A DNA stretch of 64,000 nucleotides from Solirubrobacter phytolaccae. GTDB taxonomy: Bacteria; Actinomycetota; Thermoleophilia; Solirubrobacterales; Solirubrobacteraceae. Numbering within the stretch: the first letter of the stretch is position 1; every line of letters starts with the position of its first letter. Shown here in pieces: positions 1 to 64,000 of the stretch. The stretch spans positions 1-64,000 of the forward strand of contig NZ_JAPDDP010000002.1 of the NCBI RefSeq assembly GCF_027587195.1. Direction: 5' to 3'. Below the pieces are notes generated by a model. That model was not told the origin of the DNA and ran no database searches. It was given only the letters and a program-made list of their open reading frames with translations. The position numbers and the translations under genes are program-made.

Positions 1-1170
1 CGCCGCGCGGAGCGCCTCGACCGCCCACGGGTCACCGGCCGGCGCCGCCGCGAGCAGCTGCGCGCCGATCGCCTCGTCCGCGCCGCCCGCGGCCGCCAGC
101 ATGCGCGCCGCGCGCCAGTGCAGCGCGGAGCGGTCCGGGACGCTGTCGTAGACGGCCGCGCGCACGATCGGGTGGACGAAGCTCAGGCCGTCGCTCTCCA
201 CCACGACCTCCGCCGCCAGCAGGGTGCGCAGCGCAGGCACGGCGTCGTCGAGGTCGGCGAGCTCCGCGGCCGCCCGCAGCGAGGCGCCGTCGCCGAGCAC
301 GGCCAGCGCGCGGGCGAGTGCCGTGGCCGCGGTCGGCATGCGCGCGATCCGGACAAGCACGACGGTTGCGACGCCCTGCGGGCCGAGCGCCTCGATCCGC
401 GTGGCCTCGGCGGCCGTCGGCGCGATCCGCAGCGCCGTCAGCTCCCGCAGCAGCTCGCTCAGCAGCAGCGGGTTGCCCTGCGTCGCCCGCTCGCACGCGC
501 GCACGAACGCGGCCTCGGCGTCCGCGGCCAGCGCGTCCGTGAGCAGCCGGCCGACCGACGCCCCGCTGAGCGGGCGCGGGCGCAGCACCTCCGCGGTGGG
601 GTCGGCGACGAGCTGCGTCAGCGCGGGCTGGGAGTGCTCGCCGATCGGCCGCGTCGCGACGAGCAGCAGCACGGGCGTCGCCTCGATCCGGCGCGCGAGG
701 AACCCGAGGAACTGGAGCGAGGGCTCGTCGGACCACTGCGCGTCGTCGACGCTGATCACGAGCGGGCGGTCGTCGCAGAGGTTCGCGGTCAGCCAGTACA
801 GGCCGTGCAGGCGTTGGAAGACGGCGTCGTCACCGACCGCCGCCGGGGCCTGCGCCGCCGTGAACATCGCGCCCGCCAGCCCGGCCGCACCGGCAAGCCA
901 GCGCTCGCGCTCCTCCGGCGAGGCCTGATGCAGCACGGGCTCGAACAGCTGGCGCACGACGCCGAAGCCGAACCCCGCCTCGAGCTCGCTCGCGCGGGCG
1001 TGCAGCCGCCGCAGGCCGTCCTCGCGCGCACGCTCGTGCGTGGCACGCAGCAGGCTCGTCTTGCCGAGCCCGCCCGCCGCCTCGAGCACGACCAGCGCGC
1101 CCGCGCCGCCCTGGACCCGCGCGAGCGCCTCCGCCAGCGCCCGTTCCTCCCCACTCCGCTCCAGTAGCAC
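1..1170 (-). CDS. ATP-binding LuxR-family (LAL/MalT-like) regulator, C-terminal part outside the window
   Basis: The frame opens at a GTG (complement of 1168-1170) and runs off the left edge, leaving about 390 N-terminal residues. A P-loop AAGGLGKT at residues 31-38 keeps its lysine, and a Walker B-like ISVDDAQWSD follows at about 139-148. The layout is that of large STAND-type ATPases that end in a LuxR helix-turn-helix; that DNA-binding end would lie beyond position 1 and cannot be seen. The gene is divergent from a sister regulator, with start codons only 36 bp apart. The ligand and targets are unknown. The start was chosen because family members begin with a similar short hydrophobic-acidic lead (LLER...) just before the nucleotide-binding strand. 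Confidence 0.85.
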   Translation of the reverse strand, partial: MLLERSGEERALAEALARVQGGAGALVVLEAAGGLGKTSLLRATHERAREDGLRRLHARASELEAGFGFGVVRQLFEPVLHQASPEERERWLAGAAGLAGAMFTAAQAPAAVGDDAVFQRLHGLYWLTANLCDDRPLVISVDDAQWSDEPSLQFLGFLARRIEATPVLLLVATRPIGEHSQPALTQLVADPTAEVLRPRPLSGASVGRLLTDALAADAEAAFVRACERATQGNPLLLSELLRELTALRIAPTAAEATRIEALGPQGVATVVLVRIARMPTAATALARALAVLGDGASLRAAAELADLDDAVPALRTLLAAEVVVESDGLSFVHPIVRAAVYDSVPDRSALHWRAARMLAAAGGADEAIGAQLLAAAPAGDPWAVEALRAA

Positions 1171-1206
1171 CAGACAGGTGATCCTACGCGCGCTTATGAT
1201 CGACGC

Positions 1207-3954
1207 GTGATCGAGCGCGACTCCGAGCTCGCGGCGGTGCGCGACACACTCGACCGAGCCTCGGCGGGCGACGGGTCGCTCGTGCTGATCGAGGGCCCGC
1301 CGGGCAGCGGCCGCACGTGCCTGCTCGACGCCACCCGCACCGAGGCGCGCGAGCGCGGGATGACGGTCCTCACGGCGCGCGCGAGCGAGCTCGAGCAGAC
1401 GTTCGCGTTCGGCGTGATCCGCCAGCTGTTCGAGCGGGAGCTGCTCGGCGCGTCCGCGGACCGGCGCGCGGAGCTGCTGTCGGGCGCGGCGGGGCTGGCC
1501 GCCCCGGCGATCGGGCTCGACGGCACCGCGCCCGCCGTGGTCGACGCGCCGTTCTCGATCCTGCACGGCCTGCACTGGCTGACCGCGGCCTTCGAGCCGG
1601 TGCTCGTCGCCGTCGACGACGTCCACTGGGCGGACCAGGCGAGCCTGCGCGCGCTGCTGTACATCGCGGCGCGGCTCGAGGGGCAGTCGATCGCGATCGT
1701 CGTCACCGCGCGCACGGGGCCGGCCCCGCTCCTCGACGAGCTCACCGTCGCGGCCCGACAGGTCCTGCGACCCGCACCTCTCTCCCGCGCCGGGGTCGCG
1801 GCGTTCCTGGGCGAGGAGCCGGACTCCGAGCTCGTCGCCGCGGCGGAGCGCGCGACGGGCGGCACGCCGTTCCTGCTCTCCGAGCTCGCGCGGGCGCTGC
1901 CGGCCGACCCCGCCGACATCGAGCGGCTGGGCTCCCGCGCGCTGACGGCGTCCGTGCTGCTGCGGCTCAGCCGACTGCCTGCGCACGCCACCGCCGTCGC
2001 CCGCGCGGTCGCGCTCCTCGACGGCCACGCCGAGCTGCACCACGTGGCGACGCTCGCAAACCTCGACGACGCGCGGCCGAGCGTCGCGGCGCTCGTCGAA
2101 GCCGGCTTCCTGCGCCCCGGCCGCCCGCTCGCGTTCGCGCAGACGATGGTGCGCGAGTGCGTGCTCGAAGGGCTCACGGAGGCCGAGCGCGCCGGCCTGC
2201 ACGCGCGGGCCGCGGGCCTGCTGCGCGACGCCGGCCTGCGCGCGGACGTGCTCGCCCCGCACCTGCTGGCCGCGGAGCCCGGCGGGGACGCGGAGGTCGT
2301 GCGCCTGCTCCGCGCGGCGTCGGCGCGCGCGATGCGCCAGGGCGCCCCCGAGCTCGCGCGCACGTACCTGCGCCGCGCGCTGCGCGAACCGCCCGCGGCA
2401 GACGCCATGGCCGCCGTCCTCAGCGAGCTGGGCGAGGCCGAGTGGTCCTGCGGCGACGACCTCGAAGCCGCGACCGAGCACCTGCGCGAAGCGCTCGCCC
2501 GCACGGAGGACCCGGCGCTGCGCCCAGCGCGTGCGCTCGCGCTGCACCAAGCCGTGTTCGTCTCCGGCCGCCTAGTCGAGGCCTACGAGCTGCTGGAGGG
2601 GGAGATCGACCGCCTGACGGGTGTCGTCGACCCCGAGGACGTGTGGCGGCTGGAGGCGGCGCTGTCCTCGATCGGGCTGCTGAACCCGGTGACGGTCGGC
2701 CGCGCGAACGCGCGCCTCGCCCGCTTCGAGAGCCTCTCCGGCGACACGCCCGGGGAGCTGCTCCAGCTCGCGAACGTCGCGTGCTGGAAGTGGGCGGCGG
2801 GGACCGCCGCGGAGACGGTCGAGCACGGCCGCCGGGCGCTCGCCGCCGCGCGCGTGCAGGCCGCGGACGCCGCGGACTCGATCCCGATCTACGAGGCGCT
2901 GTGGGTGCTCACCTACGCCGACGCGCACGAGCTGGTGCTGTCGGTGCTCGAGGACACGCTCACCGACGCGCGGGCCCGCGGGTCGGTCTTCGGCATCTCG
3001 ACCTCGTGCGCGCTGCGCGCCCTGATCGCCTGGCAGCGCGGGGACGTGACGCTCGCCGAGCAGGAGGCGCGCACGGCCGCGGGGCTGCCCGGGTTGTCGG
3101 ACTTCGTGCGTCCGCCGCTGTTCGGGACGCTCGCACTCGCACTCGTCGCGCGCGGTGATCTCGAAGGGGCCGAGGCGGCGATCGGGGAGAGCGGCTGCGG
3201 CCCGGCGCTCCCGCAGTTCGTGTGCCTGAACCCCGCGTTCTACGCGCGCGGCGTGCTGCGGGCGGCGCAGGGCCGTGTCGACGAAGCGCTCGCGGACTTC
3301 ACCGAGTTCGGCGAGCGCTCCGCACGGATCAACCTGCGCAACCCCGGCGACCCGTGGCGATTGGGCGCGGCCGAGTGCCTCCTGCGCCAGGGCGGCGAGG
3401 TGGAGGCGCGGCGGCTCGTGGACGAGCAGGTCGAGCTCGCCCGGCGCTGGGGGACCGCGTCCGCGCTCGGCATCGCGCTGCACGGGCAGGCGCTCGCGTG
3501 CGGGACCGACGTCCGGCTGCTCGGCGCCGCGGCGGCCGTGCTGGAGGAGTCCCCGGCGCGGCTGGACCACGCGCGCTGCCTGGTCGACCTCGGCGCGGCG
3601 CTGCGGCGGGCGAACCAGCGCTCCTCGGCGCGTGAGCCGTTGCGGGAAGGACTCGAGCTCGCCCGCCGGTGCGGCGCCGACGCGCTCGCTCAGCGCGCCC
3701 ACGACGAGCTGGTCGTGGCCGGCGGCCGGCCACGCCGACTGATGTTCAGCGGCCCGGAGGCGCTGACGCCTAGCGAGCGGCGCGTGGCCGAGCTGGCCGG
3801 CGACGGGCTGAGCAGCCGCGAGATCGCGCAGCAGCTGTTCGTGACCACCAAGACGGTCGACAACCACCTCGCCCGCGTGTATGGCAAGCTCGGGATCTCG
3901 ACGCGCGGGAAGCTCGCGGAGGCGCTGCGGGAGACCGCGGAAGAACTCGCGTAA
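1207..3954 (+). CDS. ATP-binding LuxR-family (LAL/MalT-like) transcriptional regulator
   Basis: This 915-residue protein has an N-terminal AAA/STAND ATPase domain, a long helical tetratricopeptide-like middle and a C-terminal LuxR helix-turn-helix at about residues 851-912 (LTPSERRVAELAGDG...SREIAQQL...VDNHLARVYGKLG). The P-loop at residues 30-37 reads GPPGSGRT: the invariant lysine is arginine (codon CGC). Walker B is VAVDDVHWAD at about 134-143. Family members activate catabolic or secondary-metabolism genes on binding a ligand plus ATP; the ligand here is unknown. Start is GTG 1207. It is divergent from a paralogue with an intact P-loop, so the pair could share one control region. Nucleotide hydrolysis may be weakened by the K-to-R change; this is inference. 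Confidence 0.92.
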   Translation: MIERDSELAAVRDTLDRASAGDGSLVLIEGPPGSGRTCLLDATRTEARERGMTVLTARASELEQTFAFGVIRQLFERELLGASADRRAELLSGAAGLAAPAIGLDGTAPAVVDAPFSILHGLHWLTAAFEPVLVAVDDVHWADQASLRALLYIAARLEGQSIAIVVTARTGPAPLLDELTVAARQVLRPAPLSRAGVAAFLGEEPDSELVAAAERATGGTPFLLSELARALPADPADIERLGSRALTASVLLRLSRLPAHATAVARAVALLDGHAELHHVATLANLDDARPSVAALVEAGFLRPGRPLAFAQTMVRECVLEGLTEAERAGLHARAAGLLRDAGLRADVLAPHLLAAEPGGDAEVVRLLRAASARAMRQGAPELARTYLRRALREPPAADAMAAVLSELGEAEWSCGDDLEAATEHLREALARTEDPALRPARALALHQAVFVSGRLVEAYELLEGEIDRLTGVVDPEDVWRLEAALSSIGLLNPVTVGRANARLARFESLSGDTPGELLQLANVACWKWAAGTAAETVEHGRRALAAARVQAADAADSIPIYEALWVLTYADAHELVLSVLEDTLTDARARGSVFGISTSCALRALIAWQRGDVTLAEQEARTAAGLPGLSDFVRPPLFGTLALALVARGDLEGAEAAIGESGCGPALPQFVCLNPAFYARGVLRAAQGRVDEALADFTEFGERSARINLRNPGDPWRLGAAECLLRQGGEVEARRLVDEQVELARRWGTASALGIALHGQALACGTDVRLLGAAAAVLEESPARLDHARCLVDLGAALRRANQRSSAREPLREGLELARRCGADALAQRAHDELVVAGGRPRRLMFSGPEALTPSERRVAELAGDGLSSREIAQQLFVTTKTVDNHLARVYGKLGISTRGKLAEALRETAEELA

Positions 3955-4019
3955 GGCGGCGCGCGTCCGGCGCGTCTTAGGGAGCAAGTCCACTCTCTCT
4001 TCCCCGGAGGCTCCCCACC

Positions 4020-4706
4020 ATGCTTCGTCCCTCTCCCGCCATGGTCGTCGCCGTCGTCGCGCTCGTCGCCTCGCTCGGCGGCACGTCCTACGCCGCCGCG
4101 ACGCTCGCCAAGAACAGCGTCGGCAGCCCGCAGCTGAAGACCGGCGCCGTCAAGACCGCCGACCTCGGTGCCAACGCGGTGACCGCGGCCAAGGTCAAGA
4201 ACGGCTCGCTCCTGGCCGCCGACTTCAAGGCCGGCCAGCTGCCCGCCGGCCCGGCGGGCGTGGCCGGCCCCGCGGGTCCCGCCGGCCCGGCCGGCGCCAC
4301 CGGTCCCGCGGGTCCGGCCGGTCCGATCGGCCCGAGCACCGCGCTGCTCGCCGAGAAGGACACGCACAACGTCGGCATTTCGGCCGTCTCGCACACGGTC
4401 CTGACCCAGACGCTCGCGGCCGGCGACTACACGTTCCTGGTGTCCGCCGGCCTCGAGAACACGAGCGGCTCCGCGGGTGAGTTCACGTGCGCGATCATCG
4501 AGCCGATCGGCAACGACTTCACTGCCACGCTCGGCGAGGTCGTGGTCACGCTCGAGGACAACGAGAAGGCGGGGGTCAGCATCGTCGGCGCGACGCACAC
4601 CGACGGCGCGACGGTCGAGCTCAACTGCGACTCCACCGGCGGCGGCCAGTTCGCCACGGTCACCGAGCCGCGGCTGATCTCGACGCGGGTCGGCTCGGTC
4701 GGCTGA
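4020..4706 (+). CDS. Secreted collagen-like repeat protein
   Basis: A 228-residue protein. A hydrophobic N-terminal segment (residues 8-27) ending SYAAA suggests a signal peptide. Residues about 29-72 form short Asn/Ala/Gly/Lys-rich repeats (NSVGSPQLKTGAVKTADLG and similar) that look like a beta-solenoid stalk. Residues about 76-105 are ten Gly-X-Y triplets, mostly GPA. A roughly 120-residue C-terminal domain with two cysteines (probably a disulfide) is likely a globular beta domain. This arrangement is common in Thermoleophilia, where the proteins are secreted or surface-attached; no enzymatic role is evident. A clear GGAGG lies 8-9 bases before the ATG. The gene stands alone, 65 bp after the LuxR regulator, and converges on the next gene. 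Confidence 0.85.
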   Translation: MLRPSPAMVVAVVALVASLGGTSYAAATLAKNSVGSPQLKTGAVKTADLGANAVTAAKVKNGSLLAADFKAGQLPAGPAGVAGPAGPAGPAGATGPAGPAGPIGPSTALLAEKDTHNVGISAVSHTVLTQTLAAGDYTFLVSAGLENTSGSAGEFTCAIIEPIGNDFTATLGEVVVTLEDNEKAGVSIVGATHTDGATVELNCDSTGGGQFATVTEPRLISTRVGSVG

Positions 4707-4718
4707 TCCGGGCGGGGG

Positions 4719-5183
4719 TCACCACGCGCCGGCGACCTGGCGCGTGGCCGCGTTGACCCGGTTCCAGACGTTGATCTGGGCGATGTCGAGCACGAGCGCG
4801 GCCCGCTGCGGCTCGTCGAAGTGCTCGCTGACCTCGTCCCAGAGCTCGTCCGGAACCGGGTCCGCGGTGTCCGCCAGCCGCGTCAGCGCCTCGGTCAGCG
4901 CGAACGCCGCGCGCTCCGCGTCGGTGAAGTAGGGCGAGTCGCGCCAGGCGCCGACGGCGAACACGCGCTCCTCGCTCTCGCCGCCCTTGCGCGCGCCCTT
5001 GGCGTGCATGTCCACGCACACGCTGCAGCCGTTGATCTGGCTGGCGCGGAGGTGGATCAGCTCACGCGAGATCGGCAGGCGGGCGCGGCTGATCGCCGTG
5101 TTGAGCGCCTGCAGGGCGTCGAGCGCGCCGTCGGTCGAGACGGCGGGGTTGGCCTGGCGGGCGGTCAGGGTCGTGGTCGACAT
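4719..5183 (-). CDS. Carboxymuconolactone decarboxylase / AhpD-like protein
   Basis: This 154-residue protein carries the AhpD-type redox motif E-x11-C-x2-C-x3-H exactly: Glu41, Cys53, Cys56 and His60 (NGCSVCVDMH). AhpD-family proteins use this pair as a disulfide reductase or peroxidase centre rather than for true decarboxylation. It faces an ECF41-type sigma factor gene; this pairing of ECF41 sigma with a CMD, oxidoreductase or epimerase gene is well known, and the enzyme gene is normally the sigma target. A matching promoter candidate lies 47-73 bases upstream of the start. The physiological substrate is unknown; an oxidative-stress role is inferred. Confidence 0.9.
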   Translation of the reverse strand: MSTTTLTARQANPAVSTDGALDALQALNTAISRARLPISRELIHLRASQINGCSVCVDMHAKGARKGGESEERVFAVGAWRDSPYFTDAERAAFALTEALTRLADTADPVPDELWDEVSEHFDEPQRAALVLDIAQINVWNRVNAATRQVAGAW

Positions 5184-5194
5184 CGTGAGCTCCT

Positions 5195-5221
5195 TGTCAC
5201 GTCGGTCGGTTGGCGTCGGTC
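5195..5221 (+). promoter_or_regulatory. Candidate ECF41-type promoter for the sigma factor gene
   Basis: TGTCACG (5195-5201), 16 bases, then GGTC (5218-5221), about 43 bp before the sigma factor ATG. This resembles the known ECF41 pattern, TGTCACA in the -35 region and CGTC in the -10 region, with one mismatch in each box. It mirrors the site on the other strand and suggests autoregulation. Confidence 0.5.
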
Positions 5222-5229
5222 AACACCTC

Positions 5230-5256
5230 GACCAACCGAATCGCGAGGATGTGACA
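5230..5256 (-). promoter_or_regulatory. Candidate ECF41-type promoter for the CMD/AhpD-like gene
   Basis: Reading leftwards, TGTCACA (5256-5250) is a perfect -35 match to the ECF41 motif, followed after 16 bases by GGTC (5233-5230; consensus CGTC). The CMD start codon is 46 bp further on. The same spacer length on both strands supports a divergent, sigma-controlled promoter pair. Confidence 0.6.
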
Positions 5257-5263
5257 GAACCCG

Positions 5264-6112
5264 ATGAACGAGCTCTTCGAGCAGCACCGCCAGCAGTTGC
5301 ACGCCGTCGCCTTCCGCATCCTCGGCTCCCGCTCGGAAGCCGACGACGCGCTGCAGGAAGCCTGGCTCCGCGTCAGTCGCTCCGGCATGGACGGCGTCGA
5401 GAACTCCGCCGCGTGGCTCACCACGGTCGTCTCCCGCGTGTGCCTGACGATGCTCGACAGCCGCAAGCGCCGCCGCGAGGAGGACGGCCACCTGCCCGAC
5501 ATGATCGTCACCCGTGTCGACGAGGCGGCGCCGGACCCGGAACGCGAGGCGCTGCTCGCCGACGCGGTCGGCAGCGCGCTGACGATCGTGCTTGACACGC
5601 TCTCGCCGGCCGAGCGGATCGCGTTCGTCCTGCACGACCTGTTCGGCCTGCCGTTCGACGACATCGCCCGCGTGCTCGACCGGTCCCCCGACGCCGCGCG
5701 TCAGCTGGCGAGCCGCGCGCGGCGCCGCGTCCGGGGCGGCGACCCCGAGACGGCGGGTGCGGACCGCGCGGTCGTCAACGCGTTCCTCGCGGCGGCGCGC
5801 GGCGGGTCGCTCGAAGACCTGCTCGCGCTCCTCGATCCGGAGATCGTCCTGCGCGCCGACTTCGGCACGGGCGTCCTGCACGTCCGCTCGGGTCCGGAGT
5901 CGGTGGCCGCCGGCGCCCGTGCGATCGGCCCGACCCGCGCACTCCCGGAGCCGATCCTCGCCGACGGCCTCCCCGCGGTGCTCGTCTACGCGGACGGCGC
6001 GCCGGAGCGGATCATGCGCTTCACGCTACGCGCCGGCCGGATCGCCGCGATCGACGTGCTGGCCGAGCCGTCACGGGTCGCGCGGCTCGTCGGTCAGGCT
6101 TGGAGCGGCTAG
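5264..6112 (+). CDS. ECF41-type RNA polymerase sigma factor with C-terminal NTF2/SnoaL-like domain
   Basis: A 282-residue protein. Residues 1-75 form region 2 (LFEQHRQQLHAVAFRILGS...ADDALQEAWLR) and about 100-165 form region 4 (LDTLSPAERIAFVLHDLFG...SPDAARQLASRARRR). Residues about 170-280 are a SnoaL/NTF2-like extension, the hallmark of the ECF41 group, in which the extension replaces a separate anti-sigma factor. The DGGGK-type loop of typical ECF41 proteins reads DFGTG here, and the end reads EPSRVARLVGQ. It is divergent from its likely target, the AhpD-like gene. The stop codon sits in a CTAG palindrome shared with the stop of the next, convergent gene. The signal sensed is unknown. Confidence 0.92.
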   Translation: MNELFEQHRQQLHAVAFRILGSRSEADDALQEAWLRVSRSGMDGVENSAAWLTTVVSRVCLTMLDSRKRRREEDGHLPDMIVTRVDEAAPDPEREALLADAVGSALTIVLDTLSPAERIAFVLHDLFGLPFDDIARVLDRSPDAARQLASRARRRVRGGDPETAGADRAVVNAFLAAARGGSLEDLLALLDPEIVLRADFGTGVLHVRSGPESVAAGARAIGPTRALPEPILADGLPAVLVYADGAPERIMRFTLRAGRIAAIDVLAEPSRVARLVGQAWSG

Positions 6113-6930
6113 GTGCGCTTCGCCGGCGCTGTCTCTTCCACGTACCCGAACTCCGGATCCACCCGAAAGACGGTCACGCCCGCTTCTGCCAGCTGATCCC
6201 GCGCTTCGGGCATGACGATCGCCGTGCCCTGGAGCACGATGCCTCTTCGCGAGGTCGCGTCGAGGCCGATCGGATCCCGTGCGAGGATCGCGCCGACGTG
6301 GCTTGGACGAAGGATCGCGATCGCGGGTCGGATCTCGACGACGAGCCGATCGACGTGGTCGTCGTCTTGCCGCACCGCAACCATGTCCGCGCGGACATCG
6401 CCGCGACGCTCCTCGATCCGCTGGATCGAGTACCCCTGCGCTTGGAGCCAGGAGGCGAAGTACGACTTCAGGTTGGCTTCGACACGATCGCGCTCCATCA
6501 GGGCTTGGCGGATCGCAGGCCGTGACGGCGCGGTCGCTTCGCCCGCGGGAAGCGCCAGACGCTGAACCTGTTCGATCGCGCGCGCCTTGGTCTCGTCGGG
6601 CGTGTCTCCTTCCTCGGTAGCCGTGCCCTCGATGATGTCCACGACCTGAGCGAGGTCGACACCCTCCTTACCGACGCGGATCACCCGGCTGTAGAAGGCC
6701 GCTGCCGCGATCAACGCGAACCCCGCGACCGCAAACGCCGTCGCCACCGCTTCGGTCGTCTCGGCAACGGCGATCGTCCACGCCGCGATCGCGGCGATCG
6801 TCAAGAGCCACGCTCCGTGCTTCTCCGGCGCCGAGAGCGTCGAGCGATTGACGGTGCGGTGGCTCGGCGGTGGGGGAGACTCCGGCGGAACCTCTGCGGG
6901 CAATGGTTCCTGACTGGACTGGTCTGACAT
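6109..6930 (-). CDS. Membrane protein with cytoplasmic restriction-endonuclease-like domain
   Basis: 273 residues from ATG 6930; an upstream TTG at 6984 would add 18 residues but looks less likely. A proline-rich N-terminus (PPESPPPP) leads into two hydrophobic segments (about residues 40-56 and 61-80), then a linker and a C-terminal domain. The last 100 residues contain RADMVAV...RLVVEIR followed by GIVLQGTAIVMPEARDQLAEAGVTVFRVD. That order of strands resembles the Mrr-like PD-(D/E)xK fold, with the usual catalytic lysine position occupied by arginine (VEIR). Nuclease activity is therefore doubtful. The family name is unknown to me and the fold call is inference from pattern. The gene converges on the sigma factor with a 4-bp end overlap. 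Confidence 0.7.
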   Translation of the reverse strand: MSDQSSQEPLPAEVPPESPPPPSHRTVNRSTLSAPEKHGAWLLTIAAIAAWTIAVAETTEAVATAFAVAGFALIAAAAFYSRVIRVGKEGVDLAQVVDIIEGTATEEGDTPDETKARAIEQVQRLALPAGEATAPSRPAIRQALMERDRVEANLKSYFASWLQAQGYSIQRIEERRGDVRADMVAVRQDDDHVDRLVVEIRPAIAILRPSHVGAILARDPIGLDATSRRGIVLQGTAIVMPEARDQLAEAGVTVFRVDPEFGYVEETAPAKRT

Positions 6931-7013
6931 ACCGTGTCGCTTCGATCCCGTGCGAGCTTCCCCTTTTTGGCCGCAACGCTCCAAGTCAGCGGAATGGCCG
7001 TCAGCGCTCGACG

Positions 7014-8423
7014 CTACGCCGCCGCCCGGCGACTAGGCAGGAGCAGCGCCGGGATCAGCGCCACGCCGGCCAGGCCGACCGTCCACCAGAAGGTCGTGGC
7101 GAACGCCGCGGTGGCGTCGGCCTCGCCGGCGAGCGCGTGCTGGAGGATCACGGCGAGGACGGCGGTGCCGAGCGAGCCGCCGATCTGCTGGATGATCCGC
7201 ATCGAGGCGGTCGCGCGCGGGATCTCGGCGCGGGAGATGTCGGCGTAGAACGCGGTCATGGTCGGCACGATCGCCAAGCCGAGGCCGGCGCCGCGGACGA
7301 ACAACGCGGCCCCGAGCAACAGCTCGCTCGTCCCCGTCTCGACCAGCGCGTAGGGAAGCGTCGAGAGCGTGCCCAGGGCGAGGCCGGTCAGCACGAGGAT
7401 GCGGGGCGCGATCCGGTCGCTCAGGCGGCCGGCGATCACGAGCGCGATCATCGTGCCCGCGCCCTGCGGTGCGAGCAGCAGGCCGGCCTGCAGCGCGCTG
7501 CGGTCGCGCGCGACCTGCTCGAACAGCGGCAGCAGGAACATCGCGCCGAACAGCGAGCCGCCGAGCGCGAACATCAGGCCGGTCGAGGCGGCGAAGGAAC
7601 GGACCTTCAGCAGGCGGACGTCGATGATCGGGACGTTGCTGGTGCGCAGCGCGTGGACGACGAAGCCGGTCAGGAGCGCGAGGCCGATGCCCAGCGGGAC
7701 GAGCACGCTCGACGCCCCGAAGCCGCCGGCGTCACCCGCCTGTGAGAGCCCGTAGACGATCCCCGCGAGCGCGGGTGAGAGCAGCGCCAGGCCCGTGAAG
7801 TCCAGGCGCGACCGCGTGTTCTCGTGGCGCGTGTCCGGCATCCAGCGCCAGGCCAGGGCGAGCGCGACCAGGCAGACCGGCACGTTCACGAAGAAGATCC
7901 AGCGCCAGCTCGCGCCGTCGACGATCAGGCCGCCGACCACCGGGCCGAGGATCGGGCCGAGCTGCGCGGGGATCGCGACGATCGCCATCGCGCGCCCGAT
8001 CCGCTTCGGTCCCGCCGCCTGGGCGAGGATCGACTGCATCAGCGGCACCAGCATCCCGCCGCCGAGGCCCTGCACGACCCGGAACGCGATCAGGCTCTCC
8101 GCCGACCACGCGAGGCCGCACAGCACCGAGCCGCCGAGGAAGCCGGTGAGCGAGAACATCCACATCCGCCGCCCGCCGAACCGGTCGACCGCCCAGCCGG
8201 TCAGCGGGATCGCCACCGTCAGCGCCAGCAGGTAGCCCGTGGACACCCACTGGATGGTCGAGAGCGTGGTGCCGAGCTCGTCGCCCAGCCGGTCGATCGC
8301 CACGGCGACGATCGTGGTGTCGAGGATCGCGGCGATCGCGCCCAGCAGCAGGACCGCCGAGAGCCGCAGCAGCTCGGGGGTCAGGCCCGTCTCGTCTTCG
8401 TGCGTCATCGGAACAGCGCTCAT
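7014..8423 (-). CDS. MFS drug exporter, DHA2 (14-TM) family
   Basis: 469 residues from ATG 8423 (an alternative ATG at 8408 starts at MTHEDE). It carries the MFS motif A (GWAVDRFGGRRMW) between the second and third membrane segments, and the early DTTIVAVAIDRLG motif typical of DHA2 proton-coupled drug exporters. Hydrophobicity fits about 14 membrane segments, and the length is normal for the group. It is divergent from a TetR repressor gene, and two identical-architecture palindromes lie between them, the nearer one 3 bp before this start, so repression by that TetR protein is likely. The exported compound cannot be told from sequence. Confidence 0.92.
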   Translation of the reverse strand: MSAVPMTHEDETGLTPELLRLSAVLLLGAIAAILDTTIVAVAIDRLGDELGTTLSTIQWVSTGYLLALTVAIPLTGWAVDRFGGRRMWMFSLTGFLGGSVLCGLAWSAESLIAFRVVQGLGGGMLVPLMQSILAQAAGPKRIGRAMAIVAIPAQLGPILGPVVGGLIVDGASWRWIFFVNVPVCLVALALAWRWMPDTRHENTRSRLDFTGLALLSPALAGIVYGLSQAGDAGGFGASSVLVPLGIGLALLTGFVVHALRTSNVPIIDVRLLKVRSFAASTGLMFALGGSLFGAMFLLPLFEQVARDRSALQAGLLLAPQGAGTMIALVIAGRLSDRIAPRILVLTGLALGTLSTLPYALVETGTSELLLGAALFVRGAGLGLAIVPTMTAFYADISRAEIPRATASMRIIQQIGGSLGTAVLAVILQHALAGEADATAAFATTFWWTVGLAGVALIPALLLPSRRAAA

Positions 8424-8425
8424 GG

Positions 8426-8461
8426 CGATACACCGTATCGCAAGAACGATACGGCGTATCG
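8426..8461. promoter_or_regulatory. Paired TetR operators between the MFS exporter and tetR genes
   Basis: Two perfect 15-bp palindromes, CGATAC-ACC-GTATCG at 8426-8440 and CGATAC-GGC-GTATCG at 8447-8461, have centres 21 bp apart, about two helical turns. They sit between divergent exporter and TetR genes, where one repressor could control both directions. The spacing suits cooperative binding of two dimers on one DNA face. Confidence 0.85.
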
Positions 8462-8481
8462 GCGAGGTACGATGAGCCCGC

Positions 8482-9066
8482 ATGCCGACCGCCTCCAGCC
8501 GCAGCGAGCGTCCGGCCTTGACCCGCGACGCGATCGTGGCCAAGGCGGTCGAGATCGCCGACGCGGAAGGGCTCGACGCGGTCTCCATCCGGCGCCTGGC
8601 CGCCGACCTCCCGGCGCGGCCGATGAGCCTCTACAACCACATCACCGACAAGCAGGAGCTCGTCGGCCTGATGCTCGACCGGATCATCGACGAGGGCCTG
8701 ATCGGCGACGCGCTCTCCCCCGACTGGCGCGAGGCGATGCGCCAGATCGCCCGCTCCGCCCGCGCCGCCGCCGAGCGCCACCCCTGGCTCACGATCGGCC
8801 TCGGCGCCACCCGCGCGCAGCGCGAGAGCTTCCACCGCCATCACGAGGAGTCGCTGCGCGCGCTCGCCGGCCTCCGCGCGTCCGACGCCGACAAGCGCCG
8901 CCTGCTGCTCGCGGTCGACTCCTTCACCTGGGGCCACGTCGCGATGGAAGCCGCCCGCCGCTCCGAGGCCCTGGCCGCCATGCAGATCCCGGATGACGGC
9001 TTCGAAGTCGGCCTGGAGTGGATCCTCGCGGGCGCCGCCGCGGCGCTCGGCGAGCCGCCCCTTTAG
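8482..9066 (+). CDS. TetR-family repressor of the MFS exporter
   Basis: A 194-residue protein. Its N-terminal helix-turn-helix (about residues 13-60; AIVAKAVEIADAEG...SIRRLAADL...LYNHITDKQEL) is typical TetR. The C-terminal ligand domain resembles the TetR_C group with WREAMRQIARSARAAAERHPWL and a conserved HHEESLRAL stretch. It starts 20 bp after the second of two palindromic operators shared with the divergent exporter gene, so it probably represses both itself and the exporter and is released by the exported drug. The stop codon overlaps the stop of the convergent arsC by 4 bp. Confidence 0.9.
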   Translation: MPTASSRSERPALTRDAIVAKAVEIADAEGLDAVSIRRLAADLPARPMSLYNHITDKQELVGLMLDRIIDEGLIGDALSPDWREAMRQIARSARAAAERHPWLTIGLGATRAQRESFHRHHEESLRALAGLRASDADKRRLLLAVDSFTWGHVAMEAARRSEALAAMQIPDDGFEVGLEWILAGAAAALGEPPL

Positions 9067-9455
9067 AGCTCGTCCAGCAGCGCGCGGACCCGCGCGCTGA
9101 TCTCGTCGCGCGTTGCCCGGACCTCGTCGAGCGGGCGGCCCTTCGGGTCGGGGAGGTCCCAGTCGACGTAGCGCTTGCCCGGGATGTACGGGCACGTGTC
9201 GCCGCAGCCCATGGTCACGACGAGGTCAGCCCGCGCCGCCAACTCGTGCGTGAGCCGCTGCGGGCGGCGATCGGCGATGTCGACGCCGAGCTCGGCCATG
9301 GCGGCCACGACCTCGGGATGGACATGCCCCTCGGGGTCGGCGACGCTGCCGGCGGACTCCGCCGTGTGACGGCCGGCGGCGGCGTGCTCGAACAGCGCCT
9401 GGCTCATCTGCGAGCGGCCGGCGTTGTGGAGGCAGACGAACAGGACGTGGCTCAT
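9063..9455 (-). CDS. arsC: Arsenate reductase, low-molecular-weight phosphatase type
   Basis: A 130-residue protein with the phosphatase-like active site CLHNAGRS (Cys8 to Arg14, C-x5-R) at the N-terminus. Further cysteines in VTMGCGDTCPYIPGK are the candidate redox partners of thioredoxin- or mycothiol-dependent ArsC, followed by the conserved DWDLPDPKGRP loop. It reduces cytoplasmic arsenate to arsenite. Its start overlaps the end of aqpS by 4 bp, so the two are cotranscribed. In this island the reduced product can leave through AqpS or be methylated by ArsM. Confidence 0.95.
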   Translation of the reverse strand: MSHVLFVCLHNAGRSQMSQALFEHAAAGRHTAESAGSVADPEGHVHPEVVAAMAELGVDIADRRPQRLTHELAARADLVVTMGCGDTCPYIPGKRYVDWDLPDPKGRPLDEVRATRDEISARVRALLDEL

Positions 9456-10108
9456 GGATAGAGGGCTCGGATCAGGCCGAGCGCCAAGCCGGCGCCGGCG
9501 AGTTGGGCGAGGATGAACGTCGGGACCGAGGCCGGGGCGATGCCGGCGAACGTGTCCGAGAGCGTGCGGCCGATCGTGATCGCGGGGTTGGCGAAGCTGG
9601 TCGAGCTGGTGAACCAGTAGGCCGCGCCGATGTAGGCGCCGACCGCGGCGGGGACGGTCGCGAGCCGGCTTGTGCGGGCGAGGCTGAAGATCACCAGCAG
9701 CAGCCCCGCGGTCGCGACGACCTCGGCGAGCAGGTGCGGCCCGCTCGCGCGGTGGTGCTCGGAGACGCTGATCGCGGCGAGGCCGAACATGCCGTTCGCG
9801 AGCACCGCGCCGGACGCGCAGCCCACGATCTGCACGGGGATGTACGCGGCGACGTCACGCCAGGGCCTGCCGCCGAGCGCCGCGTCGACGAGCGAGACGA
9901 CCGGATTGAAGTGCGCGCCCGAGACCGGGCCGAAGATCAGGATCAGCGCGTACAGGCCCGCGGCGGTCGCGGCCGCGTTCTCGAGCAGCTGCAGCCCGAC
10001 GTCGTCGGACAGCCGCTGGGCGGCGATCCCCGACCCGATCACGAGCGCGGCCAGTAGCGCGCTGCCGAGGAACTCGGCGAGCAGGCGTCTCGGAAGCGGC
10101 GCGGTCAC
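9452..10108 (-). CDS. aqpS: Aquaglyceroporin of the arsenic operon
   Basis: A 218-residue MIP-family channel. The two half-helix pore motifs are HFNPVVS (about residue 67) and FANPAITIG (about residue 172), with about six membrane segments. In place of ArsB or Acr3, some bacteria use an aquaglyceroporin that lets arsenite run out down its gradient after ArsC has reduced arsenate; the coupling of this gene to arsC by a 4-bp overlap fits that scheme. It is divergent from arsR-arsM and starts 10 bp from a symmetrical dyad that is probably the ArsR operator. Glycerol or other metalloids could also be substrates. Confidence 0.9.
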   Translation of the reverse strand: MTAPLPRRLLAEFLGSALLAALVIGSGIAAQRLSDDVGLQLLENAAATAAGLYALILIFGPVSGAHFNPVVSLVDAALGGRPWRDVAAYIPVQIVGCASGAVLANGMFGLAAISVSEHHRASGPHLLAEVVATAGLLLVIFSLARTSRLATVPAAVGAYIGAAYWFTSSTSFANPAITIGRTLSDTFAGIAPASVPTFILAQLAGAGLALGLIRALYP

Positions 10109-10117
10109 GGGTTGGAG

Positions 10118-10149
10118 CCTATTCCATTGACAAACGTCACTTCAATAGG
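10118..10149. promoter_or_regulatory. Candidate ArsR operator with embedded -35 element
   Basis: A 32-bp dyad: CCTATT, 4 nt, TGAC, 4 nt centre, GTCA, 4 nt, AATAGG, with both halves perfect and equally spaced. It lies between the divergent aqpS-arsC and arsR-arsM operons. A consensus TTGACA (10127-10132) inside it can serve as the -35 box towards arsR, so bound ArsR would block transcription. The AT content is high for this genome. Confidence 0.75.
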
Positions 10150-10162
10150 TAGTTGTAAATAG

Positions 10163-10516
10163 ATGGCTGTCGATCTGGAGCTCGCACCGAAGACCAAGCG
10201 CCCGGCGGGTGAGCCGTGCTGCGAGCCGGTCGTCTATCCCGACATCGACCGCGAACGTGCCGCGCGTATGGCCGAAGTGGCGAAGGCGCTCGGTGACCCG
10301 GTCCGCCTCCAGCTCGTGGACGTCCTGCGCAAGCACGCCGGCAAGGTCTGCGTCTGCGAGCTCGTGCCGCTGTTCGACATCTCCCAGCCCACCCTCTCGC
10401 ACCACCTCAAGAAGCTCCGCGACGCGGGCATCGTGGACAGCGAGCGCCGCGGGCTGTGGGCCTACTACTACGTCCTCCCCGACGCACTGCAGGAGCTGAC
10501 CGCATGGCTGAGCTGA
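10163..10516 (+). CDS. arsR: ArsR-family metalloid-responsive repressor
   Basis: A 117-residue winged-helix protein: LGDPVRLQLVDVLRKHAGKVCVCELVPLF then SQPTLSHHLKKLRDAGIV. Cysteines in KVCVCEL at the start of the recognition region, plus an N-terminal Cys-Cys pair (EPCCEP), are candidate arsenite ligands. It should repress both divergent operons and release DNA on arsenite binding. The ATG lies 13 bp after the dyad operator, giving a very short leader. Its end overlaps arsM by 13 bp, so the two are translationally coupled. Confidence 0.95.
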   Translation: MAVDLELAPKTKRPAGEPCCEPVVYPDIDRERAARMAEVAKALGDPVRLQLVDVLRKHAGKVCVCELVPLFDISQPTLSHHLKKLRDAGIVDSERRGLWAYYYVLPDALQELTAWLS

Positions 10517-11277
10517 CCAACCCCGACGAGCTGCGCGAGACCGTTCGTGCCCGGTACGCCGCCGCGGCGGTCGCCACCACCTCCACGGAGGGCGGCGGCT
10601 GTTGCGGGCCCGACGCAGCCGTGATCACCGACGAGCAGGCCGAGCTGTTCGGCCGCGGGCTGTACGCCGACGGCGACCAGGAGGAGCTCCCGGAAGCGGC
10701 GCTCATCGCCTCGCTCGGCTGCGGCAACCCGACCGCGATGGCCGACCTGCGCGACGGCATGACCGTCCTCGACCTCGGCTCCGGCGGCGGCATCGACGTG
10801 CTCCTCTCCGCCCGTCGTGTCGCGCCGTCCGGCACCGCCTACGGGCTCGACATGACCGACGAGATGCTCGCGCTCGCCCGGGCCAACCAAGCGAAGTCCG
10901 GCGTCACCAACGTGCACTGGCTCAAGGGCCAGATCGAAGCGATCCCGCTCCCGGCCGAGAGCGTCGACGTCGTCCTCTCCAACTGCGTCGTCAACCTCTC
11001 CACCGACAAGCCCACGGTGCTGCGCGAGGCCGCCCGTGTGCTGAAGCCCGGCGGCGCCTTCGCCATCTCGGACGTGATCGCCGACCCCGACATGGACGCC
11101 GCCACCCGCGAGGACATGCAGCAGTACGTCGGCTGCATCGCGGGCGCGCTGACGCGGGACGAGTTCGAGCGCTACCTCGCCGACGCGGGCTTGGTCGACA
11201 TCGAGATCACCGAGACGCACCGCGTGCACGAGTCCGCCGGTTCCGCGATCATCAAGGCGCGCAAGCCGCCGCTCTAG
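10504..11277 (+). CDS. arsM: Arsenite S-adenosylmethionine methyltransferase
   Basis: 257 residues from ATG 10504, which lies inside the 3' end of arsR. The SAM-binding motif is [12 protein letters not shown] (about residues 88-99). Cysteines expected for arsenite binding are present: Cys33/34 (GGGCCGP), Cys73 (LGCGNPTA), Cys161 (LSNCVVNLS) and Cys211 (YVGCIAGAL). The enzyme methylates As(III) to mono-, di- and trimethyl forms, some volatile. Within this island it supplies a second route for removing arsenite besides AqpS. There is no arsB or acr3 nearby. Confidence 0.94.
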
Positions 11278-11287
11278 GATCGGCCGG

Positions 11288-11626
11288 ATGTCCGAGCCGG
11301 TCTGCCCTTCCTGTGCCAGCGAGCACACCTACGAGCTCAACGGTCTCCTCGTGTGCTCCATGTGCGCCCACGAGTGGTCGCCGGACGCCGAGACCGAGGC
11401 CGAGCCGGTCATCCGCGACGCCGTCGGCAACGTGCTCGCCGACGGCGACACGGTGACGGTCGTCAAGGCGCTCAAGGTCAAGGGCAGCGCGAGCGGCATC
11501 AAGGCCGGCACGAAGGTCCGCAACATCCGGCTCGTCAACGGCGTCGGCGACCACGACATCGATTGCAAGGTCGACGGCATCGGCCCGATGCAGCTCAAGT
11601 CGAGCGTCGTCAAGAAGCTGTCGTAG
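11288..11626 (+). CDS. PhnA/YjdM-type zinc-ribbon protein
   Basis: A 112-residue protein. An N-terminal zinc ribbon (CPSC at residues 6-9 and CSMC at 23-26) is followed by the PhnA domain ([23 protein letters not shown]...[12 protein letters not shown]...[22 protein letters not shown]). It is full length for the YjdM/PhnA family. Despite the old name, these are not proven phosphonoacetate hydrolases; the exact role is unclear. It lies 10 bp after arsM and could be read through from that operon, though no arsenic role is known. A hairpin follows its stop codon. Confidence 0.9.
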
Positions 11627-11628
11627 CG

Positions 11629-11647
11629 CTCACCCCTCAGGGGTGAG
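11629..11647 (+). terminator. Hairpin after the YjdM-like gene
   Basis: CTCACCCC, TCA loop, GGGGTGAG: a perfect 8-bp stem 2 bp after the stop codon. There is no T-run. It directly abuts a second small dyad (GGTGA-TG-TCACC, 11647-11658), which could be an operator for the sulfatase operon instead. Confidence 0.5.
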
Positions 11648-11681
11648 GTGATGTCACCCGCTGCGGCGTGAGGCTGCGGCG

Positions 11682-13223
11682 ATGGCCGAAGACAAGCCGA
11701 ACATCCTCGTGATCTGGGGCGACGACATCGGGATCACGAACCTCAGTTGCTACAGCGACGGGCTGATGGGTTACCGCACGCCCAACATCGACCGGATCGC
11801 GGACGAGGGGATGCGATTCACCGACTCCTATGGCGAGCAGAGCTGCACCGCCGGGCGCTCGTCCTTCATCACCGGGCAGAGCGTGTACCGGACGGGGCTG
11901 AGCAAGGTCGGGATGCCCGGCGTCGACGTCGGCCTGCAGGCGGAGGACGTGACGATCGCGGAGCTGCTCAAGCCGCTGGGCTACGCGACCGGGCAGTTCG
12001 GCAAGAACCACCTCGGCGACCTGAACAAGTTCCTGCCGACCGCGCACGGGTTCGACGAGTTCTTCGGCAACCTCTACCACCTCAACGCGGAGGAGGAGCC
12101 CGAGGCGGCGAACTGGCCGTCGAAGGAGGAGTTCCCCGAGTTCAACCGGCGCTTCCGCCCGCGTGGCGTCATCCACTCGTGGGCGACCGAGGACGACGAC
12201 GCGACCGAGGACGCGCGCTTCGGCCGCGTCGGCCGTCAGCGCATCGAGGACACCGGGCCGCTCACCAAGAAGCGGATGGAGACGATCGACGACGAGGTGC
12301 TCGAGGTCGCCCAGGACTTCATCGGCCGCCAAGCCGCGGACGGCGCGCCGTTCTTCGTCTGGTTCAACACGACCCACATGCACTTCCGGACGCACACGAA
12401 GCCGGAGAGCCTCGGCCAGGCGGGGCGCTGGCAGTCGCCGTACCACGACACGATGATCGACCACGACCAGGTCGTCGGCGCGTTGCTGGACCAGCTCGAC
12501 GAGCTCGGCCTGGCCGACAACACGATCGTCGTCTACAGCACCGACAACGGGCCGCACATGAACACGTGGCCCGACGCGGGCATGACGCCGTTCCGGAGCG
12601 AGAAGAACACCAACTGGGAGGGCGCGTTCCGCATTCCCGAGCTAATCCGCTGGCCCGGCAAGATCGCCGCCGGCGTCGTCTCGAACGAGATCGTCCAGCA
12701 CCACGACTGGCTGCCGACGTTCCTGTCCGCCGCCGGCGATCCCGGGGTCGCGGACAAGCTCAAGGCCGGCCACACGATCGGCGACACGACCTTCAAGGTC
12801 CACATCGACGGCTACGACCTGCTGCCGTACCTGACCGGCGCGGCCGAGCACTCCCCGCGCAAGGGGGTCGTCTACTTCTCCGACGACGGCGACGTGCTCG
12901 CGCTCCGGTTCGACAACTGGAAGGTCGTCTTCATGGAGCAGCGCTGTCCCGGCACGCTGCAGGTGTGGGCGGAGCCGTTCGTGAATCTGCGCGTGCCCAA
13001 GCTCTACAACCTGCGCACGGACCCGTTCGAGCGCGCCGACATCACCTCGAACACCTACTACGACTGGCTCTTCGACAACGACTACCTGCTCCTCGCGGCC
13101 ACCCAGCTGGTCGCGCAGTTCCTGCAGACGTTCACGGAGTTCCCGCCACGCCAGAAGGCCGCCAGCTTCACGATCGACCAGGTCGTGGAGAAGCTCGAGT
13201 CGGTCATCACGTCCGGGCGATGA
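11682..13223 (+). CDS. Type I (formylglycine) sulfatase
   Basis: A 513-residue protein. The modified-cysteine motif is CTAGR (Cys55, in SCTAGRSSF), to be converted to formylglycine. Metal ligands are visible as WGDDIG (Asp14/15) and STDNGPH (about residue 287). No signal peptide is seen, so the protein is probably cytoplasmic. The last third has the FNLRVPKLYNLRTDPFERAD ending common to arylsulfatase-like proteins of about 500 residues. Substrate unknown. It leads a three-gene unit: its stop overlaps the HAD gene start (ATGA), and the formylglycine-generating enzyme that should activate it is the third gene. Confidence 0.93.
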   Translation: MAEDKPNILVIWGDDIGITNLSCYSDGLMGYRTPNIDRIADEGMRFTDSYGEQSCTAGRSSFITGQSVYRTGLSKVGMPGVDVGLQAEDVTIAELLKPLGYATGQFGKNHLGDLNKFLPTAHGFDEFFGNLYHLNAEEEPEAANWPSKEEFPEFNRRFRPRGVIHSWATEDDDATEDARFGRVGRQRIEDTGPLTKKRMETIDDEVLEVAQDFIGRQAADGAPFFVWFNTTHMHFRTHTKPESLGQAGRWQSPYHDTMIDHDQVVGALLDQLDELGLADNTIVVYSTDNGPHMNTWPDAGMTPFRSEKNTNWEGAFRIPELIRWPGKIAAGVVSNEIVQHHDWLPTFLSAAGDPGVADKLKAGHTIGDTTFKVHIDGYDLLPYLTGAAEHSPRKGVVYFSDDGDVLALRFDNWKVVFMEQRCPGTLQVWAEPFVNLRVPKLYNLRTDPFERADITSNTYYDWLFDNDYLLLAATQLVAQFLQTFTEFPPRQKAASFTIDQVVEKLESVITSGR

Positions 13224-14116
13224 GCCTCGCCTCCTGGAACGACGGCGCCGCACGCTCCGCGATCCTCGCCTACCTGGACGGGATCGCGGACGTCGACGCA
13301 GCCGACCGTGTGGCGGTCGTCGACAACGACGGCACGCTGTGGTGTGAGAAGCCCGCGTACATCCAGGCGTTCTTCCTGCTCGCGCGCCTGCACGAGCAGG
13401 CGGCGGCGGACCCCGAGCTGGCGAGCAGCCCCGTGGTGCAGGCGTTGCTCGCCAACGACCTCGCGGGGGCGGCTTCGCACGGGATGGGCGAGGTCGTGCG
13501 GGTGCTGATGAACACGCACGCGGACCTGACCACCGAGGAGTTCGACGTCGCCGTCGCGCACTGGCTCGCGGACTTCCGCCACCCGCGCTTCGGCTCGGGG
13601 TTCACCGGGCTCGTCTACGCGCCGATGCTCGAGCTGCTCGACCTGCTGCGCGAGCACGGGTTCCGCGTGTTCATCGTGACCGGCGGCGGGGTCGACTTCG
13701 TGCGCCCGGTCGCGCGGCAGCTCTACGGCGTGCAGCCGGACGACGTCGTCGGCTCCGCCGTGGAGGTCGAGTTCACGCGCCGCGACGGCCAGGTGGTGCT
13801 GTCGCGGACCGCGAAGCTCGCCGGTTCCCCGAACGAGGGTCCGCCGAAGGTGGTCAACATCCACGCCCGCATCGGCCGCCGGCCGCTCGTGGCGATCGGC
13901 AACAGCGCGGGCGACCGCGAGATGCTCGAGTACGCGCACACCGGGCCGCTCCCGTCGCTGTGCCTGGTCGTGGATCACGACGACGAGGCGCGCGAGTACA
14001 AGTACGGCGGCGAGGCGCTGACCAACCCCGACGCCGAGCCGATCGCGACGACGGCCGAGCGCTTCGGCTGGACCACGATCAGCATGCGCGACGACTGGAC
14101 CCGCGTCTTCGCGTGA
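13220..14116 (+). CDS. HAD-superfamily hydrolase in the sulfatase operon
   Basis: 298 residues from the ATG that overlaps the sulfatase stop. The HAD motifs are all visible: motif I VVDNDGTLW (nucleophile Asp35, general acid Asp37), motif II IVTGGG (about residue 153), a lysine in the NEGPPKVVNI stretch, and motif IV IGNSAGDREM (about residue 230). This is a phosphoserine-phosphatase-like member with an alpha-helical cap between motifs I and II. The natural substrate is unknown. Its constant coupling to a sulfatase and its maturase here suggests the substrate comes from the same sulfated or phosphorylated compound; that is inference. Confidence 0.88.
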   Translation: MSLASWNDGAARSAILAYLDGIADVDAADRVAVVDNDGTLWCEKPAYIQAFFLLARLHEQAAADPELASSPVVQALLANDLAGAASHGMGEVVRVLMNTHADLTTEEFDVAVAHWLADFRHPRFGSGFTGLVYAPMLELLDLLREHGFRVFIVTGGGVDFVRPVARQLYGVQPDDVVGSAVEVEFTRRDGQVVLSRTAKLAGSPNEGPPKVVNIHARIGRRPLVAIGNSAGDREMLEYAHTGPLPSLCLVVDHDDEAREYKYGGEALTNPDAEPIATTAERFGWTTISMRDDWTRVFA

Positions 14117-14955
14117 AGCCGATCTCCGCGACGACGTTCCGGATGGGCTCGGACGTCCACTACCCCGACGAGGCGCCCGCGCGTGCGGTGACCGTGGGTG
14201 CGTTCTCGATTGCCGCGCATGCCGTCACGAACCGCGAGTACGCCGCGTTCGTGGCGGCGACCGGCTACCTGACCGTGGCCGAGCGCCCGCTCGACCCCTC
14301 CGACTTCCCGGGTGCTCCGGTCGAGAACCTGCAGCCGGGCTCGATGGTGTTCGTCGGCGCGCCCGGCCCGGTGGACCTCCGCCACCTCAGCCAGTGGTGG
14401 GCCTGGACGCCGGGCGCGTCCTGGCGGCATCCTCTCGGCCCGACGTCGTCGCTCGACGGCCTGTCCGACCACCCCGTCGTGCACGTGGCCTACGAGGACG
14501 CGGATGCGTACGCGTCGTGGGCGGGACTGCGGTTGCCGACCGAGGCCGAGTGGGAGTGCGCCGCCCGCGGAGGCCTCGACGGCGCCGCCTACACCTGGGG
14601 CGACGAGCCCGAGCTTGCCGGCGAGCGCCGCGCGAACTACTGGCACGGCGACTTCCCCTGGCGCCCAGAGCCCGGCTACGGCACCACCGCGCCGGTCGGC
14701 TCCTTCTCGCCCAACGCTTTCGGCCTCTTCGACATGGCCGGCAACGTCTGGGAGTGGACCAGCGACTGGTACGGCGGCTCGCAGGACGCGAGCCTCGACC
14801 CCGGCCAGCCCCAGTTCGCCGTCCCGCGCAAAGTCGTCAAGGGCGGCTCGTTCCTCTGTGCCGACACCTACTGCCTGCGCTACCGCCCGGCCGCCCGCCG
14901 ACCGCAGATGATCGACACGGGCATGAGCCACGTCGGCTTCCGCTGCGCCGTGTAG
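14113..14955 (+). CDS. Formylglycine-generating enzyme (SUMF1-type sulfatase maturase)
   Basis: 280 residues from GTG 14113, which overlaps the HAD stop (GTGA). The family signature is clear: FRMGSD at the start, VTNREYAAFV, LRLPTEAEWECAARGG, GNVWEWTSDWY and GGSFLCADTYCLRYRPAARRP. Cys249 and Cys254 (C-x4-C) correspond to the copper-binding active-site pair, so the enzyme should be a functional aerobic FGE rather than an inactive paralogue. It oxidises the CTAGR cysteine of the sulfatase two genes upstream. The dedicated coupling of substrate and maturase in one operon supports activity of both. Confidence 0.94.
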   Translation: MKPISATTFRMGSDVHYPDEAPARAVTVGAFSIAAHAVTNREYAAFVAATGYLTVAERPLDPSDFPGAPVENLQPGSMVFVGAPGPVDLRHLSQWWAWTPGASWRHPLGPTSSLDGLSDHPVVHVAYEDADAYASWAGLRLPTEAEWECAARGGLDGAAYTWGDEPELAGERRANYWHGDFPWRPEPGYGTTAPVGSFSPNAFGLFDMAGNVWEWTSDWYGGSQDASLDPGQPQFAVPRKVVKGGSFLCADTYCLRYRPAARRPQMIDTGMSHVGFRCAV

Positions 14956-14963
14956 TTCCTGCG

Positions 14964-14995
14964 TATAATGCATACCTGCAGCAATGTCGCAGGTA
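14964..14995 (+). promoter_or_regulatory. Promoter and autoregulatory operator of the AbiE-like locus
   Basis: A consensus -10 box TATAAT (14964-14969), rare in this GC-rich window, lies 14 bp before the antitoxin ATG (14984); no convincing -35 is seen. An inverted repeat TACCTGC-N9-GCAGGTA (14973-14995) spans the start codon. AbiEi antitoxins are known to repress their own promoter by binding inverted repeats, so this is the expected operator. Confidence 0.7.
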
Positions 14996-16033
14996 GATCA
15001 TTTCGCCAAGAGCTCAGGTCTCGCATTCGAACGCGAGGCCGCGCGTCGCATTCCGGAGCTGTTGGCGGATCTCCTCGACGAGCCGGTAAGTCGCTTCGAG
15101 CACGCGCCCGACGGCGGCGTGGATGTCGTCGCCCGAGACGACCGCGATCGCGTCTGGGCCTTCCAGGTGAAGAACAGCGGTGGCCCCGGCGCGGTGACCA
15201 GCGCGAGCGAGCGGCTGGCAGCCGCACCCGATGCGATCCCGGTGCTCGTGGTCCCCTACATGACCCCCGCGGGCGCGCGGACCGCGGCCGAGCGGAACAT
15301 CAACTGGCTGGACCTTGCCGGGAACGCGAGCATCCGTGCCGAGAACCTGTACCTCTCGCGCGAGGGCCGGCCGAGTGTCTTCAAGACGCCGGGGCGACCG
15401 TCATCTCCCTTCGCGCCGAAGAGCGCCCGGATTACCCGCGCGCTCCTCCAGGACCCACGGCGCTGGTGGCGCCAGAAGGGCCTCGCCGAGGTCACGGGGC
15501 TGGATGACGGAAGCGTGTCGCGGACCGTTCGGCGGCTCGATCAGGAGCAGCTGCTGGAGCGAGATGGGCACACGCTTCGCCCCGCCGATCCCGACACTTT
15601 GCTCGACGCCTGGACCGACGCGTATCGCTTCGACGCCCACGACGTCATCGTCGGCCACGCGTCCGGCTCCGGCATCGAGCTCACCCGAGACCTCAGCCAG
15701 CGATTGCGCGAGCTCGGCATTGCCCACGCCGCGACCGGCCTTCCGGCCGCCTGGCTTCTAGACCGGTTCGCGACGTTTCGGATAAGCACGATCTACGTCG
15801 ACGGCGATCCACGCGACGCAGCGGATCGTCTGGAGATCCGGCGCAACGAGCGCGGCGCCAACGTCCAGCTCGTCGGCCCGAACGACGCGGCCGTCATGGC
15901 GTTCCGGCGTGAGATCGACGGTGTGCCGATCGTGTCACCGGTTCAGGCCTACCTGGACCTCCGCGCGCTGCCCGAGCGAGCATCAGAAGCTGCGGAGCAC
16001 CTGCGCGAACAGCGACTCCTGTGGCCGGAGTGA
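14984..16033 (+). CDS. AbiEi-like antitoxin/regulator with N-terminal nuclease-like domain
   Basis: A 349-residue protein. The N-terminal 100 residues look like a PD-(D/E)xK fold: GGVDVVARDDRDRVWAFQVKNSG gives the Asp and the Q-x-K pair seen in Mrr-like enzymes. Then follow NWLDLAGNASIRAENLYLSREGR and a winged helix (about residues 150-195; LAEVTGLDDGSVSRTVRRLDQEQLLERDG). The C-terminal half matches the AbiEi-type antitoxin domain (PVQAYLDLRALPERASEAAEHLR). In type IV systems the antitoxin represses its operon and counters the AbiEii nucleotidyltransferase toxin. The toxin gene follows with a GTGA overlap but its frame is broken. Nuclease activity is untested inference. Confidence 0.78.
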   Translation: MSQVDHFAKSSGLAFEREAARRIPELLADLLDEPVSRFEHAPDGGVDVVARDDRDRVWAFQVKNSGGPGAVTSASERLAAAPDAIPVLVVPYMTPAGARTAAERNINWLDLAGNASIRAENLYLSREGRPSVFKTPGRPSSPFAPKSARITRALLQDPRRWWRQKGLAEVTGLDDGSVSRTVRRLDQEQLLERDGHTLRPADPDTLLDAWTDAYRFDAHDVIVGHASGSGIELTRDLSQRLRELGIAHAATGLPAAWLLDRFATFRISTIYVDGDPRDAADRLEIRRNERGANVQLVGPNDAAVMAFRREIDGVPIVSPVQAYLDLRALPERASEAAEHLREQRLLWPE

Positions 16034-16825
16034 ACGAGCCCAAGCCGCGCACGCGCGCCGGCTACACGCCGGCCGACCTCGAGCTGGTCCGAGCCACCTG
16101 CCTGACCGTCGCGGTCACCCTCGGCGAGCCACGGCTGGACGACATCTGCATCGTCGGCGGCCTCGTCCCGAACTTGCTGATCGACCAGCGCCTCGGAGCC
16201 GAGACCGACACCGGCGCCGGCCACCCCGGGACGACGGACCTCGACCTCGGCCTGAAGATCGCCCTCCTCGACAACAAGGCGTACGCCGAGATCAGCGAGC
16301 GACTGCGTCGCGAGGGCTTCGGCCCCGCTCGAGGACGGACCAGCCGTCGCAAAGGTCCAGCCGCTCGAAGGCGACTTCGGCGCTTTTATGATCCCGGGGA
16401 TCGAGCTGACCGCCGACGAGCGAATCCCCGTGGAGCTCAGTGGACTGACGCTCAAGGGCGAACGCGCGAGGCGGACGGTGCCGGTGTGTGGTCCCGGCGC
16501 CTACACGGTGCTCAAGGCGCTCGCCTTCCACGATCGAGCTGAGCCCAAGGACGCGTTCGACCTCGTCTACGTCCTCCGCCGCTGGCCCGAAGGTAAAACG
16601 GACATCGCCCAGCGTTTGGCGCAGCACGCACAGCAGCACACTGACGTCGACAACCGCGCGATCGAAGCCCTGCGTACCGACTTCCGCGACACCGAGCATC
16701 TCGGCCCGATGCGCGCCGCTGAGTTCGAGACGCTGGACGAGCGATATCTCGACGAAGCCATCGCGGACGCGCACGGCCACGTCGACGACCTTCTGACCTC
16801 TTGCTCGAGGGCTGGCCTCTCGTAG
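16030..16825 (+). pseudogene. AbiEii/AbiGii-like nucleotidyltransferase toxin, frame interrupted
   Basis: The frame opens at GTG 16030, overlapping the antitoxin stop, and shows the nucleotidyltransferase core IVGGLVPNLLIDQ...GTTDLDLGLKI. Near the CCCC run at 16323-16326 the family sequence jumps to the next frame and continues GDFGAFMIPGIELT...GPGAYTVLKALAFHDR...KDAFDLVYVLRRW to the stop at 16825. Removing one C restores a single frame. The stretch that usually lies between these parts (with the third acidic strand, VDFL-like, and about 35 residues) is not visible, so a larger internal deletion is also possible. Unshifted translation would end at 16542 as about 170 residues. The toxin is probably inactive unless frameshifting occurs or the base is a sequencing error. 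Confidence 0.72.
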
Positions 16826-16831
16826 AACGAC

Positions 16832-16857
16832 GAAAGCCCCGCTTTCGCGAGGCTTTC
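16832..16857. terminator. Bidirectional hairpin between abiEii-like gene and tRNA-Arg
   Basis: An 11-bp stem (one G-U pair) with a GAAA tetraloop on the minus strand: GAAAGCCTCGC, GAAA, GCGGGGCTTTC. It lies 7 bp after the toxin stop and 8 bp beyond the tRNA-Arg 3' end, so it can end both convergent transcripts. The T-tract is weak. Confidence 0.75.
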
Positions 16858-16864
16858 AGTTCAG

Positions 16865-17503
<639 letters not shown>

Positions 17504-17522
17504 TCGAATCCTTTCGCTACGC

Positions 17523-17538
17523 TGCGTTTCGAAACGCA
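17523..17538. promoter_or_regulatory. TetR operator between cupin gene and tetR
   Basis: A perfect 16-bp palindrome, TGCGTTTCGAAACGCA, lies 19 bp from the cupin start and 23 bp from the TetR start. Its position between divergent genes and its perfect symmetry suit binding by the adjacent TetR protein. Confidence 0.8.
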
Positions 17539-17561
17539 AGGTATCGGAATGACCGAATAGC

Positions 17562-18143
17562 GTGCAAGTGGTGCCAGCCACACCAAAGCGGGGACGCCCG
17601 CTCGACCCGGAGGTCGACGCCGCGATCGTGGCGGCGGCGACGGCGATGTTCCTCGAGGGCGGGCTGCAGCGGATGACGGTGCCGGGCGTGGCCGCCGCGG
17701 CGGGCGTGGCCAAGACGACCGTGTACCGGCGCTACGCGACGCCGGCGCAGCTGGCGCTGGCGGCGATCGGTCGGCTGAACGCGGACGCCTCCGACCCGGA
17801 CACGGGCAGCGCCAGGACGGATCTGATCGCCACGCTGGAGGCGGTCCGGCAGCGGATCGACCCGACGGTCACGGCGACCGTGCTGGTGGAGGCGCAGACG
17901 CATCCGGAGATCCTCGAGCTCGCGCGCCGCCAGATGATCATCCCCGCGGTCGAGCGCTTCCGGCGCATCCTTCGCAAGGGGGTCGAGACCGGAGAGCTCA
18001 AACGAGGCTTGGACGCCGACCTCGCCGCCGACGCCGTCCTCGGCAGCTTCTTCATGCGCTTCTACGAGCGGGGAAGACCGGGCCCCGACTGGCCGCGACA
18101 GGTCGTGGACAGCCTCTACCCCGGCCTCACCGAACAGGGTTGA
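17562..18143 (+). CDS. TetR-family regulator
   Basis: 193 residues from GTG 17562. The N-terminal helix-turn-helix is plain: VDAAIVAAATAMFLEGGLQRMTVPGVAAAAGVAKTTVYRRYATPAQLA (residues about 18-65). The C-terminal domain resembles the TetR_C_16/AefR-like group (ARRQMIIPAVERFRRILRKGVETGEL...DAVLGSFFMRF). It is divergent from the cupin gene and separated by a perfect palindrome, which is its probable operator. The ligand is unknown; it may be the cupin substrate. The next gene begins 28 bp downstream but carries no obvious link. Confidence 0.88.
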   Translation: MQVVPATPKRGRPLDPEVDAAIVAAATAMFLEGGLQRMTVPGVAAAAGVAKTTVYRRYATPAQLALAAIGRLNADASDPDTGSARTDLIATLEAVRQRIDPTVTATVLVEAQTHPEILELARRQMIIPAVERFRRILRKGVETGELKRGLDADLAADAVLGSFFMRFYERGRPGPDWPRQVVDSLYPGLTEQG

Positions 18144-18171
18144 AGCGGGGGCGCCGGGGAACAAGGTCTGC

Positions 18172-18885
18172 ATGTTCCGATTGGCCGCCCCGCTGCTCGC
18201 GTTCGCGTCACTCTTGCTACCCGCCGCGTCCGCGCACGCCGACGCGATCTCCGTCGCTGTGGCACCGGACCCGGTGGTCGGCGTCGAGTTCCCGATCACC
18301 GCGACCTGGGCGTCCGCGTCGAACGGGTCACCGTTCGTCGGCGTCACCGTCAAGCCGACGGGCGCCGGCTGCGCTGCGAACTTCTACGCCGACTTCAAGT
18401 ACGGGACCGAGGGCGGAACGGGCGAGGACGCGATCTGGACGGAGATCACGGGTCCGACCGGCACCGAGACCGGCGGCCACCAAGTGGCTGCTCCCGGGTC
18501 GTACACGATCTGCGCCTACCTGCAGGACTCCGAGCGGAGCAAGACGCCGTACGCGCTCACCGGGCCGGTGCTGTTCAACGTCCGCGCGGCCGACGCCGCA
18601 CCCGTGCCCCCTCCGGCCCCGGACCCGTGCCCGCCCGCGCGGGTCGCGCTCGAGCAGGCGAACCAGGCCGCGACGCTCGCGCAGACCTATGTGACGCGCT
18701 TCCGCACCGCCGCCAAGCGGTACGAGCGGCTCGCCAAGCGCGCGGACGGGGTTAGACGAACGCGCCTGGAGCGCCAGGCGAAGCTCGCCAAGCAGCGCTA
18801 CCGGAAAGCCGTTCAGCTTCGTGCCAAGGCCCGGACCGCGCGCTCCCAGGCGCAGGCGCTGGTCGCGGCCAGCTGCCCCGCCTAG
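18172..18885 (+). CDS. Secreted protein with Ig-like domain and coiled-coil tail
   Basis: 237 residues. The signal peptide is MFRLAAPLLAFASLLLPAAS (cut near AHA/DA, residue 23). Residues about 25-140 form a beta-rich domain (ISVAVAPDPVVGVEFPITATW...GSYTICAYLQDS) with two cysteines, probably Ig-like. A Pro-rich linker (PVPPPAPDPCPP) leads into a Lys/Arg/Ala-rich helical tail (about 155-237) with heptad-like spacing, likely a coiled coil. No enzymatic motif is seen and I do not recognise the family. A strong bidirectional hairpin follows the stop codon. Confidence 0.75.
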   Translation: MFRLAAPLLAFASLLLPAASAHADAISVAVAPDPVVGVEFPITATWASASNGSPFVGVTVKPTGAGCAANFYADFKYGTEGGTGEDAIWTEITGPTGTETGGHQVAAPGSYTICAYLQDSERSKTPYALTGPVLFNVRAADAAPVPPPAPDPCPPARVALEQANQAATLAQTYVTRFRTAAKRYERLAKRADGVRRTRLERQAKLAKQRYRKAVQLRAKARTARSQAQALVAASCPA

Positions 18886-18892
18886 AAACAGA

Positions 18893-18917
18893 AACGCCCC
18901 GCACTGAGCGGGGCGTT
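18893..18917. terminator. Bidirectional terminator hairpin
   Basis: A perfect 10-bp stem AACGCCCCGC / GCGGGGCGTT with loop ACTGA. It lies 8 bp after the secreted-protein stop and 7 bp from the 3' end of the convergent tRNA-Ser. The flanking AA/TT pairs give a short T-tract in each direction. Confidence 0.85.
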
Positions 18918-18923
18918 GGCCGA

Positions 18924-19013
18924 CGGACAGGGCGGGATTCGAACCCGCGATGGAGCTATAAACCCCATACTCGCTTAGCAGGCGAGTGCCTTCAGCCACT
19001 CGGCCACCTGTCC
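18924..19013 (-). tRNA. tRNA-Ser (anticodon GCT)
   Basis: The minus strand gives a 90-nt class II tRNA: acceptor GGACAGG/CCTGTCC, anticodon stem ACTCGC/GCGAGT around loop CTGCTAA (anticodon GCT), a long variable arm and T-arm GCGGG-TTCGAAT-CCCGC. No encoded CCA. Confidence 0.97.
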
Positions 19014-19041
19014 CGGTCCGCGGAGTGTAGAGGGCCGAGCG

Positions 19042-20115
19042 TCAGCTCGCGCGATTGCGACGTCCGCGGGGCATCGCATCCAGTTCGTCAAGCGACATTC
19101 CGGCACCCGTCGCGACGCACGCCAGCGGGTCGTCCGCCACCCGGACGGGCATGCCCGTCTCGCGCGCCACGCGGTCGTCGAAGCCGCGCAGGAGCGAGCC
19201 TCCGCCGGCCAGCAGCACGCCTTCCGTGGTGATGTCCGCCGCCAGCTCGGGCGGCGTCTCCTCCAGGGTCGCGTGGATCGCGGCCATGATGTCAGCGAGC
19301 GGCGAGGCGATCGCTTGGCGGACCTCCTCCGACGTGAGCACGATCTCGCGCGGGAGGCCGGACGCAAGATCGCGCCCACGGATCGACGTCTTGATCTCCT
19401 CGCGAAGCGGAATGGCGCTGCCGGCAGCCAGCTTGATCGCCTCGGCGGACTGCGAGCCGATCGCCATCCGGTGCTCGAGGCGGATGTGGTTGGTGATCGC
19501 GTCGTCGAGGTCGTAGCCGCCGACCCGCAGCGACTTCGCGACCACGAGGCCGCCGAGCGAGATGATCGCGACCTCGCTCGTTCCACCGCCGATGTCGACG
19601 ACCATCCGGCCCTTGGGCTCGGCGATGTCCACGCCCGCGCCGATCGCCGCGGCGAGGGACTCCTCGATCAGGTGGACCTCACGCGCACCGGACGACAGCG
19701 ACGCCTCTTCGACCGCGCGCCGCTCGACCTCCGTGATGCCCGACGGCGCGCAGATGACCATGCGCGGGCGGGCGAAGCGCGAATGCAAGACCTTTCCCAC
19801 GAACTGGCGGAGCATCGCCTCCGTGACCTCGAAGTCGGCGATCACCCCGTGACGCAGCGGACGGTCGGCCGAGATGGTCGCGGGCGTGCGTCCGATCATC
19901 CGCTGGGCGTCCGCGCCGACCGCGTGCACCTCGCCGGTGCGCTGGTCGATCGCGACCACGGATGGCTCTGACAGGACGATTCCGCGCCCACGCACGTACA
20001 CGACCGTGTTGGCCGTGCCGAGGTCGATCGCGACGTCACCACCGGACCGCAGCCGGCCCACGTGACGCCGACGACCGGTGCCGAACAGTCCGTTCAAGGG
20101 CATCTGGGCGCTCAC
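19042..20115 (-). CDS. mreB: MreB/Mbl-type bacterial actin
   Basis: 357 residues from GTG 20115 (ATG 20103 is possible). Actin-fold nucleotide motifs are clear: phosphate 1 VAIDLGTANT (about residue 29), phosphate 2 MVVDIGGGTSEVAII (about 167-181) and the adenosine motif VLLAGGGSLLRG (about 303). Length fits MreB (about 340-350). It polymerises under the membrane and guides sidewall peptidoglycan synthesis. No mreC, mreD, PBP2 or rodA is next to it, so this is a lone copy; whether another mreB sits in a full cluster elsewhere cannot be told. The N-terminus (MPLNGLFGTGRRRHVGRLRSGG) is longer and more basic than usual. Confidence 0.93.
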   Translation of the reverse strand: MSAQMPLNGLFGTGRRRHVGRLRSGGDVAIDLGTANTVVYVRGRGIVLSEPSVVAIDQRTGEVHAVGADAQRMIGRTPATISADRPLRHGVIADFEVTEAMLRQFVGKVLHSRFARPRMVICAPSGITEVERRAVEEASLSSGAREVHLIEESLAAAIGAGVDIAEPKGRMVVDIGGGTSEVAIISLGGLVVAKSLRVGGYDLDDAITNHIRLEHRMAIGSQSAEAIKLAAGSAIPLREEIKTSIRGRDLASGLPREIVLTSEEVRQAIASPLADIMAAIHATLEETPPELAADITTEGVLLAGGGSLLRGFDDRVARETGMPVRVADDPLACVATGAGMSLDELDAMPRGRRNRAS

Positions 20116-20171
20116 TCAAGCAGACGGAGCGGCGATGCCCTCCGAAAGTTGGGCGTACGCTAGAGGGGTTC

Positions 20172-20258
20172 GGAGGGGTGGCAGAGTGGTCGATCGCGCT
20201 GGTCTTGAAAACCAGAGTCCGTGAAAGCGGACCGTGGGTTCGAATCCCACCCCCTCCG
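20172..20258 (+). tRNA. tRNA-Ser (anticodon TGA)
   Basis: An 87-nt class II tRNA: acceptor GGAGGGG/CCCCTCC, anticodon stem CTGGT/ACCAG with loop CTTGAAA (anticodon TGA), variable arm GTCCGTGAAAGCGGAC and T-arm GTGGG-TTCGAAT-CCCAC. CCA is not encoded. It lies 56 bp from the mreB start. Confidence 0.97.
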
Positions 20259-20338
20259 CTCAGCGCCTTGACGAGATCTGTATGCCGGCGGGCGCGATCG
20301 TCACGTGGCCTTTGCGCGCGCGTCCCAGAGTGAGACGT

Positions 20339-20890
20339 ATGAACACGATCTCGCTCCTCGACATCACCCTGCGGCTCGCGTTGGTGGTGGTCCTGTGCGG
20401 CGCGATCGGCCTTGAGCGTGAGACGCGCGACCAGCCCGCCGGGGTGCGTACGCACGTGCTCGTGGGCATGGGCGCGGCGGTCTTCACGCTGATCTCGGCC
20501 TACGGCTTCTCCGACTTCGCGCAGCCCGGCGCGCCGATCGACCCGACGCGGATCGCCGCGCAGGTGGTGACCGGCGTCGGCTTTCTCGGGGCCGGCGCGA
20601 TCATCCACCAGGGCATGGCCGTGCGAGGGCTCACGACCGCAGCCGCAGTGTGGATCTCGGCCGCGATCGGCATGGCCGCCGGCATCGGCTTCTACTCGCT
20701 CGCACTCGCGGGCACCGCGCTCGTCCTGGTCGCGCTGATCATCTTTCGCCACATCCGCACGTGGCTGCTGCGCCACGCCCGGTCGGTCCGGCCGCTGTCT
20801 GAATCGCGAGCCCAGCCGGCGAAGAAGTTGGCATCCGTCGATCGAACAGACTTCCTCCTCCAATCGGAGGACCAGCGGTCTCGGGCATGA
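20339..20890 (+). CDS. MgtC/SapB-family membrane protein
   Basis: 183 residues from ATG 20339. The family signature is visible: LRLALVVVLCGAIGLERETRDQPAGVRTHVLVGMGAAVFTLIS, then RIAAQVVTGVGFLGAGAIIHQG and GLTTAAAVWISAAIGMAAGIGFY. Four to five membrane segments fill residues 8-140, and the C-terminal tail is short, basic and lacks the ACT-like domain of the virulence-type MgtC. Family roles include Mg2+-limitation adaptation and ATP-synthase modulation; the role here is not known. No Mg2+-sensing leader is seen in the 80 bp after the tRNA. Confidence 0.88.
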   Translation: MNTISLLDITLRLALVVVLCGAIGLERETRDQPAGVRTHVLVGMGAAVFTLISAYGFSDFAQPGAPIDPTRIAAQVVTGVGFLGAGAIIHQGMAVRGLTTAAAVWISAAIGMAAGIGFYSLALAGTALVLVALIIFRHIRTWLLRHARSVRPLSESRAQPAKKLASVDRTDFLLQSEDQRSRA

Positions 20891-20980
20891 CGTCCGCCCT
20901 CGAAGGTGGCACCGCCGCGGTCGACAGCCCGGAGTAGGAACGCTCACCAAAGGAGGTGGGTGCTGGGAAAAGGAAACCTC

Positions 20981-22978
20981 TTGCTCAATCGAATCGCCGT
21001 GCCGCGCGCCGTGCGCCGCTTGGCCCTACCGATGATCGCCGCGCTCGCCGTCGCTCCCGCGACCGCGCACGCCACGATCCCCACCAACCTCGCCACGGGC
21101 GGTGTGACCGCTTCGGGCAGCGCGCTGACGATCGGCGTGTCCGGTGCTTCCGGCACCGACGGCGCCATCCAAGCCGGCTTCACGAACGCCAGCGAGCCGC
21201 TGTTCTGGGGTGTCGACACGACCTCCATGAACGACCAGACGGCCGCGTACTTCTCGCTGAACACGCCGAGCGGCCTGTACTCGCCGCAGCCGTACACGAT
21301 GGACAACCAGCCGTTCACGCAGCTGTCGGCGCCGGTGAAGACCGGCACGGGCACGGCGGGCGACCCGTTCGTGATCACGAGCCGGTTCCGCGCGACGGCG
21401 GACCTCGACATCACGCAGACCGTCACGCACGTGAGCGGCACGACACGCCTGACCGCCGCGTGGGCGATCCACAACTCCGCCGGCTCCTCGGTGAACATGC
21501 AGGTGTTCGAAGGTGCCGACCTGTACGTGAACGGCAACGACAACGGCACGGGCACGAGCTCCGGCTCACAGCCGAACCGGATGATCGGCAGCGTCGCGTC
21601 CGACGGCTCGGTCGCGTACTTGGTCGAGCAGGCCTCCAAGCCGTGGTCGCACTTCTACAGCGGCATGAACTCGCAGTTCTACGAGACGTCCAGCGACTCG
21701 TCGTACGGCTACCTCTCCGACACCATCGACCCGACCCTGCAGGACTCGGGCATGGCCGTCGAATGGGACGACACGCTTGCCGCGGGCGCGACGAAGACGT
21801 ACACGGTCCAGTGGTACTTCACCGCTCCCCCCGCCCCGGCGGCCCCGGTCATCACGAGCGGCGCGCCCGCCGAGGGCACCACGGTGCAGGCCCGCACCGC
21901 GACCCCGGCCTTCACCTACGCGCCCGGCAACGCCAACCTCTCGGTCGCATACGAGTGCCAGCTCGACAGCGGCGCGTGGAGCGCGTGCAACAACTCGCGC
22001 AGCCTCACCGGCCTCGCCGACGGCTCGCACACGTTCAGCGTGCGCGCCCTCAACTCCGCCGGCGTCGCCGGCCCGGCCACGACCCGCACCTGGACCGTCG
22101 ACGGCACCGCTCCGGGCGCGCCGACGATCGGCAGCAAGCCGGCCGTCAGCACGAGCGCCAACACCGCCAACTTCACCTTCACGGGTGAGGCCGGCGCGAC
22201 GTTCCGCTGCTCGTTCGACGGTTCCCCTTTCACCACGTGCAGCAGCCCGATCAACCTCGCCGGCCTCACCGACGGCAGCCACACGTTCGCCGTCAAGCAG
22301 ACGGACGCCGCCGGCAACGCGGGCACGCTGGCCGACAGCTACACCTGGGTGATCGACAGCGCCGTCCCGGCCGCGCCGGGCAACGTCTCCACGCCCGCCG
22401 ACTCCGAGTCGACGAACGCCACGGTGACCTTCACGCCCGCCAACGGCACGACCGCCGAGTGCTCGCTCGACAACGGCACCTGGACCGCCTGCTCGAGCCC
22501 CGTCAACGTGACCGGCCTCGCCGTCGGCGCGCACAGCCTCAAGATCCGCCAGATCAGCGGCACCGGCGTCGTCGGCACCGTTGCGACCACCAGCTGGACC
22601 GTCAAGGCGCCGCCCGCGCCGCCGACCACCGGCACGGGTGGCGAGGACACGCCGGCGACCCCGCCGACCCCCACCGATGACGCCCCGGTCGTCGACGACA
22701 CGCCGCCGGCCAAGCCGACCTGGTGCATCAGCCGCCGCACGATCGACATCACGTTCAAGGTCCCGGCCCGCATCAAGGCCACCGCGATCGAGGTGCTCGT
22801 CGAGGGCAAGCGCGTCAACCGCCTCAAGAAGACGGCCCGCGCCGCGAAGATCAGCCTCGTGGGCATGAAGGGCCCGGGCACGGTCAAGGTCAAGATCAAC
22901 GCCGTCGTCGGGAAGAAGACGGTGCTGCTCGACACCCGCACCTACAAGACCTGCACGCCCGCGGGGGGCGACGACTAG
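20981..22978 (+). CDS. Large secreted protein with three Ig-like repeats
   Basis: About 665 residues. I favour TTG 20981, since it gives a clean signal peptide (basic VRR, then LALPMIAALAVAPATAHA) and has AAGGAA 6 bp upstream; GTG 20960 after AAAGGAGG is the alternative. Residues about 32-280 form a beta-rich domain with many Thr/Ser/Asn. Then come three repeats of roughly 90 residues, each with the pattern YECQLDSGAWSACNNS...LTGLADGSHTFSVRALN and a Cys pair, similar to bacterial Ig-like surface repeats. A Thr/Pro linker (about 575-605) leads to a Lys-rich C-terminal beta domain with two Cys. Probably secreted or wall-bound; no catalytic motif. A GC-rich hairpin follows. Confidence 0.82.
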   Translation: MLNRIAVPRAVRRLALPMIAALAVAPATAHATIPTNLATGGVTASGSALTIGVSGASGTDGAIQAGFTNASEPLFWGVDTTSMNDQTAAYFSLNTPSGLYSPQPYTMDNQPFTQLSAPVKTGTGTAGDPFVITSRFRATADLDITQTVTHVSGTTRLTAAWAIHNSAGSSVNMQVFEGADLYVNGNDNGTGTSSGSQPNRMIGSVASDGSVAYLVEQASKPWSHFYSGMNSQFYETSSDSSYGYLSDTIDPTLQDSGMAVEWDDTLAAGATKTYTVQWYFTAPPAPAAPVITSGAPAEGTTVQARTATPAFTYAPGNANLSVAYECQLDSGAWSACNNSRSLTGLADGSHTFSVRALNSAGVAGPATTRTWTVDGTAPGAPTIGSKPAVSTSANTANFTFTGEAGATFRCSFDGSPFTTCSSPINLAGLTDGSHTFAVKQTDAAGNAGTLADSYTWVIDSAVPAAPGNVSTPADSESTNATVTFTPANGTTAECSLDNGTWTACSSPVNVTGLAVGAHSLKIRQISGTGVVGTVATTSWTVKAPPAPPTTGTGGEDTPATPPTPTDDAPVVDDTPPAKPTWCISRRTIDITFKVPARIKATAIEVLVEGKRVNRLKKTARAAKISLVGMKGPGTVKVKINAVVGKKTVLLDTRTYKTCTPAGGDD

Positions 22979-22997
22979 GCACACGCGCAGCCCGGCG

Positions 22998-23020
22998 GGC
23001 GCCCCCCGCGGGGGGGCGCC
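22998..23020 (+). terminator. GC hairpin after the Ig-like protein gene
   Basis: A perfect 10-bp stem GGCGCCCCCC / GGGGGGCGCC with a 3-nt loop (GCG), 20 bp after the stop codon. No T-run follows, so it may be Rho-dependent or a roadblock structure. Confidence 0.6.
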
Positions 23021-23052
23021 GGTGGTGCGGGAGCGGCGCGGCGGTGCGCGCG

Positions 23053-23063
23053 CCCCCCCCCCC
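23053..23063 (+). repeat. Homopolymeric tract of 11 cytosines
   Basis: Eleven consecutive C lie 16 bp before the likely start of the next small gene, in a region that also has CCCC and CCCCC runs. Such tracts slip during replication and are error-prone in sequencing. Confidence 0.9.
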
Positions 23064-23079
23064 GAACCCCCGCCCCCTC

Positions 23080-23457
23080 GTGGCCGAGCTCGCCGGCCAT
23101 GCGGTCGTGTCCGACGCGTCGGCGGAGACCGACGAGGACGGCGCCGTGTCCGCGACCGTGCAGCTCATGGGCGGCGCCACGCTGTGGCTGCACGTCGGCG
23201 ACGGCTGGAACCGGACGCTGCTGACCACGCCCTCGCGCCGCGCGTACGAGTGGCCGTGGCGATCCGACGAGACGCCCGGCCAGCTTCGCGCGCTGCTCAC
23301 GGGCAACGCGATCGAGCGCGTGCGCGGCCTCGGCCCGCTGCGCGTCGCGGGCACGCTGGTGATCGACGGCCGACCCGTCGCGCACACGGGCTGGCCGCGC
23401 CTGCTCACCGCGAGCCTGCCGACACGCGAACGCCCCGTCTTAGTCGTGCAGGTGTAG
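23080..23457 (+). CDS. Hypothetical protein of about 125 residues
   Basis: The frame runs from GTG 23080 (a GTG at 23044, upstream of the C11 tract, is also in frame) to TAG 23457. The sequence (VAELAGHAVVSDASAETDEDGAVSATVQL...LWLHVGDGWNRTLLTTPSRRAYEWPWRSDE...VIDGRPVAHTGWPRLL) is non-repetitive, with protein-like composition, and reads as a small beta-rich domain. I do not recognise the family. No signal peptide is evident. Its end overlaps the convergent XRE-cupin gene by 18 bp. If the C11 tract lies within the true 5' coding region, the frame could vary with tract length. Confidence 0.5.
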   Translation: MAELAGHAVVSDASAETDEDGAVSATVQLMGGATLWLHVGDGWNRTLLTTPSRRAYEWPWRSDETPGQLRALLTGNAIERVRGLGPLRVAGTLVIDGRPVAHTGWPRLLTASLPTRERPVLVVQV

Positions 23458-24009
23458 CCGCTGGCCCTGCGGGCCGAAGATGCCGATCAGCTCGACCGGC
23501 CCGTCCACCGCGCCGAACCAGTGCGGCGTCCAGGTGGAGAACTCCACGGCCTCCCCCGGCTCGATCACGAGGTCCTTCTCGCCGAGGATCAGCCGGAGCC
23601 GGCCGCTCAGCACGTAGATCCAGTCGTGCCCCTCGTGCACGGGCAGCTCGTCCGGCGGGTCCTCGCTCCCCGCCGGCACGAGCAGCTTCCAGGCCTGCAG
23701 CCCGCCCGCCGCGCCGCGGTTCGTGAGCGGCCAGGCCGTCATCCGGCCCATCTTCACCGGCTTGGCCCGCACACGCGGATCGGGCGCGGGAGCGGCGCCG
23801 ACCAGCTCGTCGGCGGACACGCCCAGCGCGGCCGCCAGCGCCGGCAGGTGGTCCAGCGCGAGCCGCCGCTTGCCCGCCTCCAGCCGACTCAACGTCGAGA
23901 TGTCGATGTGGGCGCGCTCCGCGACCTGCGCCAGCGTCAGCCCGCGCTCGGCGCGCAGCTCACGCAGCCGCCGCCGGACCCGCGCGTCCACCGCCTCGTT
24001 TGCCGTCAT
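23440..24009 (-). CDS. XRE-family regulator with C-terminal cupin domain
   Basis: 189 residues from ATG 24009. Residues about 9-65 form an XRE helix-turn-helix (RRRLRELRAERGLTLAQVAERAHIDISTLSRLEAGKRR). Residues about 105-185 form a cupin (DELPVHEGHDWIYVLSGRLRLILGEKDLVIEPGEAVEFSTWTPHWFGAV) with metal-type histidines. This is a one-component regulator that senses a small molecule through the cupin. It is divergent from a thioredoxin-reductase-like flavoprotein gene with 48 bp between start codons, which is its likely target. The ligand is unknown. Confidence 0.9.
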   Translation of the reverse strand: MTANEAVDARVRRRLRELRAERGLTLAQVAERAHIDISTLSRLEAGKRRLALDHLPALAAALGVSADELVGAAPAPDPRVRAKPVKMGRMTAWPLTNRGAAGGLQAWKLLVPAGSEDPPDELPVHEGHDWIYVLSGRLRLILGEKDLVIEPGEAVEFSTWTPHWFGAVDGPVELIGIFGPQGQRLHLHD

Positions 24010-24057
24010 GGCAAAACATCTTGACGCATCACGCAACCCGCTTCATTCTCGAAAGCA

Positions 24058-24867
24058 ATGACTTGGGAATGCATCATCGTCGGCGGCGGGGCCGCGGGGC
24101 TGAGCGCGGCGCTCGTCCTCGGCCGTGCGCGCCGGCGCACGCTGATCATCGACAAGGGCGAGCCGAGCAACCGGGTCGCCCACGGCATCGGCGGCCTGCT
24201 CGGGCAGGACGGCCGTGCGCCGGAGGACTTCTACGCGGACGGCCGGAAGGAGCTCGAGCAGTATCCGAGCGTCGAGTTCCGCACCGGGGAGGTGATCGAC
24301 GGCGCGCCCGGCTACACGCTGACCCTCCACGACGGCTCCACGGAAACGGCTCAGACCGTCATCCTCGCGACGGGCATGGACTACCGCTACCCGGACTTCC
24401 CGGGCGCGAAGGAGCGCTGGGGCGACACCGCGTTCCACTGCCCGTTCTGCCACGGCTGGGAGGTGCGCGAGCAACCGCTGGTCGTGCTCGACCCGGGCGA
24501 GTTCGGCCCGGACCGCGTCCGCATGCTCAAGGGCTGGAGCGACGACGTCACGCTCGTCACGGAGACGCCGAGGGAACTGCGCGACGGCGAGCTCGTCCTG
24601 CACGACGGCACGGTCGTCCCGTGCGGCGGCCTGATGATGGCCACGCGCCTGCACCAGCGGTCGGACCTCGCGGCGAAGCTGGGAGCGCAGGCCGCCGCTC
24701 CCGGGCACATCGCCGAGGACGGACTCCAGGTCGAGGGCTTCGCCACCACCGCGCCCGGCGTGTTCGCGGCGGGCGACATCGCGGCGGTCATGCCGTCGGT
24801 GGCGAACGCGATCGCCGCGGGCTCGAACGCCGCGGGGATGGTCGTTCACCACCTCCTGGTGAGCTGA
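24058..24867 (+). CDS. Thioredoxin-reductase-like FAD flavoprotein
   Basis: 269 residues. The N-terminal FAD motif is IIVGGGAAGLSAALVLGRA (about 6-24), with VILATGMDYRYPDFPG (about 101-116) and a redox-type CPFC at about 130-133 (HCPFCHGWEV). The C-terminal FAD motif is GVFAAGDIAAVMPSVANAIAAGSNAAG. Between the CPFC and the C-terminus the usual NADPH-binding GxGxxA motif is absent: the stretch reads LVVLDPGEFGPDRVRMLKGW. The protein is about 45 residues shorter than true TrxB. It may take electrons from something other than NADPH or act as a small oxidase. Divergent from an XRE-cupin regulator. Confidence 0.85.
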   Translation: MTWECIIVGGGAAGLSAALVLGRARRRTLIIDKGEPSNRVAHGIGGLLGQDGRAPEDFYADGRKELEQYPSVEFRTGEVIDGAPGYTLTLHDGSTETAQTVILATGMDYRYPDFPGAKERWGDTAFHCPFCHGWEVREQPLVVLDPGEFGPDRVRMLKGWSDDVTLVTETPRELRDGELVLHDGTVVPCGGLMMATRLHQRSDLAAKLGAQAAAPGHIAEDGLQVEGFATTAPGVFAAGDIAAVMPSVANAIAAGSNAAGMVVHHLLVS

Positions 24868-25235
24868 CGCCAGAGCACCCAGACGGCCCCGCCGACCGCG
24901 AGCCCGACCCAGCCGAACACCAGCACCACCAGCCCCGCGGCGAGCACCGGCGCCGCGATCGCCGCGGGCTCACGGGGCGGCCGGGCGAGCACGAACCGCC
25001 GCCCGTCGAGCACGAAGGACGAACCCGGCCCGCCCCGGAACACCACCCGCGAGGCGGGCACGACCCGCGCCACGTGCCCATCGCGCAACGACTCGTAGGC
25101 CACGTTGATCGCCTTCATGCGCTCCTCGTCAGGCGTCGCGCCCGCCTCGGAGTACTGCTTGACGAGCCGGTTGCGCAGCGCGCGCAGGTCACCGTCGAAC
25201 GACGGGTCGATGCCGAGCGCCTCGTACGGGTCCAC
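24846..25235 (-). CDS. J-domain-like membrane protein lacking HPD
   Basis: 129 residues from GTG 25235. Residues 2-55 read like a J-domain (DPYEALGIDPSFDGDLRALRNRLVKQYSEAGATPDEERMKAINVAYESLRD), but the loop where His-Pro-Asp should sit reads SEAGATP, so it cannot stimulate DnaK by the usual mechanism. Residues about 95-122 are one or two hydrophobic segments, making it membrane-anchored. Role unknown. It overlaps the end of the convergent flavoprotein gene by 22 bp, and its start touches the cupin stop (TAGTG), so it is probably cotranscribed with the cupin gene. Confidence 0.72.
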   Translation of the reverse strand: MDPYEALGIDPSFDGDLRALRNRLVKQYSEAGATPDEERMKAINVAYESLRDGHVARVVPASRVVFRGGPGSSFVLDGRRFVLARPPREPAAIAAPVLAAGLVVLVFGWVGLAVGGAVWVLWRQLTRRW

Positions 25236-25654
25236 TACCCCCTTTTCTGCGCCGCGCCGTCAGACGCCTCCCAGAAGTCGTCGATCTTGGTCGAGTCCTG
25301 TCGCCCGAGCTGCTTGGAGATCGCCCAGATCTCGACCGGCTCGTCGCCCTCGTTGCGGTGCGAGCGCGGCGTCGTGGGCGCGACGCGGACCGCGGCGGGC
25401 GCGGTCACCGCGTGCACGTCGTCTCCCGCCCGGAACGTCAGCGTCCCGCGGGTGACGAGGTAGATCTCCTCGATCTCGTCGTGGTAGTGCCCGGTGCCCT
25501 GCTCGAAGTCCGAGTGCGGCGGGACGCGGATCAGCGTCACGGCGACCTGCTCGGCTCCGAGCGCGTCGGTCAGGCGGCGGAACTCGCCCGGGACGTCGGT
25601 CCCTGCGTAGTAGTCCTTCGCGTCGTCGGCGTTGAGGATCGTGTAGTCGGCCAT
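25235..25654 (-). CDS. Small cupin protein
   Basis: 139 residues from ATG 25654. A single cupin barrel is clear: SDFEQGTGHYHDEIEEIYLVTRGTLTFRAGDDV...VAPTTPRSHRNEGDEPVEIWAISKQ, with the H-x-H...E...H set typical of metal-binding cupins. The C-terminal tail (about 115-139) is hydrophilic. Enzymatic role unknown. It is divergent from a Fur-family gene, and the region between them contains a perfect palindrome starting 20 bp upstream of this start, so it may belong to the same metal regulon; that would fit a metal-dependent cupin but is inference. Confidence 0.85.
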   Translation of the reverse strand: MADYTILNADDAKDYYAGTDVPGEFRRLTDALGAEQVAVTLIRVPPHSDFEQGTGHYHDEIEEIYLVTRGTLTFRAGDDVHAVTAPAAVRVAPTTPRSHRNEGDEPVEIWAISKQLGRQDSTKIDDFWEASDGAAQKRG

Positions 25655-25673
25655 CGCCGCACTCTTTACCCCG

Positions 25674-25709
25674 GATCGCAATTGCGATCGACTTGCAATT
25701 AGACTGCGC
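25674..25709. promoter_or_regulatory. Candidate Fur-family (Nur-like) operators
   Basis: A perfect 16-bp palindrome GATCGCAATTGCGATC (25674-25689) is followed by TTGCAA-TTAGA-CTGCGC (25693-25709), which is close to the TTGCAA-N5-TTGCAA pattern described for nickel-sensing Nur in streptomycetes. It lies between a cupin gene and the Fur-family gene that leads the CbiMQO transporter. Confidence 0.6.
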
Positions 25710-25713
25710 GGCC

Positions 25714-26145
25714 GTGACGCTCGCCCATCACGTGCCGCCGCTGCACGCCCCCGATCTCGAGACGGCACTCGAGGTGCTGCGCAAGAAGGGCCTGCGCGTC
25801 TCCGCCTCCCGCCGCCTCGTGCTCGAGGCGCTGTACGCCGACCGTCGCCCGCGCACCGCGGAGCAGATCGCCAACGGCACCGACGTCGCCTCGGTCTACC
25901 GCAACCTGGACACGCTGGAGGAGCTCGGGCTCGTCCGCCACGTGCACCTCGGCCACGGCCCCGGCCTGTACAGCCTCGACGAGTACGAGTTCGTCAGCTG
26001 CGACGGCTGCGGCGCCTACGAGGCGATCGAGCCGCACCGGCTGGACGAGGCGCGCGCCGCGATCCAGAAGGCGATCGGCTACCACGCCCGCTTCACGCAC
26101 TTCCCCATCGTCGGCCTGTGCGAGTACTGCCATGCACATCCCTGA
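25714..26145 (+). CDS. Fur-family metalloregulator, probably nickel-responsive (Nur-like)
   Basis: 143 residues from GTG 25714. The Fur fold is evident: LEVLRKKGLRVSASRRLVLEALYADRRPRTAEQIANG...VASVYRNLDTLEELGLVRHVHLGHGPGLYSL. Structural zinc Cys pairs are CDGC (about 99-102) and CEYC (about 138-141). Nickel is inferred from context: its last 14 bp overlap cbiM/nikM of an ECF transporter for Ni or Co, and the upstream sites resemble the Nur box. It probably represses itself and the transporter when metal is sufficient. Zinc- or peroxide-sensing (Zur, PerR) cannot be excluded from sequence alone. Confidence 0.85.
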   Translation: MTLAHHVPPLHAPDLETALEVLRKKGLRVSASRRLVLEALYADRRPRTAEQIANGTDVASVYRNLDTLEELGLVRHVHLGHGPGLYSLDEYEFVSCDGCGAYEAIEPHRLDEARAAIQKAIGYHARFTHFPIVGLCEYCHAHP

Positions 26146-27052
26146 CGGGTTCCTGTCGCCCGAGGTCGCGCTCGCGTGCGCGGTCCCGGCGGCGGCCGCG
26201 GTCGCGATCGGCCTGCGGCGGGCGAACACCGACCTCGACGAGCGCCGCGTGCCGCTGCTCGGCGTCACCGCCGCGTTCGTCTTCGCCGCCCAGATGCTCA
26301 ACTTCCCGGTCGCCGGCGGCACCAGCGGGCACTTCCTCGGCGCCGCGCTCGCCGCGATCCTGCTCGGCCCGTGGCTCGCGTGCCTGACGCTCGCGGTCGT
26401 GCTGGGCGTGCAGGCGCTGCTGTTCGCCGACGGCGGGATCACGGCGCTCGGCGCGAACGTCTTCAACATGGGCGTCGCGGGCGCGCTGGTGGTCGGCGCG
26501 TTGATGCGGGCCGCCAACGCCGTCGCGCCCAAGCGGCTGGTGACGATCTCGGCCGTCGGGGCCTGGCTCGCGGTGATGACCGGTGCCGCGCTGACCGCGG
26601 TGGAGCTCGCCGCTTCCGGGACCGTGCCGCTCGGCACCGTGCTGCCGGCGATGCTCGGCACGCACGCCCTGATCGGCGTCGGCGAGGCCGCGATCACGCT
26701 CGCGGCGGTGAGCGCCGTGCTCGCCACCCGCCCGGACCTGATCAACCAGCCCGCGCCGGTCGGCCGACCGGCGCTCGCCCGGCCGTTCGTGGTCGTGGGG
26801 CTGGCCGTCGCGATCGGCCTCGCGACCGCCGCCTCGCCGTTCGCCTCCTCGCACCCGGACGGGCTCGAGCGCGTGGCCGAGGACAAGGGCTTCGCGGTCG
26901 CCGGACAGGCCTCGTCGGGACCGATCAGCGACTACGCGTTCCCGGGGCTCGACGACGCGCGCCTCGCGACGGGGCTCGCGGGCTTCGCGGGCACGCTGGC
27001 CGTGTTCGCCGTCGGCTCCGCGCTCGTGCGCGGCCGCCGGCGCCTGGCATGA
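26132..27052 (+). CDS. cbiM: Nickel/cobalt ECF transporter substrate-binding component (CbiM/NikM with PDGLE domain)
   Basis: 306 residues. The N-terminus MHIPDGFLSP is the hallmark of CbiM/NikM: the free amino group, His2 and a later His coordinate the metal, so the start is fixed at ATG 26132. Residues 1-205 are the CbiM domain, with about seven membrane segments and GGTSGHFLGAALAAILLGPW. Residues about 225-306 carry the CbiN-like PDGLE domain (SPFASSHPDGLERVAEDKGF) fused to the same chain, so no separate CbiN is needed. It overlaps the Fur gene upstream and cbiQ downstream (ATGA). Ni versus Co cannot be settled, but the Nur-like regulator favours Ni. Confidence 0.93.
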   Translation: MHIPDGFLSPEVALACAVPAAAAVAIGLRRANTDLDERRVPLLGVTAAFVFAAQMLNFPVAGGTSGHFLGAALAAILLGPWLACLTLAVVLGVQALLFADGGITALGANVFNMGVAGALVVGALMRAANAVAPKRLVTISAVGAWLAVMTGAALTAVELAASGTVPLGTVLPAMLGTHALIGVGEAAITLAAVSAVLATRPDLINQPAPVGRPALARPFVVVGLAVAIGLATAASPFASSHPDGLERVAEDKGFAVAGQASSGPISDYAFPGLDDARLATGLAGFAGTLAVFAVGSALVRGRRRLA

Positions 27053-27729
27053 GCTCCCTGCGCGAGTCGGGCGTCGTCGGCGATAGCGCCATCCACCGGC
27101 TGGACCCGCGGGCGAAGCTGGTCGGGCTGCTGGCCGTGACGGTCATCGCGGTGTCGAGCGCGGCGTGGCCGGTGCACGCCGCGTGTGCGGTCGCGTTGCT
27201 CCTCGTCGCCGCCGCCGCGCGGATCGGCCCGCGCGTGATCGTCCGCCGCGCACGGCTGATCCTGCTGCCCGTCCTGCTCGTGGCGCTGTTCGCCCGCACC
27301 GCGTTCCCGCCCGTCGCCGCCAAGGCCACGATCGGCACGGTCTCGGCGGTGCTGCTCGGCGCGACGACGAGCTTCCCGGACGTGCTGCACGCGCTGGAGC
27401 GGCTGAAGGTGCCGCGGCTGCTCGTGCTGATCGCGGCCTTCATGTACCGCTACCTGTTCACGATCGTCGACGAGGTCCAGCGCATGCGCGCCGCGCTCAC
27501 CGCCCGCGGCTACGCGCCACGCCACGCGTTGCAGGTGCAGGCGATCGGCCGCGTCGCCACCGCGCTGTTCCTGCGCACCTACGAGCGCGCCGAGCGTGTG
27601 CACCTGGCGATGCTCGCGCGCGGTTTCGACGAGCGCATGCCGCGGCTGCACGCGCCGGCCTTCCGTCGCGCCGACGCGCTCTTCCTCACTGCGCTCGCCC
27701 CGCTGCTCGCCGTCCGCGTGGTCGCATGA
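27049..27729 (+). CDS. cbiQ: ECF transporter transmembrane subunit CbiQ
   Basis: 226 residues from the ATG that overlaps the cbiM stop. It has about five to six hydrophobic segments, and the two coupling-helix signatures of EcfT/CbiQ are present: AALTARGYAPR (about 151-161) and AMLARGFDERMP (about 183-194), each with the Ala-Arg-Gly triplet that contacts the ATPase. It links the metal-binding CbiM to the CbiO ATPase. The start region (GDSAIHRLDPRAKLVGLLA) is typical of the family. Confidence 0.93.
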   Translation: MSSLRESGVVGDSAIHRLDPRAKLVGLLAVTVIAVSSAAWPVHAACAVALLLVAAAARIGPRVIVRRARLILLPVLLVALFARTAFPPVAAKATIGTVSAVLLGATTSFPDVLHALERLKVPRLLVLIAAFMYRYLFTIVDEVQRMRAALTARGYAPRHALQVQAIGRVATALFLRTYERAERVHLAMLARGFDERMPRLHAPAFRRADALFLTALAPLLAVRVVA

Positions 27730-28484
27730 TCGACGCCCGCGGGCTGCGGTTCGCCTACCCGAACGGGGTCGTCGGCCTCGACGGCGTGGACCTGCGCGTC
27801 CAGGAGGGCGAGCGCGTGGCCGTGCTCGGCCCGAACGGCGCCGGCAAGACGACGCTGATGCTGCACCTGAACGCGCTGCTGAAGGGCACCGGCGAGCTGA
27901 CCGTCGCCGGCACGAGCGACGCCAAGGCGCTGCGCGCGCTCGTCGGGCTCGTCTTCCAGGACCCGGACGACCAGCTGTTCATGCCGACCGTGCGGGAGGA
28001 CGTCGCGTTCGGGCCGCTCAACCAGCGCGTCCCGGACGTGGAGGCGCGCGTGGAAAAGGCCCTGCGCGCCGTGCGGATGCGCGACTTCGCCGACCGCGCG
28101 CCGCACCAGCTCAGCCTCGGCCAGAAGCGCCGGGTGGCGATCGCGACCGTGCTCGCGATGGACCCGAAGGTGCTCGTGCTCGACGAGCCGAGCGCGAACC
28201 TGGACCCGCGCACACGGCGCGAGCTGATCGAGACGCTGGAGACGATCGACCGCACGCTGCTGGTCGTCAGCCACGACCTGCCGCTCGCCGCCCGCCTGTG
28301 CGAGCGGAGCGTGCTGCTGAGCGCGGGCCGCGTCGTCGCCGACGGGCCCACGCTCGAGCTGCTCGCCGACGAGCCGCTCCTGGCCGCGCACGACCTGGAG
28401 CTGCCCGAGGGCTTCGACCTTACGCGGCTACTTCGGACCGCTTCGCCTCGATCCCGTCCAGCAGCTTCTGCATCGGGACCATGA
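27726..28484 (+). CDS. cbiO: ECF transporter ATPase CbiO
   Basis: 252 residues from the ATG overlapping the cbiQ stop. ABC motifs: Walker A GPNGAGKTT (about 36-44), Q-loop VFQDPDDQLF, signature LSLGQKRR (variant of LSGGQ, about 133), Walker B VLVLDEPSANLDP, and the switch His in LLVVSHDL. Only one ATPase gene is present, so it presumably works as a homodimer. The last 21 codons run antisense over the 3' end of the convergent transaldolase gene (65-bp overlap), giving a tail after FDLTRLL that is Ser/Arg/Pro/Ala-rich and probably dispensable. Confidence 0.93.
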   Translation: MIDARGLRFAYPNGVVGLDGVDLRVQEGERVAVLGPNGAGKTTLMLHLNALLKGTGELTVAGTSDAKALRALVGLVFQDPDDQLFMPTVREDVAFGPLNQRVPDVEARVEKALRAVRMRDFADRAPHQLSLGQKRRVAIATVLAMDPKVLVLDEPSANLDPRTRRELIETLETIDRTLLVVSHDLPLAARLCERSVLLSAGRVVADGPTLELLADEPLLAAHDLELPEGFDLTRLLRTASPRSRPAASASGP

Positions 28485-29523
28485 AGGCGTCGATGCCGTC
28501 GCGCAGGAGCTTGGCGGTGACGTCGTCGAGGTCGATGCCGGCGGCGGCCAGCGCCTCGAGGTCGGCGGTCGGGTCCTCGGCGCCGGTGACACCCGTGACC
28601 TCGCCCTCGTCGCGGGCAGCCACGAGGGTCGGCATCGGCATCGTGTTGACCGTGTTCGGCGCCACGAGGCCCCAGACGTACAGCGTCGACGGGTAGGCCG
28701 GGTTCTTGACGCCGGTCGAGGCCCACAGCGGGCGCTGGACCGGCGCACCGGCCTCGCGCAGCGCCGCGAAGCGCTCGCCCTCGAAGACGCGCTGGTAGGC
28801 GGCGTACGCGGCGCGCGCGTTGGCCAGGCCGGCGCGGCCCTGCAGGTCGGTGTTGCCGAGGTCCGTCAGGCGCTTGTCGACTTCGGTGTCCACGCGCGAG
28901 ACGAAGAACGACGCGACGGAGTGGCGGTCCAGCGACTTGCCCTCCTCGCGGCGCCGCTCAAGACCGCGGATGTACGCCTCCATGACCTGCTCGTACGCCG
29001 CGACGCTGAACAGCAGCGTCACGTTGACGTTCAGGCCCTCGTAGATCGCCTGCTCGATCGCGGGCATGCCCGCTTCGGTGGCCGGGATCTTGATCATCAG
29101 GTTCGGGCGGTCGACCAGGTTCCAGTACTCGCGGGCCTGGGCGATCGTGCCGTCGGTGTCGTGCGCGAGGTCGGGGTCGACCTCCCAGGACACGTAGCCG
29201 TCGATCCCGTTCGTGCGGTCGTAGACCGGACGCAGGACATCCGCCGCGGACTGCACGTCGTGCAGCGCCAGCGCGCGGTAGGTGTCGACGGCGCTCTTGC
29301 CTTCGGAGACGAGACGCTTGATCTCGTCGTCGTAGTCGGCGGAGCCGAGGATGGACTTCTCGAAGATCGCGGGGTTGGAGGTCACGCCCTGCAGCGAGTC
29401 CTGCTCGACCATCCGCGCCAGCTCGCCGGTCTCGATCAGCCCGCGGGAGAGCTGGTCGAGCCAGATCGACGTCCCCGCCGCCGTCAGGGCGGCAAGACGC
29501 TCATTCACTGCGGTTGCGCTCAT
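28420..29523 (-). CDS. tal: Transaldolase
   Basis: 367 residues from ATG 29523. Transaldolase signatures: QLSRGLIETGELARMVEQDSLQGVTSNPAIFEKSI at the N-terminus, the Schiff-base lysine in LMIKIPATEAGMPAIEQAI (about residue 150) and NVNVTLLFSVAAYEQV. Length fits the actinobacterial (TalAB subfamily) enzyme of about 370 residues. It moves dihydroxyacetone units in the non-oxidative pentose phosphate pathway. It stands alone without tkt or zwf. Its 3' end overlaps cbiO by 65 bp in antisense, and its start is 32 bp from a divergent quinone reductase gene. Confidence 0.95.
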   Translation of the reverse strand: MSATAVNERLAALTAAGTSIWLDQLSRGLIETGELARMVEQDSLQGVTSNPAIFEKSILGSADYDDEIKRLVSEGKSAVDTYRALALHDVQSAADVLRPVYDRTNGIDGYVSWEVDPDLAHDTDGTIAQAREYWNLVDRPNLMIKIPATEAGMPAIEQAIYEGLNVNVTLLFSVAAYEQVMEAYIRGLERRREEGKSLDRHSVASFFVSRVDTEVDKRLTDLGNTDLQGRAGLANARAAYAAYQRVFEGERFAALREAGAPVQRPLWASTGVKNPAYPSTLYVWGLVAPNTVNTMPMPTLVAARDEGEVTGVTGAEDPTADLEALAAAGIDLDDVTAKLLRDGIDAFMVPMQKLLDGIEAKRSEVAA

Positions 29524-29555
29524 GAGATACACGATGGCACGTACGCTGCCGTGGT

Positions 29556-30503
29556 ATGCGGGCGATCCAGATCGTCGAGCTCGGTGGCCCAGAGTCGCTG
29601 CAGCTCGTGGACATCGACGAGCCGGCCGGAGAGGGCGTCGTGATCGACGTCCGCGCGGCCGGTGTCTCCTTCCCCGAGGTGCTGCAGTCGCGGGGCCTCT
29701 ACCAGCTCAAGCCGGACCTGCCGTTCGTGCCCGGGAGCGAGGTCGCGGGCGTGGTGCGCGCGGACGCGCACGGGTTCAAGGCGGGTGAGCGCGTGGCGGC
29801 ATTGAGCTGGCTCGGCGGTTTCGCCGAGACCGCGCTGGCGCGGCCGCAGATGACGTTCCGGCTGCACGAGGCGCTGGACTTCGCCCAGGGCGCCGGGCTG
29901 ATCCTGAACTACCACACGGCCTACTTCTCGCTGGTCAACCGTGGGCGGCTGGTCGCGGGCGAGACCGTGTTGGTGCACGGCGCCGCCGGTGGCGTCGGCA
30001 CGGCCTCGATCCAGGTGGCGAAGGGGCTCGGCGCGCGCGTGCTGGCGGTGGTGTCGAGCGACGAGAAGGCCGACGTGGCGCGCGCGGCGGGCGCGGACAA
30101 GGTGCTGCGCTCCGACGGTGCCTGGAAGGACGAGGCGAAGGCGCTCGGCGGCGCCGACGTCGTGCTCGACCCCGTCGGCGGCGACCGCTTCACCGACAGC
30201 CTGCGGTCCTTGAACACCGACGGCCGGCTTGTGGTCGTCGGCTTCACCGGCGGCTCGATCCCCGAGGTCAAGGTCAACCGGCTGCTGCTGAACAACCTCG
30301 ACGTCGTCGGGTCGGGCTGGGGCGCCTACATCACCAAGCGGCCGGAGACGATCGCCGAGGTGGCCGCGAAGCTGGACGCGCTGATCGAGTCCGGGCACGT
30401 GCGGCCGGTCGTCGGCGCGCGGTTCCCGCTGGAGGACGCGACGAAGGCCCTGCAGCTGATCGACGGCCGTGGCGCGACCGGTAAGGTGGTCCTGGAGCCG
30501 TGA
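29556..30503 (+). CDS. NADPH:quinone oxidoreductase-like MDR protein
   Basis: 315 residues. It has the zinc-free medium-chain reductase architecture: catalytic fold in residues 1-120 (PEVLQSRGLYQLKPDLPFVPGSEVAGVVRA), then a Rossmann domain with ETVLVHGAAGGVGTASIQVAKGLGARVLAV (AAGGVG nucleotide motif, about 137-142), and ending RGATGKVVLEP. It likely reduces quinones or alpha,beta-unsaturated carbonyls with NADPH. The ATG lies about 30 bp from the divergent tal start, leaving a short or leaderless transcript. It overlaps the CBS-domain gene by 4 bp (GTGA). Confidence 0.92.
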   Translation: MRAIQIVELGGPESLQLVDIDEPAGEGVVIDVRAAGVSFPEVLQSRGLYQLKPDLPFVPGSEVAGVVRADAHGFKAGERVAALSWLGGFAETALARPQMTFRLHEALDFAQGAGLILNYHTAYFSLVNRGRLVAGETVLVHGAAGGVGTASIQVAKGLGARVLAVVSSDEKADVARAAGADKVLRSDGAWKDEAKALGGADVVLDPVGGDRFTDSLRSLNTDGRLVVVGFTGGSIPEVKVNRLLLNNLDVVGSGWGAYITKRPETIAEVAAKLDALIESGHVRPVVGARFPLEDATKALQLIDGRGATGKVVLEP

Positions 30504-30898
30504 GCGACACGATTCACATCCCGTTCGACACCGCCGGCCCGGCCGTCAAGGACGTGATGATGCTCGAGCCGCGGTCCGTCGGCCCGGCCACGCCGATCGC
30601 CGAGATCCGGGAGACGTTCTCCCGCCCGTCCGTGAAGCTGATGCTCGTCACCGACGGCGAGCGTTTCCTGGGCGCGGTCACGCGCGACGAGCTGCCCGCC
30701 GAGGGCGACGGCCCGATCGAGCCGCACGTGCGCACGGACTTTCCGCACCTGTCACCGGAGGACCCGGTCGACAAGGCGCTTGAGCTGTTCAACGAGCACG
30801 GCCTGAGCCGGATCCCCGTCGTCACCGACGGCGACCGGCTCGAAGGGCTCGTGTGCGTCAACGGCTCCCACGCCGCGTTCTGCATCTACCCGCGCTGA
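30500..30898 (+). CDS. Two-CBS-domain protein
   Basis: 132 residues from GTG 30500. Two CBS motifs form one Bateman module: VKDVMMLEPRSVGPATPIAEIRETFSR...LVTDGERFLGAVTRDEL and FPHLSPEDPVDKALELFNEHGLSRIPVVTDGDRLEGLVCVN. Such stand-alone modules bind adenine nucleotides and report energy state; the partner is unknown. It is coupled to the quinone reductase by a GTGA overlap. Its 3' end overlaps the ferritin-like gene by 13 bp, convergent. Confidence 0.9.
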   Translation: MSDTIHIPFDTAGPAVKDVMMLEPRSVGPATPIAEIRETFSRPSVKLMLVTDGERFLGAVTRDELPAEGDGPIEPHVRTDFPHLSPEDPVDKALELFNEHGLSRIPVVTDGDRLEGLVCVNGSHAAFCIYPR

Positions 30899-31854
30899 GC
30901 GACCTCGCCCAGTGAGGCGTCCAACACGCTGTCGAACGTCCCGAAGATGAACTCGGCGGCGGCGCGCTCGTCCGGCAGGATCGTGTCGGCGACCATCGCC
31001 GTCTCGCCGTCGCCCGCCAGCCGCGCGGTGCGCGTGAGCTGCTCGTACGCGCCGATCTCGAGGTGCTCGACGGCGTAGGCGAACATCGCGACCTTGGCGG
31101 GCGTGTCGGGGTTCGCGGCCCAGAAGCCGCTCCAGTTCACGCCACCGAGCTTCAGCGCCGCGTCCTTGACGCGGGAGGGCGAGCCGCCGCGCTCGCTCAG
31201 CCGGCGCTCGAGCAGCTCGAGGTGGCGCTGGGTCTCGGCGTGGTGGTTCTCGAAGATCTGCGCGAGGGAGGGCGTGTCCGCCAGCTTCGGGCCGCGGTCC
31301 AGCAGCGCCGCCGACTGCGTCTCCAGCGCGTGCGCGTCGGCCAGGTAGTCGTCGATGTGCTCGCCCGGGTCGCGACCGGAGAGCGAGGCGGCGACGGTCT
31401 TGTCCCAGAACCCGCCGATCCGGACGGCCATCGCCTCCTCCTCGCCGCGGATCTCGCGCGCCACCGCGGCGGTCTCCGCGTCCCCGGCCCGCTGCGCGAC
31501 CCGCTCGAGCAGGTCGTACGCCGCGAGCTCCATGTGCTCGTACGAGTAGGCGTGCGTGGCCAGCTTGCCCGGCGTGTCCGGGTTGGCCTGGGCGAAGAGC
31601 AGGAAGCCCTTGCCGCTGAGCTTGCCGAGCAGGTCCTCCACCCGTGAGGGCGCGGCGTCGTGCGCGCCGAGGCGCTCGCGGATCAACGCCTCGTGGCGCT
31701 CGGTCTCCACGCGGTGCGCCTCGAACGCGGCGGCGACGTCGGGATCGCCCGCGAGGTCCGGCGCCTTGCGCATCTGCGCGAGCGCCTGGACCTCCATCGC
31801 GTGGACGTCGGTGAGGTACTTGACGAGCTGTTCGCTGAGGGAGTCGGGAGCCAT
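30886..31854 (-). CDS. Tandem DUF892 (YciE-like) ferritin-like protein
   Basis: 322 residues made of two homologous halves (about 1-155 and 165-322). Each half repeats DVHAMEVQALAQM / DAHALETQSAALL, then ETERHEALIRERL / ETQRHLELLERRL, then ANPDTPGKLATHAYSYEHMELAAYDLL / ANPDTPAKVAMFAYAVEHLEIGAYEQL and EEEA / DERA. Glu and E-x2-H metal ligands are kept in both, so each half can form a diiron four-helix bundle. Single-domain YciE proteins dimerise; here two domains are fused. The role is probably stress or iron related, but not established for the family. It lies 18 bp downstream of a tiny acidic gene on the same strand. Confidence 0.85.
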   Translation of the reverse strand: MAPDSLSEQLVKYLTDVHAMEVQALAQMRKAPDLAGDPDVAAAFEAHRVETERHEALIRERLGAHDAAPSRVEDLLGKLSGKGFLLFAQANPDTPGKLATHAYSYEHMELAAYDLLERVAQRAGDAETAAVAREIRGEEEAMAVRIGGFWDKTVAASLSGRDPGEHIDDYLADAHALETQSAALLDRGPKLADTPSLAQIFENHHAETQRHLELLERRLSERGGSPSRVKDAALKLGGVNWSGFWAANPDTPAKVAMFAYAVEHLEIGAYEQLTRTARLAGDGETAMVADTILPDERAAAEFIFGTFDSVLDASLGEVAQRG

Positions 31855-31872
31855 GCTCGGTCCCTACCCAGA

Positions 31873-32046
31873 TCAGTCCGCGGCGGGTGGCTCGTTCTCG
31901 GGGAGGCCGGGCAGCGGCGCGTCGTCCTCGTCCATGTCCGCGGGCGGGCCCATCGGCTGGTCGTCCGCCTCCGGGGAGCCGTCCTCGGCGGGCGGCGGCT
32001 CTTCGGGGATGTCCGGGTCGTCGGGCGTGATCGGGGTCTCGCTCAT
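31873..32046 (-). CDS. Small acidic Pro/Asp/Glu-rich protein (57 residues)
   Basis: ATG 32046 overlaps the permease stop (ATGA), and AGAGGA lies directly before it. The 57-residue product begins MSETPITPDDPDIPEEPPPA and is almost entirely Pro, Asp, Glu, Gly and Ala, with no aromatic residue and no lysine or arginine, so it should be disordered and strongly acidic. It is in frame with no alternative gene on either strand. It may bind a basic partner or metal, or simply couple translation. I do not recognise it. Confidence 0.6.
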   Translation of the reverse strand: MSETPITPDDPDIPEEPPPAEDGSPEADDQPMGPPADMDEDDAPLPGLPENEPPAAD

Positions 32047-33089
32047 TCCTCTCGCCTACCCACCTTGGTCAGGCGACGCACCGCGAGCGGCGCGAGCACG
32101 ACCGAGACGATCACGCGCAAGCTCTGCACGGCGACGATGAACGTGATGTTCCCGCCGCCGCTGAAGGCCACGGCGAGCACGGCGTAGATGCCGCCCGGCG
32201 TCGTGGCGAGGTACGCGTCGCGCAGGCTGATGTCGGTCAGCAGGTGCAGGACGACCGCGAGCCCGAAGCACGCGACCAGTAGCGCGAAGACCCCGATCAG
32301 CACCGGGATCAGCAGCCGCCCCATCTGGCGGACCGTGTCCGTGGTGAAGCGCAGGCCGACCTGCAGGCCGATCAGCGCGAACGCCAGCTCGCGGACCACG
32401 GGCGGGACGACGAAGTCGACGCCCGCGAGCGTCAGCGCGCCCGCGACGACCATCGGCCCCATGAGCGTGCCGGCGGGAACCCCGATCCGGCGCGCCGTGA
32501 GCGCGGCGGCGGGCGCGATCGCAGCGGTCAGCAGCCAGTCGGTCGGTGTCGCCAGCAGCGCCTCGCTCGGCCCGGCGCCGCCTCCGCCCGCGCCACCCCA
32601 GGCCGCGGCCAGCAGCGGCGTGAGCAGCACGGTGACGAGCACGCGCAGGTACTGCATGAACGCGACGAGCCGGTCGTCGCCGCCGATCTCGTCCGCCATG
32701 CCGACGATGCCGGAGGCGCCGCCCGCGATCATGCCCAGCTGCGCGGTCGGCCGGTCGAGCTCGGTCCGGCGCTCGAGCACGAGCCCGACGCCCATGCTGC
32801 ACACGAGCGTGCCCGCGCTCACGAGCAGGACCGGCAGCCAGGAGCCGCCGACGGCCTGCAGCGCGTCCGGCTCGAGGTAGGCGCCGAGCGTGACGCCGAG
32901 GATCGCCTGCGCGGACACGAACGTGCCGCGCGGCAGGATGCCCGACATCCGCGGCCGGGCCAGCGCCGCGGCGAGCCCGACGAGCAGCGCCGCGAACAGC
33001 GTCGCCGACGCGAGCCCGACCAGGTCGAGCGCGACGGCGACGGCGGCGGTGAGCAGGCCGAGCACGAGGATCGAGGCGGCCCTGCGCAT
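32043..33089 (-). CDS. AbrB-type (PF05145) membrane protein
   Basis: 348 residues from ATG 33089. About ten to eleven hydrophobic segments in two homologous halves: SILVLGLLTAAVAVALDLVGL...LPRGTFVSAQAILGVTLGAYL and the later RRIGVPAGTLMGPMVVAGALTLAGV...ALIGLQVGLRFTTDTVRQMG. This is the family named after AbrB (regulator of aidB) or putative ammonia monooxygenase; despite the name the proteins are membrane permease-like, and the substrate is unknown. It is divergent from a TPP-enzyme gene (33 bp between starts) and overlaps the tiny acidic gene by ATGA. Confidence 0.85.
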   Translation of the reverse strand: MRRAASILVLGLLTAAVAVALDLVGLASATLFAALLVGLAAALARPRMSGILPRGTFVSAQAILGVTLGAYLEPDALQAVGGSWLPVLLVSAGTLVCSMGVGLVLERRTELDRPTAQLGMIAGGASGIVGMADEIGGDDRLVAFMQYLRVLVTVLLTPLLAAAWGGAGGGGAGPSEALLATPTDWLLTAAIAPAAALTARRIGVPAGTLMGPMVVAGALTLAGVDFVVPPVVRELAFALIGLQVGLRFTTDTVRQMGRLLIPVLIGVFALLVACFGLAVVLHLLTDISLRDAYLATTPGGIYAVLAVAFSGGGNITFIVAVQSLRVIVSVVLAPLAVRRLTKVGRREE

Positions 33090-33122
33090 CCCCACGACCC
33101 TATCCACGAGTAGGTTTCGCCC

Positions 33123-34760
33123 ATGCTCGTCTCGGAAGCCGTCGGCCGGACCGTTCATGCCCTGGGAGGCGAGGTGGTGTTCGGGCTGATGGGCAGCGGC
33201 AACCTCGCGGTGACGAACGCGATCGTCGCGGCCGGTGGGCGGTTCTTCTCCTCGCGCCACGAGACCGGCGCGCTGTGCATGGCCGACGGCTACGCGCGCG
33301 TCAGCGGCCGGCTCGGCGTCGCGAGCGTGCACCAGGGGCCGGGGCTGACGAACGCCATCACCGGGCTCACCGAGGCCGCGAAGAGCCGCACGCCCGTCCT
33401 GCTGCTCGCGGCCGACACGCCCGCCGCGCAGCTGCGCTCGAACTTCAAGATCGACCAGGACGCGCTCGTCACCTCTGTAGGCGCGATCTCCGAGCGCGTG
33501 CACAGCCCGCAGACCGCCGTCGCCGACACGGCGCGGGCGGTACGCACCGCGCTGCGCGAGCGCCGTACGGTCGTCCTGAACCTGCCGCTGGACGTGCAGG
33601 CCGCAGAGGTGGAGCTGACGCCGCCGCCCGCCGCGCCCGAGCCCGCCGCCGCCGTCCCGAGCGACCTCAATGCCGTGCTGCTCGCGCTCGCCCGCGCCAA
33701 GCGCCCCGCGATCCTCGCCGGCCGCGGCGCCGTCCTGTCGGGTGCCGGACCGACGTTGCGCGCGCTCGGCGAGCGGCTCGGCGCCGTCCTCGCGACCACC
33801 GCCGTCGGCAACGGCCTGTTCGCCGGCGACCCGTTCGACCTCGGCATCTCCGGCGGGTTCTCGACGCCCGCCGCGCAGCGCCACCTGAAGGAATCGGACC
33901 TGATCCTCGCCTTCGGCGCCGCGCTCAACCAGTGGACCACGCGCCACGGCGCGCTGATCGGCCCGGACACGACGGTGATCCAGATCGACAGCGACCTCGA
34001 GGCGTTCGGCGCCCACCGCCCGGTCGGCCTCGCCGTCCACGGGGACGCGCGCGCCACCGCCGAGGCGCTGCTCGCCGCGCTCGGCGACGCGCGCGGCAGC
34101 GCCTACGAGGCCTCCCGCCGCAGCATCGCGCTGGCGGCCGAGATCGCGGGCGGGCGCTGGCGCGACCAGCCGTACGAGCCGAGCACGGACTGGCTGGACC
34201 CACGCACCCTGAGCATCACCCTCGACGAGCTGCTGCCCGAGGAGCGCACCGTCGTCGTCGACTCGGGCGCGTTCATGGGCTACCCGGCGATGTACCTGCG
34301 CGTCCCGGACGCCCACGGGTTCGTCTTCCCGCAGGCCTTCCAGTGCGTCGGGCTCGCCCTCGGCAACGCGATCGGCGCGGCGGTCGCCAACCCCGACCGC
34401 CTGACGGTCTGCGCGGTCGGCGACGGCGGGCTGCTGATGTCGCTGCCGGACCTCGAGACACTCGGCCGCCTGAACCTGAACGTGCTCGTGGTGGTCTACG
34501 ACGACGCGGCCTACGGCGCCGAGGTCCACCACTTCCGGCCGATGGGCATCCCCGTCGAGCTCGCCCAGTTCCCGCCGACGGACTTCGCGGCGCTCGCCGA
34601 GGCCGCCGGCTGCCAGGGTGTCACGGCCCGCACCACCGACGATCTCGAAGCCGTCCGCACCTGGCTGGGCGAGGCCGACCGCCGCCCGCTCGTGCTGGAC
34701 GCCAAAGTCGACCCTGACATCTGTGCCGAATGGCTTGAGGAGGCATTTCGTGGCCACTGA
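33123..34760 (+). CDS. Thiamine-diphosphate-dependent enzyme (acetolactate synthase / benzoylformate decarboxylase type)
   Basis: 545 residues. The catalytic glutamate is in SSRHETGALCMADGYARVSG (Glu47). The middle domain is about residues 185-315. The C-terminal ThDP/Mg motif is VGDGGLLMSLPDLETL...NVLVVVYDD (about residues 438-462). It lacks a visible FAD-binding regulatory partner and has no ilvN-like small subunit, so it is not a housekeeping acetolactate synthase. The overlap with a cyclase-family gene (11 bp) suggests a catabolic pair acting on an alpha-keto acid or ring-opened compound. The substrate cannot be assigned. Confidence 0.88.
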   Translation: MLVSEAVGRTVHALGGEVVFGLMGSGNLAVTNAIVAAGGRFFSSRHETGALCMADGYARVSGRLGVASVHQGPGLTNAITGLTEAAKSRTPVLLLAADTPAAQLRSNFKIDQDALVTSVGAISERVHSPQTAVADTARAVRTALRERRTVVLNLPLDVQAAEVELTPPPAAPEPAAAVPSDLNAVLLALARAKRPAILAGRGAVLSGAGPTLRALGERLGAVLATTAVGNGLFAGDPFDLGISGGFSTPAAQRHLKESDLILAFGAALNQWTTRHGALIGPDTTVIQIDSDLEAFGAHRPVGLAVHGDARATAEALLAALGDARGSAYEASRRSIALAAEIAGGRWRDQPYEPSTDWLDPRTLSITLDELLPEERTVVVDSGAFMGYPAMYLRVPDAHGFVFPQAFQCVGLALGNAIGAAVANPDRLTVCAVGDGGLLMSLPDLETLGRLNLNVLVVVYDDAAYGAEVHHFRPMGIPVELAQFPPTDFAALAEAAGCQGVTARTTDDLEAVRTWLGEADRRPLVLDAKVDPDICAEWLEEAFRGH

Positions 34761-35502
34761 ACAACTCGCCGCCGCGCTTGCGAGCGGCGCGACCCGCGTC
34801 ATCGATCTCACGCAGCCGCTGAGCGAGACGACGCCGGTCCTGCAGCTCCCACCGCCGTTCGCGAACACCCCCGGGCTCTCTCGCGAGACGATCAGCGAGT
34901 ACGACGACGCCGGCCCCGCGTGGGCGTGGAAGACGCTGACCGTGGGTGAGCACGTCGGCACGCACTTCGACGCGCCGATCCACTGGGTGACCGGCAAGGA
35001 CGGCGAGGACGTCGCGAGCGCCGCGCCGTCCAAGCTCGTCGCGCCCGTGGCCGTGATCGACAAGTCCGCGCAGGCCGCCGACGACCCCAACTACCTGCTC
35101 ACGCTCGACGACATCCGCGAGTGGGAGAACGAGCACGGGGAGCTGCCGCGCGGCGGCTGGCTGTTCCTGCGCACCGGCTGGGACGCCCGCGCGCACGACC
35201 AGGCGGCGTTCCTGAACGGCGGCGAGACCCCGGGCCCGGACGTGGAGGCCGCCCGCTGGCTGGCCGACGCCGCCCCGATCGTCGGCGTCGGCGTGGAGAC
35301 CGTCGGCACCGACGCCGGGCTCGCGCACTCGTTCGACCCGCCGTTCCCGGTCCACCACTTCCTGCTCGGCGCGGGCAAGTACGGCCTCACGCAGCTCGCC
35401 AACCTGGCCGAGCTGCCGCCGCAGGGCGCGATCGCGATCGTCGCCCCCCTGAAGCTGGTGGGCGGGACGGGGTCCCCGTCCCGCGTCTTCGCGCTGGCTT
35501 AG
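34750..35502 (+). CDS. Cyclase-family hydrolase (kynurenine formamidase-like)
   Basis: 250 residues from GTG 34750, which overlaps the end of the TPP enzyme by 11 bp. The metal motif HxGTHxDxPxH is complete (GEHVGTHFDAPIHW, about residues 62-75). Further conserved features are RVIDLTQPLSETTPV near the start and the FPVHHFLLGAGKYG stretch near the C-terminus. Family members hydrolyse N-formylkynurenine, isatin or related cyclic amides. The neighbouring TPP enzyme and membrane permease suggest a small degradation pathway; the exact substrate is unknown. It converges on a secreted protein gene with a 4-bp overlap. Confidence 0.88.
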   Translation: MATEQLAAALASGATRVIDLTQPLSETTPVLQLPPPFANTPGLSRETISEYDDAGPAWAWKTLTVGEHVGTHFDAPIHWVTGKDGEDVASAAPSKLVAPVAVIDKSAQAADDPNYLLTLDDIREWENEHGELPRGGWLFLRTGWDARAHDQAAFLNGGETPGPDVEAARWLADAAPIVGVGVETVGTDAGLAHSFDPPFPVHHFLLGAGKYGLTQLANLAELPPQGAIAIVAPLKLVGGTGSPSRVFALA

Positions 35503-35963
35503 AGGTTGTAGATCGACACCCAGACGCGCTGCACGTCGGTCACCTCGTACGTGTACTCGTCGACGGTCCCGCTGTAGGCGAAGTACAGGTTGAAGGTCGG
35601 GTTGTAGAGGAACACGTACGCCGTGCGGCTCGACCCCACCAACGAGGAGGACGACCCGACGTAGCCCGTGATCGGGACGTACCCGTAGTCCGAGTCCAGG
35701 TGGTCATAGAACGCGGAGAACGCGAGCACGTACTCGCCGATCTCGGTGTCGCCGTAGGGGTCGTTGTGGACGGCCGGGCACACGCCCGTGGAGCCGATGC
35801 AATCCGGCGCCGAGCTGCTGAGTGTGGAGCCGGGAGCGATGCCCTGGCCTTGCTCGAGCAACCCGGGGAGCCAGGTCTGGGCGTTGGCGGCGGCGGGCGA
35901 CAGCGCGGCGGCACCGGCCAGCGCGCACACGGTGACCAGCAGTTTGACGAGCAGCTTCGTCAC
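35499..35963 (-). CDS. Secreted hypothetical protein
   Basis: 154 residues from GTG 35963, with GAGGAG 6 bp upstream. The signal peptide is MTKLLVKLLVTVCALAGAAA with a cut near ANA/QT (residue 28). The mature part has two cysteines (DCIGSTGVCPAV, about 54-62) and is rich in Tyr/Ser/Gly/Val (TGYVGSSSSLVGSSRTAYVFLYNPTFNL), suggesting a small disulfide-stabilised beta domain. I do not recognise the family. Confidence 0.75.
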   Translation of the reverse strand: MTKLLVKLLVTVCALAGAAALSPAAANAQTWLPGLLEQGQGIAPGSTLSSSAPDCIGSTGVCPAVHNDPYGDTEIGEYVLAFSAFYDHLDSDYGYVPITGYVGSSSSLVGSSRTAYVFLYNPTFNLYFAYSGTVDEYTYEVTDVQRVWVSIYNL

Positions 35964-36035
35964 GGGGGTCTCCTCGGTCGAGGGGGAGGGAAGGGCGAAT
36001 ACTCTCCTCCTCGGCGCGAGCCGTGCAGGCTACAG

Positions 36036-36770
36036 CTACGCGGCGCTGACTAGACGCTTGTACAACGGCGCGGGGTCGAAGCCGTGCGCCGCGAGCCAGC
36101 TGGCCGCGCCGCCGTGCTCGGCGTCGATGACCTCGAGCACCCGCTCGAGGTACTCGGCGCGCGGCATCCGCGACTCGTCGGTGATGCCCTCGAGGTCCGG
36201 GCGGTAGAGGTCCGAGCTGCGCAGGCGGTCCATGATCGCCGTGATCCGCTCGCCGGTGAGCGCGTAGTCGGCGATGATCGCCTCGCGCTCCACGCCGACC
36301 GCGGCCAGTGTCAGGGCGACGACCATCCCGGTCCGGTCCTTGCCCGCCGCGCAGTGGACGACGACGGGGCCGGGCCCTGAGGCGATGTCGCGCATCGCGC
36401 CGACGAACGAGTCGGGCCGATCGCGCAGGTAGCCGAGGTAGTAGCGGACGAACGGGTTCTCGCCGTCGGCCCGCGAGATCATCACGTCGCTGAACGAGCC
36501 CTTCTCGGGATACAGCGACCGGTGGTGGACGTCCACACGGCCGGTCAGCGGGCCGGGCCCCTCGGTGTCGACCTCGATGTGCGAGCGCAGGTCGACGACG
36601 ACGCGCACGCCCAGCTCGTCGACGAGCGTGACGACGTCGGACGGCGTCAGGTCCTGCAGGTTGTCGGCGCGGATCAGGACGCCGGAAGCGGTGACCCCGC
36701 CGCCCTCGAGCGGCAGACCGCCGAGGTCGCGGACGTTGACCGCGCCCTCGAGGTCAACCCAGGCGGGCAG
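36036..36770 (-). CDS. Tyrosine/serine protein phosphatase (PF13350-like), probable CTG start
   Basis: About 244 residues. The C-x5-R active site is VVHCAAGKDRTGM (Cys at about residue 138). The conserved N-terminal part of the family, GAVNVRDLGGLPLEGGGVT...LIRADNLQDLT, is encoded upstream of the only ATG/GTG/TTG option (GTG 36608), so the true start must lie before it. The open frame reaches back into the end of serS without any ATG, GTG or TTG. A CTG at 36770, with AGGAG about 11 bp upstream, is the best candidate and gives a 17-bp overlap with serS. Starting at GTG 36608 would remove about 54 conserved residues. Confidence 0.82.
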   Translation of the reverse strand: MPAWVDLEGAVNVRDLGGLPLEGGGVTASGVLIRADNLQDLTPSDVVTLVDELGVRVVVDLRSHIEVDTEGPGPLTGRVDVHHRSLYPEKGSFSDVMISRADGENPFVRYYLGYLRDRPDSFVGAMRDIASGPGPVVVHCAAGKDRTGMVVALTLAAVGVEREAIIADYALTGERITAIMDRLRSSDLYRPDLEGITDESRMPRAEYLERVLEVIDAEHGGAASWLAAHGFDPAPLYKRLVSAA

Positions 36771-37986
36771 GCGCGCCCCACTCCTGGAGCACGGCCGGGA
36801 TCTCGACGCCGCCGTCCCCGGTCTGATGGTTCTCCATCAGGGCGATCAGCGTGCGGCCGACGGCCACCGCGGTGCCGTTCAACGTGTGGACGAACTCGGG
36901 CTTGCCGCCGTCCGGGCGGTAGCGGATGTTCAGCCGGCGCGACTGGAAGGCCGTTGTGTTCGAGGTCGACGTCAGCTCGCGGAACTTCTGCTGCGACGGC
37001 AGCCAGGCCTCGAGGTCGAACTTCTTCGCCGCGCTCGACCCGAGGTCGTCGACGGCGATGTTCACGACCCGGTACGGGATGTGGAGGCCCTGGAGGATCT
37101 CCTCCTCGATCGCGAGCAGCCGCTCGTGCTCGGCGGCGGACTGGTCCGGCTCGACGAACGCGAACATCTCGACCTTGTCGAACTGGTGCACCCGGAAGAT
37201 GCCGCGCGTGTCCTTGCCCGCGGCGCCCGCCTCGCGGCGGAAGCACGGCGAGAAGCCGGCGTAGCGGCGCGGCACCTCGTCCATGATCTCGCCGGCGTGC
37301 AACGACGCCAGCGGCACCTCGGACGTACCGGTGAGGTAGAGCGGATCGTCGGCCAGGCGGTAGATCTGCTGCTCGGTGTCGGGCAGGAAGCCGGTGCCGA
37401 ACAGCGCCTCCTCCTTGACCAGCACGGGCGGGATGACGGGCTCGAAGCCGTGCCCGCGCAGCTTCTCGAGCGTCCAGCGCACCAGCGCGAGCTCGAGGAA
37501 GACGAGGTCACCCTTCAGGTAGGCGAAGCGCGGGCCGGAGGTCTTCGAGCCGGCCTCCATGTCGATCATGGCGCCGGCGAGCTCGAGGTGATCGCGGCCC
37601 TCGGAGGCGCGCTCGCCCCACTCGCGGATCGGCGTGTCCTCGTCCGCGGCGGTGGGGTCGGTCAGGTTCGGCAGCGTGACCTGGAGCTGGTTGAACTCTT
37701 CCTCCAGGCGCGCGATCTCGGGCTCGAGCTCCTTGACCCGGGCGCTGACGGCCTGCATCTGCGCGATCGCCGCGCTGGCGTCCTCGCCGGAGCGCTTGGC
37801 CTGGGCGATCGCCTCAGAGCCGGCGTTGCGGGCGGCACGTGCCTCGTCACGCTCGGGGATGAGCGCGTTCAGGCGCTCCCGCGCGGCCAACGCGGCGCGC
37901 AGACGTTCGTCGGAGCCGTCCTTGCGGCGCGCGAGCGCGGCGACGGCAGGCTCAGGGTCGCGGCTGATCGCGCGTAGGTCGAGCAT
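36754..37986 (-). CDS. serS: Seryl-tRNA synthetase
   Basis: 410 residues. The N-terminal long coiled-coil arm (about 30-105) that grips the tRNA-Ser variable loop is followed by the class II core: motif 2 PCFRREAGAAGKDTRGIFRVHQFDKVE (about 258-284) and motif 3 LNGTAVAVGRTLIALMENHQ (about 370-390). The TXE serine-binding loop is TGTSEVPLASLHAGE. It is full length. Two tRNA-Ser genes lie 17-19 kb upstream. The phosphatase gene follows with an overlap. Confidence 0.97.
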   Translation of the reverse strand: MLDLRAISRDPEPAVAALARRKDGSDERLRAALAARERLNALIPERDEARAARNAGSEAIAQAKRSGEDASAAIAQMQAVSARVKELEPEIARLEEEFNQLQVTLPNLTDPTAADEDTPIREWGERASEGRDHLELAGAMIDMEAGSKTSGPRFAYLKGDLVFLELALVRWTLEKLRGHGFEPVIPPVLVKEEALFGTGFLPDTEQQIYRLADDPLYLTGTSEVPLASLHAGEIMDEVPRRYAGFSPCFRREAGAAGKDTRGIFRVHQFDKVEMFAFVEPDQSAAEHERLLAIEEEILQGLHIPYRVVNIAVDDLGSSAAKKFDLEAWLPSQQKFRELTSTSNTTAFQSRRLNIRYRPDGGKPEFVHTLNGTAVAVGRTLIALMENHQTGDGGVEIPAVLQEWGAPARLG

Positions 37987-37995
37987 CTCCGAGCC

Positions 37996-38409
37996 TTACT
38001 CGGTCGCGGGGCAGTCCTTGAGGGCCTCGCCACCGACCGGCTCGGACTTGGAGTACTTCGCGAGGAACTCGGCGACCTTCTCGGCCTCTTCGCCGACGAT
38101 GATGTTCTGCGGCATCGGGCCGGAGGAGAAGCCACCGTTGCGGATGGCGTACAGGGCGCAGTTCTTCGACACGTGGCGCTGGTCGAAGTTCGGCCCGTCC
38201 TTGTACTCCCGGGTCCGGATGTTGGTCGTGGAGCCCTGCGTACCCGCCACGCTGAGCGTGTGGCAGCCAGAGCAACGCTCCGTGAAGATGTTCGCGGCCG
38301 CCCGTTCGTTGTCGGGGACCGAGACGCCCTCCTCGCCACAGGCGGAGACACCGCCGGCGGACGCGGCGAAGAACGTGGCAATCAACAGGGCGCGGCGGAA
38401 CCTCGTCAT
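37996..38409 (-). CDS. Lipoprotein c-type cytochrome
   Basis: 137 residues from ATG 38409 (an ATG at 38424 would add 5). The signal sequence with lipobox VSAC (MTRFRRALLIATFFAASAGG..) places the protein outside the membrane on a lipid anchor. One haem site, CSGCH, sits at about residue 46, with an axial Met candidate in GPMPQN (about 98). Two further cysteines (KNCALYA, KDCPATE) may form a disulfide. It is divergent from a cupredoxin lipoprotein gene only 24 bp away, making a likely pair of small exported electron carriers beside the complex I operon. Confidence 0.88.
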   Translation of the reverse strand: MTRFRRALLIATFFAASAGGVSACGEEGVSVPDNERAAANIFTERCSGCHTLSVAGTQGSTTNIRTREYKDGPNFDQRHVSKNCALYAIRNGGFSSGPMPQNIIVGEEAEKVAEFLAKYSKSEPVGGEALKDCPATE

Positions 38410-38433
38410 CGGGTGCGACAGCATAGGAGAAAG

Positions 38434-38808
38434 ATGCGTCTGCGGACCCTTACCCCCGTCGCCCTTGTCGCGATCACGTTCCCCCTCGCCGGCTGCGGCG
38501 GCGCGGGCGAGCCCGTCCGCGAGCGCGGCACGGCGTTCACCGTCACCCTCGACGACTACCTGATCCGCCCCCAGCAGCTGCGGGTGCCGAAGGGCAGGGA
38601 GCTGACGATGACGGTCGTCAACCGCGGCGGGCTCGGCCACTCGCTGCGCATCCGGGGCGCGACCAAGAACATCCTCGCCTTCGACTTCGTCCGCCCGGGC
38701 CAGTCCAAGACGCGGACGTTCAAACCCGCCCCCGGGACGTACACGATGTACTGCGTGCTGGCCAACCACGAGGAGCTGGGCTTGTACGGCAAGCTGACGG
38801 TCCGATGA
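38434..38808 (+). CDS. Cupredoxin lipoprotein (axial Met replaced)
   Basis: 124 residues from ATG 38434, with AGGAGA upstream. The signal sequence ends in a lipobox, LAGC (residue about 21). The blue-copper fold follows, with ligands His in GLGHSLR (about 70) and the C-terminal loop MYCVLANHEELGLYG giving Cys and His. The position of the usual axial Met (…HxxxGM) is Leu here, which in other cupredoxins raises the redox potential. It is probably a periplasmic or outer-face electron carrier. ATGA overlap with the next gene. Confidence 0.85.
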   Translation: MRLRTLTPVALVAITFPLAGCGGAGEPVRERGTAFTVTLDDYLIRPQQLRVPKGRELTMTVVNRGGLGHSLRIRGATKNILAFDFVRPGQSKTRTFKPAPGTYTMYCVLANHEELGLYGKLTVR

Positions 38809-39275
38809 AGGTCGTCGAGCCCCAGCGCTTCCGCGAGGTGATGAGCCACTTCGCGACCGGCGTCACCGTCGTCACCGCCAGCAGCGCCGACGGCCCCGTC
38901 GGCATGACCGCCAACGCCGTCTGCTCGCTCTCGCTGGACCCGCTGCTGGCCCTCGTCTGCTTCGACAACGGCTCACGCACCCTGCGGGTCGTGCGCGAGG
39001 AGCGCCGCTTCGGCATCAACGTGCTCGCCTCCGGCCAGCAGGACCTGGCGCGGCTGTTCGCCTCCAAGACGCCCGAGGCCGAGAAGTTCGCCGGCGTGCA
39101 ACACACCGTGCACGAGGGCATCCCGGTCATCGAGGGCACGATCGCCTGGGTCGGCTGCGAGCTCGAGCAGCTCATCCCCGGCGGCGATCACACGATCGGC
39201 ATCGGCGCCGTGATCGCGGCCGAGCGGGCGAGCGAGCACGACCCGCTCATCTGGTACCGCGGCGAGTACCGATGA
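38805..39275 (+). CDS. Flavin reductase-like FMN-binding protein
   Basis: 156 residues. The HpaC/flavin-reductase fold is clear: FREVMSHFATGVTVVTASSADGPVGMTANAVCSLSLDPLLALVCFDNGSRTLR and FGINVLASGQQDLARLFAS, ending HTIGIGAVIAAERASEHDPLIWYRGEYR. It likely reduces free FMN with NAD(P)H for a partner monooxygenase, none of which is in the window. It is ATGA-coupled both to the cupredoxin upstream and to the membrane protein downstream, forming a three-gene unit ending 60 bp before nuoA. Confidence 0.9.
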   Translation: MKVVEPQRFREVMSHFATGVTVVTASSADGPVGMTANAVCSLSLDPLLALVCFDNGSRTLRVVREERRFGINVLASGQQDLARLFASKTPEAEKFAGVQHTVHEGIPVIEGTIAWVGCELEQLIPGGDHTIGIGAVIAAERASEHDPLIWYRGEYR

Positions 39276-39712
39276 AGGACGCCCACGTCTGGATCGGCGC
39301 GATCACGGTCGGCGCCAACGCCCTCGCCGCGCTCGTCGGCCTGGTCGCCTGGATCTTCTGGCGCAACCCGAAGGCGTTCTGGCTCCTGCTCCGGCTCGGC
39401 CAGGGCCTCGTCGTCCTGTCCGCGGTCGTCGGCGCCGCGCTGCTGCTCGAGGGCCGCGATCTCCCCCGCCTGCACCTCGTCTACGCCCTCACGCCGATCG
39501 CGGTCAGTTTCCTTGCCGAGCAGCTCCGGATCGTGACCACGCCGACCTTCTTGGAACAGCGCGGATTGGACAGCGGAAAGGACGTCGCGAAACTTCCCGT
39601 CATTGAGCAACAGGCTCTCGTGACAGCGATCCTGCGCCGAGAGTTGGCCGTGATGGCGACCTCCGCGGGCGTCGTCGCGACCCTCGTCGCTCGCGCGCAG
39701 CTGTGGCTGTAG
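39272..39712 (+). CDS. Small integral membrane protein
   Basis: 146 residues from the ATG overlapping the flavin reductase stop. Four hydrophobic segments are visible (about residues 6-28, 38-58, 66-84 and 124-143), with a hydrophilic stretch (TPTFLEQRGLDSGKDVAKLPVIEQQ) between the third and fourth. There is no metal or haem motif beyond scattered His. I do not recognise the family. Its position suggests a membrane partner of the cupredoxin or flavin reductase, or simply a neighbour of nuo; both are inference. Confidence 0.75.
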   Translation: MKDAHVWIGAITVGANALAALVGLVAWIFWRNPKAFWLLLRLGQGLVVLSAVVGAALLLEGRDLPRLHLVYALTPIAVSFLAEQLRIVTTPTFLEQRGLDSGKDVAKLPVIEQQALVTAILRRELAVMATSAGVVATLVARAQLWL

Positions 39713-39771
39713 GCCATTTTTGGCTCTATTCCGACCATTTCAGTGGGTCTTTAGGTGCGCTTTGTAACTAA
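39713..39771 (+). promoter_or_regulatory. Probable nuo operon promoter region
   Basis: The 59 bp before nuoA are distinctly AT-rich for this genome (GGCCATTTTTGGC, TTTCAGTGGG, TTTGTAACTAAG). TAACTA at 39765-39770 is a weak -10 candidate just before the GTG, which would make the transcript nearly leaderless. No clear -35 is seen. Confidence 0.4.
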
Positions 39772-40170
39772 GTGACAGACGCGCACAAGGTGCTACAAAT
39801 CCGAGACGTGATCCGTGCGTACCTGCCGGCGATCGTCTTCGTGGTCCTAGGCGTAGGCCTTGGCGTCGTCTTCGCGTCGCTCAACTCCGTCCTCGGTCCC
39901 AAGCCGCGCCACCAGCGCAAGGCCACCGCCGAGCCGTATGAGAGCGGTCTGCCTTCCGAGGTCAAGAAGTCGATGCGCTTCGGCATCTCCTTCTACCTCG
40001 TCGCGATGCTCTTCATCCTGTTCGACATCGAGACGATCTTCCTGTTCCCGGTGGCGATGCAGCTCAAGGCCTTCGGGACGTTCGCACTGGTGGAGATCTC
40101 GGTCTTCATCGTCTTGTTGTTCGTGGCGTTCGTGTACGTCTGGCGCAGAGGGGCACTCGAATGGAAGTAG
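39772..40170 (+). CDS. nuoA: NADH-quinone oxidoreductase subunit A
   Basis: 132 residues from GTG 39772; a GTG at 39808 (before IRAYLPAIV) is an alternative. Three membrane segments. Family motifs: [10 protein letters not shown] in the loop and the conserved [12 protein letters not shown]. It helps form the quinone-site junction of complex I. First gene of a complete nuoA-N operon; it overlaps nuoB by 10 bp. Confidence 0.95.
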
Positions 40171-40847
40171 TTCGCCAGAAGCTGGGCAGCGGCGACGAGG
40201 GCGAGTTCCGCTCCCGCCAGCTCACCGCGCGCCGCATGCTGCACAACGAGCTCGAAGGTGAAGAGCTCGAGGAGTTCGTCGAGCAGCGCCTGCTCACGAC
40301 GACGCTCGAGAAGGCCGGCAACTGGGCCCGCGGCAACGCGTTCATGCCCGCCACGTTCGGCCTCGCGTGCTGCGCGATCGAGATGATGGCCATGGTCAGC
40401 CCGCGCTACGACGTCGCGCGGTTCGGGTTCGAGGCCTTCCGCGCCTCCCCGCGCCAGGCCGACCTGATGATCATCTCGGGCCGCGTCTCGATCAAGATGG
40501 CCCCGGTCGTCCGCCGCGTGTACGACCAGATGCTCGAGCCCAAGTGGGCGATCGCGATGGGCGCCTGCAGCTCGTCGATGGGCGTCTTCAACAACTACGC
40601 GATCGTGCCGGCCGACAAGTTCCTGCCGGTGGACCTCCACATCCCGGGCTGCCCGCCCCGGCCGGAGGCGCTGATGTACGGCATCCTCAAGCTGCGCAAC
40701 ATGGTCATGGCCAAGCCGGACCTGGGCTGGCGCTCGCGCTACGGCGGCGGCGGCACCGAGGAGTTCGACCCGAAGCAGATCGAGGTCGACCCCAACGAGG
40801 TCAACGTGGCGGCGAACACGCTCGGCCGGGCGGGGACCAGTGCCTGA
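40161..40847 (+). CDS. nuoB: NADH-quinone oxidoreductase subunit B
   Basis: 228 residues, longer than usual (about 160-190) owing to a roughly 40-residue acidic N-terminal extension and a hydrophilic C-terminal tail after [11 protein letters not shown]. All four cluster N2 cysteines are present: the Cys70-Cys71 pair ([11 protein letters not shown]), Cys136 (GACSSSMG) and Cys164 (PGCPPRPE). N2 passes electrons to quinone. It overlaps nuoA by 10 bp and nuoC by 8 bp. Confidence 0.97.
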
Positions 40848-41352
40848 CGCGACCGGCCTGGAGCTCATCGCCCAGGAGCTGCGCGAGCGTGACGCGGAGT
40901 CGGTGCTGGACACCGTGTACTTCCGCGAGAAGGCGGCGCTGACCGTCACCGCCGGCTCGATCCGCGAGACGCTCGAGTGGCTGCGCACGAAGGGCTTCAA
41001 CTTCCTGGCGTCCGTGCACGGGGTGGACTACTACCCCGAGGAGCCGCGCCTGGGCGTGCACTACGAACTGCTCGACATGACCGAGGTGGACCGCCTCACG
41101 GTCAAGGTGCGCGTGCCGCTCGAGGCCCCGAACGTCCCGTCCGTCACCGAGGCGTGGCCGACCGCGAACCATCAGGAGCGCGAGGTCTTCGACATGTTCG
41201 GCGTGATCTTCGACGGGCATCCGGACCTGCGCCGGATCCTCATGCCCGAGGACTACGAGGGCTTCCCCCAGCGGCGTGACTTCCCGATGGGCGGCGAGGC
41301 GATCCTCTTCACGCACAACGAGCCGACGAACCCGGGCTGGTGGAAGAAGTGA
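40840..41352 (+). CDS. nuoC: NADH-quinone oxidoreductase subunit C
   Basis: 170 residues from GTG 40840. The 30-kDa-subunit signature is complete: [37 protein letters not shown] (about residues 110-146). It is a hydrophilic arm subunit that contacts NuoD; it is separate from NuoD here, not fused. Overlaps nuoB by 8 bp and nuoD by 4 bp. Confidence 0.97.
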
Positions 41353-42623
41353 GCGACGTGACGCAGCGCCCCGGCCAGACGTCGGCCCACCCGGGCCTCA
41401 GCTACCGCGAGCTCGAGGAGTCCTCCTACGACGCCGGGTACCTCGAGCACCCCGAGCACGACGAGCTGCTGACCCTCAACTTCGGTCCGCATCACCCGGC
41501 CACGCACGGCGTGCTCCGGCTGATCACGACGCTCGAGGGTGAGGTCATCCGGGACATCAAGCCGGTCATCGGCTACGTCCACACGGGCATCGAGAAGAAC
41601 TGCGAAGACAAGGCGTACTGGAAGGTCATCCCGCTCGTGGAGCGGATGGACTACCTGTCGTACTACTTCAACGCGATGGCCTACTGCGGCGCCGTCGAGA
41701 CGCTGCTGGACATCGACGTCCCGCCGCGCGCGCAGTACCTGCGCGTCGCGCATCTCGAGCTCAACCGCATCGCCTCGCACCTGCTGTGGCTCGCCACCGG
41801 CGGCCTGGACCTCGGCGCCATGTCGGTGTTCTTCTACGGCTGGCGTGACCGCGACAACATCCTGGACCTGTTCGAGATGTCGTCCGGCCAGCGCATGCAC
41901 CCGCGCTACTTCCAGGTCGGCGGCGTCGCCGAGGACATCCCGTCCGGCTGGGTCAAGAAGGTCAAGAAGTTCACGGCCGAGTTCCCGGCCCGCCTGGACC
42001 AGTACGCGGACCTGATCGACAACAACCAGCTGCTGCTCTCGCGCCTGCGCGGCACGAACATCGTCGACAAAGAGACGCTGCTCCAGCTCGGCGTGACCGG
42101 CCCGCTGCTGCGCGCCGCCGGCAACCCGTGGGACCTGCGCAAGGCGCATCCCTACTCGAGCTACGACCACTTCGACTTCAAGATCCCGATCGGGACGGTC
42201 GGCGACAACTACGACCGCTACCGCATCCGGATGGCGGAGATGCGCGAGTCGCTGAAGATCATCGACCAGGCGCTGGACGGCCTGCCCGAGGGCGACTACA
42301 TCACCAACGACCGCAAGTACGCGCTGCCTCCGCGGCACGAGCTCGCGACGTCGATGGAAGCGCTCATCCACCACTTCAAGCTCGTGACCGAGGGCTTCCG
42401 CGTCCCGCCGGGCGAGGCGTACTACCCGATCGAGTCGCCGCGCGGCGAGCTCGCCTGCTTCGTGCGCTCGGACGGCTCGTCCAAGCCCGCGCGCGTGCAC
42501 ATGCGTGATCCCTCGTTCGTGAACCTGCAGTCGCTGAAGGTCATGACCGAGGGCGAGTACGTGGCGGACATGATCATCGCGCTCGCCATGCTCGACCCGA
42601 TCCTCGGAGGCATTGATCGCTGA
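41349..42623 (+). CDS. nuoD: NADH-quinone oxidoreductase subunit D
   Basis: 424 residues from GTG 41349, chosen because it overlaps the nuoC stop as GTGA (a GTG at 41340 is also in frame). The 49-kDa subunit signature: LNFGPHHPATHGVLRL (quinone-site His in the first 60 residues), YVHTGIEKNCEDK, RMDYLSYYFNAMAY and the C-terminal ESPRGELACFVRSDGS. It is related to the large subunit of NiFe hydrogenases but has lost the metal cysteines. Its stop overlaps the nuoE ATG (TGATG). Confidence 0.97.
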   Translation: MSDVTQRPGQTSAHPGLSYRELEESSYDAGYLEHPEHDELLTLNFGPHHPATHGVLRLITTLEGEVIRDIKPVIGYVHTGIEKNCEDKAYWKVIPLVERMDYLSYYFNAMAYCGAVETLLDIDVPPRAQYLRVAHLELNRIASHLLWLATGGLDLGAMSVFFYGWRDRDNILDLFEMSSGQRMHPRYFQVGGVAEDIPSGWVKKVKKFTAEFPARLDQYADLIDNNQLLLSRLRGTNIVDKETLLQLGVTGPLLRAAGNPWDLRKAHPYSSYDHFDFKIPIGTVGDNYDRYRIRMAEMRESLKIIDQALDGLPEGDYITNDRKYALPPRHELATSMEALIHHFKLVTEGFRVPPGEAYYPIESPRGELACFVRSDGSSKPARVHMRDPSFVNLQSLKVMTEGEYVADMIIALAMLDPILGGIDR

Positions 42624-43252
42624 TGGCCATCGATCCCACGAAGATCAAGCGCTACGACCACGGCTCGCGCGTCCCCGGCTGGGACGAGTCGGCCGATCTG
42701 ACGAAGGACCCGGCGGTCGTCCCCGACCCCGCGACCACCTACGTGCCCGAGCCGGTGCGCGAGGCGATCGAGGTCCTGATGGGCAAATACCCGGACGTCC
42801 GCTCCGCGGCGATCCCGGCGATGAAGATCGTGCAGCGCGAGCACGGCTGGCTGTCGCCGCAGGCGATGGAGCAGGCCGCCTGCGTGCTGCGCCTGACGCC
42901 CGCCTACCTCGTGGCCGTCGCGAGCTTCTACGACATGTTCGAGCTCAAGCCCAAGGGCAAGAACGACGTCTATGTCTGCACCAACATCTCCTGCTCGCTG
43001 CTGGGCGCCGACGGCGTCTACGCGCGGATGAAGGACGAGATGGAGGGTGACCCCGACTTCAACGTGCGCGCCTTCGAGTGCCTCGGCGCGTGCGAGATCG
43101 CGCCGATGGCGTCCGTCAACGGGGTCTATGTGGGCCCGCTGACCGAGGACGACTGCGCGCAGATCCGCGAAGACCTCAAAGAGGGCCGCGAGGTCCTCCC
43201 CGACAAGCAGCTGGCGAAGCGCAAGGCCGCCTCTAAGCACTGGAAGCGATAG
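42623..43252 (+). CDS. nuoE: NADH-quinone oxidoreductase subunit E
   Basis: 209 residues. The 2Fe-2S (N1a) ligands are in CTNISC (C-x4-C) and CLGACE (C-x3-C). An extra 50-residue hydrophilic N-terminus (KIKRYDHGSRVPGWDESADLTKDPAV) precedes the usual core beginning PEPVREAIEVLMGKYPD. It pairs with NuoF in the NADH-dehydrogenase module. The start ATG shares its A with the nuoD stop. Confidence 0.97.
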   Translation: MAIDPTKIKRYDHGSRVPGWDESADLTKDPAVVPDPATTYVPEPVREAIEVLMGKYPDVRSAAIPAMKIVQREHGWLSPQAMEQAACVLRLTPAYLVAVASFYDMFELKPKGKNDVYVCTNISCSLLGADGVYARMKDEMEGDPDFNVRAFECLGACEIAPMASVNGVYVGPLTEDDCAQIREDLKEGREVLPDKQLAKRKAASKHWKR

Positions 43253-43254
43253 AG

Positions 43255-44607
43255 ATGCTCGCGAACATCGACACGATTCTCTTCAAGGACATCGACGAGC
43301 CCGGCCTCAACACGCGTGAGGTCTATGAGCGGCGCGGCGGCTACGAGATGCTGCGCAAGGCGCTCAAGATGGAGCCCGGCGAGGTTCTCGACGAGATGCT
43401 CGCGTCGGGCGTCCGCGGTCGCGGCGGTGCCGGCTTCGCGATGGGCCGCAAGATGTCCTTCATCCCCAAGGGGACGATGGACAAGTACCTCGTCTGCAAC
43501 GCGGACGAGTCCGAGCCCGGGACCTTCAAGGACCGCGAGCTGATGCAGAAGAACCCGCATCTGCTCATCGAGGGCATCATCATCGGCGCCTACTGCATCG
43601 GCGCCACGCGGTCGTTCATCTTCATCCGCGGCGAGTACGACTACGTCGCCGACATCCTCGACGCGGCGGTCGCCGAAGCCCGCGCGGCCGGCTACCTGGG
43701 TGAGAACATCCTCGGGTCCGACCACACGATCGACCTGGTCGTGCACCGCGGCGCCGGCGCCTACATCTGCGGGGAGGAGACCGCGCTGCTCGACTCGCTC
43801 GAGGGCAAGCGCGGCAACCCGCGCCTGAAGCCGCCGTTCCCGGCCGTCCAGGGTCTCTACCAGGGCCCGACGCTGATCAACAACGTCGAGTCGTTGATGA
43901 ACGTCCCGGTGATCCTGAACATGGGCGGCGCCGAGTTCGCCAAGATCGGCACCGAGACCTCCACGGGCACGAAGCTCGTCTCGATCTCCGGCCAGGTCAA
44001 GTACCCGGGCAACTACGAGATCGTCCTCGGCACCAAGACGCGCGACATCCTCTTCGACCTCGCCGGCGGCCCGCTCGACGGACGCACCTTCAAGGCGTGG
44101 TTCCCGGGCGGCTCGTCCTCCCCGGTGATGCCGCTCACCGAAGAGGTGCTGGAGATGCCGTACGACTTCGACTCGATCGCGAAGGCCGGCTCGATGCTCG
44201 GCTCCGGCGCGATCATCGTCTTCGACGACTCCACCTCGATCGTCGACGTCTGTTACAAGACCGCGCACTTCTACCGCCACGAGTCGTGCGGCAAGTGCTC
44301 GCCCTGTCGCGAGGGCTGCAACTGGACCGAGAAGATGCTCGTCCGGATCAAGAACGGCGACGCGACCCCGATGGACCTGGACATCATCGAGTCCGTCTGC
44401 AGCCAGATCATGGGCAACTGCCTGTGCGTGCTCGGCGACGCGATGGCGATGCCGGTGTCCTCGATGATCAAGCACTTCCGGCCGGAGTTCGAGGCCTACA
44501 TCGAGGCCAAGCGCGAAGAGGCCGGCTTCGGCGTCTCCATCCCGCAGGTCAACCGCGGCGCGCACGCCGGCCCGGGCCCGCTCCTCTCCCCCGCACAGGC
44601 TGCCTAA
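43255..44607 (+). CDS. nuoF: NADH-quinone oxidoreductase subunit F
   Basis: 450 residues. It binds NADH and FMN (GVRGRGGAGFAMGRKMSF, about residues 50-68; CNADESEPGTFKDRELM) and the 4Fe-4S cluster N3 (CGKCSPCREGCNW, about 345-357, plus a fourth Cys near GNCLCVLGD). Electrons enter the complex here. It lies 2 bp after nuoE and 6 bp before nuoG. Confidence 0.98.
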   Translation: MLANIDTILFKDIDEPGLNTREVYERRGGYEMLRKALKMEPGEVLDEMLASGVRGRGGAGFAMGRKMSFIPKGTMDKYLVCNADESEPGTFKDRELMQKNPHLLIEGIIIGAYCIGATRSFIFIRGEYDYVADILDAAVAEARAAGYLGENILGSDHTIDLVVHRGAGAYICGEETALLDSLEGKRGNPRLKPPFPAVQGLYQGPTLINNVESLMNVPVILNMGGAEFAKIGTETSTGTKLVSISGQVKYPGNYEIVLGTKTRDILFDLAGGPLDGRTFKAWFPGGSSSPVMPLTEEVLEMPYDFDSIAKAGSMLGSGAIIVFDDSTSIVDVCYKTAHFYRHESCGKCSPCREGCNWTEKMLVRIKNGDATPMDLDIIESVCSQIMGNCLCVLGDAMAMPVSSMIKHFRPEFEAYIEAKREEAGFGVSIPQVNRGAHAGPGPLLSPAQAA

Positions 44608-44613
44608 CCAGAA

Positions 44614-47214
44614 ATGCCGCGCCCAGTCGTCAAAGAGATCACCTTCACGCTCGACGGTCGTGAGGTCACGGCGCCCGAGGGCATGATCCTCGTCGACGCC
44701 GCCAACCAGTTCGGCGACGTCGAGATCCCCGTCTTCTGCTACGAGCCCAAGCTCGGCCAGCCCGTCGGCGCCTGCCGCATGTGCCTGGTGGAGATCGAGG
44801 GCATCCCGAAGCTCCAGACCGGCTGCTCGACGCCCGTGCGCGACGGCATGGTCGTCAACACGCAGACGCAGCGCGTGCACGAGGCGCAGCGCGCGGTGGT
44901 CGAGTTCCTGCTCATCAACCACCCGCTGGACTGCCCGGTCTGCGACAAGGGCGGCGAGTGCCCGCTGCAGGACATCACCTACGGGTGGGGTCCCGGGACG
45001 AGCCGCTTCATCGAGCCCAAGCGCCACTTCAAGAAGCCGCTCGAGCTCTCGCCGCTGATCGCGATCGACCGCGAGCGCTGCATCCTCTGCTACCGCTGCG
45101 TGCGCTACTCGCAGGAGGTCAGCGAGGACTACCAGCTCGTCCTCCAGCAGCGCGGCGCCGACTCCTACGTCTCCACGTTCGACGGCCACCCGTACGTCGC
45201 GCCGTTCTCGGGCAACATCATCGAGCTGTGCCCGGTGGGCGCGCTGACGTCCCGCGCGTACCGCTTCCGCGCGCGTCCGTGGGACATCGAGGGCGCCGGC
45301 ACGATCTGCGCGGGCTGCCCCGCCCAGTGCAACGTCGAGCTCACCGTCCGCGACGAGCGCGTCCTGCGTGTCCTCGCCCGCGACAACGAGAACGTCGACG
45401 ACGGCTGGCTGTGCGACAAGGGTCGCTTCGCCTACCAGGCGGTGCACTCGGACGAGCGCATCACCACGCCGCTCGTGCGCGAGGGTGACGAGCTGGTCCC
45501 CGCGAGCTGGGACAAGGCGATCGAGGTCGCCGGTGCCGCGCTCGAGAAGGCCGGCGCCAAGGCCGCGGCCATCGCGGGTGGCACGACCACCAACGAAGAG
45601 GCGTTCCTGCTGCAGGACCTGTTCCGCGGCAAGCTCGGCTCGAGCCACCTCGCCACCCGTGCGGGCGGCGAGCAGCCCCTGGACGTCGTGCGCGCGCTCG
45701 CCGACCCGAAGCTGCAGGCCACGGTCCCGGACCTCGAGTTCGCCCACACCGTCCTGCTCGTGGACTGCGACCCGATCGACGAGGTGCCGGTCTGGGACCT
45801 GCGCATCCGCAAGGGTGTGCGCCGTCACGGCACCAAGGTCGTCGTCGCGTCCGCGCGCCCGACCGCGCTCGATCCCAGCGCCGCCGCCACGCTGCGCTTC
45901 GCGCCGGGCGGCGCCGAGGCCTTCCTGGTCGCGCTCGACGCCGCGCTGAGCGGCGACACGGGCAACCTGGGCGGCGCCGCGTCCGCGGCCGGCTCGAACG
46001 CCACCGCGGTCTCCGAGTTCGCCGACGCGCTGCGCGCGGCCGGCGAGGAAGTCGTGATCGTCTACGGCGAGCGCGCGCTGCGTGGCTCCGCCGGGCGCGC
46101 GATCCTCAACATCGCCTCCCGCCTGAACCTGGCGAGCATCGCCAACGCCGGCATCCTCGAGCTGCCCGCCTCGCCGAACGGCCGCGGCCTGCGCGAGGCC
46201 GGCTTCGCCGCCGGTCACGGCCCAGGGTTCGCGTCCGTCGCCACCCCCGGCCACGGTGGCGAGGAGATCGCCGCCGGGCTCGCGAGCGGCGACCTGCAGA
46301 CGGTCTGGCTGCACCACGTCGACCCGCTGCGCAACTACCCGAACCGTCCCGCGTGGGAGAAGGCGCTCGCCGGCGCGCAGACCGTGATCGCGGTCGAGTC
46401 GCAGCTGACGGACACCGTCGCGCAGTTCGCCGACGTCGTCTTCCCCGCCGAGGCCTACCCCGAGAAGGACGGCACGCTCACGCATCCGGACGGCCGCGTG
46501 CAGCGTCTGCGCCAGGCCGTCGGCCACCCGCGCGGCGCCGGCAACACGCCCGGCTCCGGCGTGCGCCCGCTCTGGCAGGTCATCTCGGACGTCGCCCGCG
46601 CGGTCGGCTTCGACGAGGGCGCCGCCCTGGCCGGCTCGCAGGTCTCGCAGCGCCTGTTCGAGGCCGTGCCGTTCTACACCGGCCTGACGCTCGACGCGAT
46701 CGGTGGCCGCGGCCTGCGCTGGCAGGACGAGGCCACGTTCGATGTCCCGGCCTCCGAGCCCGGGGCGCTGGATGTCCCGTCCGGCCTGCCCGCCAAGAGC
46801 GAGGCGGAGCTGCGGCTCGGCACCTTCCGCCCGCTGTGGGCGGCCAAGGAGGTCGACATCGCGCCGGCGCTGCAGTTCATCCGCGCCAAGCAGGTCGTCG
46901 AGCTCTCGCCCGCCGACGCGGACGCCCGCGGCATCCGCGAAGGCGATCGCGCCGAGGTCGGCAACGGCACGCGCATCCCGGCGACCGTGCGCATCCGCGC
47001 CGCGATCCCCGCCGGCAGCGTCTTCCTCGCCGAGGGCATCGCCGAGCACAACTCGAACGTCCTGACGCACGGCATCGTCGAGGTGCGCCGGGTCGGCCCG
47101 GGCTCCACCGAGCCGTCGTCGCTTCCGATCCAGTCGCAGCCCGCCGTCGAGGGCCTGGCCGAGATGCCGCCCTCCGCAGGCCTGCCGATCCCGCCCCGGG
47201 AAGTGGCCGAATGA
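44614..47214 (+). CDS. nuoG: NADH-quinone oxidoreductase subunit G
   Basis: 866 residues. N-terminal 2Fe-2S site: CYEPKLGQPVGACRMC with a later GCSTP. Cys/His 4Fe-4S: HPLDCPVCDKGGECPLQD. Another 4Fe-4S: CILCYRC. A molybdopterin-oxidoreductase-like domain begins with C-x2-C-x3-C (CAGCPAQC) and a fourth Cys in DDGWLCDKG, which is the off-path N7 cluster found in only part of the family. The rest (about 250-866) is the inactive molybdopterin-type fold, ending in a short Pro-rich tail. The stop overlaps a 28-codon open frame that spans the gap to nuoH. Confidence 0.97.
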   Translation: MPRPVVKEITFTLDGREVTAPEGMILVDAANQFGDVEIPVFCYEPKLGQPVGACRMCLVEIEGIPKLQTGCSTPVRDGMVVNTQTQRVHEAQRAVVEFLLINHPLDCPVCDKGGECPLQDITYGWGPGTSRFIEPKRHFKKPLELSPLIAIDRERCILCYRCVRYSQEVSEDYQLVLQQRGADSYVSTFDGHPYVAPFSGNIIELCPVGALTSRAYRFRARPWDIEGAGTICAGCPAQCNVELTVRDERVLRVLARDNENVDDGWLCDKGRFAYQAVHSDERITTPLVREGDELVPASWDKAIEVAGAALEKAGAKAAAIAGGTTTNEEAFLLQDLFRGKLGSSHLATRAGGEQPLDVVRALADPKLQATVPDLEFAHTVLLVDCDPIDEVPVWDLRIRKGVRRHGTKVVVASARPTALDPSAAATLRFAPGGAEAFLVALDAALSGDTGNLGGAASAAGSNATAVSEFADALRAAGEEVVIVYGERALRGSAGRAILNIASRLNLASIANAGILELPASPNGRGLREAGFAAGHGPGFASVATPGHGGEEIAAGLASGDLQTVWLHHVDPLRNYPNRPAWEKALAGAQTVIAVESQLTDTVAQFADVVFPAEAYPEKDGTLTHPDGRVQRLRQAVGHPRGAGNTPGSGVRPLWQVISDVARAVGFDEGAALAGSQVSQRLFEAVPFYTGLTLDAIGGRGLRWQDEATFDVPASEPGALDVPSGLPAKSEAELRLGTFRPLWAAKEVDIAPALQFIRAKQVVELSPADADARGIREGDRAEVGNGTRIPATVRIRAAIPAGSVFLAEGIAEHNSNVLTHGIVEVRRVGPGSTEPSSLPIQSQPAVEGLAEMPPSAGLPIPPREVAE

Positions 47215-47297
47215 CTCGCGCTGCGCGCTCGCATTCGGTGACGGGAACTCGCCTGGCGGCTCGCTCCCGCCGCGTCCTCGAAGGGATTTCTCGCTAG
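47211..47297 (+). CDS. Possible 28-residue basic peptide bridging nuoG and nuoH
   Basis: An open frame of 29 codons starts at an ATG overlapping the nuoG stop (ATGA) and ends with a TAG immediately before the nuoH ATG (47298). The peptide begins MTRAARSHSVTG and is rich in Arg, Ala and Ser. Elsewhere in the operon junctions are overlaps or a few bases. It may serve to carry ribosomes from nuoG to nuoH (GAAGGGA for nuoH lies inside it) or encode a real micropeptide. There is no homology evidence. Confidence 0.35.
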   Translation: MTRAARSHSVTGTRLAARSRRVLEGISR

Positions 47298-48323
47298 ATG
47301 CCCGTCTTCGGTGAAATCGGCTACTACGAGCCGTGGTGGATGCAGCTGGCCAAGGCTGTAGCCATCTTCCTCGTCGTCTTCAACATGGTGCCGCTGGCGC
47401 TGCTGGCCGACCGCAAGCTGCTCGGCCGCTTCCAGAACCGCTACGGCCCGACGCGCGTCGGGCCCTTCGGCGCGCTGCAGGCCGTGGCCGACATCGGCAA
47501 GCTGCTGTTCAAGCAGCAGTTCGTGCCGCAGGACTCGCGCAAGTGGCTGTTCATCGTCGCCCCGGTGATCTCGATGGTCACCGCGGCCGCCACGCTCGCG
47601 ATCATCCCGTTCTCGGACACCGTCGACATCTTCGGCACCAAGACGGGCCTGTACGGCGTCGATCCCTCGATCGGCATCCTCTTCGCCTTCGCCTTCGGCG
47701 GCATCGCCTTCTACGGCCTGATGCTCGGCGGCTGGTCGTCGAACTCGAAGTACTCGTTCCTCGGCTCGATGCGCTCCGCCGCCCAGCTGATCTCCTACGA
47801 GATCGCCCAGGGCCTCTCGATCATCGGCGTGATCATGATGGTCGGCTCCCTGTCGCTCGTGGACATCGTCCAGTGGCAGGAGGAGCACTTCTGGCTCTTC
47901 GGCCCGCAGTTCGTCGGCTGGCTCATCTTCCTGGTCGCCGGCTTCGCCGAGACCAACCGCCCGCCGTTCGACCTCCCCGAGGCCGAGGCCGAGCTCGTCG
48001 GTGGCTACTTCACCGAGTACGGCGGCGGCCGCTTCGCCGCCTTCTTCGCCGCCGAGTACCTGAACATGGTCGTCGTCTCGCTGCTGTTCACGACGATCTT
48101 CTGGGGCGGCTGGGACGTGCCGCTCTGGGATCAGCCCAATTGGATCGAGCCGATCGTCGTGCTCCTGAAGATGTGGGTCTTCATCTTCTTCTTCATCTGG
48201 GTCCGCGCGACGCTCCCGCGTCTGCGCTACGACCAGCTGATGTCGTTCGGCTGGAAGATCCTGCTGCCGCTGGCGACGCTCAATGCCCTTGTCACTGCAG
48301 TCCTCGTGGTGGTGCTCGACTGA
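47298..48323 (+). CDS. nuoH: NADH-quinone oxidoreductase subunit H
   Basis: 341 residues, about eight to nine membrane segments. Conserved loops: GRFQNRYGPTRVGPFGALQAVADIGKLLFKQQF near the N-terminus and ETNRPPFDLPEAEAELVGGYFTEYGG (about 218-243), which line the quinone chamber with NuoB and NuoD. The ATG directly follows the TAG of a 28-codon frame. Its stop shares a base with the nuoI ATG. Confidence 0.97.
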   Translation: MPVFGEIGYYEPWWMQLAKAVAIFLVVFNMVPLALLADRKLLGRFQNRYGPTRVGPFGALQAVADIGKLLFKQQFVPQDSRKWLFIVAPVISMVTAAATLAIIPFSDTVDIFGTKTGLYGVDPSIGILFAFAFGGIAFYGLMLGGWSSNSKYSFLGSMRSAAQLISYEIAQGLSIIGVIMMVGSLSLVDIVQWQEEHFWLFGPQFVGWLIFLVAGFAETNRPPFDLPEAEAELVGGYFTEYGGGRFAAFFAAEYLNMVVVSLLFTTIFWGGWDVPLWDQPNWIEPIVVLLKMWVFIFFFIWVRATLPRLRYDQLMSFGWKILLPLATLNALVTAVLVVVLD

Positions 48324-48853
48324 TGCCTTATGACCCCGGTGACGACGTCATCGTCATCCACCAGCCCCGTGAGGGTGCTGCGTCCGGGACGTTCCGCGCC
48401 TTCGCCGCGACGCTGAAGGGTCTCAAGACGACCTTCGCGCGCGTGCCCGAAGGAACGATCACGATCAACTACCCCGAGGAGAAGACGCCGGTCTACCCGC
48501 GCTTCCGGGGCCGGCACAAGCTGCACCGGTTCGAGGACACAGGCCTCGAGAAGTGCGTCGGCTGCTCGCTGTGCGCCGCGGCCTGCCCCGCGGACTGCAT
48601 CCGCGTGGTGGCCAACGAGAACACGCCGGACAACCGCGTCAGCGCCGGTGAGCGCTACGCGGCCGTGTACGAGATCAACCTGTCGCGCTGCATCTTCTGC
48701 GGCTACTGCGAGATCGCCTGCCCGTTCGACGCGATCACGCTCGGCCACGACTACGAGATGGCGGACTACAACCGGTCCGACCTGATCTTCACCAAGGAGA
48801 TGCTGCTCGCCGAACCGCTCGAGCGCACTCCGTTGCGCACGGCTGATGAGTAG
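48323..48853 (+). CDS. nuoI: NADH-quinone oxidoreductase subunit I
   Basis: 176 residues. Two 4Fe-4S motifs for clusters N6a and N6b: CVGCSLCAAACP (about 75-86) and CIFCGYCEIACP (about 119-130). An N-terminal helical lead (residues 20-60) docks onto the membrane arm. The start ATG shares its A with the nuoH stop (TGATG). Two bp separate it from nuoJ. Confidence 0.97.
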   Translation: MPYDPGDDVIVIHQPREGAASGTFRAFAATLKGLKTTFARVPEGTITINYPEEKTPVYPRFRGRHKLHRFEDTGLEKCVGCSLCAAACPADCIRVVANENTPDNRVSAGERYAAVYEINLSRCIFCGYCEIACPFDAITLGHDYEMADYNRSDLIFTKEMLLAEPLERTPLRTADE

Positions 48854-48855
48854 CG

Positions 48856-49476
48856 ATGGCTGAGGTCTTCTTCTTCCTGGCCGCGATCGGCGCCATCGGT
48901 GGCGCCGCCGGCACGGTGATGCTGCGCGACGCCTTCTACAGCGTCCTCGCGCTCGTCACCCACCTGATCTTCCTGGCGATGCTGTTCCTGCTGCTGCGCG
49001 CGGAGTTCGTCGCGGCTGCGCAGGTCATCGTCTACGCGGGCGCCGTGATGGTGCTCTACGTCTTCGTCGTCGGTTATGTCGGCGGCTTGGAGGCCGGTCT
49101 TGCAGGCCGGTCGGGCCCCGCGCTGCGGGTCATCTCGGTGCTGTTCGCGCTCGTGCTGTTCGTCGAGCTCGCGATCGCGCTGATCGGCACCGGCCTCGAG
49201 GCGCTGGACTCCGAGGGCGCGCCGTACGTGCCGGGCTTCGGCGAGCCGAGCCGCATCGGCGAGCTCTTCCTCACTGACTACCTGGTCGCCTTCGAGGTCG
49301 CTTCGCTGCTGCTGCTGGTCGCGGCCGTCGGCGCCGTCATCCTCGCCCGCCGCCGCACCGGCCTCGCCGATCCGCGCGAGGTCTCCGTGACCGAGTTCAT
49401 GAAGCGCGACGAGGTCACCAAGGGCGAAGGCGAGACCGGCACGATGATCGAAGCCGGCGGACCCCGGGACATCTAA
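48856..49476 (+). CDS. nuoJ: NADH-quinone oxidoreductase subunit J
   Basis: 206 residues, five membrane segments. Typical ND6-type sequence: MLRDAFYSVLALVTHLIFLAMLFLLL and QVIVYAGAVMVLYVFVVGYVGG, the latter carrying the pi-bulge helix of segment 3. A hydrophilic C-terminal tail follows residue 170. Its stop shares a base with the nuoK ATG (TAATG). Confidence 0.95.
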   Translation: MAEVFFFLAAIGAIGGAAGTVMLRDAFYSVLALVTHLIFLAMLFLLLRAEFVAAAQVIVYAGAVMVLYVFVVGYVGGLEAGLAGRSGPALRVISVLFALVLFVELAIALIGTGLEALDSEGAPYVPGFGEPSRIGELFLTDYLVAFEVASLLLLVAAVGAVILARRRTGLADPREVSVTEFMKRDEVTKGEGETGTMIEAGGPRDI

Positions 49477-49775
49477 TGGATCTGATCTGGTACCTGATCG
49501 TCTCCGCGCTGATCTTCTGCATCGGCGCCGGCGGCGTCCTGACACGCCGCAATCCGCTCGTCGTGCTGCTGTGCCTCGAGCTGATGCTCAACGCGGCGAA
49601 CCTGGCGCTGGTCGCGTTCGCGCGCGCGCATGGGGACATGGGCGGGCAGATCTTCGCGCTGATGGTGATGGTCGTCGCGGCCTGCGAGGTCGCGGTCGGC
49701 CTCGGCCTCGTCGTCGCCATCTACCGGCGCCGCCTGCCGATCGACGTGGATGAGCTGCGGGAGCTTCAAGGATGA
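49476..49775 (+). CDS. nuoK: NADH-quinone oxidoreductase subunit K
   Basis: 99 residues, three membrane segments. Conserved glutamates for proton transfer: LLCLELMLNAANL (about 31-43) and VAACEVAVGLGLVVAIYRRR (about 66-85). Normal length. ATGA overlap with nuoL. Confidence 0.96.
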   Translation: MDLIWYLIVSALIFCIGAGGVLTRRNPLVVLLCLELMLNAANLALVAFARAHGDMGGQIFALMVMVVAACEVAVGLGLVVAIYRRRLPIDVDELRELQG

Positions 49776-51781
49776 GCGTGCAAACTCTTGGCTGGCTGGT
49801 CCTCCTGCTGCCCCTCACGGGCGCGGTGCTGATCGGCCTCACTTTCAAGGCGCTGCCCCAGCGCGTCCACGGCATCATCGGCGTGGCCGCGATCGGCCTG
49901 GCCTTCGTCGCCGCGGTGCTGATGTTCTTCGGCCTGCAGGACCGCGGTGAGGAGGAGCGTCAGCTCGTCTCCGTCGCCTGGGACTACGCGAACACGGTGG
50001 GCGTCGACGCCCAGCTCGCGATCCTGATCGACCCGCTGTCGGTCCTGATGTGCCTCGTGGTCACGGGCGTCTCGACGCTGATCCACGTCTACTCGTTCTC
50101 GTACATGGGCGGGGACCGCGGCTACACGCGCTTCTTCGCCTACCTGAACTTCTTCGTGTTCAGCATGCTGCTGCTGGTCCTGGCGGCGAACTTCTTCCTG
50201 CTCATCGTGGGCTGGGCGTTCGTCGGCGCGGCCTCGTACATGCTGATCTCGTTCTGGTACCGCCGGACCACGGCGACCAAGGCCGGCATCAAGGCCTTCG
50301 TCATCAACGTCGCCGGCGACGTCGGCCTCGTGCTCGGCGCCTACTTCATCTTCAAGGGCACCGGCACGCTCGACTTCCTGAAGAACTTCGAGCTGGTCGG
50401 CGAGGCATTCACCGAGAACCAGCCGGAGCTGGTCGCGGGCTGCATCCTGCTGCTCGTCGGCGCGTTCGCGAAGTCCGCCCAGGTCCCGTTCCACACGTGG
50501 CTCCCGGACGCCATGGAGGGCCCGACGCCGGTCTCCTCCCTGATCCACGCCGCGACGATGGTCACCGCGGGCGTCTACCTGATCGCCCGCCTGCACCCGC
50601 TCTTCGAGCACGCGCCGGACGCCGCCATGGTCGGCTCGGTCGTGGGCTGCGCGACGCTGCTGATCGCGGCGACGATCGGCCTGGTCGTGACCGACCTCAA
50701 GCGCGTCATCGCCTACTCGACGATGTCGCAGATCGGCTACATGATCATGGCCGTGTCCTCCGCGGTCTACGCGGCGGGCATGTTCCACCTGATGACGCAC
50801 GCCTTCTTCAAGGCCCTGCTCTTCATGGCGGCCGGCTCGGTCATCTCCGCGATGGGCGGCAACCAGGACCTGGACAAGATGGGCGGCTTCCGCAAGGTGA
50901 TGCCGTTCACGTTCGCGTGCATGGTCATCGGCGGCCTCGCGCTGTCGGGCATCCCGCCCTTCTCCGGCTTCTTCTCCAAGGACGAGATCCTCGCCTACAT
51001 GGTCGATCGCGGCGGGGTCTACCTCGTCATGGCGATCCTCGGCTACGTCGGCGCGCTGCTGACGGCCTTCTACACGTTCCGGATGATCTTCCGCGCCTTC
51101 TTCGGCGAGATGTCGCCGGAGGCCGAGGAGCTCTCGCACGGCCACCTCTACCACGCGCCGGAGCCGACCAACCCGGCCAACGGCGAGGTCGAGGACACCG
51201 AGGTCGGCTTCCCCGGCCCGGAGCACCACATCGCCGAGCGCGCGGGTGGCATGAAGATCGCGATGGGCGGCCTGGCCGTGCTCGCGATCGTCGGCGGCTT
51301 CCTGCAGATCCCGGGTGTCACGTCCGAGCTGCACCACTTCCTGGAGCCGACCTTCCATGACTCCGAGCTCTACGAGACGATCCATCCGTCGGCCACGGCC
51401 GAGTGGATCGGCCTCCTGGTCGGCGCCGTGATCGGCGCGACCGGCATCTTCTTCGCGTGGACGATCTACGGCAAGGGCGGCAACGCGGCCTCCTTCCAGG
51501 CCCGCTTCGCCCCCATCCACAAGGTCTTCGTCAACAAGTGGTACTTCGATGAGGCGATCGACTTCCTGATCGTGCGCCCGGCGGCCTGGCTCGGCCGCTT
51601 CGCGAACAGCACGTTCGAGCGGATCTTCGTCAACGGTGCGCTGGTCGGCGGCTCCACGGGCGCGGTTCGCGCGCTCTCGGCCGCGGTGCGCAGCCTCCAG
51701 TCCGGTTACCTCCGCTACTACGCGGCGCTGCTGCTCATCGGCTTCAGCGGTCTCGGCGCCTACTTCCTCATCTCCGCATGA
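49772..51781 (+). CDS. nuoL: NADH-quinone oxidoreductase subunit L
   Basis: 669 residues, the largest antiporter-like subunit. Key features: SYMGGDRGYTRFFAYLNFFVFSMLLLVLAANF, lysine and histidine of the proton path in AKSAQVPFHTWLPDAMEGPTPVSSLIHAATMVTAG, and MSQIGYMIMA. A roughly 45-residue hydrophilic insert (about 445-490) precedes the last segments; the C-terminal lateral helix is the region around HPSATAEWIGLLVGAVIGATGIFFAWTIY. ATGA overlaps at both ends. Confidence 0.97.
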   Translation: MSVQTLGWLVLLLPLTGAVLIGLTFKALPQRVHGIIGVAAIGLAFVAAVLMFFGLQDRGEEERQLVSVAWDYANTVGVDAQLAILIDPLSVLMCLVVTGVSTLIHVYSFSYMGGDRGYTRFFAYLNFFVFSMLLLVLAANFFLLIVGWAFVGAASYMLISFWYRRTTATKAGIKAFVINVAGDVGLVLGAYFIFKGTGTLDFLKNFELVGEAFTENQPELVAGCILLLVGAFAKSAQVPFHTWLPDAMEGPTPVSSLIHAATMVTAGVYLIARLHPLFEHAPDAAMVGSVVGCATLLIAATIGLVVTDLKRVIAYSTMSQIGYMIMAVSSAVYAAGMFHLMTHAFFKALLFMAAGSVISAMGGNQDLDKMGGFRKVMPFTFACMVIGGLALSGIPPFSGFFSKDEILAYMVDRGGVYLVMAILGYVGALLTAFYTFRMIFRAFFGEMSPEAEELSHGHLYHAPEPTNPANGEVEDTEVGFPGPEHHIAERAGGMKIAMGGLAVLAIVGGFLQIPGVTSELHHFLEPTFHDSELYETIHPSATAEWIGLLVGAVIGATGIFFAWTIYGKGGNAASFQARFAPIHKVFVNKWYFDEAIDFLIVRPAAWLGRFANSTFERIFVNGALVGGSTGAVRALSAAVRSLQSGYLRYYAALLLIGFSGLGAYFLISA

Positions 51782-53247
51782 CCATCCACCTGAGCATCCT
51801 CGTCTTCTTCCCGCTGATCGCGGGCCTGCTCGCGGCGTTCTCGCCGGGTTCCCTGGCCCCGAAGATCCTGCTGATCGGCACGATCATCCCGCTCGTCTAC
51901 ACGGCGTACATGATCACCGACTTCGACGCGGGGGCGGGCCTGCAGCACGTCACCGACGACGCGTGGATCACCGAGCTGGGCATCCGCTACAAGCTCGGCG
52001 TCGACGGCCTGAACCTGTGGCTGATCGCGCTGACCACGGTCATCGCGTTCGCCTCGGCGATCTGGCTGATCGTCCGCCCGCCGGCTGAGCGGGTCGGGCT
52101 CTTCTGCTTCCACTTCGCGCTCGGCGAGACCGCCGTGCTCGGCGCGTTCGTCTCGCAGGACCTGGCGCTCTTCGTCCTGTTCTTCGACCTGATGCTGGTG
52201 CCGTTCTACTTCCTCGTCGGCCAGTGGGGCACCGGGGACCGCGCCGCGGCCGCGCTGAAGATGGTCATCTACACGCTGGTCGGCTCGCTGCTGATGCTCG
52301 CCGCCGCGGTGGCGACGGCCGCGCTCACCAACCCGGACGCCCCGATCACGTTCGTGATCAGCGAGCTGCAGGCGAACCCGCTGCCCGAGACCACGCAGAA
52401 GTGGCTCTTCATCGCGTTCGCGCTCGCGTTCCTGATCAAGATGCCGGCCTTCCCGTTCCAGGGGTGGATGCCGGACGCCTACAAGGCGATGCCGCTGCCG
52501 GCGCTCGCCTTCTTCTCCGGCGTCGTGTCCAAGGTCGCCGCCTACGGGTTCCTGAAGCTCGTCTTGCCGCTGTTCCCGGCCGCGACCAACGACTGGAACG
52601 TGATCCTGCTCGTGCTGGCCGTGATCTCGATCCTCTACGGCTCGATCCAGGCCTTCACGCAGACCAACGCGCGCCTGATCCTGGGCTACTCGTCGGTCGC
52701 GCAGCTCGGCTTCATCACGCTCGGCATCTTCGCCATGGACTCCGACGCGGCGGGCGCCCAGGGCGCGCTGCTGCAGTCGATCAACCACGGCCTGGTCGTC
52801 GCGCCGCTGTTCTTCGTGATCGCGCTGCTCGCCGAGCGGGCGGGCGGCTCGGAGGACATCCGCGACTACGGCGGGATCGCGTTCCGCGCGCCGATCCTGG
52901 CCGCGTTGTTCTTGATCGTCGCCCTGGCGACGCTGGCGATGCCGGGCTCGGCGAACTTCGCGGGTGAGTTCCTGATCCTGCTCGGCGCCTTCTCCTCGGT
53001 GCAGTTCCTGGCCTTCGTGGCCTCGGTCGGCGTGATCCTCGCGTCGGTCTACGCGCTGCGCATGTACATCCGCTCGATGCACAACCGGGTGGGCGAGAAG
53101 GTGACGTCGTTCGAGATGAGCTTGCGCGACGGCTTGGTGCTCGTGCCTCTCGTGATCGCGATCATCGCGTTCGCGCTGTACCCGCAGCTCGCGCTGGACG
53201 CGGGCGAGGCGACGGTTCGGTCCACGGTGGAAGCGGTGCTGCGATGA
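51778..53247 (+). CDS. nuoM: NADH-quinone oxidoreductase subunit M
   Basis: 489 residues, about 14 membrane segments. Antiporter-like core: HFALGETAVLGAFVSQDLALFVLFFDLMLVPFYFLVGQWG (with the conserved Glu), LAFLIKMPAFPFQGWMPDAYKAMPLPALAFFSGVVSKVAAYG and SSVAQLGFITLGIFA. Full length. ATGA overlaps with nuoL and nuoN. Confidence 0.97.
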   Translation: MTIHLSILVFFPLIAGLLAAFSPGSLAPKILLIGTIIPLVYTAYMITDFDAGAGLQHVTDDAWITELGIRYKLGVDGLNLWLIALTTVIAFASAIWLIVRPPAERVGLFCFHFALGETAVLGAFVSQDLALFVLFFDLMLVPFYFLVGQWGTGDRAAAALKMVIYTLVGSLLMLAAAVATAALTNPDAPITFVISELQANPLPETTQKWLFIAFALAFLIKMPAFPFQGWMPDAYKAMPLPALAFFSGVVSKVAAYGFLKLVLPLFPAATNDWNVILLVLAVISILYGSIQAFTQTNARLILGYSSVAQLGFITLGIFAMDSDAAGAQGALLQSINHGLVVAPLFFVIALLAERAGGSEDIRDYGGIAFRAPILAALFLIVALATLAMPGSANFAGEFLILLGAFSSVQFLAFVASVGVILASVYALRMYIRSMHNRVGEKVTSFEMSLRDGLVLVPLVIAIIAFALYPQLALDAGEATVRSTVEAVLR

Positions 53248-54866
53248 GCTCGGTGTTCGCACAGGCGACGACCAAGGGTCCGCCGATCAACTGGGAGGCC
53301 CTCTCCCCGTTCATCGCGCTCGTGGTCGGCGCGTGCGTCGTGCTGCTGATCGGCCTCGCGCGCGGTGCCTTCATCCGCCGGCAGGTCGTGCCGGTGCTGA
53401 CGCTCATCACGCTCGGCGTCACCGCCGGGCTGGGCATCTGGCAGTGGGACACCAACGAGGCGATCATCTCCGGGGCGCTGAAGGTGGACAACCTGACGCT
53501 CGCGCTGACGATGATCTTCGTCGCGGGCGGCATCGCCGCGACGTTCCTGTCCTGGCGCTCGATCGCGACGGTCGAGGCGGGCGAGGGCGAGTACTACGCG
53601 CTCATGCTCACGTCGATCCTGGGCATGCTCGTCCTGGTGGCGGCCAACGACCTGGTCGTGCTGTTCATCGGCTTCGAGCTGCTGTCGATCCCGCTGTACG
53701 TGCTGTGCGCGACGCACATGCGCCGCGAGCAGTCGCTCGAGTCGGGCCTGAAGTACCTGATCATCGGCTCGGTCGGCTCGGCCACGCTGCTCTACGGCCT
53801 GGCGCTGCTCTACGGCGCCGCCGGTGGCACGAACTACGCCGACATCGCCGCGGTCGGTTCGGCGATGGCCGACGACGTGCTCTTCCTCACGGGCATCGCG
53901 CTCGTGATGGCCGGCCTGGCGTTCAAGGCCTCGGTCGCGCCGTTCCACCAGTGGACCCCGGACGTCTACGAGGGCGCGCCGACCCCGGTCACCGGCTTCA
54001 TGGCGGTCGCCACCAAGGCCGCGGCCTTCGGCGTGATCATCCGCCTGTTCGACGTCGCGCTGATCGACGCCACGGTCACCTGGGCCCCGGCCTTCGCGAC
54101 CCTGGCCGTGATCACGATCATCGTCGGCAACGTCGGCGCGATCGGCCAGTCGTCCCTGAAGCGCATGCTGGCCTACTCGTCGGTCGCGCAGGCGGGCTAC
54201 ATGATCGCCGGCGTGGTCGTCACGACCCAGCTCGGCATCTCCGCGGTGGTCTTCTACCTCGCGATCTACGTCGTCATGAACCTGGGCGCCTTCGCCGTCA
54301 TCACGGCGCGCGAGCGGGAGACCGGCCTCGGCGACGACATCTCCTCGCTCTACGGCCTCGGCCGTGACCGGCCGCTGCTGGCCTGGCCGATGACGATCTC
54401 GATGCTCGCCCTGGCGGGCTTCCCGGTCACGGCGGGCTTCTTCGGCAAGATCTACCTGATCAACGCCGCCGTCGACAACGGCTACGCCTGGCTCGGCGTC
54501 GCGATCGTGATCGGCTCCGCGATCTCCCTCGCCTACTACCTGCGCGTGGTCGCGGCGGTCTGGATGCGCGAGGCGCCCGCGACCTCGCTCACCCTCTCGG
54601 CCCGCCCGATCATGGCCGGCGGCTCCCAGGAGGCCGACGACGAGGCCCGCGCGGCGGGCATCGAGCCCGGCGCCGACACCGGCCGCGTCATCGCCGACGA
54701 CTTCGCCGAGCCGTCGATCGCCGTCAGCGGCCCGCGGCTCTCGCAGCCCGAGGTCGTCTTCGTGGCCATCGTCTGCTCGATCGTGACGATCGCGTTCGGC
54801 GTCTACCCCGAGCCGCTGATGGACGTCGCCCGCGACGCGGGCGCGGCGTTCTCGTCGCTGCTGTAG
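53244..54866 (+). CDS. nuoN: NADH-quinone oxidoreductase subunit N
   Basis: 540 residues, about 14 membrane segments. Antiporter-like core: ANDLVVLFIGFELLSIPLYVLCATHMRREQSLESGLKYLIIGS and GLAFKASVAPFHQWTPDVYEGAPTPVTGFMAVATKAAAFG, then SSVAQAGYMIAG. A roughly 60-residue Ala/Asp/Glu-rich hydrophilic insert (about 445-505) lies before the last segment, longer than in most NuoN. It is the last gene of the operon and is followed by a strong terminator. Confidence 0.97.
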   Translation: MSSVFAQATTKGPPINWEALSPFIALVVGACVVLLIGLARGAFIRRQVVPVLTLITLGVTAGLGIWQWDTNEAIISGALKVDNLTLALTMIFVAGGIAATFLSWRSIATVEAGEGEYYALMLTSILGMLVLVAANDLVVLFIGFELLSIPLYVLCATHMRREQSLESGLKYLIIGSVGSATLLYGLALLYGAAGGTNYADIAAVGSAMADDVLFLTGIALVMAGLAFKASVAPFHQWTPDVYEGAPTPVTGFMAVATKAAAFGVIIRLFDVALIDATVTWAPAFATLAVITIIVGNVGAIGQSSLKRMLAYSSVAQAGYMIAGVVVTTQLGISAVVFYLAIYVVMNLGAFAVITARERETGLGDDISSLYGLGRDRPLLAWPMTISMLALAGFPVTAGFFGKIYLINAAVDNGYAWLGVAIVIGSAISLAYYLRVVAAVWMREAPATSLTLSARPIMAGGSQEADDEARAAGIEPGADTGRVIADDFAEPSIAVSGPRLSQPEVVFVAIVCSIVTIAFGVYPEPLMDVARDAGAAFSSLL

Positions 54867-54896
54867 TCACCCGCTGACATAGCGGTTGGAGTTTCT

Positions 54897-54931
54897 CGCC
54901 CCCCGGCTGATCCCCGGGGGGCGAACTTTTT
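54897..54931 (+). terminator. Rho-independent terminator of the nuo operon
   Basis: A perfect 10-bp stem CGCCCCCCGG / CCGGGGGGCG with a 7-nt loop, followed by AACTTTTT. It begins 31 bp after the nuoN stop and is the clearest intrinsic terminator in the window. Confidence 0.93.
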
Positions 54932-54952
54932 CTGGACCGCCCTATCAGGGTC

Positions 54953-56131
54953 GTGCACAAGCGACCCACCGCCGGCCAGGCCACCACGGAGTACATCGCC
55001 GTCATCGCCCTCCTCGCGGCGGTGTTCGTCCTGGCCGCGCCGGCGGTGGGCGCCCCCTCGATCGGGCGCCTCGTCATCGAGCAGATGCAGCGCGCCCTCT
55101 GCATCGCGGGGATGGACATCTGCGACGCGCAGATGGCCCGCGAGGCGGGACTCGCCCCGTGCCCGATGGGCTCGGACCTGACCGGCCGCGAGGTCAGCGC
55201 GACAGCGTTCAGCATCGAAGTGGGTCACCGCTGGACCCTCACCGTCACGCCCAACTCGGACGGGACGGTCTCGATCATGCGCACGGCGAGCGGCCACGCG
55301 GGGGTCGTGGACGGGTTCAGCCCCGAGCTCTCGCTCGGTCCGGTCAAGTTCGAAGTCGGTGGTGAAGCCGGGGCGAAAGCACGAGTCCAGGGCGCATACG
55401 GGTGGACGTTCCCGAACCAGGCCGCGGCCGACGAGTTCATCGAGTCGAACCTCAAGGAGCTGCGGGCGGACCGCTGGCCCCAGCACTGGGTATCGGTCGA
55501 GGGCTCCGGAGAGGTCTCGGCGATGGTCGGCCTCGCGCTCGGCGGCGACGTCCGTGAGCGGCTGGACCTCGTCGGGTTCAGTGGCTCCGGGCACGGAGCC
55601 ATCGGCGCGCGCCTGGTTCACGCCGGCAACGTCGTCACGGTCTACGGCCGCGCGACGCTGGACGGGCCTGAGCTGGCACGGGCGCTCATGCCGACGATCG
55701 GCCGTGGCCGCGAGGACTGGGTCGTCGAGTACACGTTCGACGGCAACGGTCCCCGTGAGCTCGCGTTCCGCCGTGTCGAGCCCAGCGACCGCGACAGCCG
55801 GCAGACGGAGACGGTGGCGCGACTGGACCTGCGCGATCCCACGAACGCCGCGGCCGCGCGACCCCTGCTCGACGCCCGGCTCCCCTGGGGTCCGGAGGAA
55901 CGCGCCGCCTTCGCGGTCGCGGGGGCGCGGATCGCCTCGCACGGGACGATCGAGCGAACCGTCTCGTCCGTCTCCGACGACTCACGCGGGATCTCCGGCT
56001 CGGTGCGAGGTGGCGCCAAGTTCGGCGGGAGCGCGAAGAAGATCGACGTGCATCGCTCGCTCGTTGAAGCGTCGGCGCGGACCGGTGGGTACGACCGGCG
56101 GCGGCTCGACTGTCAGGTGCCGTCCAAGTGA
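54953..56131 (+). CDS. Pilin-like (Flp/TadE-type) N-terminus fused to a large secreted domain
   Basis: 392 residues from GTG 54953. The N-terminus HKRPTAGQATTEYIAVIALLAAVFVLAAPAVG is a class III prepilin signal: short basic lead, cut after Gly8, then QATTEY with the essential +5-type Glu and a hydrophobic helix. Unlike Flp pilins (about 60 residues), some 340 residues follow, with four early cysteines and long beta-like stretches. It may be a minor pilin-like surface protein or a cargo displayed by a Tad system, but no tad genes are nearby. The end overlaps the convergent VOC gene by 19 bp. I do not recognise the large domain. Confidence 0.72.
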   Translation: MHKRPTAGQATTEYIAVIALLAAVFVLAAPAVGAPSIGRLVIEQMQRALCIAGMDICDAQMAREAGLAPCPMGSDLTGREVSATAFSIEVGHRWTLTVTPNSDGTVSIMRTASGHAGVVDGFSPELSLGPVKFEVGGEAGAKARVQGAYGWTFPNQAAADEFIESNLKELRADRWPQHWVSVEGSGEVSAMVGLALGGDVRERLDLVGFSGSGHGAIGARLVHAGNVVTVYGRATLDGPELARALMPTIGRGREDWVVEYTFDGNGPRELAFRRVEPSDRDSRQTETVARLDLRDPTNAAAARPLLDARLPWGPEERAAFAVAGARIASHGTIERTVSSVSDDSRGISGSVRGGAKFGGSAKKIDVHRSLVEASARTGGYDRRRLDCQVPSK

Positions 56132-56517
56132 TGGGCGACGTCCCACGTCCAGAGCTCGACGACGTTGCCGTCGGGGTCGTCGATGTAGGCGGCGCGGGAG
56201 TTCGGGAGGGTGCCGAACTCGTGCTCGCGGACGTCGAGGCCGGCGGCGCGCAGGTGGCTGACGGCGTCGGCGTAGTCGCCCGGGAGGATGTGCATCGCGA
56301 AGTGGACGTGAACGCCGCCGCGCCCTCTTTCGAGGCCGACCTGCGGGCGCCAGAGGCCGATTCGGGTGCGATCGCCGGCCATCACCCAGATCGCTTCGCG
56401 GTCGGGCCAGCGGTCCACGACCGGCAGGCCGAGGATTCCGGCGTAGAACGCCTCGGCCGCGGCAAGGTCGACGACTTCGAGCACAAGCTCACTCACGCCC
56501 GTCACAGGAATTCCCAT
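56113..56517 (-). CDS. VOC-family (glyoxalase/bleomycin-resistance-like) protein
   Basis: 134 residues from ATG 56517. The vicinal-oxygen-chelate fold is indicated by SELVLEVVDLAAAEAFYAGILGLPVVDRWPD...IWVMAGDRTRIGLWRPQ and the C-terminal GLDVREHEFGTLPNSRAAYIDDPDGNVVELWTW. Metal-ligand candidates are the histidines in VHVHFAMH and the final Glu. It could be a lyase, dioxygenase or drug-binding protein; no substrate can be named. It is divergent from the tandem ThyX gene. Confidence 0.88.
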   Translation of the reverse strand: MGIPVTGVSELVLEVVDLAAAEAFYAGILGLPVVDRWPDREAIWVMAGDRTRIGLWRPQVGLERGRGGVHVHFAMHILPGDYADAVSHLRAAGLDVREHEFGTLPNSRAAYIDDPDGNVVELWTWDVAHHLDGT

Positions 56518-56568
56518 CGTGCGGGAATGATGCCGAGTCGGTCCACCGCCCCCGATAAGTTGGAGGGC

Positions 56569-58146
56569 GTGGAGACCTTCACGCCGTCTGAGCGCGCCCT
56601 GCTTGCCCCCCACTTCTCGAACGTGGACGGGCCGGTGTTCGCGCTCGTCGACCTGCCGGAGACCGTGAAGGCGGCGATGTTCGCCCGCTATTCACGCTAC
56701 CCCGGCACGTTGCGGCGGCTGTTCCTGGACGAGTTCGCGGAGACGCTGCCGGGCGGCGCGGGCGTGGGCGCGGATGTCGAGGGCGCACGGGCGGCGGAGC
56801 TGTTCGAGCGGATCTTCGTCGGCTACGGCGACGACTCGGTGGCGCAGCTGGGCGGCATGCACGTCGCGGTCGAGTGGTGCTCGAACGTGCTGACGAAGGT
56901 GCTGCAGCGGCCGCGGCTGGCCGGGTACCTCGAGCAGTCGACGCGCTACATCGCGTACGACGCGCCGATGCCCGGTGGCGGGTACCGCTACTACCGCGAC
57001 GAGGCGCTCGGGCCCGAGTACGTCGCGTCGATGGACTTCCTCTTCGACGCCTACTCGCGGGCGCTGCCGCAGGTGAGCGCTTGGGTGGACGCGTCGTACC
57101 CCGTCTCGGCCGGTGAGCCGGAGGCCGCGCGCAAGCGGGCCGTGAAGGCCAAGGCGCTGGATCTGCTGCGCGGGCTGCTCCCCGCCGCCTCGCTCTCGCA
57201 CATGGGCATCTACGCGTCCGGCCAGGCGTACGAGCAGCTGATCATGCACCTGCTCGCGCACCCGCTGCCGGAGGCGCGCCTGTGCGGGCAGCGGATGCTG
57301 GAGGCGGTCAAGGCCGTCATCCCGAGCTTCGTCTCGCGCGTGGAGCGCGAGGGCCGCGGCGACGTCTGGATCGGCTACCTGGGCGAGCGCCGCGCCGCGG
57401 AGCAGCGCTGGGTCGAGCGACTCGGGCTGGACCGTGACGAGGCCGCCGAGGAGCGCTCATCCGTGCGGCTCATCCACGTGGATGGCGACGAGAACCAGCT
57501 GCTCGCCGCGCTGCTGTTCGAGGGCGCCGGCGTGCCCGAGGAGCGCACGCTCGCCGCGGTCGCGGACATGACGGACGAGGCGCGGGCGGCGATGCTCGGC
57601 GAGCTCGTCGGTGAGCGCACGAACCGCCGCCACCGGCCGGGCCGTGGCTTCGAGGCGCTGCGCTACCGGTTCGAGATCGTCTCCGACTACGGCGCCTTCC
57701 GCGACCTGCAGCGCCACCGGATGCTCACCGTCCAGTGGCAGTCGCTCACGCCGGACCTCGGCGCCGAGGTGCCGGAGGAGGTCGTCGCGGCCGGCTGTGG
57801 CGACCTGTACGCGGAGGCGCTGGACCGCTCGCGCGCCGAGTACGAGCGCCTGCGCGAAGCCGGGCTGTCCGAAGCCGCGCCGTACGCGCTGTGCCTCGGC
57901 TACCGGATCCGCTACCTGCTGGACCTCAACGCGCGGGAGGCGATGCACCTCACCGAGCTGCGCTCCGCCCGTGAAGGTCACTCCAGCTACCGCGCGGTCG
58001 CCCAGGCGATGCACAGCGCGATCGCCGAGGTCCACCCCGCCGTGGCCGCGACGATGAAGCACGTGGACCACTCGACCGAGCCGCGCCTGGAGCGCATCCT
58101 GGCCGAGATCCGCGGCGAGTCCCGCCGCGAGCCGCTCACCGCGTGA
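56569..58146 (+). CDS. thyX: Tandem-domain FAD-dependent thymidylate synthase-like protein
   Basis: 525 residues from GTG 56569 (VETFTP, matching the usual family start; ATG 56527/56530 would add 13-14). It contains two ThyX-like domains. In the first (about 1-240) the motif reads QRPRLAGYLEQSTRY: R-P-R-x7-S with STRY, so the His of RHR is Pro. In the second (about 330-525) it reads LQRHRMLTVQWQSLTP: intact R-H-R-x7-S but no R-Y after it. Canonical ThyX is about 220-260 residues with RHR-x7-S. The fusion may form one active site from complementary halves. It would make dTMP from dUMP with methylene-THF and FADH2, if active. Confidence 0.82.
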   Translation: METFTPSERALLAPHFSNVDGPVFALVDLPETVKAAMFARYSRYPGTLRRLFLDEFAETLPGGAGVGADVEGARAAELFERIFVGYGDDSVAQLGGMHVAVEWCSNVLTKVLQRPRLAGYLEQSTRYIAYDAPMPGGGYRYYRDEALGPEYVASMDFLFDAYSRALPQVSAWVDASYPVSAGEPEAARKRAVKAKALDLLRGLLPAASLSHMGIYASGQAYEQLIMHLLAHPLPEARLCGQRMLEAVKAVIPSFVSRVEREGRGDVWIGYLGERRAAEQRWVERLGLDRDEAAEERSSVRLIHVDGDENQLLAALLFEGAGVPEERTLAAVADMTDEARAAMLGELVGERTNRRHRPGRGFEALRYRFEIVSDYGAFRDLQRHRMLTVQWQSLTPDLGAEVPEEVVAAGCGDLYAEALDRSRAEYERLREAGLSEAAPYALCLGYRIRYLLDLNAREAMHLTELRSAREGHSSYRAVAQAMHSAIAEVHPAVAATMKHVDHSTEPRLERILAEIRGESRREPLTA

Positions 58147-58511
58147 GCGCGGGCGACGAGATCCTCGAAGCGGCGGAGCGGCGCTCCGCCGCGCTGGTCG
58201 CGCGTGACCCGGACCGGCTGCGCGAGCTCCATCATCCGGACCTGCGCTGGACGACCCACCGCGGCGACGTCCGCGACCGTGCCGCGTACATCGCCGGCAA
58301 CACCGAAGGCGACCTCGTCTGGCGCGCCCAGCACCTGCTCGAGGCGGAGGTCCTCGTCGTCGGCGACACCGCCGTGCTGGTCGCCGTCGTCCACGACGAG
58401 TTCGAGCGCGACGGCGAGCCCGGCGCGCTGGACATGCCGCTCACCCTCACCTGGGTGCGCGAGGAGGGCGCGTGGCGCGTGCTCGCCGCGCACGCCGGCC
58501 CGCCGCGCTAG
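58143..58511 (+). CDS. NTF2/SnoaL-like (DUF4440-type) protein
   Basis: 122 residues from GTG 58143 overlapping the thyX stop (GTGA). The fold is indicated by EILEAAERRSAALVARDPDRLRELHHPDLRWTTHRGDVRDRAAYIAG...VVGDTAVLVAVVHDEFE...LTLTWVREEGAWRVLAAHAG. These small cone-shaped domains act as enzymes or ligand binders; no catalytic signature allows assignment. Its last 40 bp overlap the nuclease gene in another frame on the same strand. Confidence 0.85.
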   Translation: MSAGDEILEAAERRSAALVARDPDRLRELHHPDLRWTTHRGDVRDRAAYIAGNTEGDLVWRAQHLLEAEVLVVGDTAVLVAVVHDEFERDGEPGALDMPLTLTWVREEGAWRVLAAHAGPPR

Positions 58512-59137
58512 CGGCGCTCGCGCTCGCGCTCGCCGGCTGCGCCGACCTCGACGCCACCGCGGACCGCAACTGCTCGGACTTCACGAGCCAGCGCGAGGCG
58601 CAGACCTGGCACGAGGACCATCCACAAGCCGGCCTCGACGCGGACGGCAACGGCTACGCGTGCGAATCACTCGCCGGCCCGGCCCGAGCGGCCGGCTCCG
58701 CCGCACGCCGCGCGCGCGTGATCCGCGTCGTCGACGGCGACACGATCAAGGTGGAGCTGGACGGCGGCCGCCTGGATACCGTCCGGCTCGTCGGGATCGA
58801 CACCCCGGAGAGCAAGCGCCCCCAGACCCCCGTCGAGTGCGGCTCGAAGAAGGCCGCCTCGACCTTGCGCCGGCTCGTGGAAGGCCGAGACGTCCTACTG
58901 CGGCGGGACGCGACCCAGGACGCCGTCGACAAGTACGGCCGCGCGCTCGCCTACGTGGAGGCCGACGGCAAGGACGCCGGCGAGGCGATGGTCGCGAGCG
59001 GCTGGGCGAAGCCGTACGTGTACGGCGGGGTGGAGTTCACGCGCGTGGGCGCGTACCGCGCGGCGCTGCGCGAGGCCGCGGCGCGGCGCGCGGGTGTCCA
59101 CGGCTCGTGCGGCGGGGACTTTCACCGCGCCGCGTGA
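58472..59137 (+). CDS. Lipoprotein with excalibur and SNase (thermonuclease) domains
   Basis: 221 residues from GTG 58472. The signal sequence AALAALALALAGC gives a lipobox at Cys23. An excalibur calcium-binding domain (about 33-67; NCSDFTSQREAQTWHEDHPQ...DADGNGYACESL) is followed by a staphylococcal-nuclease fold (about 80-195) with VVDGDTIKV, RLVGIDTPES and GRALAYVEADGK, holding the Asp, Arg, Thr, Glu and second Arg of the active site. It should be an exported Ca2+-dependent DNA/RNA nuclease tethered outside the cell. The start lies 40 bp inside the preceding gene. Confidence 0.9.
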   Translation: MARARRARRPAALAALALALAGCADLDATADRNCSDFTSQREAQTWHEDHPQAGLDADGNGYACESLAGPARAAGSAARRARVIRVVDGDTIKVELDGGRLDTVRLVGIDTPESKRPQTPVECGSKKAASTLRRLVEGRDVLLRRDATQDAVDKYGRALAYVEADGKDAGEAMVASGWAKPYVYGGVEFTRVGAYRAALREAAARRAGVHGSCGGDFHRAA

Positions 59138-59167
59138 ACGGCGAGCACACCGCACACCGACCCGCGG

Positions 59168-59216
59168 GGTCATCCGTCACTTGACGCCCCTCACGGGGGT
59201 CAACTGACGGATCACC
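59168..59216. repeat. Long interrupted palindrome
   Basis: Each arm is 22 nt around a CTCAC centre. Arms pair as GGT/ACC, ATCCGTCA/TGACGGAT, TTGAC/GTCAA and CCC/GGG, broken only by single C:C, C:C and G:G mismatches. The symmetry suggests either a bidirectional terminator or a multi-site operator. Confidence 0.85.
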
Positions 59217-59257
59217 CTGACGGCACGGGCGCGGCTGGTCGCTCGTGATCGAATCGA

Positions 59258-59279
59258 GGTGAACGCCTGAGCGTTCACT
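59258..59279. repeat. Short hairpin
   Basis: GGTGAACGC, CTGA loop, GCGTTCACT: a 9-bp stem including one G-T pair. It lies between the two larger inverted repeats. Confidence 0.75.
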
Positions 59280-59328
59280 CAGTGAGGGGAACCCTCCTCA
59301 CCTGCCCACATCACGCCCGCCGCGACGG

Positions 59329-59389
59329 GTCAAGCAATTCCTGACGACCGCGTCGTCAACCTCGGCGCAGCGGGCATGAATTGCTTGAC
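59329..59389. repeat. Nested inverted repeat
   Basis: Outer arms GTCAAGCAATTC (59329-59340) and GAATTGCTTGAC (59378-59389) are a perfect 12-bp match 37 nt apart. Within them TGACGAC-CGC-GTCGTCA (59342-59358) forms a second perfect hairpin. The outer arms are AT-rich for this genome. Confidence 0.85.
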
Positions 59390-59413
59390 GCGGCGCCCGC
59401 GGGTGTGATCAGC

Positions 59414-59436
59414 CGTAGCCGTTCAGCGCGGCTACG
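59414..59436. terminator. Hairpin at the end of the transglutaminase gene
   Basis: CGTAGCC / GGCTACG with a 9-nt loop overlaps the last codon and stop of the minus-strand transglutaminase gene. It could help terminate that transcript. Confidence 0.5.
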
Positions 59437-61894
59437 AGCGCGCGGACACTTCAAAGTCCAACGTGCGGCTCCGCTCCCGCGGCCACCCTCGCTCCACGCG
59501 CGGCGGCATCGCCCACAGCGCGCGCACAGTCCCGCCGAACCCGAGGCCCTGCGCCAACGCCCGCCGCAACGCGCGCCGTCCACTGCGCGACGGCCGTTCA
59601 GGGACCGGCGCATACCGGCCCGAGGCCAACGCGCGTAGATACGCGGCCACCTCGGGCGAGTGCGACCCCAACCGCCCTTCAAGCTGGGTCAAGGTCGTGC
59701 CCGTCGTCACCGGCCGGCCGACGCGCCGCAACGCGTCCTCGACTTCGGCGATCGCTCGGTCCATCGGGGTCTCGCCCCGCGGGCGGCGGACGAACAACAC
59801 CACCGCCAGGACGGCGGCGAGCCCCAGGACGATCAGGCCGAACCAGACCAGCCAGCGCGGGACGCCGGCGGAGTCGTCGGTGGTCGAGCCGTCGCTGCTG
59901 CCGACCTGGAGCTCCGGGCGGACGGCGCGCGGGTTGGCCTCGCCCGGGTCGCCGGTGGTGGCGCTGCTGCCGCTGTCGGGGGAGACCGACGGCGAGGACT
60001 GCGGGGTCGTCAGGGTCGCGGCGACTCGGGAGCGGGCGGGCGTGGCGGCCGGCGTCGGGTCCAGGGTCACCCAGCCGTACTGGTCGAACCAGACCTCGAC
60101 CCAGGCGTGGGCGTCGGTGTCGCGGACGACCCAGGCCTTCTTGGACTCGGAGTAGCCGCCGGGCGAGAAGCCGGTCGCGACGCGCGCCGGGATGCCGGCC
60201 ATCCGGAGCATGACCGCCATCGCGCCCGCGTAGTGCTGGCAGTAGCCCTGGTGGGAGACGTTGATGAAGAAGTCCAGCGGGGTGTCGTCGACGGGGACCG
60301 CGGGTGGGCGCTCGATGTAGCGGAACTCGGGCTGGTGCAGGTACTCGTCGACGGCGCGGATGTACTCGACCGGCGTCTCCGCGTCCGCCTTCAGGCGCTG
60401 CACGAGCTCCCACGTCCGCGCGTACTTGGTGAGCGGCATGACCTCGTCGACCGAGCGTTCGAGACGTCCACCGCGGCGCGAGTACATGGCGAAGGACGAC
60501 TCGGTCGACCCCCAGGGCGCGAACTCGACGCGCACCTCGGTGATCGGCCGCGAGTCGCCGAACGCGCCGCGCGGGCGCAGCGGCCCTTCGCCCGGCCGGA
60601 ACGGGACGGTCAGCGTCCGCTCGCCCTCCTGGCGCTCGAGCTCGCCCGTCGTGGCCTCTTCCAGGGCGGTGCCCTGCGGCTTGGGGAAGTGGACCTGCGC
60701 CCGGTAGGAGTCGTTGCGGCGGAACCCGGCGGGCGCGTCCATCGTGCCGGGCGAGAAGCCGGGCCGGACGACGCGCGAGGTGTTGCGCACGTCGAGGATC
60801 GTGCCCGCGGCGATCACGTCGGTGGTCTGGACGCGCTTGATCGAGACCTCGACCTCGCTCGTCCACGCCGCGCGCTCCTCGTAGTCCTCCGGCAGGTCGG
60901 CCTCGAACGGCTCGTCGACGGAGGATGTCGCCTGCGGCTCCTCGCGCACCTGCCACGCGGTGCCGTTGAACGTGTCCAGGTTGCGGGCCTTCCAGTACAG
61001 CGGCTCGCCCGACACCACGCGCAGCACCTCGTTGCCGTCACGCGGCCAGGTGATCGGCCCGTAGCTCTGCGTCCACGAGAACCGCACCGGGTCGTCAGGG
61101 CCGAGGCTCTCCGCGAACGAGCGGTAGTCGAACCACGGCTCGCCACGGTCAGCCGTCGCCGCCAGCGGCAGCGCGCCCGCCAGCGCGATCCCCAGCAGCG
61201 CGGCGACGCCCAGGCCCGGCCGCAGCGGCAGCCGCTCGAGCCACAGGAAGCACACGGCGAGCGCGGCGATCGTCATCCCGAGCAGGACCGGGCGCGTGCC
61301 GCCGATCGACACGATCGGCGAGGCGACGACCACGATCATCACGGCCAGCGCGAGGAACGGGTAGCCGCGCTCGGGCACCCGCAACGGCACGCGCGCGGCG
61401 GAGCGCACGACCGCGCGCGGCCAGAAGGTCAGCAGCCCGGCGAGGATGAGCAGCTCGGCGCCGAGCAGCTCGAGCACGAGCCGCGGCCACGCGTCCGCGC
61501 TGTCGTACGGCAGCTTCACCGTCCCGAGCGCCTGCAGCCCGCTGCCGAACCCCGAGAACAGCTCGTCCCAGTGACGGGGACGCAGCAGCCGCAGCTCGAA
61601 CCCGGCGAGCAGGTAGCCGGCCAGCAGCGCGCCGAAGGCCACCGCCCCGAGCGCGAACGGCCGCCAGCGGCCCGGCGCCCGGTCGGCGAGCAGCACCATG
61701 GACGCCGCGGCGACCGCCGCGACCACCCACAGCAGCACCGTGCGCGTCGACAGGCCGGCGATGAGCCGCTGCCACTCGAGCGCGCCCACCGTGCACAGCG
61801 CCGCGAGCCCGACCAGGCGCGCGATCCACTGCGGGAGCAGCGCACGCGTGACCTGGCGCGCCGAGCGCCTCCCGGCAACGACCGCCGTGGCCAC
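59432..61894 (-). CDS. TgpA-like membrane transglutaminase
   Basis: 820 residues. The N-terminus has seven or so membrane segments (about 20-250). A long extracytoplasmic region follows, with the transglutaminase core at about 545-650: YCQHYAGAMAVMLRMAGIPARVATGFSPGGY carries the catalytic Cys, DTDAHAWVEVWF the His, and VTLDPTPA the Asp. A Ser/Thr/Pro linker, one more membrane segment (WLVWFGLIVLGLAAVLAVVLFV, about 700-722) and a cytoplasmic DUF4129-like tail (ALRRVGRPVTTGTTLTQLEGRL) end the protein. The architecture matches DUF3488/TgpA proteins, which are usually linked to a DUF58 protein and a MoxR ATPase; neither is in the window. Confidence 0.92.
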   Translation of the reverse strand: MATAVVAGRRSARQVTRALLPQWIARLVGLAALCTVGALEWQRLIAGLSTRTVLLWVVAAVAAASMVLLADRAPGRWRPFALGAVAFGALLAGYLLAGFELRLLRPRHWDELFSGFGSGLQALGTVKLPYDSADAWPRLVLELLGAELLILAGLLTFWPRAVVRSAARVPLRVPERGYPFLALAVMIVVVASPIVSIGGTRPVLLGMTIAALAVCFLWLERLPLRPGLGVAALLGIALAGALPLAATADRGEPWFDYRSFAESLGPDDPVRFSWTQSYGPITWPRDGNEVLRVVSGEPLYWKARNLDTFNGTAWQVREEPQATSSVDEPFEADLPEDYEERAAWTSEVEVSIKRVQTTDVIAAGTILDVRNTSRVVRPGFSPGTMDAPAGFRRNDSYRAQVHFPKPQGTALEEATTGELERQEGERTLTVPFRPGEGPLRPRGAFGDSRPITEVRVEFAPWGSTESSFAMYSRRGGRLERSVDEVMPLTKYARTWELVQRLKADAETPVEYIRAVDEYLHQPEFRYIERPPAVPVDDTPLDFFINVSHQGYCQHYAGAMAVMLRMAGIPARVATGFSPGGYSESKKAWVVRDTDAHAWVEVWFDQYGWVTLDPTPAATPARSRVAATLTTPQSSPSVSPDSGSSATTGDPGEANPRAVRPELQVGSSDGSTTDDSAGVPRWLVWFGLIVLGLAAVLAVVLFVRRPRGETPMDRAIAEVEDALRRVGRPVTTGTTLTQLEGRLGSHSPEVAAYLRALASGRYAPVPERPSRSGRRALRRALAQGLGFGGTVRALWAMPPRVERGWPRERSRTLDFEVSARS

Positions 61895-61897
61895 GGG

Positions 61898-63463
61898 CTA
61901 GGGGTTCCCCTCCAGCTCGCGCTGGCGCAGCTCGATGCGCCGGATCTTGCCGGTCAGGGTCTTCGGGAGGTCCTCGACGAACTCGATTCTCCGAGGGTAC
62001 GCGTAGGCGGACAGCCTGGAACGCACATGGGCCTGGATTTCGGCCACGAGCTCGTCGGACGGGGAGTGCCCGGACGCCAGGACGATGAACGCCTTGACCA
62101 CGCTGCCACGCCGCTCGTCGGGCGAAGCGACTGCCGCCGCCTCCTTGACCGCCGGGTGCTCCAGGCAGGCGCTCTCGACCTCGAACGGCCCGATCCGGTA
62201 GCCCGCGGCGATGATCACGTCGTCCGCGCGGCCCTCGTACCAGACGTAGCCGTCCTCGTCGAAGCGCGCCGCGTCCTTGGTGTGGAACCAGTCGCCGCCG
62301 AACGTCTCCTGCGCGGCCTCCTCGTTGCGCCAGTAGCCGAGCGGATAGTGCGGGTTCGACCGCGCCCGCAGGCAGATCTCTCCGCGCTCACCCTGCGGCA
62401 CCGGCTGCTCGTCCGGGTCGAGGATCTGCACGTCCCAGCCCGGCATCGGGCGGCCCATCGAGCCCTCGCGCACCTCCATGAACGGGAAGTTGGCGCACAG
62501 CGGATAGGACTCGGTGAGGCCGTAGTAGTCGAGCACGGTCAGGCCGTACTGCTCGCGGAACCAGCGGATCGCCTCGGGGTTGAGCGGCTCGCCGGCGCTG
62601 CAGACGATCCGGAACTGCTGCGGGTAGCGCGTGCCCGCGTCGGCGATCGACATCATCGAGCGCATCGCGGTCGGCGTCGTGAAGACGTTCGTCGCGCCGT
62701 GCCGGGAGAGGAAGTCGAGCTGCTGATTCGGGTCGAACCCGCCCTGGCGCTGGAGCACGAGCTGGACCGCGCCGAAGCGCCACGGCCCGAGCAGCGGCGC
62801 GATGCCCGCCGCCCACGCCCACTCGCCCATGCCGTGGAAGCGCTCACCCTCGCGCACGTCGTGGCAGTAGATGAACTCCTCGTGCGCGAGCAGGTACCGG
62901 TGCGCGTGGACGATGCCCTTCGCGAGCCCGGTCGTGCCGCTCGTGTAGTAGAGCTGCGCCGGGTCGTCGGCCAGCGTGTCTTCCGGGTCGAAGCTCGCGT
63001 CCCCGCTCTGCAGCAGTTCGTCGTCGAGCAGCAGCACGTGCTCGACCAGCGCCGGGTCCACGCGGTCCTTGTTGGCCGCGTTGGTGACGAGCACCTTGGC
63101 CTGCGAGTCGCTCACGCGGTGGCGGATGCCGTCGTCGCCGTACAGGACCGACATCGACAGCAGGATCGCCCCGCACTTCCATGTGCCGAAGAACGCCGCG
63201 GCGGTCTCGGGGGTCGGCGGCAGGAGCATCGCGACGCGGTCGCCCTTCTCCACGCCGTGCGCGCGGAGCACGTTCGCGAACCGGTTCGACAGCTCCTGCA
63301 GCTCGCCCCACTGCACCTCGCGGACGGTCCCGTCGAAGTGCTCGTGAACCATCGCGAGCTTGTCCGGGGGATGCTTGTCGCACACGTCGTGAGCGATGTT
63401 GTACCGCTCCGGAACGTGCCACTCATGGGCGGCGACGGCCTCTTCGTAGGACGTGATCGACAC
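61898..63463 (-). CDS. AMP-dependent acyl-CoA synthetase/ligase (ACSM/medium-chain-like)
   Basis: 521 residues from GTG 63463, with GGGGAG upstream. AMP-binding motifs: LYYTSGTTGLAKGIVHAHRY (P-loop, about 171-190), GLTESYPLCANFPFMEVREGSMGRP (about 316-340), YVWYEGRADDVIIAAGYRIGPFEVE (hinge, about 409-433) and PKTLTGKIRRIELRQRE with the catalytic Lys near the C-terminus. It activates a carboxylate to the acyl-CoA through an acyl-AMP; closest in style to acetyl/medium-chain synthetases. Substrate not assignable. Three bp separate it from the transglutaminase gene downstream. Confidence 0.93.
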   Translation of the reverse strand: MSITSYEEAVAAHEWHVPERYNIAHDVCDKHPPDKLAMVHEHFDGTVREVQWGELQELSNRFANVLRAHGVEKGDRVAMLLPPTPETAAAFFGTWKCGAILLSMSVLYGDDGIRHRVSDSQAKVLVTNAANKDRVDPALVEHVLLLDDELLQSGDASFDPEDTLADDPAQLYYTSGTTGLAKGIVHAHRYLLAHEEFIYCHDVREGERFHGMGEWAWAAGIAPLLGPWRFGAVQLVLQRQGGFDPNQQLDFLSRHGATNVFTTPTAMRSMMSIADAGTRYPQQFRIVCSAGEPLNPEAIRWFREQYGLTVLDYYGLTESYPLCANFPFMEVREGSMGRPMPGWDVQILDPDEQPVPQGERGEICLRARSNPHYPLGYWRNEEAAQETFGGDWFHTKDAARFDEDGYVWYEGRADDVIIAAGYRIGPFEVESACLEHPAVKEAAAVASPDERRGSVVKAFIVLASGHSPSDELVAEIQAHVRSRLSAYAYPRRIEFVEDLPKTLTGKIRRIELRQRELEGNP

Positions 63464-63511
63464 GGCTCTCCCCTCGTCTCTCGACCGGTGCGGAGAGCAT
63501 AGGCCGACCCG

Positions 63512-63598
63512 TCAGCGATCGGTGGAGGTGGAGAGCCCGAGCAGGGCGACGATGGCGAGGCAGAGGTAGGTCACACGAGCGAGGTTCATGCGGCGCAT
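63512..63598 (-). CDS. Probable single-pass membrane micropeptide
   Basis: A 25-residue frame from ATG 63589 (28 residues from ATG 63598) begins MNLARVTYLCLAIVALLG and ends STSTDR. It is a basic lead, one hydrophobic segment and a polar tail. GGGAGG lies 9 bp before ATG 63589, a good ribosome site. It sits between the acyl-CoA synthetase and the sensor kinase in otherwise non-coding DNA. No homologue is known to me. Confidence 0.55.
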   Translation of the reverse strand: MRRMNLARVTYLCLAIVALLGLSTSTDR

Positions 63599-63652
63599 CC
63601 TCCCGACCCGCCGATTCGCTGGCATCGGGAGCCGTCCCTGATCTTTCCGGCG

Positions 63653-63682
63653 GTGTGGGTTCCCACACCCGTCGGGGTGTGG
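63653..63682. promoter_or_regulatory. Operator-like repeat before the sensor kinase gene
   Basis: GTGTGGG-TT-CCCACAC (63653-63668), a near-perfect palindrome with 7-bp arms, followed by a third copy GGGGTGTGG (63674-63682), ends 14 bp before the sensor kinase GTG. It probably binds the cognate response regulator or another repressor. Confidence 0.6.
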
Positions 63683-63696
63683 ATAGCTTTCGGGCC

Positions 63697-64000
63697 GTGG
63701 ACGTGCTGCTGGGAGTCCTGCTGGGCGTGGTGCTGAGCGCCTCGGTGTTCGCGGTGAGCCGGCTGGCGGCGCCGCGACGCGTGCTCGCGCCGGGCGAGGA
63801 GGGCGTGCGCGCGGCCCTGCACGCGGCGGCCGCGACGCTCCCGCACCTGCGCAAGGGCCTCACCCGCGAGTCGGCGGGGAAGGCGATCGGCCACCTGCAC
63901 GCGCTCACCCAGGCCGCGGGCGTGCTGATCGACGACGGCGAGTCGGTGCTCGCGTCGGACGGGATGCCGACCAAGGACCTCGGCTGGCTGCCCGACTCGG
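63697..64000 (+). CDS. Sensor histidine kinase (GAF-containing, LytS-like), N-terminal part only
   Basis: GTG 63697 opens a frame that runs off the right edge (101 complete codons). The visible part is one N-terminal membrane segment (VDVLLGVLLGVVLSASVFAV) and a GAF-like domain (RAALHAAAATLPHLRKGLTRESAGKAIGHLHALTQAAGVLIDDGESVLASDG). This arrangement matches LytS-type two-component sensors of actinobacteria; the kinase domain itself would be beyond the window, so the assignment is provisional. Confidence 0.7.
   Translation, partial: MDVLLGVLLGVVLSASVFAVSRLAAPRRVLAPGEEGVRAALHAAAATLPHLRKGLTRESAGKAIGHLHALTQAAGVLIDDGESVLASDGMPTKDLGWLPDS

Follow-up and report, generated by a model that had tools for sequence, protein, structure and literature searches.

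ECF sigma factors usually amplify themselves, and the classical ones are restrained by an anti-sigma factor; we know of no anti-sigma factor for the ECF41 types. The available text of the ECF41 survey by Wecke et al. 2012 (PMC3426412) gives 55 divergent loci of the form <ECF< >COE>, with PECF in 36, PCOE in 41 and often both, terms the COE genes the only known targets, and has the transcript begin with G in both B. licheniformis and R. sphaeroides. The same motif precedes the CMD gene of the SMb20029-rpoE9 operon of Sinorhizobium meliloti, where transcription starts 9 nt downstream of it, but as described in the accessible parts of these reports the two genes are co-directional and served by one promoter, with no divergence (PMC6180224, PMC3616915). 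An ECF sigma gene divergent from its target is found in the HrpL/hrpJ system of Pseudomonas syringae, in which holoenzyme at the target promoter hinders transcription of the sigma gene (PMC5263251); the feedback is negative because hrpL itself has a sigma-54 promoter, and mirror-image ECF promoters form no part of the system in the available account. Finally, the bidirectional promoters of sigma-70 (Warman, Grainger; PMC12825309, PMC10268837) are reported to have divergent transcription start sites 7-25 bp apart, usually 18 bp, around one shared near-symmetric -10 element, and exclusion between the two directions has been described, with competition when one direction is strong (PMC12825309).

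The locus considered here lies in a window (the whole stretch of DNA analysed, 64 kb) of Solirubrobacter phytolaccae and occupies the 80-bp intergenic region between a CMD gene and a sigma gene. Its features are listed below; promoter elements and Shine-Dalgarno sites were read from the sequence, the sigma-directed -35 also by alignment with relatives, and the start sites were predicted from the S. meliloti rpoE9 offset (PMC3616915).

4719-5183, - strand: divergent partner gene, AhpD-like carboxymuconolactone decarboxylase (CMD) family protein, 154 aa, with CSVC as CxxC
5190-5195, - strand: probable Shine-Dalgarno site of the partner gene, AAGGAG, abutting the -35 of the sigma-directed promoter
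5195-5201, + strand: -35 of the sigma-directed promoter, TGTCACG
5206-5239: inverted repeat TCGGTTGG/CCAACCGA, arms 5206-5213 and 5232-5239, axis 5222.5
5218-5221, + strand: -10 of the sigma-directed promoter, GGTC
5221, - strand: partner transcript predicted to begin here with G, giving a leader of 38 nt
5222-5229: gap of 8 bp separating the -10 elements, centred on the mirror axis at 5225.5
5230, + strand: sigma transcript predicted to begin here with G, +9 relative to the -10, giving a leader of 34 nt
5230-5233, - strand: -10 of the partner-directed promoter, GGTC
5245-5249, + strand: probable Shine-Dalgarno site of the sigma gene, GAGGA, within the partner-promoter spacer
5250-5256, - strand: -35 of the partner-directed promoter, TGTCACA
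5264-6112, + strand: ECF sigma factor gene, SigJ/ECF41-like, with a C-terminal SnoaL/NTF2-like extension, 282 aa

The initial annotation had described TGTCAC[AG]-N16-GGTC with equal spacing on both strands, and both motifs are present, TGTCACG-N16-GGTC at 5195-5221 (+) and TGTCACA-N16-GGTC at 5256-5230 (-), as the sole perfect copies in the 64-kb window; the mean number over dinucleotide shuffles is 0.04, and no shuffle has two. Each half is the published ECF41 promoter TGTCACA-n16-CGTC (PMC3426412) apart from usual variation; the sigma-side -35 ends in G where the published motif has A. The distance from the end of the -10 to the start codon is ca. 42 bp on the sigma side and ca. 47 bp on the partner side. 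The annotated orientation, in which the promoters point apart, had to be corrected: the -35 elements are outermost and the -10 elements innermost, so that the promoters stand face to face across 8 bp within a single 62-bp element (5195-5256), and each transcript, in leaving the axis, would therefore cross the other promoter. This face-to-face pair occurs once in the window (0 of 100 shuffles) and once in the whole 7.7 Mb genome. Compared with the sigma-70 bidirectional promoters, the predicted start sites would be similarly close, at 9 bp, but there are two separate -10 elements 8 bp apart rather than a shared one, and they would serve specifically an alternative sigma factor, which is also among the two products.

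The translation signals are interleaved with the promoters, in that the partner-promoter -35 separates the Shine-Dalgarno site of the sigma gene from its ATG. In relatives the spacer on the partner side is pyrimidine-rich at the Shine-Dalgarno position, and at the locus of Rhizobium sp. BT03 (QMO80_RS27275/RS27280), which has a perfect pair with a gap of 8 bp, the sigma gene is annotated to start two bases past the partner-promoter -35. The sigma leaders of locus L244 (1108-1171) and of the window (5245-5266) carry SD-ATGTGACA-ATG, in which the reversed -35 gives rise to an ATG-TGA start-stop immediately ahead of the true start codon. RNA structure in the two leaders of the window does not go beyond shuffles (z 1.28 and -0.62). 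The inverted repeat TCGGTTGG/CCAACCGA, which had been proposed to join the two promoters, is real, but its joining role was rejected: its axis is 3 bp off the promoter axis and, of the relatives that were aligned, just the nearest, L031, shows it clearly. The repeat is probably incidental and outside the shared architecture.

The partner protein matches Pfam PF02627 (63.4 bits, cut-off 23) and TIGR00778 (above cut-off) and is likely a redox enzyme. In the sigma protein, Pfam Sigma70_r2 and Sigma70_r4_2 score above cut-off, with no match to region 3, and SnoaL_2 remains below it (20.7 of 27); the best solved relative is SigJ (5xe7, E 1.6e-34, residues 5-271), and a fold search with the AlphaFold model (mean pLDDT 63.7) returns SigJ first, followed by SigG1 and NTF2-like folds. 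The NCBI curated cut-offs for SigJ (NF007214, 210.4 of 271 bits) and SigX4 (TIGR02957, 184.2 of 323 bits) are not reached. In place of the ECF41 linker motif YVGPWLPEP, the window sigma factor has DGHLPDMIV, and it is three paralogues in the same genome (L002, L003 and L004) that carry WLPEP-type linkers. DGGGK is a motif of the ECF41 group. Neither it nor NPDKL, reported as a motif in the available text of PMC7730460, is present at the C terminus of the window sigma factor, where DFGTG and AEPSRV stand instead. The ECF41 label of the initial annotation is qualified by the lack of these classical protein signatures. At L004 (2334-2360, read on the - strand), the WLPEP-motif paralogous sigma gene is followed by a co-directional TGTCACG-N16-GGTC and an ORF. 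We take this ORF, by resemblance, to be NmrA-like, and the arrangement would represent the ordinary ECF41 layout in the same cell.

The initial annotation had pointed to related genomes as a check, and the pair does recur in samples of the family, of the phylum and of further phyla. In the protein-anchored search, the family sample comprised 146 genomes, 51 of them with a relative at E <= 1e-50 (68 places), and the phylum sample 296 genomes, 41 of them with a relative (52 places, 49 outside the family loci). When the upstream regions were scanned for pairs with at least 15 of 16 core letters, a pair was found in 44 of the 68 family loci and in 16 of the 49 phylum loci outside the family; controls gave 0/68 and 0/52 within genes and 1/1360 and 0/1040 in shuffles. 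With perfect cores and a gap left free at 0-40 bp, 61 of 113 loci (four classical-motif proteins left out) have the face-to-face pair, and in 59 of these 61 the -10 gap is 8-11 bp. The other 52 loci contain both motifs in another arrangement (13), a sigma-directed motif only (15), a partner-directed motif only (6) or neither (18). A search of genome contigs for related loci returned only 4 relatives. Among named plasmid relatives (6 of 160 records examined), the perfect pair is present in two Rhizobium loci and absent from the other four, three from Streptomycetaceae and one from Nonomuraea. The Streptomyces and Nonomuraea relatives L245, L246 and L248 (near position 1108) carry only a sigma-directed GTCAC-N18-GTC, and in L245 and L248 a CMD gene lies downstream in the same direction.

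Recurrence was also observed from the DNA alone, with the pattern GTCAC-N18-GTC-N(4-16)-GAC-N18-GTGAC in three phylum samples: in 39 of 396 genomes (44 places) of the window's own phylum, in 18 of 151 (19 places) of the phylum of Candidatus Dormiibacterota (G533) and in 13 of 299 (13 places) of the phylum of Rhodopseudomonas (G534). The reversed pattern matched one genome in each of the latter two samples and none seen in the own phylum. A SigJ-like sigma gene adjoins 55 of the 75 sites read (one of 76 had no locus), namely 28 of 42 sites plus the window and genome G017 in the own phylum, 16 of 18 in the G533-phylum sample and 9 of 13 in the G534-phylum sample; all nine of these last have a gap of 8 bp and an AhpD homologue opposite. 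The gap is 8-11 bp at 52 of the 55 sites with a sigma gene versus 5 of the 20 without, and one of the latter, L130, is at a contig end.

This geometry separates the lineage from classical ECF41 loci, with which it has in common the -35, the spacer, the -10, the C-terminal SnoaL-like extension, the CMD, oxidoreductase or epimerase neighbour and, often, a motif before both divergent genes (PMC3426412); a face-to-face overlap with a gap of 8-11 bp was not found described in the available text of that survey. Among the 30 classical loci read, of 61 places found with the query L029, none has the face-to-face pair, the motifs being single or, in the four loci that carry both, back-to-back. Four further classical loci in the samples (L094, L095, L176 and L179) also lack it. 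The contrast of 61/113 loci in this lineage with 0/34 loci having classical signatures (Fisher p 6e-10) indicates that the mirror promoter marks a sister lineage, one without YVGPWLPEP, DGGGK and NPDKL, to which the window sigma factor would belong as an ECF41-like factor rather than a proven ECF41 member. In a FastTree analysis of 181 sigma proteins, the 37 with classical motifs cluster (3 changes versus 34 when shuffled), and the pair accompanies none of these and 88 of the 144 others, which include loci picked by pattern.

The gene opposite the sigma gene, by comparison, changes. Among 20 neighbours taken as examples for Pfam, the divergent ones include CMD, NmrA/NAD-binding/epimerase, FMN reductase, MFS transporters, ABC ATPases and a polyketide-cyclase-like protein, of which the MFS and ABC partners fall outside the COE set of ECF41. 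Since the same core stands beside unrelated partners, its inheritance goes beyond that of a single gene pair. The pair is associated with divergence (55 of 83 divergent versus 3 of 29 co-directional loci; Fisher p 1.8e-7, from crude ORF calls and with kinship uncorrected). In L032, L040 and L044 a perfect or near-perfect mirror pair occurs although the nearest upstream ORF looks co-directional; if it is, the outward promoter there would be antisense or serve an unseen gene.

Variation within the element is correlated between its halves. Across 56 distinct elements, in a test that ignores kinship, the first -10 base (G, C or T in relatives) is identical in both halves in 40 versus 22.1 expected, and the base before the -10 in 37 versus 18.9 expected, with 0 of 5000 shuffles as high in either case. 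Most other spacer positions show no such excess of matches between the halves of these 56 elements, and overall spacer symmetry is slight (296 matches versus 263 expected), mainly due to the bases next to the -10. Matching -10 variants fit a single sigma factor that reads both halves.

Our preferred reading, to which we assign a probability of roughly 0.7, is that 5195-5256 forms a mirror-symmetric bidirectional promoter that is read by the adjoining sigma factor in two mutually exclusive directions. Holoenzyme would bind the 62-bp element in either of two opposite orientations. With the +9 offset, the predicted starts are both G, at 5230 and 5221, both leaders would begin GACC, and the predicted +1 G of each transcript would lie opposite the final C of the other transcript's -10; this coincidence is exact at a gap of 8 bp only and inexact at 9-11 bp, the start sites being transferred from one Sinorhizobium promoter. 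From these start sites onward, we infer activity in both directions, its dependence on this sigma factor and mutual exclusion: with -10 elements 8 bp apart, both orientations would open nearly the same base pairs, and as the open regions nearly coincide, the polymerase should bind one way or the other. Each round of transcription would then yield either sigma mRNA, in positive feedback, or partner mRNA, and the gain of this positive autoregulation would be limited by the sigma factor's own output promoter. The supposition of the initial annotation that one sigma factor controls both genes is supported by conservation across several phyla, by the fixed geometry and by the matching -10 variants; control that is simultaneous could apply only over time or across a population, since on a single DNA copy use of one promoter should rule out use of the other. 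Against this reading count the related ECF56 factor SigG1 of S. tsukubaensis, which in the available text of PMC7730460 shows no autoregulation peak, the 52 of 113 loci of the lineage that lack a face-to-face pair, 13 of them with both motifs otherwise arranged, and the pairs of L032, L040 and L044 beside an apparently co-directional upstream gene.

An unlikely alternative, but the one that survives best, is that two ordinary promoters of the same sigma factor overlap as the intergenic region is short, the geometry reflecting compaction and inheritance with no functional coupling. The 80 bp available here would suit this explanation, as would gap classes that look lineage-specific, 11 bp being confined to one family (f18) in the DNA-only search of the own phylum and 10 bp found mainly with a CMD protein of 32% identity. 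Against compaction, however, speak a gap that stays at 8-11 bp even where the partner start is ca. 120-200 bp away (123-196 in L038, L042, L054, L066, L067, L072 and others) and that is kept across partner families and three phylum samples, and the back-to-back order in all four classical loci with both motifs. Less probable still is that only one direction, presumably the partner's, is active and sigma-dependent, with the other half unused or weak. The studied ECF41 factors are indeed reported to control the COE gene or operon only (PMC3426412), and the sigma-side -35 has G, not A, as its last base. In relatives, though, A predominates on either side at the base after GTCAC (51/56 and 47/56), a position left free by a scan that demands GTCAC and GTC in each half, and lone sigma-directed motifs are commoner than lone partner-directed ones (15 versus 6 of 113).

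We regard as very improbable an operator reading, in which the palindrome would bind a dimeric regulator of both genes and not be a sigma promoter pair. The halves do match symmetrically around the -10 elements (positions 21-23), but a gap that varies by 1-3 bp is more readily accommodated by promoters than by a rigid dimer site, the -35, -10 and spacer of each half are those defined by experiment for ECF41, and the sites stay beside the sigma gene while the opposite gene changes. Chance resemblance, which would agree with the single motif being no commoner than expected once one mismatch is allowed (3 found versus 2.97 in the window), is refuted by 2 perfect matches versus 0.04 expected, plus conservation, in both the protein-anchored and the DNA-only searches; the strength of the signal is the perfect pair and its conservation, not the single motif.

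A wider form of the bidirectional-promoter reading, on which we are evenly divided, is that a lineage of SnoaL-type ECF sigma factors, present in three or more of the phylum samples, uses a class of palindromic promoter peculiar to it. In such a promoter, each -10 would double as the opposite initially transcribed sequence and one melted region would force each polymerase to choose between sigma factor and effector. The core would be kept while effectors (redox enzymes, MFS transporters and ABC exporters) are swapped, as a modular self-limiting feedback switch. Competition of self-amplification and output for the same DNA would be a simple possible brake, and such a promoter would write the regulator-to-effector ratio into the DNA. 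Bidirectional promoters, described for sigma-70, would then include one for an alternative sigma factor, governed by a strict rule of spacing. As a DNA signature, the pattern also leads to such sigma factors and to their probable effectors with no need of annotation (55 of 75 sites read). The initial annotation had set control of both genes against the usual control of the partner alone; the COE genes are indeed the only known targets in the available text of PMC3426412, but that survey had already reported in 2012 that many divergent loci carry the motif ahead of each gene, and autoregulation alone is thus not new. No description of the face-to-face geometry, the fixed gap, the link to a lineage without classical signatures or the exchangeable partners was found in the literature searched, from which subscription papers were mostly absent.

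Other features of the window include a secreted-looking protein with a collagen-like GPAGPAG stretch (4020-4706), downstream of a large AAA/LuxR regulator (1207-3954). Beyond the sigma gene lie a DHA2/EmrB-type MFS efflux gene (-) and a divergent TetR-family gene (+) whose listed ORF starts overlap (7014-9066), and an arsenic-type cluster (9063-11626) with an arsC-like reductase (-), a MIP aquaporin (-), an ArsR regulator (+), ArsM (+) and YjdM/PhnA (+), in which ArsM scores above the curated cut-off as an arsenite methyltransferase.

What the first reader, a model, noticed from the sequence alone, without database searches (positions are those of the whole stretch)
56569..58146. Tandem ThyX with complementary half-motifs
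The first domain has R-P-R-x7-STRY and the second R-H-R-x7-S without RY. Neither repeats the full canonical motif, yet together they supply it. The protein may form a pseudo-dimer with one type of active site, or be a ThyX paralogue with another reaction. Whether a conventional thyA or thyX exists elsewhere decides.
Basis: partly seen in the sequence, partly recalled or inferred. Interest (0 to 1): 0.6.

Follow-up and report, generated by a model that had tools for sequence, protein, structure and literature searches.

The report
Two-domain ThyX with split active site
This soil bacterium appears to make its DNA building block dTMP with one long enzyme, two ancient ThyX copies fused together, each of which has kept only its own half of the active site, so that the two halves must work together.

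Summary
In detail: one 525-aa protein (56569-58146, +) with two ThyX domains, RPRx7STRY in the first and RHRx7S without RY in the second. It is not chance. Structure papers say a ThyX site needs RHR and a late Arg from one subunit and E-x-S-x-R-Y plus another Arg from a neighbour. In 78 tandem relatives (bacteria, plasmids, phages) domain 2 always keeps the first set (R78, H79, R174 equivalents: 78/78). Domain 1 always keeps the second (S88, R90, R147: 78/78; E86 75; Y91 74). Most reciprocal positions have decayed.

The own genome (99% complete) has no ThyA, no other ThyX and no Tdk. Of 298 Actinomycetota genomes, 101 have the tandem form, 114 canonical ThyX, 68 ThyA; none has tandem plus canonical, two have tandem plus ThyA. 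A phage copy sits beside dCMP deaminase, near dUTPase.

Best reading: a working thymidylate synthase from one ancient fusion, with one live kind of composite site, two per pseudo-tetramer instead of four. The gene is routinely annotated 'FAD-dependent thymidylate synthase'; I found no description of the split site in the open-access library.

The parts
56569..58146 (+). Tandem ThyX gene, 525 aa plus stop (start GTG 56569; in-frame ATG at 56527 or 56530 also possible)
56569..57423 (+). Domain 1 (about residues 1-285), ThyX fold, gives the dUMP loop half of the site
   Evidence: PF02511 match over this half; separate fold matches ThyX, Z 10.7
56908..56916 (+). R114-P115-R116, decayed RHR of domain 1
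   Evidence: H79 position never His in 78 sequences
56932..56949 (+). E122-Q-S124-T-R126-Y127, dUMP-binding loop and lid Tyr of domain 1
   Evidence: 38/38 in close relatives; 75, 78, 78, 74 of 78 in all
57169..57171 (+). R201, equivalent of T. maritima R147 (phosphate)
   Evidence: 78/78
57442..58080 (+). Domain 2 (about residues 292-504), ThyX fold, gives the RHR half of the site
   Evidence: Z 13.2, rmsd 2.5, 193 residues to T. maritima ThyX
57712..57720 (+). R382-H383-R384, intact RHR of domain 2
   Evidence: 38/38 each in close relatives; R382 and H383 78/78
57928..57936 (+). N454-A-R456, NAR of domain 2 (FAD contacts in canonical ThyX)
   Evidence: 37 and 38 of 38 in close relatives, not kept in most viral relatives
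57961..57963 (+). R465, equivalent of T. maritima R174 (uracil)
   Evidence: 78/78

Best explanation
The gene encodes a working flavin-dependent thymidylate synthase built from two ThyX domains that split the active site between them. Domain 2 plays subunit 'A' of a classical ThyX site: RHR holds FAD and dUMP, and R465 contacts the uracil. Domain 1 plays subunit 'C': the E-x-S-x-R-Y loop and R201 hold the dUMP phosphate and ribose and give the tyrosine lid. One chain is a pseudo-dimer; two chains should form the usual ThyX tetramer, with two live sites (domain 2 plus domain 1) and two dead ones. The chemistry should be that of ThyX, dUMP + CH2H4folate + NADPH to dTMP. Shown here: predicted fold of both domains, the residue partition and its conservation, and no other source of dTMP found in the genome. 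Inferred: quaternary structure, FAD binding, catalysis.
For: Own genome has no ThyA, other ThyX or Tdk, but has DHFR and dTMP kinase. Tandem, canonical ThyX and ThyA nearly exclude each other: 101, 114 and 68 of 298 genomes, overlaps 0 and 2, with swaps inside genera. Residue partition constant in 78 proteins and equal to the subunit partition in M. tuberculosis, PolB and PBCV-1 ThyX. Both domains have the ThyX fold in prediction. Purifying selection in both domains. A phage copy beside dCMP deaminase and near dUTPase; a plasmid copy near dcd.
Against: No biochemistry. Fails the NCBIfam thyX equivalog cut-off (50 against 87.9 bits). Third-subunit FAD contacts are mixed: the T55 equivalent is Ser in domain 1, the N163/R165 equivalents lie in domain 2, and H53 is Asp in domain 1. 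Two genomes of 298 have both the tandem form and ThyA, and one of the order sample, G050, shows the tandem pattern plus ThyA.
Confidence: 0.83

Rival explanations
1. A ThyX paralogue with another reaction (for example a UMP methylase like PolB, or another flavin reaction), with dTMP coming from an unrecognised enzyme.
For: Divergent, each domain lacks a full motif; below the thyX equivalog cut-off. Some Actinomycetota genomes have neither ThyX nor full ThyA, only weak ThyA-like hits, so unrecognised synthases may exist. An atypical C. glutamicum ThyX is titled 'not required for thymidylate biosynthesis' (PDB 3ge9 title).
Against: It replaces ThyA and canonical ThyX almost one for one; every dUMP contact is conserved in one domain or the other; phage and plasmid copies lie near dUMP-making genes. 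The own genome gives no PF00303 match at all.
Confidence: 0.1
2. A homotetramer-like enzyme in which both kinds of site work, the degenerate residues being replaced by others.
For: Some non-canonical residues are invariant in close relatives, for example W390, R359, Q219 and D88.
Against: In domain 2 the S88, R90 and R147 positions vary freely and in domain 1 H79 and R174 are lost in nearly all of 78 sequences.
Confidence: 0.05
3. A decaying or pseudogene duplication.
For: Motif incomplete in each half when read alone.
Against: dN/dS 0.15-0.28 in both domains; one open frame in about a hundred genomes; 78 of 78 at the key positions.
Confidence: 0.01

Closest known systems
Canonical ThyX / FDTS (PF02511, TIGR02170), e.g. 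T. maritima TM0449 and M. tuberculosis ThyX
   Same: Fold of each domain; all dUMP-contacting residues present when the two domains are taken together; expected role as dTMP source.
   Different: Canonical ThyX is a homotetramer of single-domain chains with four equal sites; here two diverged domains share one chain and neither has the full motif.
phrog_36506 'thymidylate synthase' and Microcystis phage LMM01 A0A7D4 (491 aa)
   Same: Same two-domain length, matched over the whole model; same residue split in the related MaMV-DH01 protein.
   Different: Only about a quarter identical; the MaMV protein lacks the NAR of domain 2 seen here.
PolB, UMP/dUMP C5-methylase of polyoxin synthesis
   Same: ThyX fold; its two-monomer substrate contacts are the template for the split seen here.
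   Different: Single-domain homotetramer working beside a housekeeping ThyX; here the gene is the only ThyX.

Membership tests
ThyX (flavin-dependent thymidylate synthase) | Pfam Thy1 match over the gathering score | tested here: met
   113.5 bits against 24.8, two stretches
ThyX (flavin-dependent thymidylate synthase) | NCBIfam thyX equivalog cut-off | tested here: not met
   50 bits against 87.9
ThyX (flavin-dependent thymidylate synthase) | Full RHRx7SxRY motif within one domain | tested here: not met
   RPR...STRY in domain 1, RHR...SLTP in domain 2
ThyX (flavin-dependent thymidylate synthase) | All dUMP-contacting residues present in the right subunit roles | tested here: met
   A-role residues in domain 2 and C-role residues in domain 1, 74 to 78 of 78; roles
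ThyX (flavin-dependent thymidylate synthase) | ThyX fold | tested here: met
   Predicted models only: domain 2 Z 13.2, domain 1 Z 10.7 with a loose rmsd of 5.6
ThyX (flavin-dependent thymidylate synthase) | Third-subunit FAD contacts (T55, N163, R165 equivalents) in one domain | tested here: inconclusive
   Split between domains in this lineage, mostly in domain 1 in viral relatives
ThyX (flavin-dependent thymidylate synthase) | FAD binding, tetramer, dTMP formation | not testable with these tools
   needs protein
PolB-type UMP methylase | Extra paralogue beside a housekeeping ThyX | tested here: not met
   Only ThyX in the genome
PolB-type UMP methylase | Methylation of UMP | not testable with these tools
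   needs protein

The most novel reading that the evidence does not exclude
An ancient fusion turned the symmetric four-site ThyX tetramer into an obligate two-site pseudo-tetramer with one live and one dead kind of site. This form is the only recognised thymidylate synthase in about a third of sampled Actinomycetota genomes, is also carried by large phages, and has gone undescribed under a routine annotation.
Probability: 0.6. Interest if true: 0.62.

Novelty: new variant of a known kind. Interest (0 to 1): 0.5.

Why it matters
It is a clean natural example of an enzyme whose active site, shared between identical subunits, was split between two fused and diverged copies. It makes questions testable that are hard in a symmetric ThyX tetramer: which subunit must give which residue, whether sites talk to each other, where folate and NADPH bind. 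It also shows that many bacteria rest on a form that falls below the usual thyX equivalog cut-off, so automated reconstructions could wrongly call them thymidine auxotrophs.

Tried and rejected
Rejected: that the Ser of domain 2's RHRx7S matters (not conserved). Rejected: my first idea that domain 2 alone gives the third-subunit FAD contacts; viral relatives mostly keep those in domain 1, so the point is left open. My notebook entry put a Shine-Dalgarno 5 nt before GTG 56569; the sequence shows GGAGGG only 1 nt before it, so it does not support that start. A single-sequence scan of viral contigs found nothing; the scan with an alignment found 34 loci. phmmer against the PDB with the whole protein was too weak to use. 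A Pfam scan of neighbours in other genomes failed on coordinates and was not repeated. Chlamydia, whose ThyX I recall as about twice the usual length and which has no thyA (PMC3932018), could not be fetched and was not tested. Ten literature searches found no description of the two-domain form, but most subscription journals are missing. Leduc et al. [quoted passage not shown]

Full report
What is there. Window 56569-58146 (+) is one open frame of 525 codons with two Thy1 (PF02511) stretches, 113.5 bits in all against a cut-off of 24.8. It is below the NCBIfam thyX equivalog cut-off, 50 against 87.9 bits. The nearest named relatives are Solirubrobacter, 87-88% identical over the whole protein. 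Neighbours are a divergent glyoxalase-family gene upstream and DUF4440/SnoaL-like and SNase-like genes downstream; they say nothing about function.

Is it the thymidylate synthase? The own assembly (7.74 Mb, 99.1% complete) has exactly two PF02511 matches, the two halves of this gene, no PF00303 ThyA and no PF00265 thymidine kinase. Dihydrofolate reductase and dTMP kinase are there. In 120 genomes of the order 111 have a PF02511 match. Most fall into two kinds: two weak matches in one frame (tandem) or one strong match (canonical). Of the nine without, four have a full-length or nearly full-length ThyA. In the window's genus G097, G098 and G102 show the tandem pattern without ThyA, while G099 and G101 have ThyA and no ThyX. 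In genus g4 G034 and G035 show the tandem pattern, while G033 and G036 have canonical ThyX plus ThyA. Replacement has thus happened repeatedly.

In 298 genomes of the phylum (sets intersected) 101 have the tandem form, 114 canonical ThyX and 68 full ThyA. Tandem and canonical never coincide (Fisher p 1.7e-28); tandem and ThyA coincide twice (p 7.8e-12). The p-values ignore relatedness; the swaps inside genera are the better argument.

How the site is built in known ThyX. The review PMC6514825 gives the M. tuberculosis site: RHR 95-97 and R199 from subunit A; S71 and R190 from B; Q103, S105, R107 and the lid Y108 from C. PolB (PMC5003785) binds the phosphate with R82 and H83 of one monomer and S96', A97', R98' and R166' of its neighbour. 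The PBCV-1 enzyme shows the same two-monomer split (PMC3498832). In T. maritima numbering, R78, H79 and R174 come from one subunit and E86, S88, R90, Y91 and R147 from the other. The step from PolB R166 to R147 is my own reading by position.

The split in the tandem proteins. I compared 38 close relatives with 40 distant ones (7 from plasmids and phages, 33 from viral contigs; median 24% identity to the window). R78, H79 and R174 equivalents are kept in domain 2 in 78, 78 and 78 of 78, and in domain 1 in 35, 0 and 2. S88, R90 and R147 equivalents are kept in domain 1 in 78 of 78 each, E86 in 75 and Y91 in 74; in domain 2 the counts are 4, 1, 2, 1 and 0. In an alignment of 11 proteins, the other ten 21-28% identical to the first, only 24 columns are invariant. 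Nine of these are E, S, R and Y of E-x-S-x-R-Y and R147 in domain 1, and R, H, R and R174 in domain 2. The viral contigs were found with patterns that include domain 2's RH, so that pair is biased there; the other residues are not.

Fold and history. AlphaFold models the chain with pLDDT 84 and pTM 0.83. Domain 2 matches T. maritima ThyX at Z 13.2, rmsd 2.5, 193 residues. Domain 1 folded alone (pLDDT 77) matches M. tuberculosis ThyX at Z 10.7 with a loose rmsd of 5.6 over 203 residues; unrelated rows stop at 5.8. In a tree of 26 tandem proteins cut into domains plus six canonical ones, each kind of domain is one side of a branch (100/96, 100/99, 99/93). One fusion or duplication, older than the split of the bacterial and phage lineages sampled, explains this; long branches make the deep order unsure. 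Both domains are under purifying selection (dN/dS 0.15-0.28).

Context elsewhere. In the jumbo phage Tunturi_5 the gene follows dCMP deaminase and lies near dUTPase, both of which make dUMP. On the Euzebya plasmid dcd is near, on the Parabacteroides record dihydrofolate reductase. These copies are annotated as thymidylate synthase.

Mechanism, and what is inferred. One chain should act as a pseudo-dimer and two chains as the ThyX tetramer. Then two of the four sites are complete and two lack nearly every contact. Not settled: who gives the third-subunit FAD contacts. In this lineage Ser at the T55 position is in domain 1 (38/38), but the N163 and R165 equivalents are in domain 2 (37 and 38 of 38). 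In the distant, mostly viral, set domain 1 usually has all of these and also keeps H53. FAD binding, oligomer and catalysis were not tested.

Verdict. The protein works like ThyX by all indirect evidence. Strictly it fails two single-chain tests of ThyX membership (equivalog cut-off, complete motif in one domain), so it is best called a two-domain variant. The gene is widely annotated and so not new; the split site appears undescribed in the open-access papers searched.

Noticed in passing
L130:3522-6194 and L133:3582-6275 (viral contigs): Frames of 890 and 897 aa: an intein-like insert (starts with Cys, ends HVSGN or HISGN before Ser) interrupts domain 1 of a tandem ThyX within the GHS/SVAEH stretch.
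   Followed up: partly
G078, G081, G111 and G334: ThyX matches split in two within frames of 563-688 aa, a pattern that inteins in canonical ThyX would give.
   Followed up: no
families f7, f23, f25, f28, f36, e.g. G134, G156, G157, G299: Some Actinomycetota genomes have no ThyX and only a weak PF00303 hit (E about 1e-8 to 1e-12, model end 110-235), some with in-frame stops: possibly an unrecognised or very divergent thymidylate synthase.
   Followed up: no
G306 (C1:3843376-3843834), G154, G164, G128, G184, G242: A weak single ThyX-like protein, frames of about 300-450 aa; in G306 it stands beside a tandem copy whose coordinates equal those on the Euzebya pacifica plasmid.
   Followed up: no
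L023, L026, L035, L068: Metagenome-assembled records titled 'Bifidobacterium breve' carry a tandem ThyX 63-69% identical to this Solirubrobacter one; the labels look wrong.
   Followed up: no
G272 and G353, G050: Rare genomes with both the tandem form and ThyA; G100 has three PF02511 matches and a partial ThyA-like hit.
   Followed up: no
window 57622-57645 and 57736-57738 (residues 352-359 and 390): NRRHRPGR just before RHR (invariant but for near-invariant H355) and W390 are conserved in close relatives but have no counterpart among the canonical residues considered; they may replace lost FAD or folate contacts.
   Followed up: no
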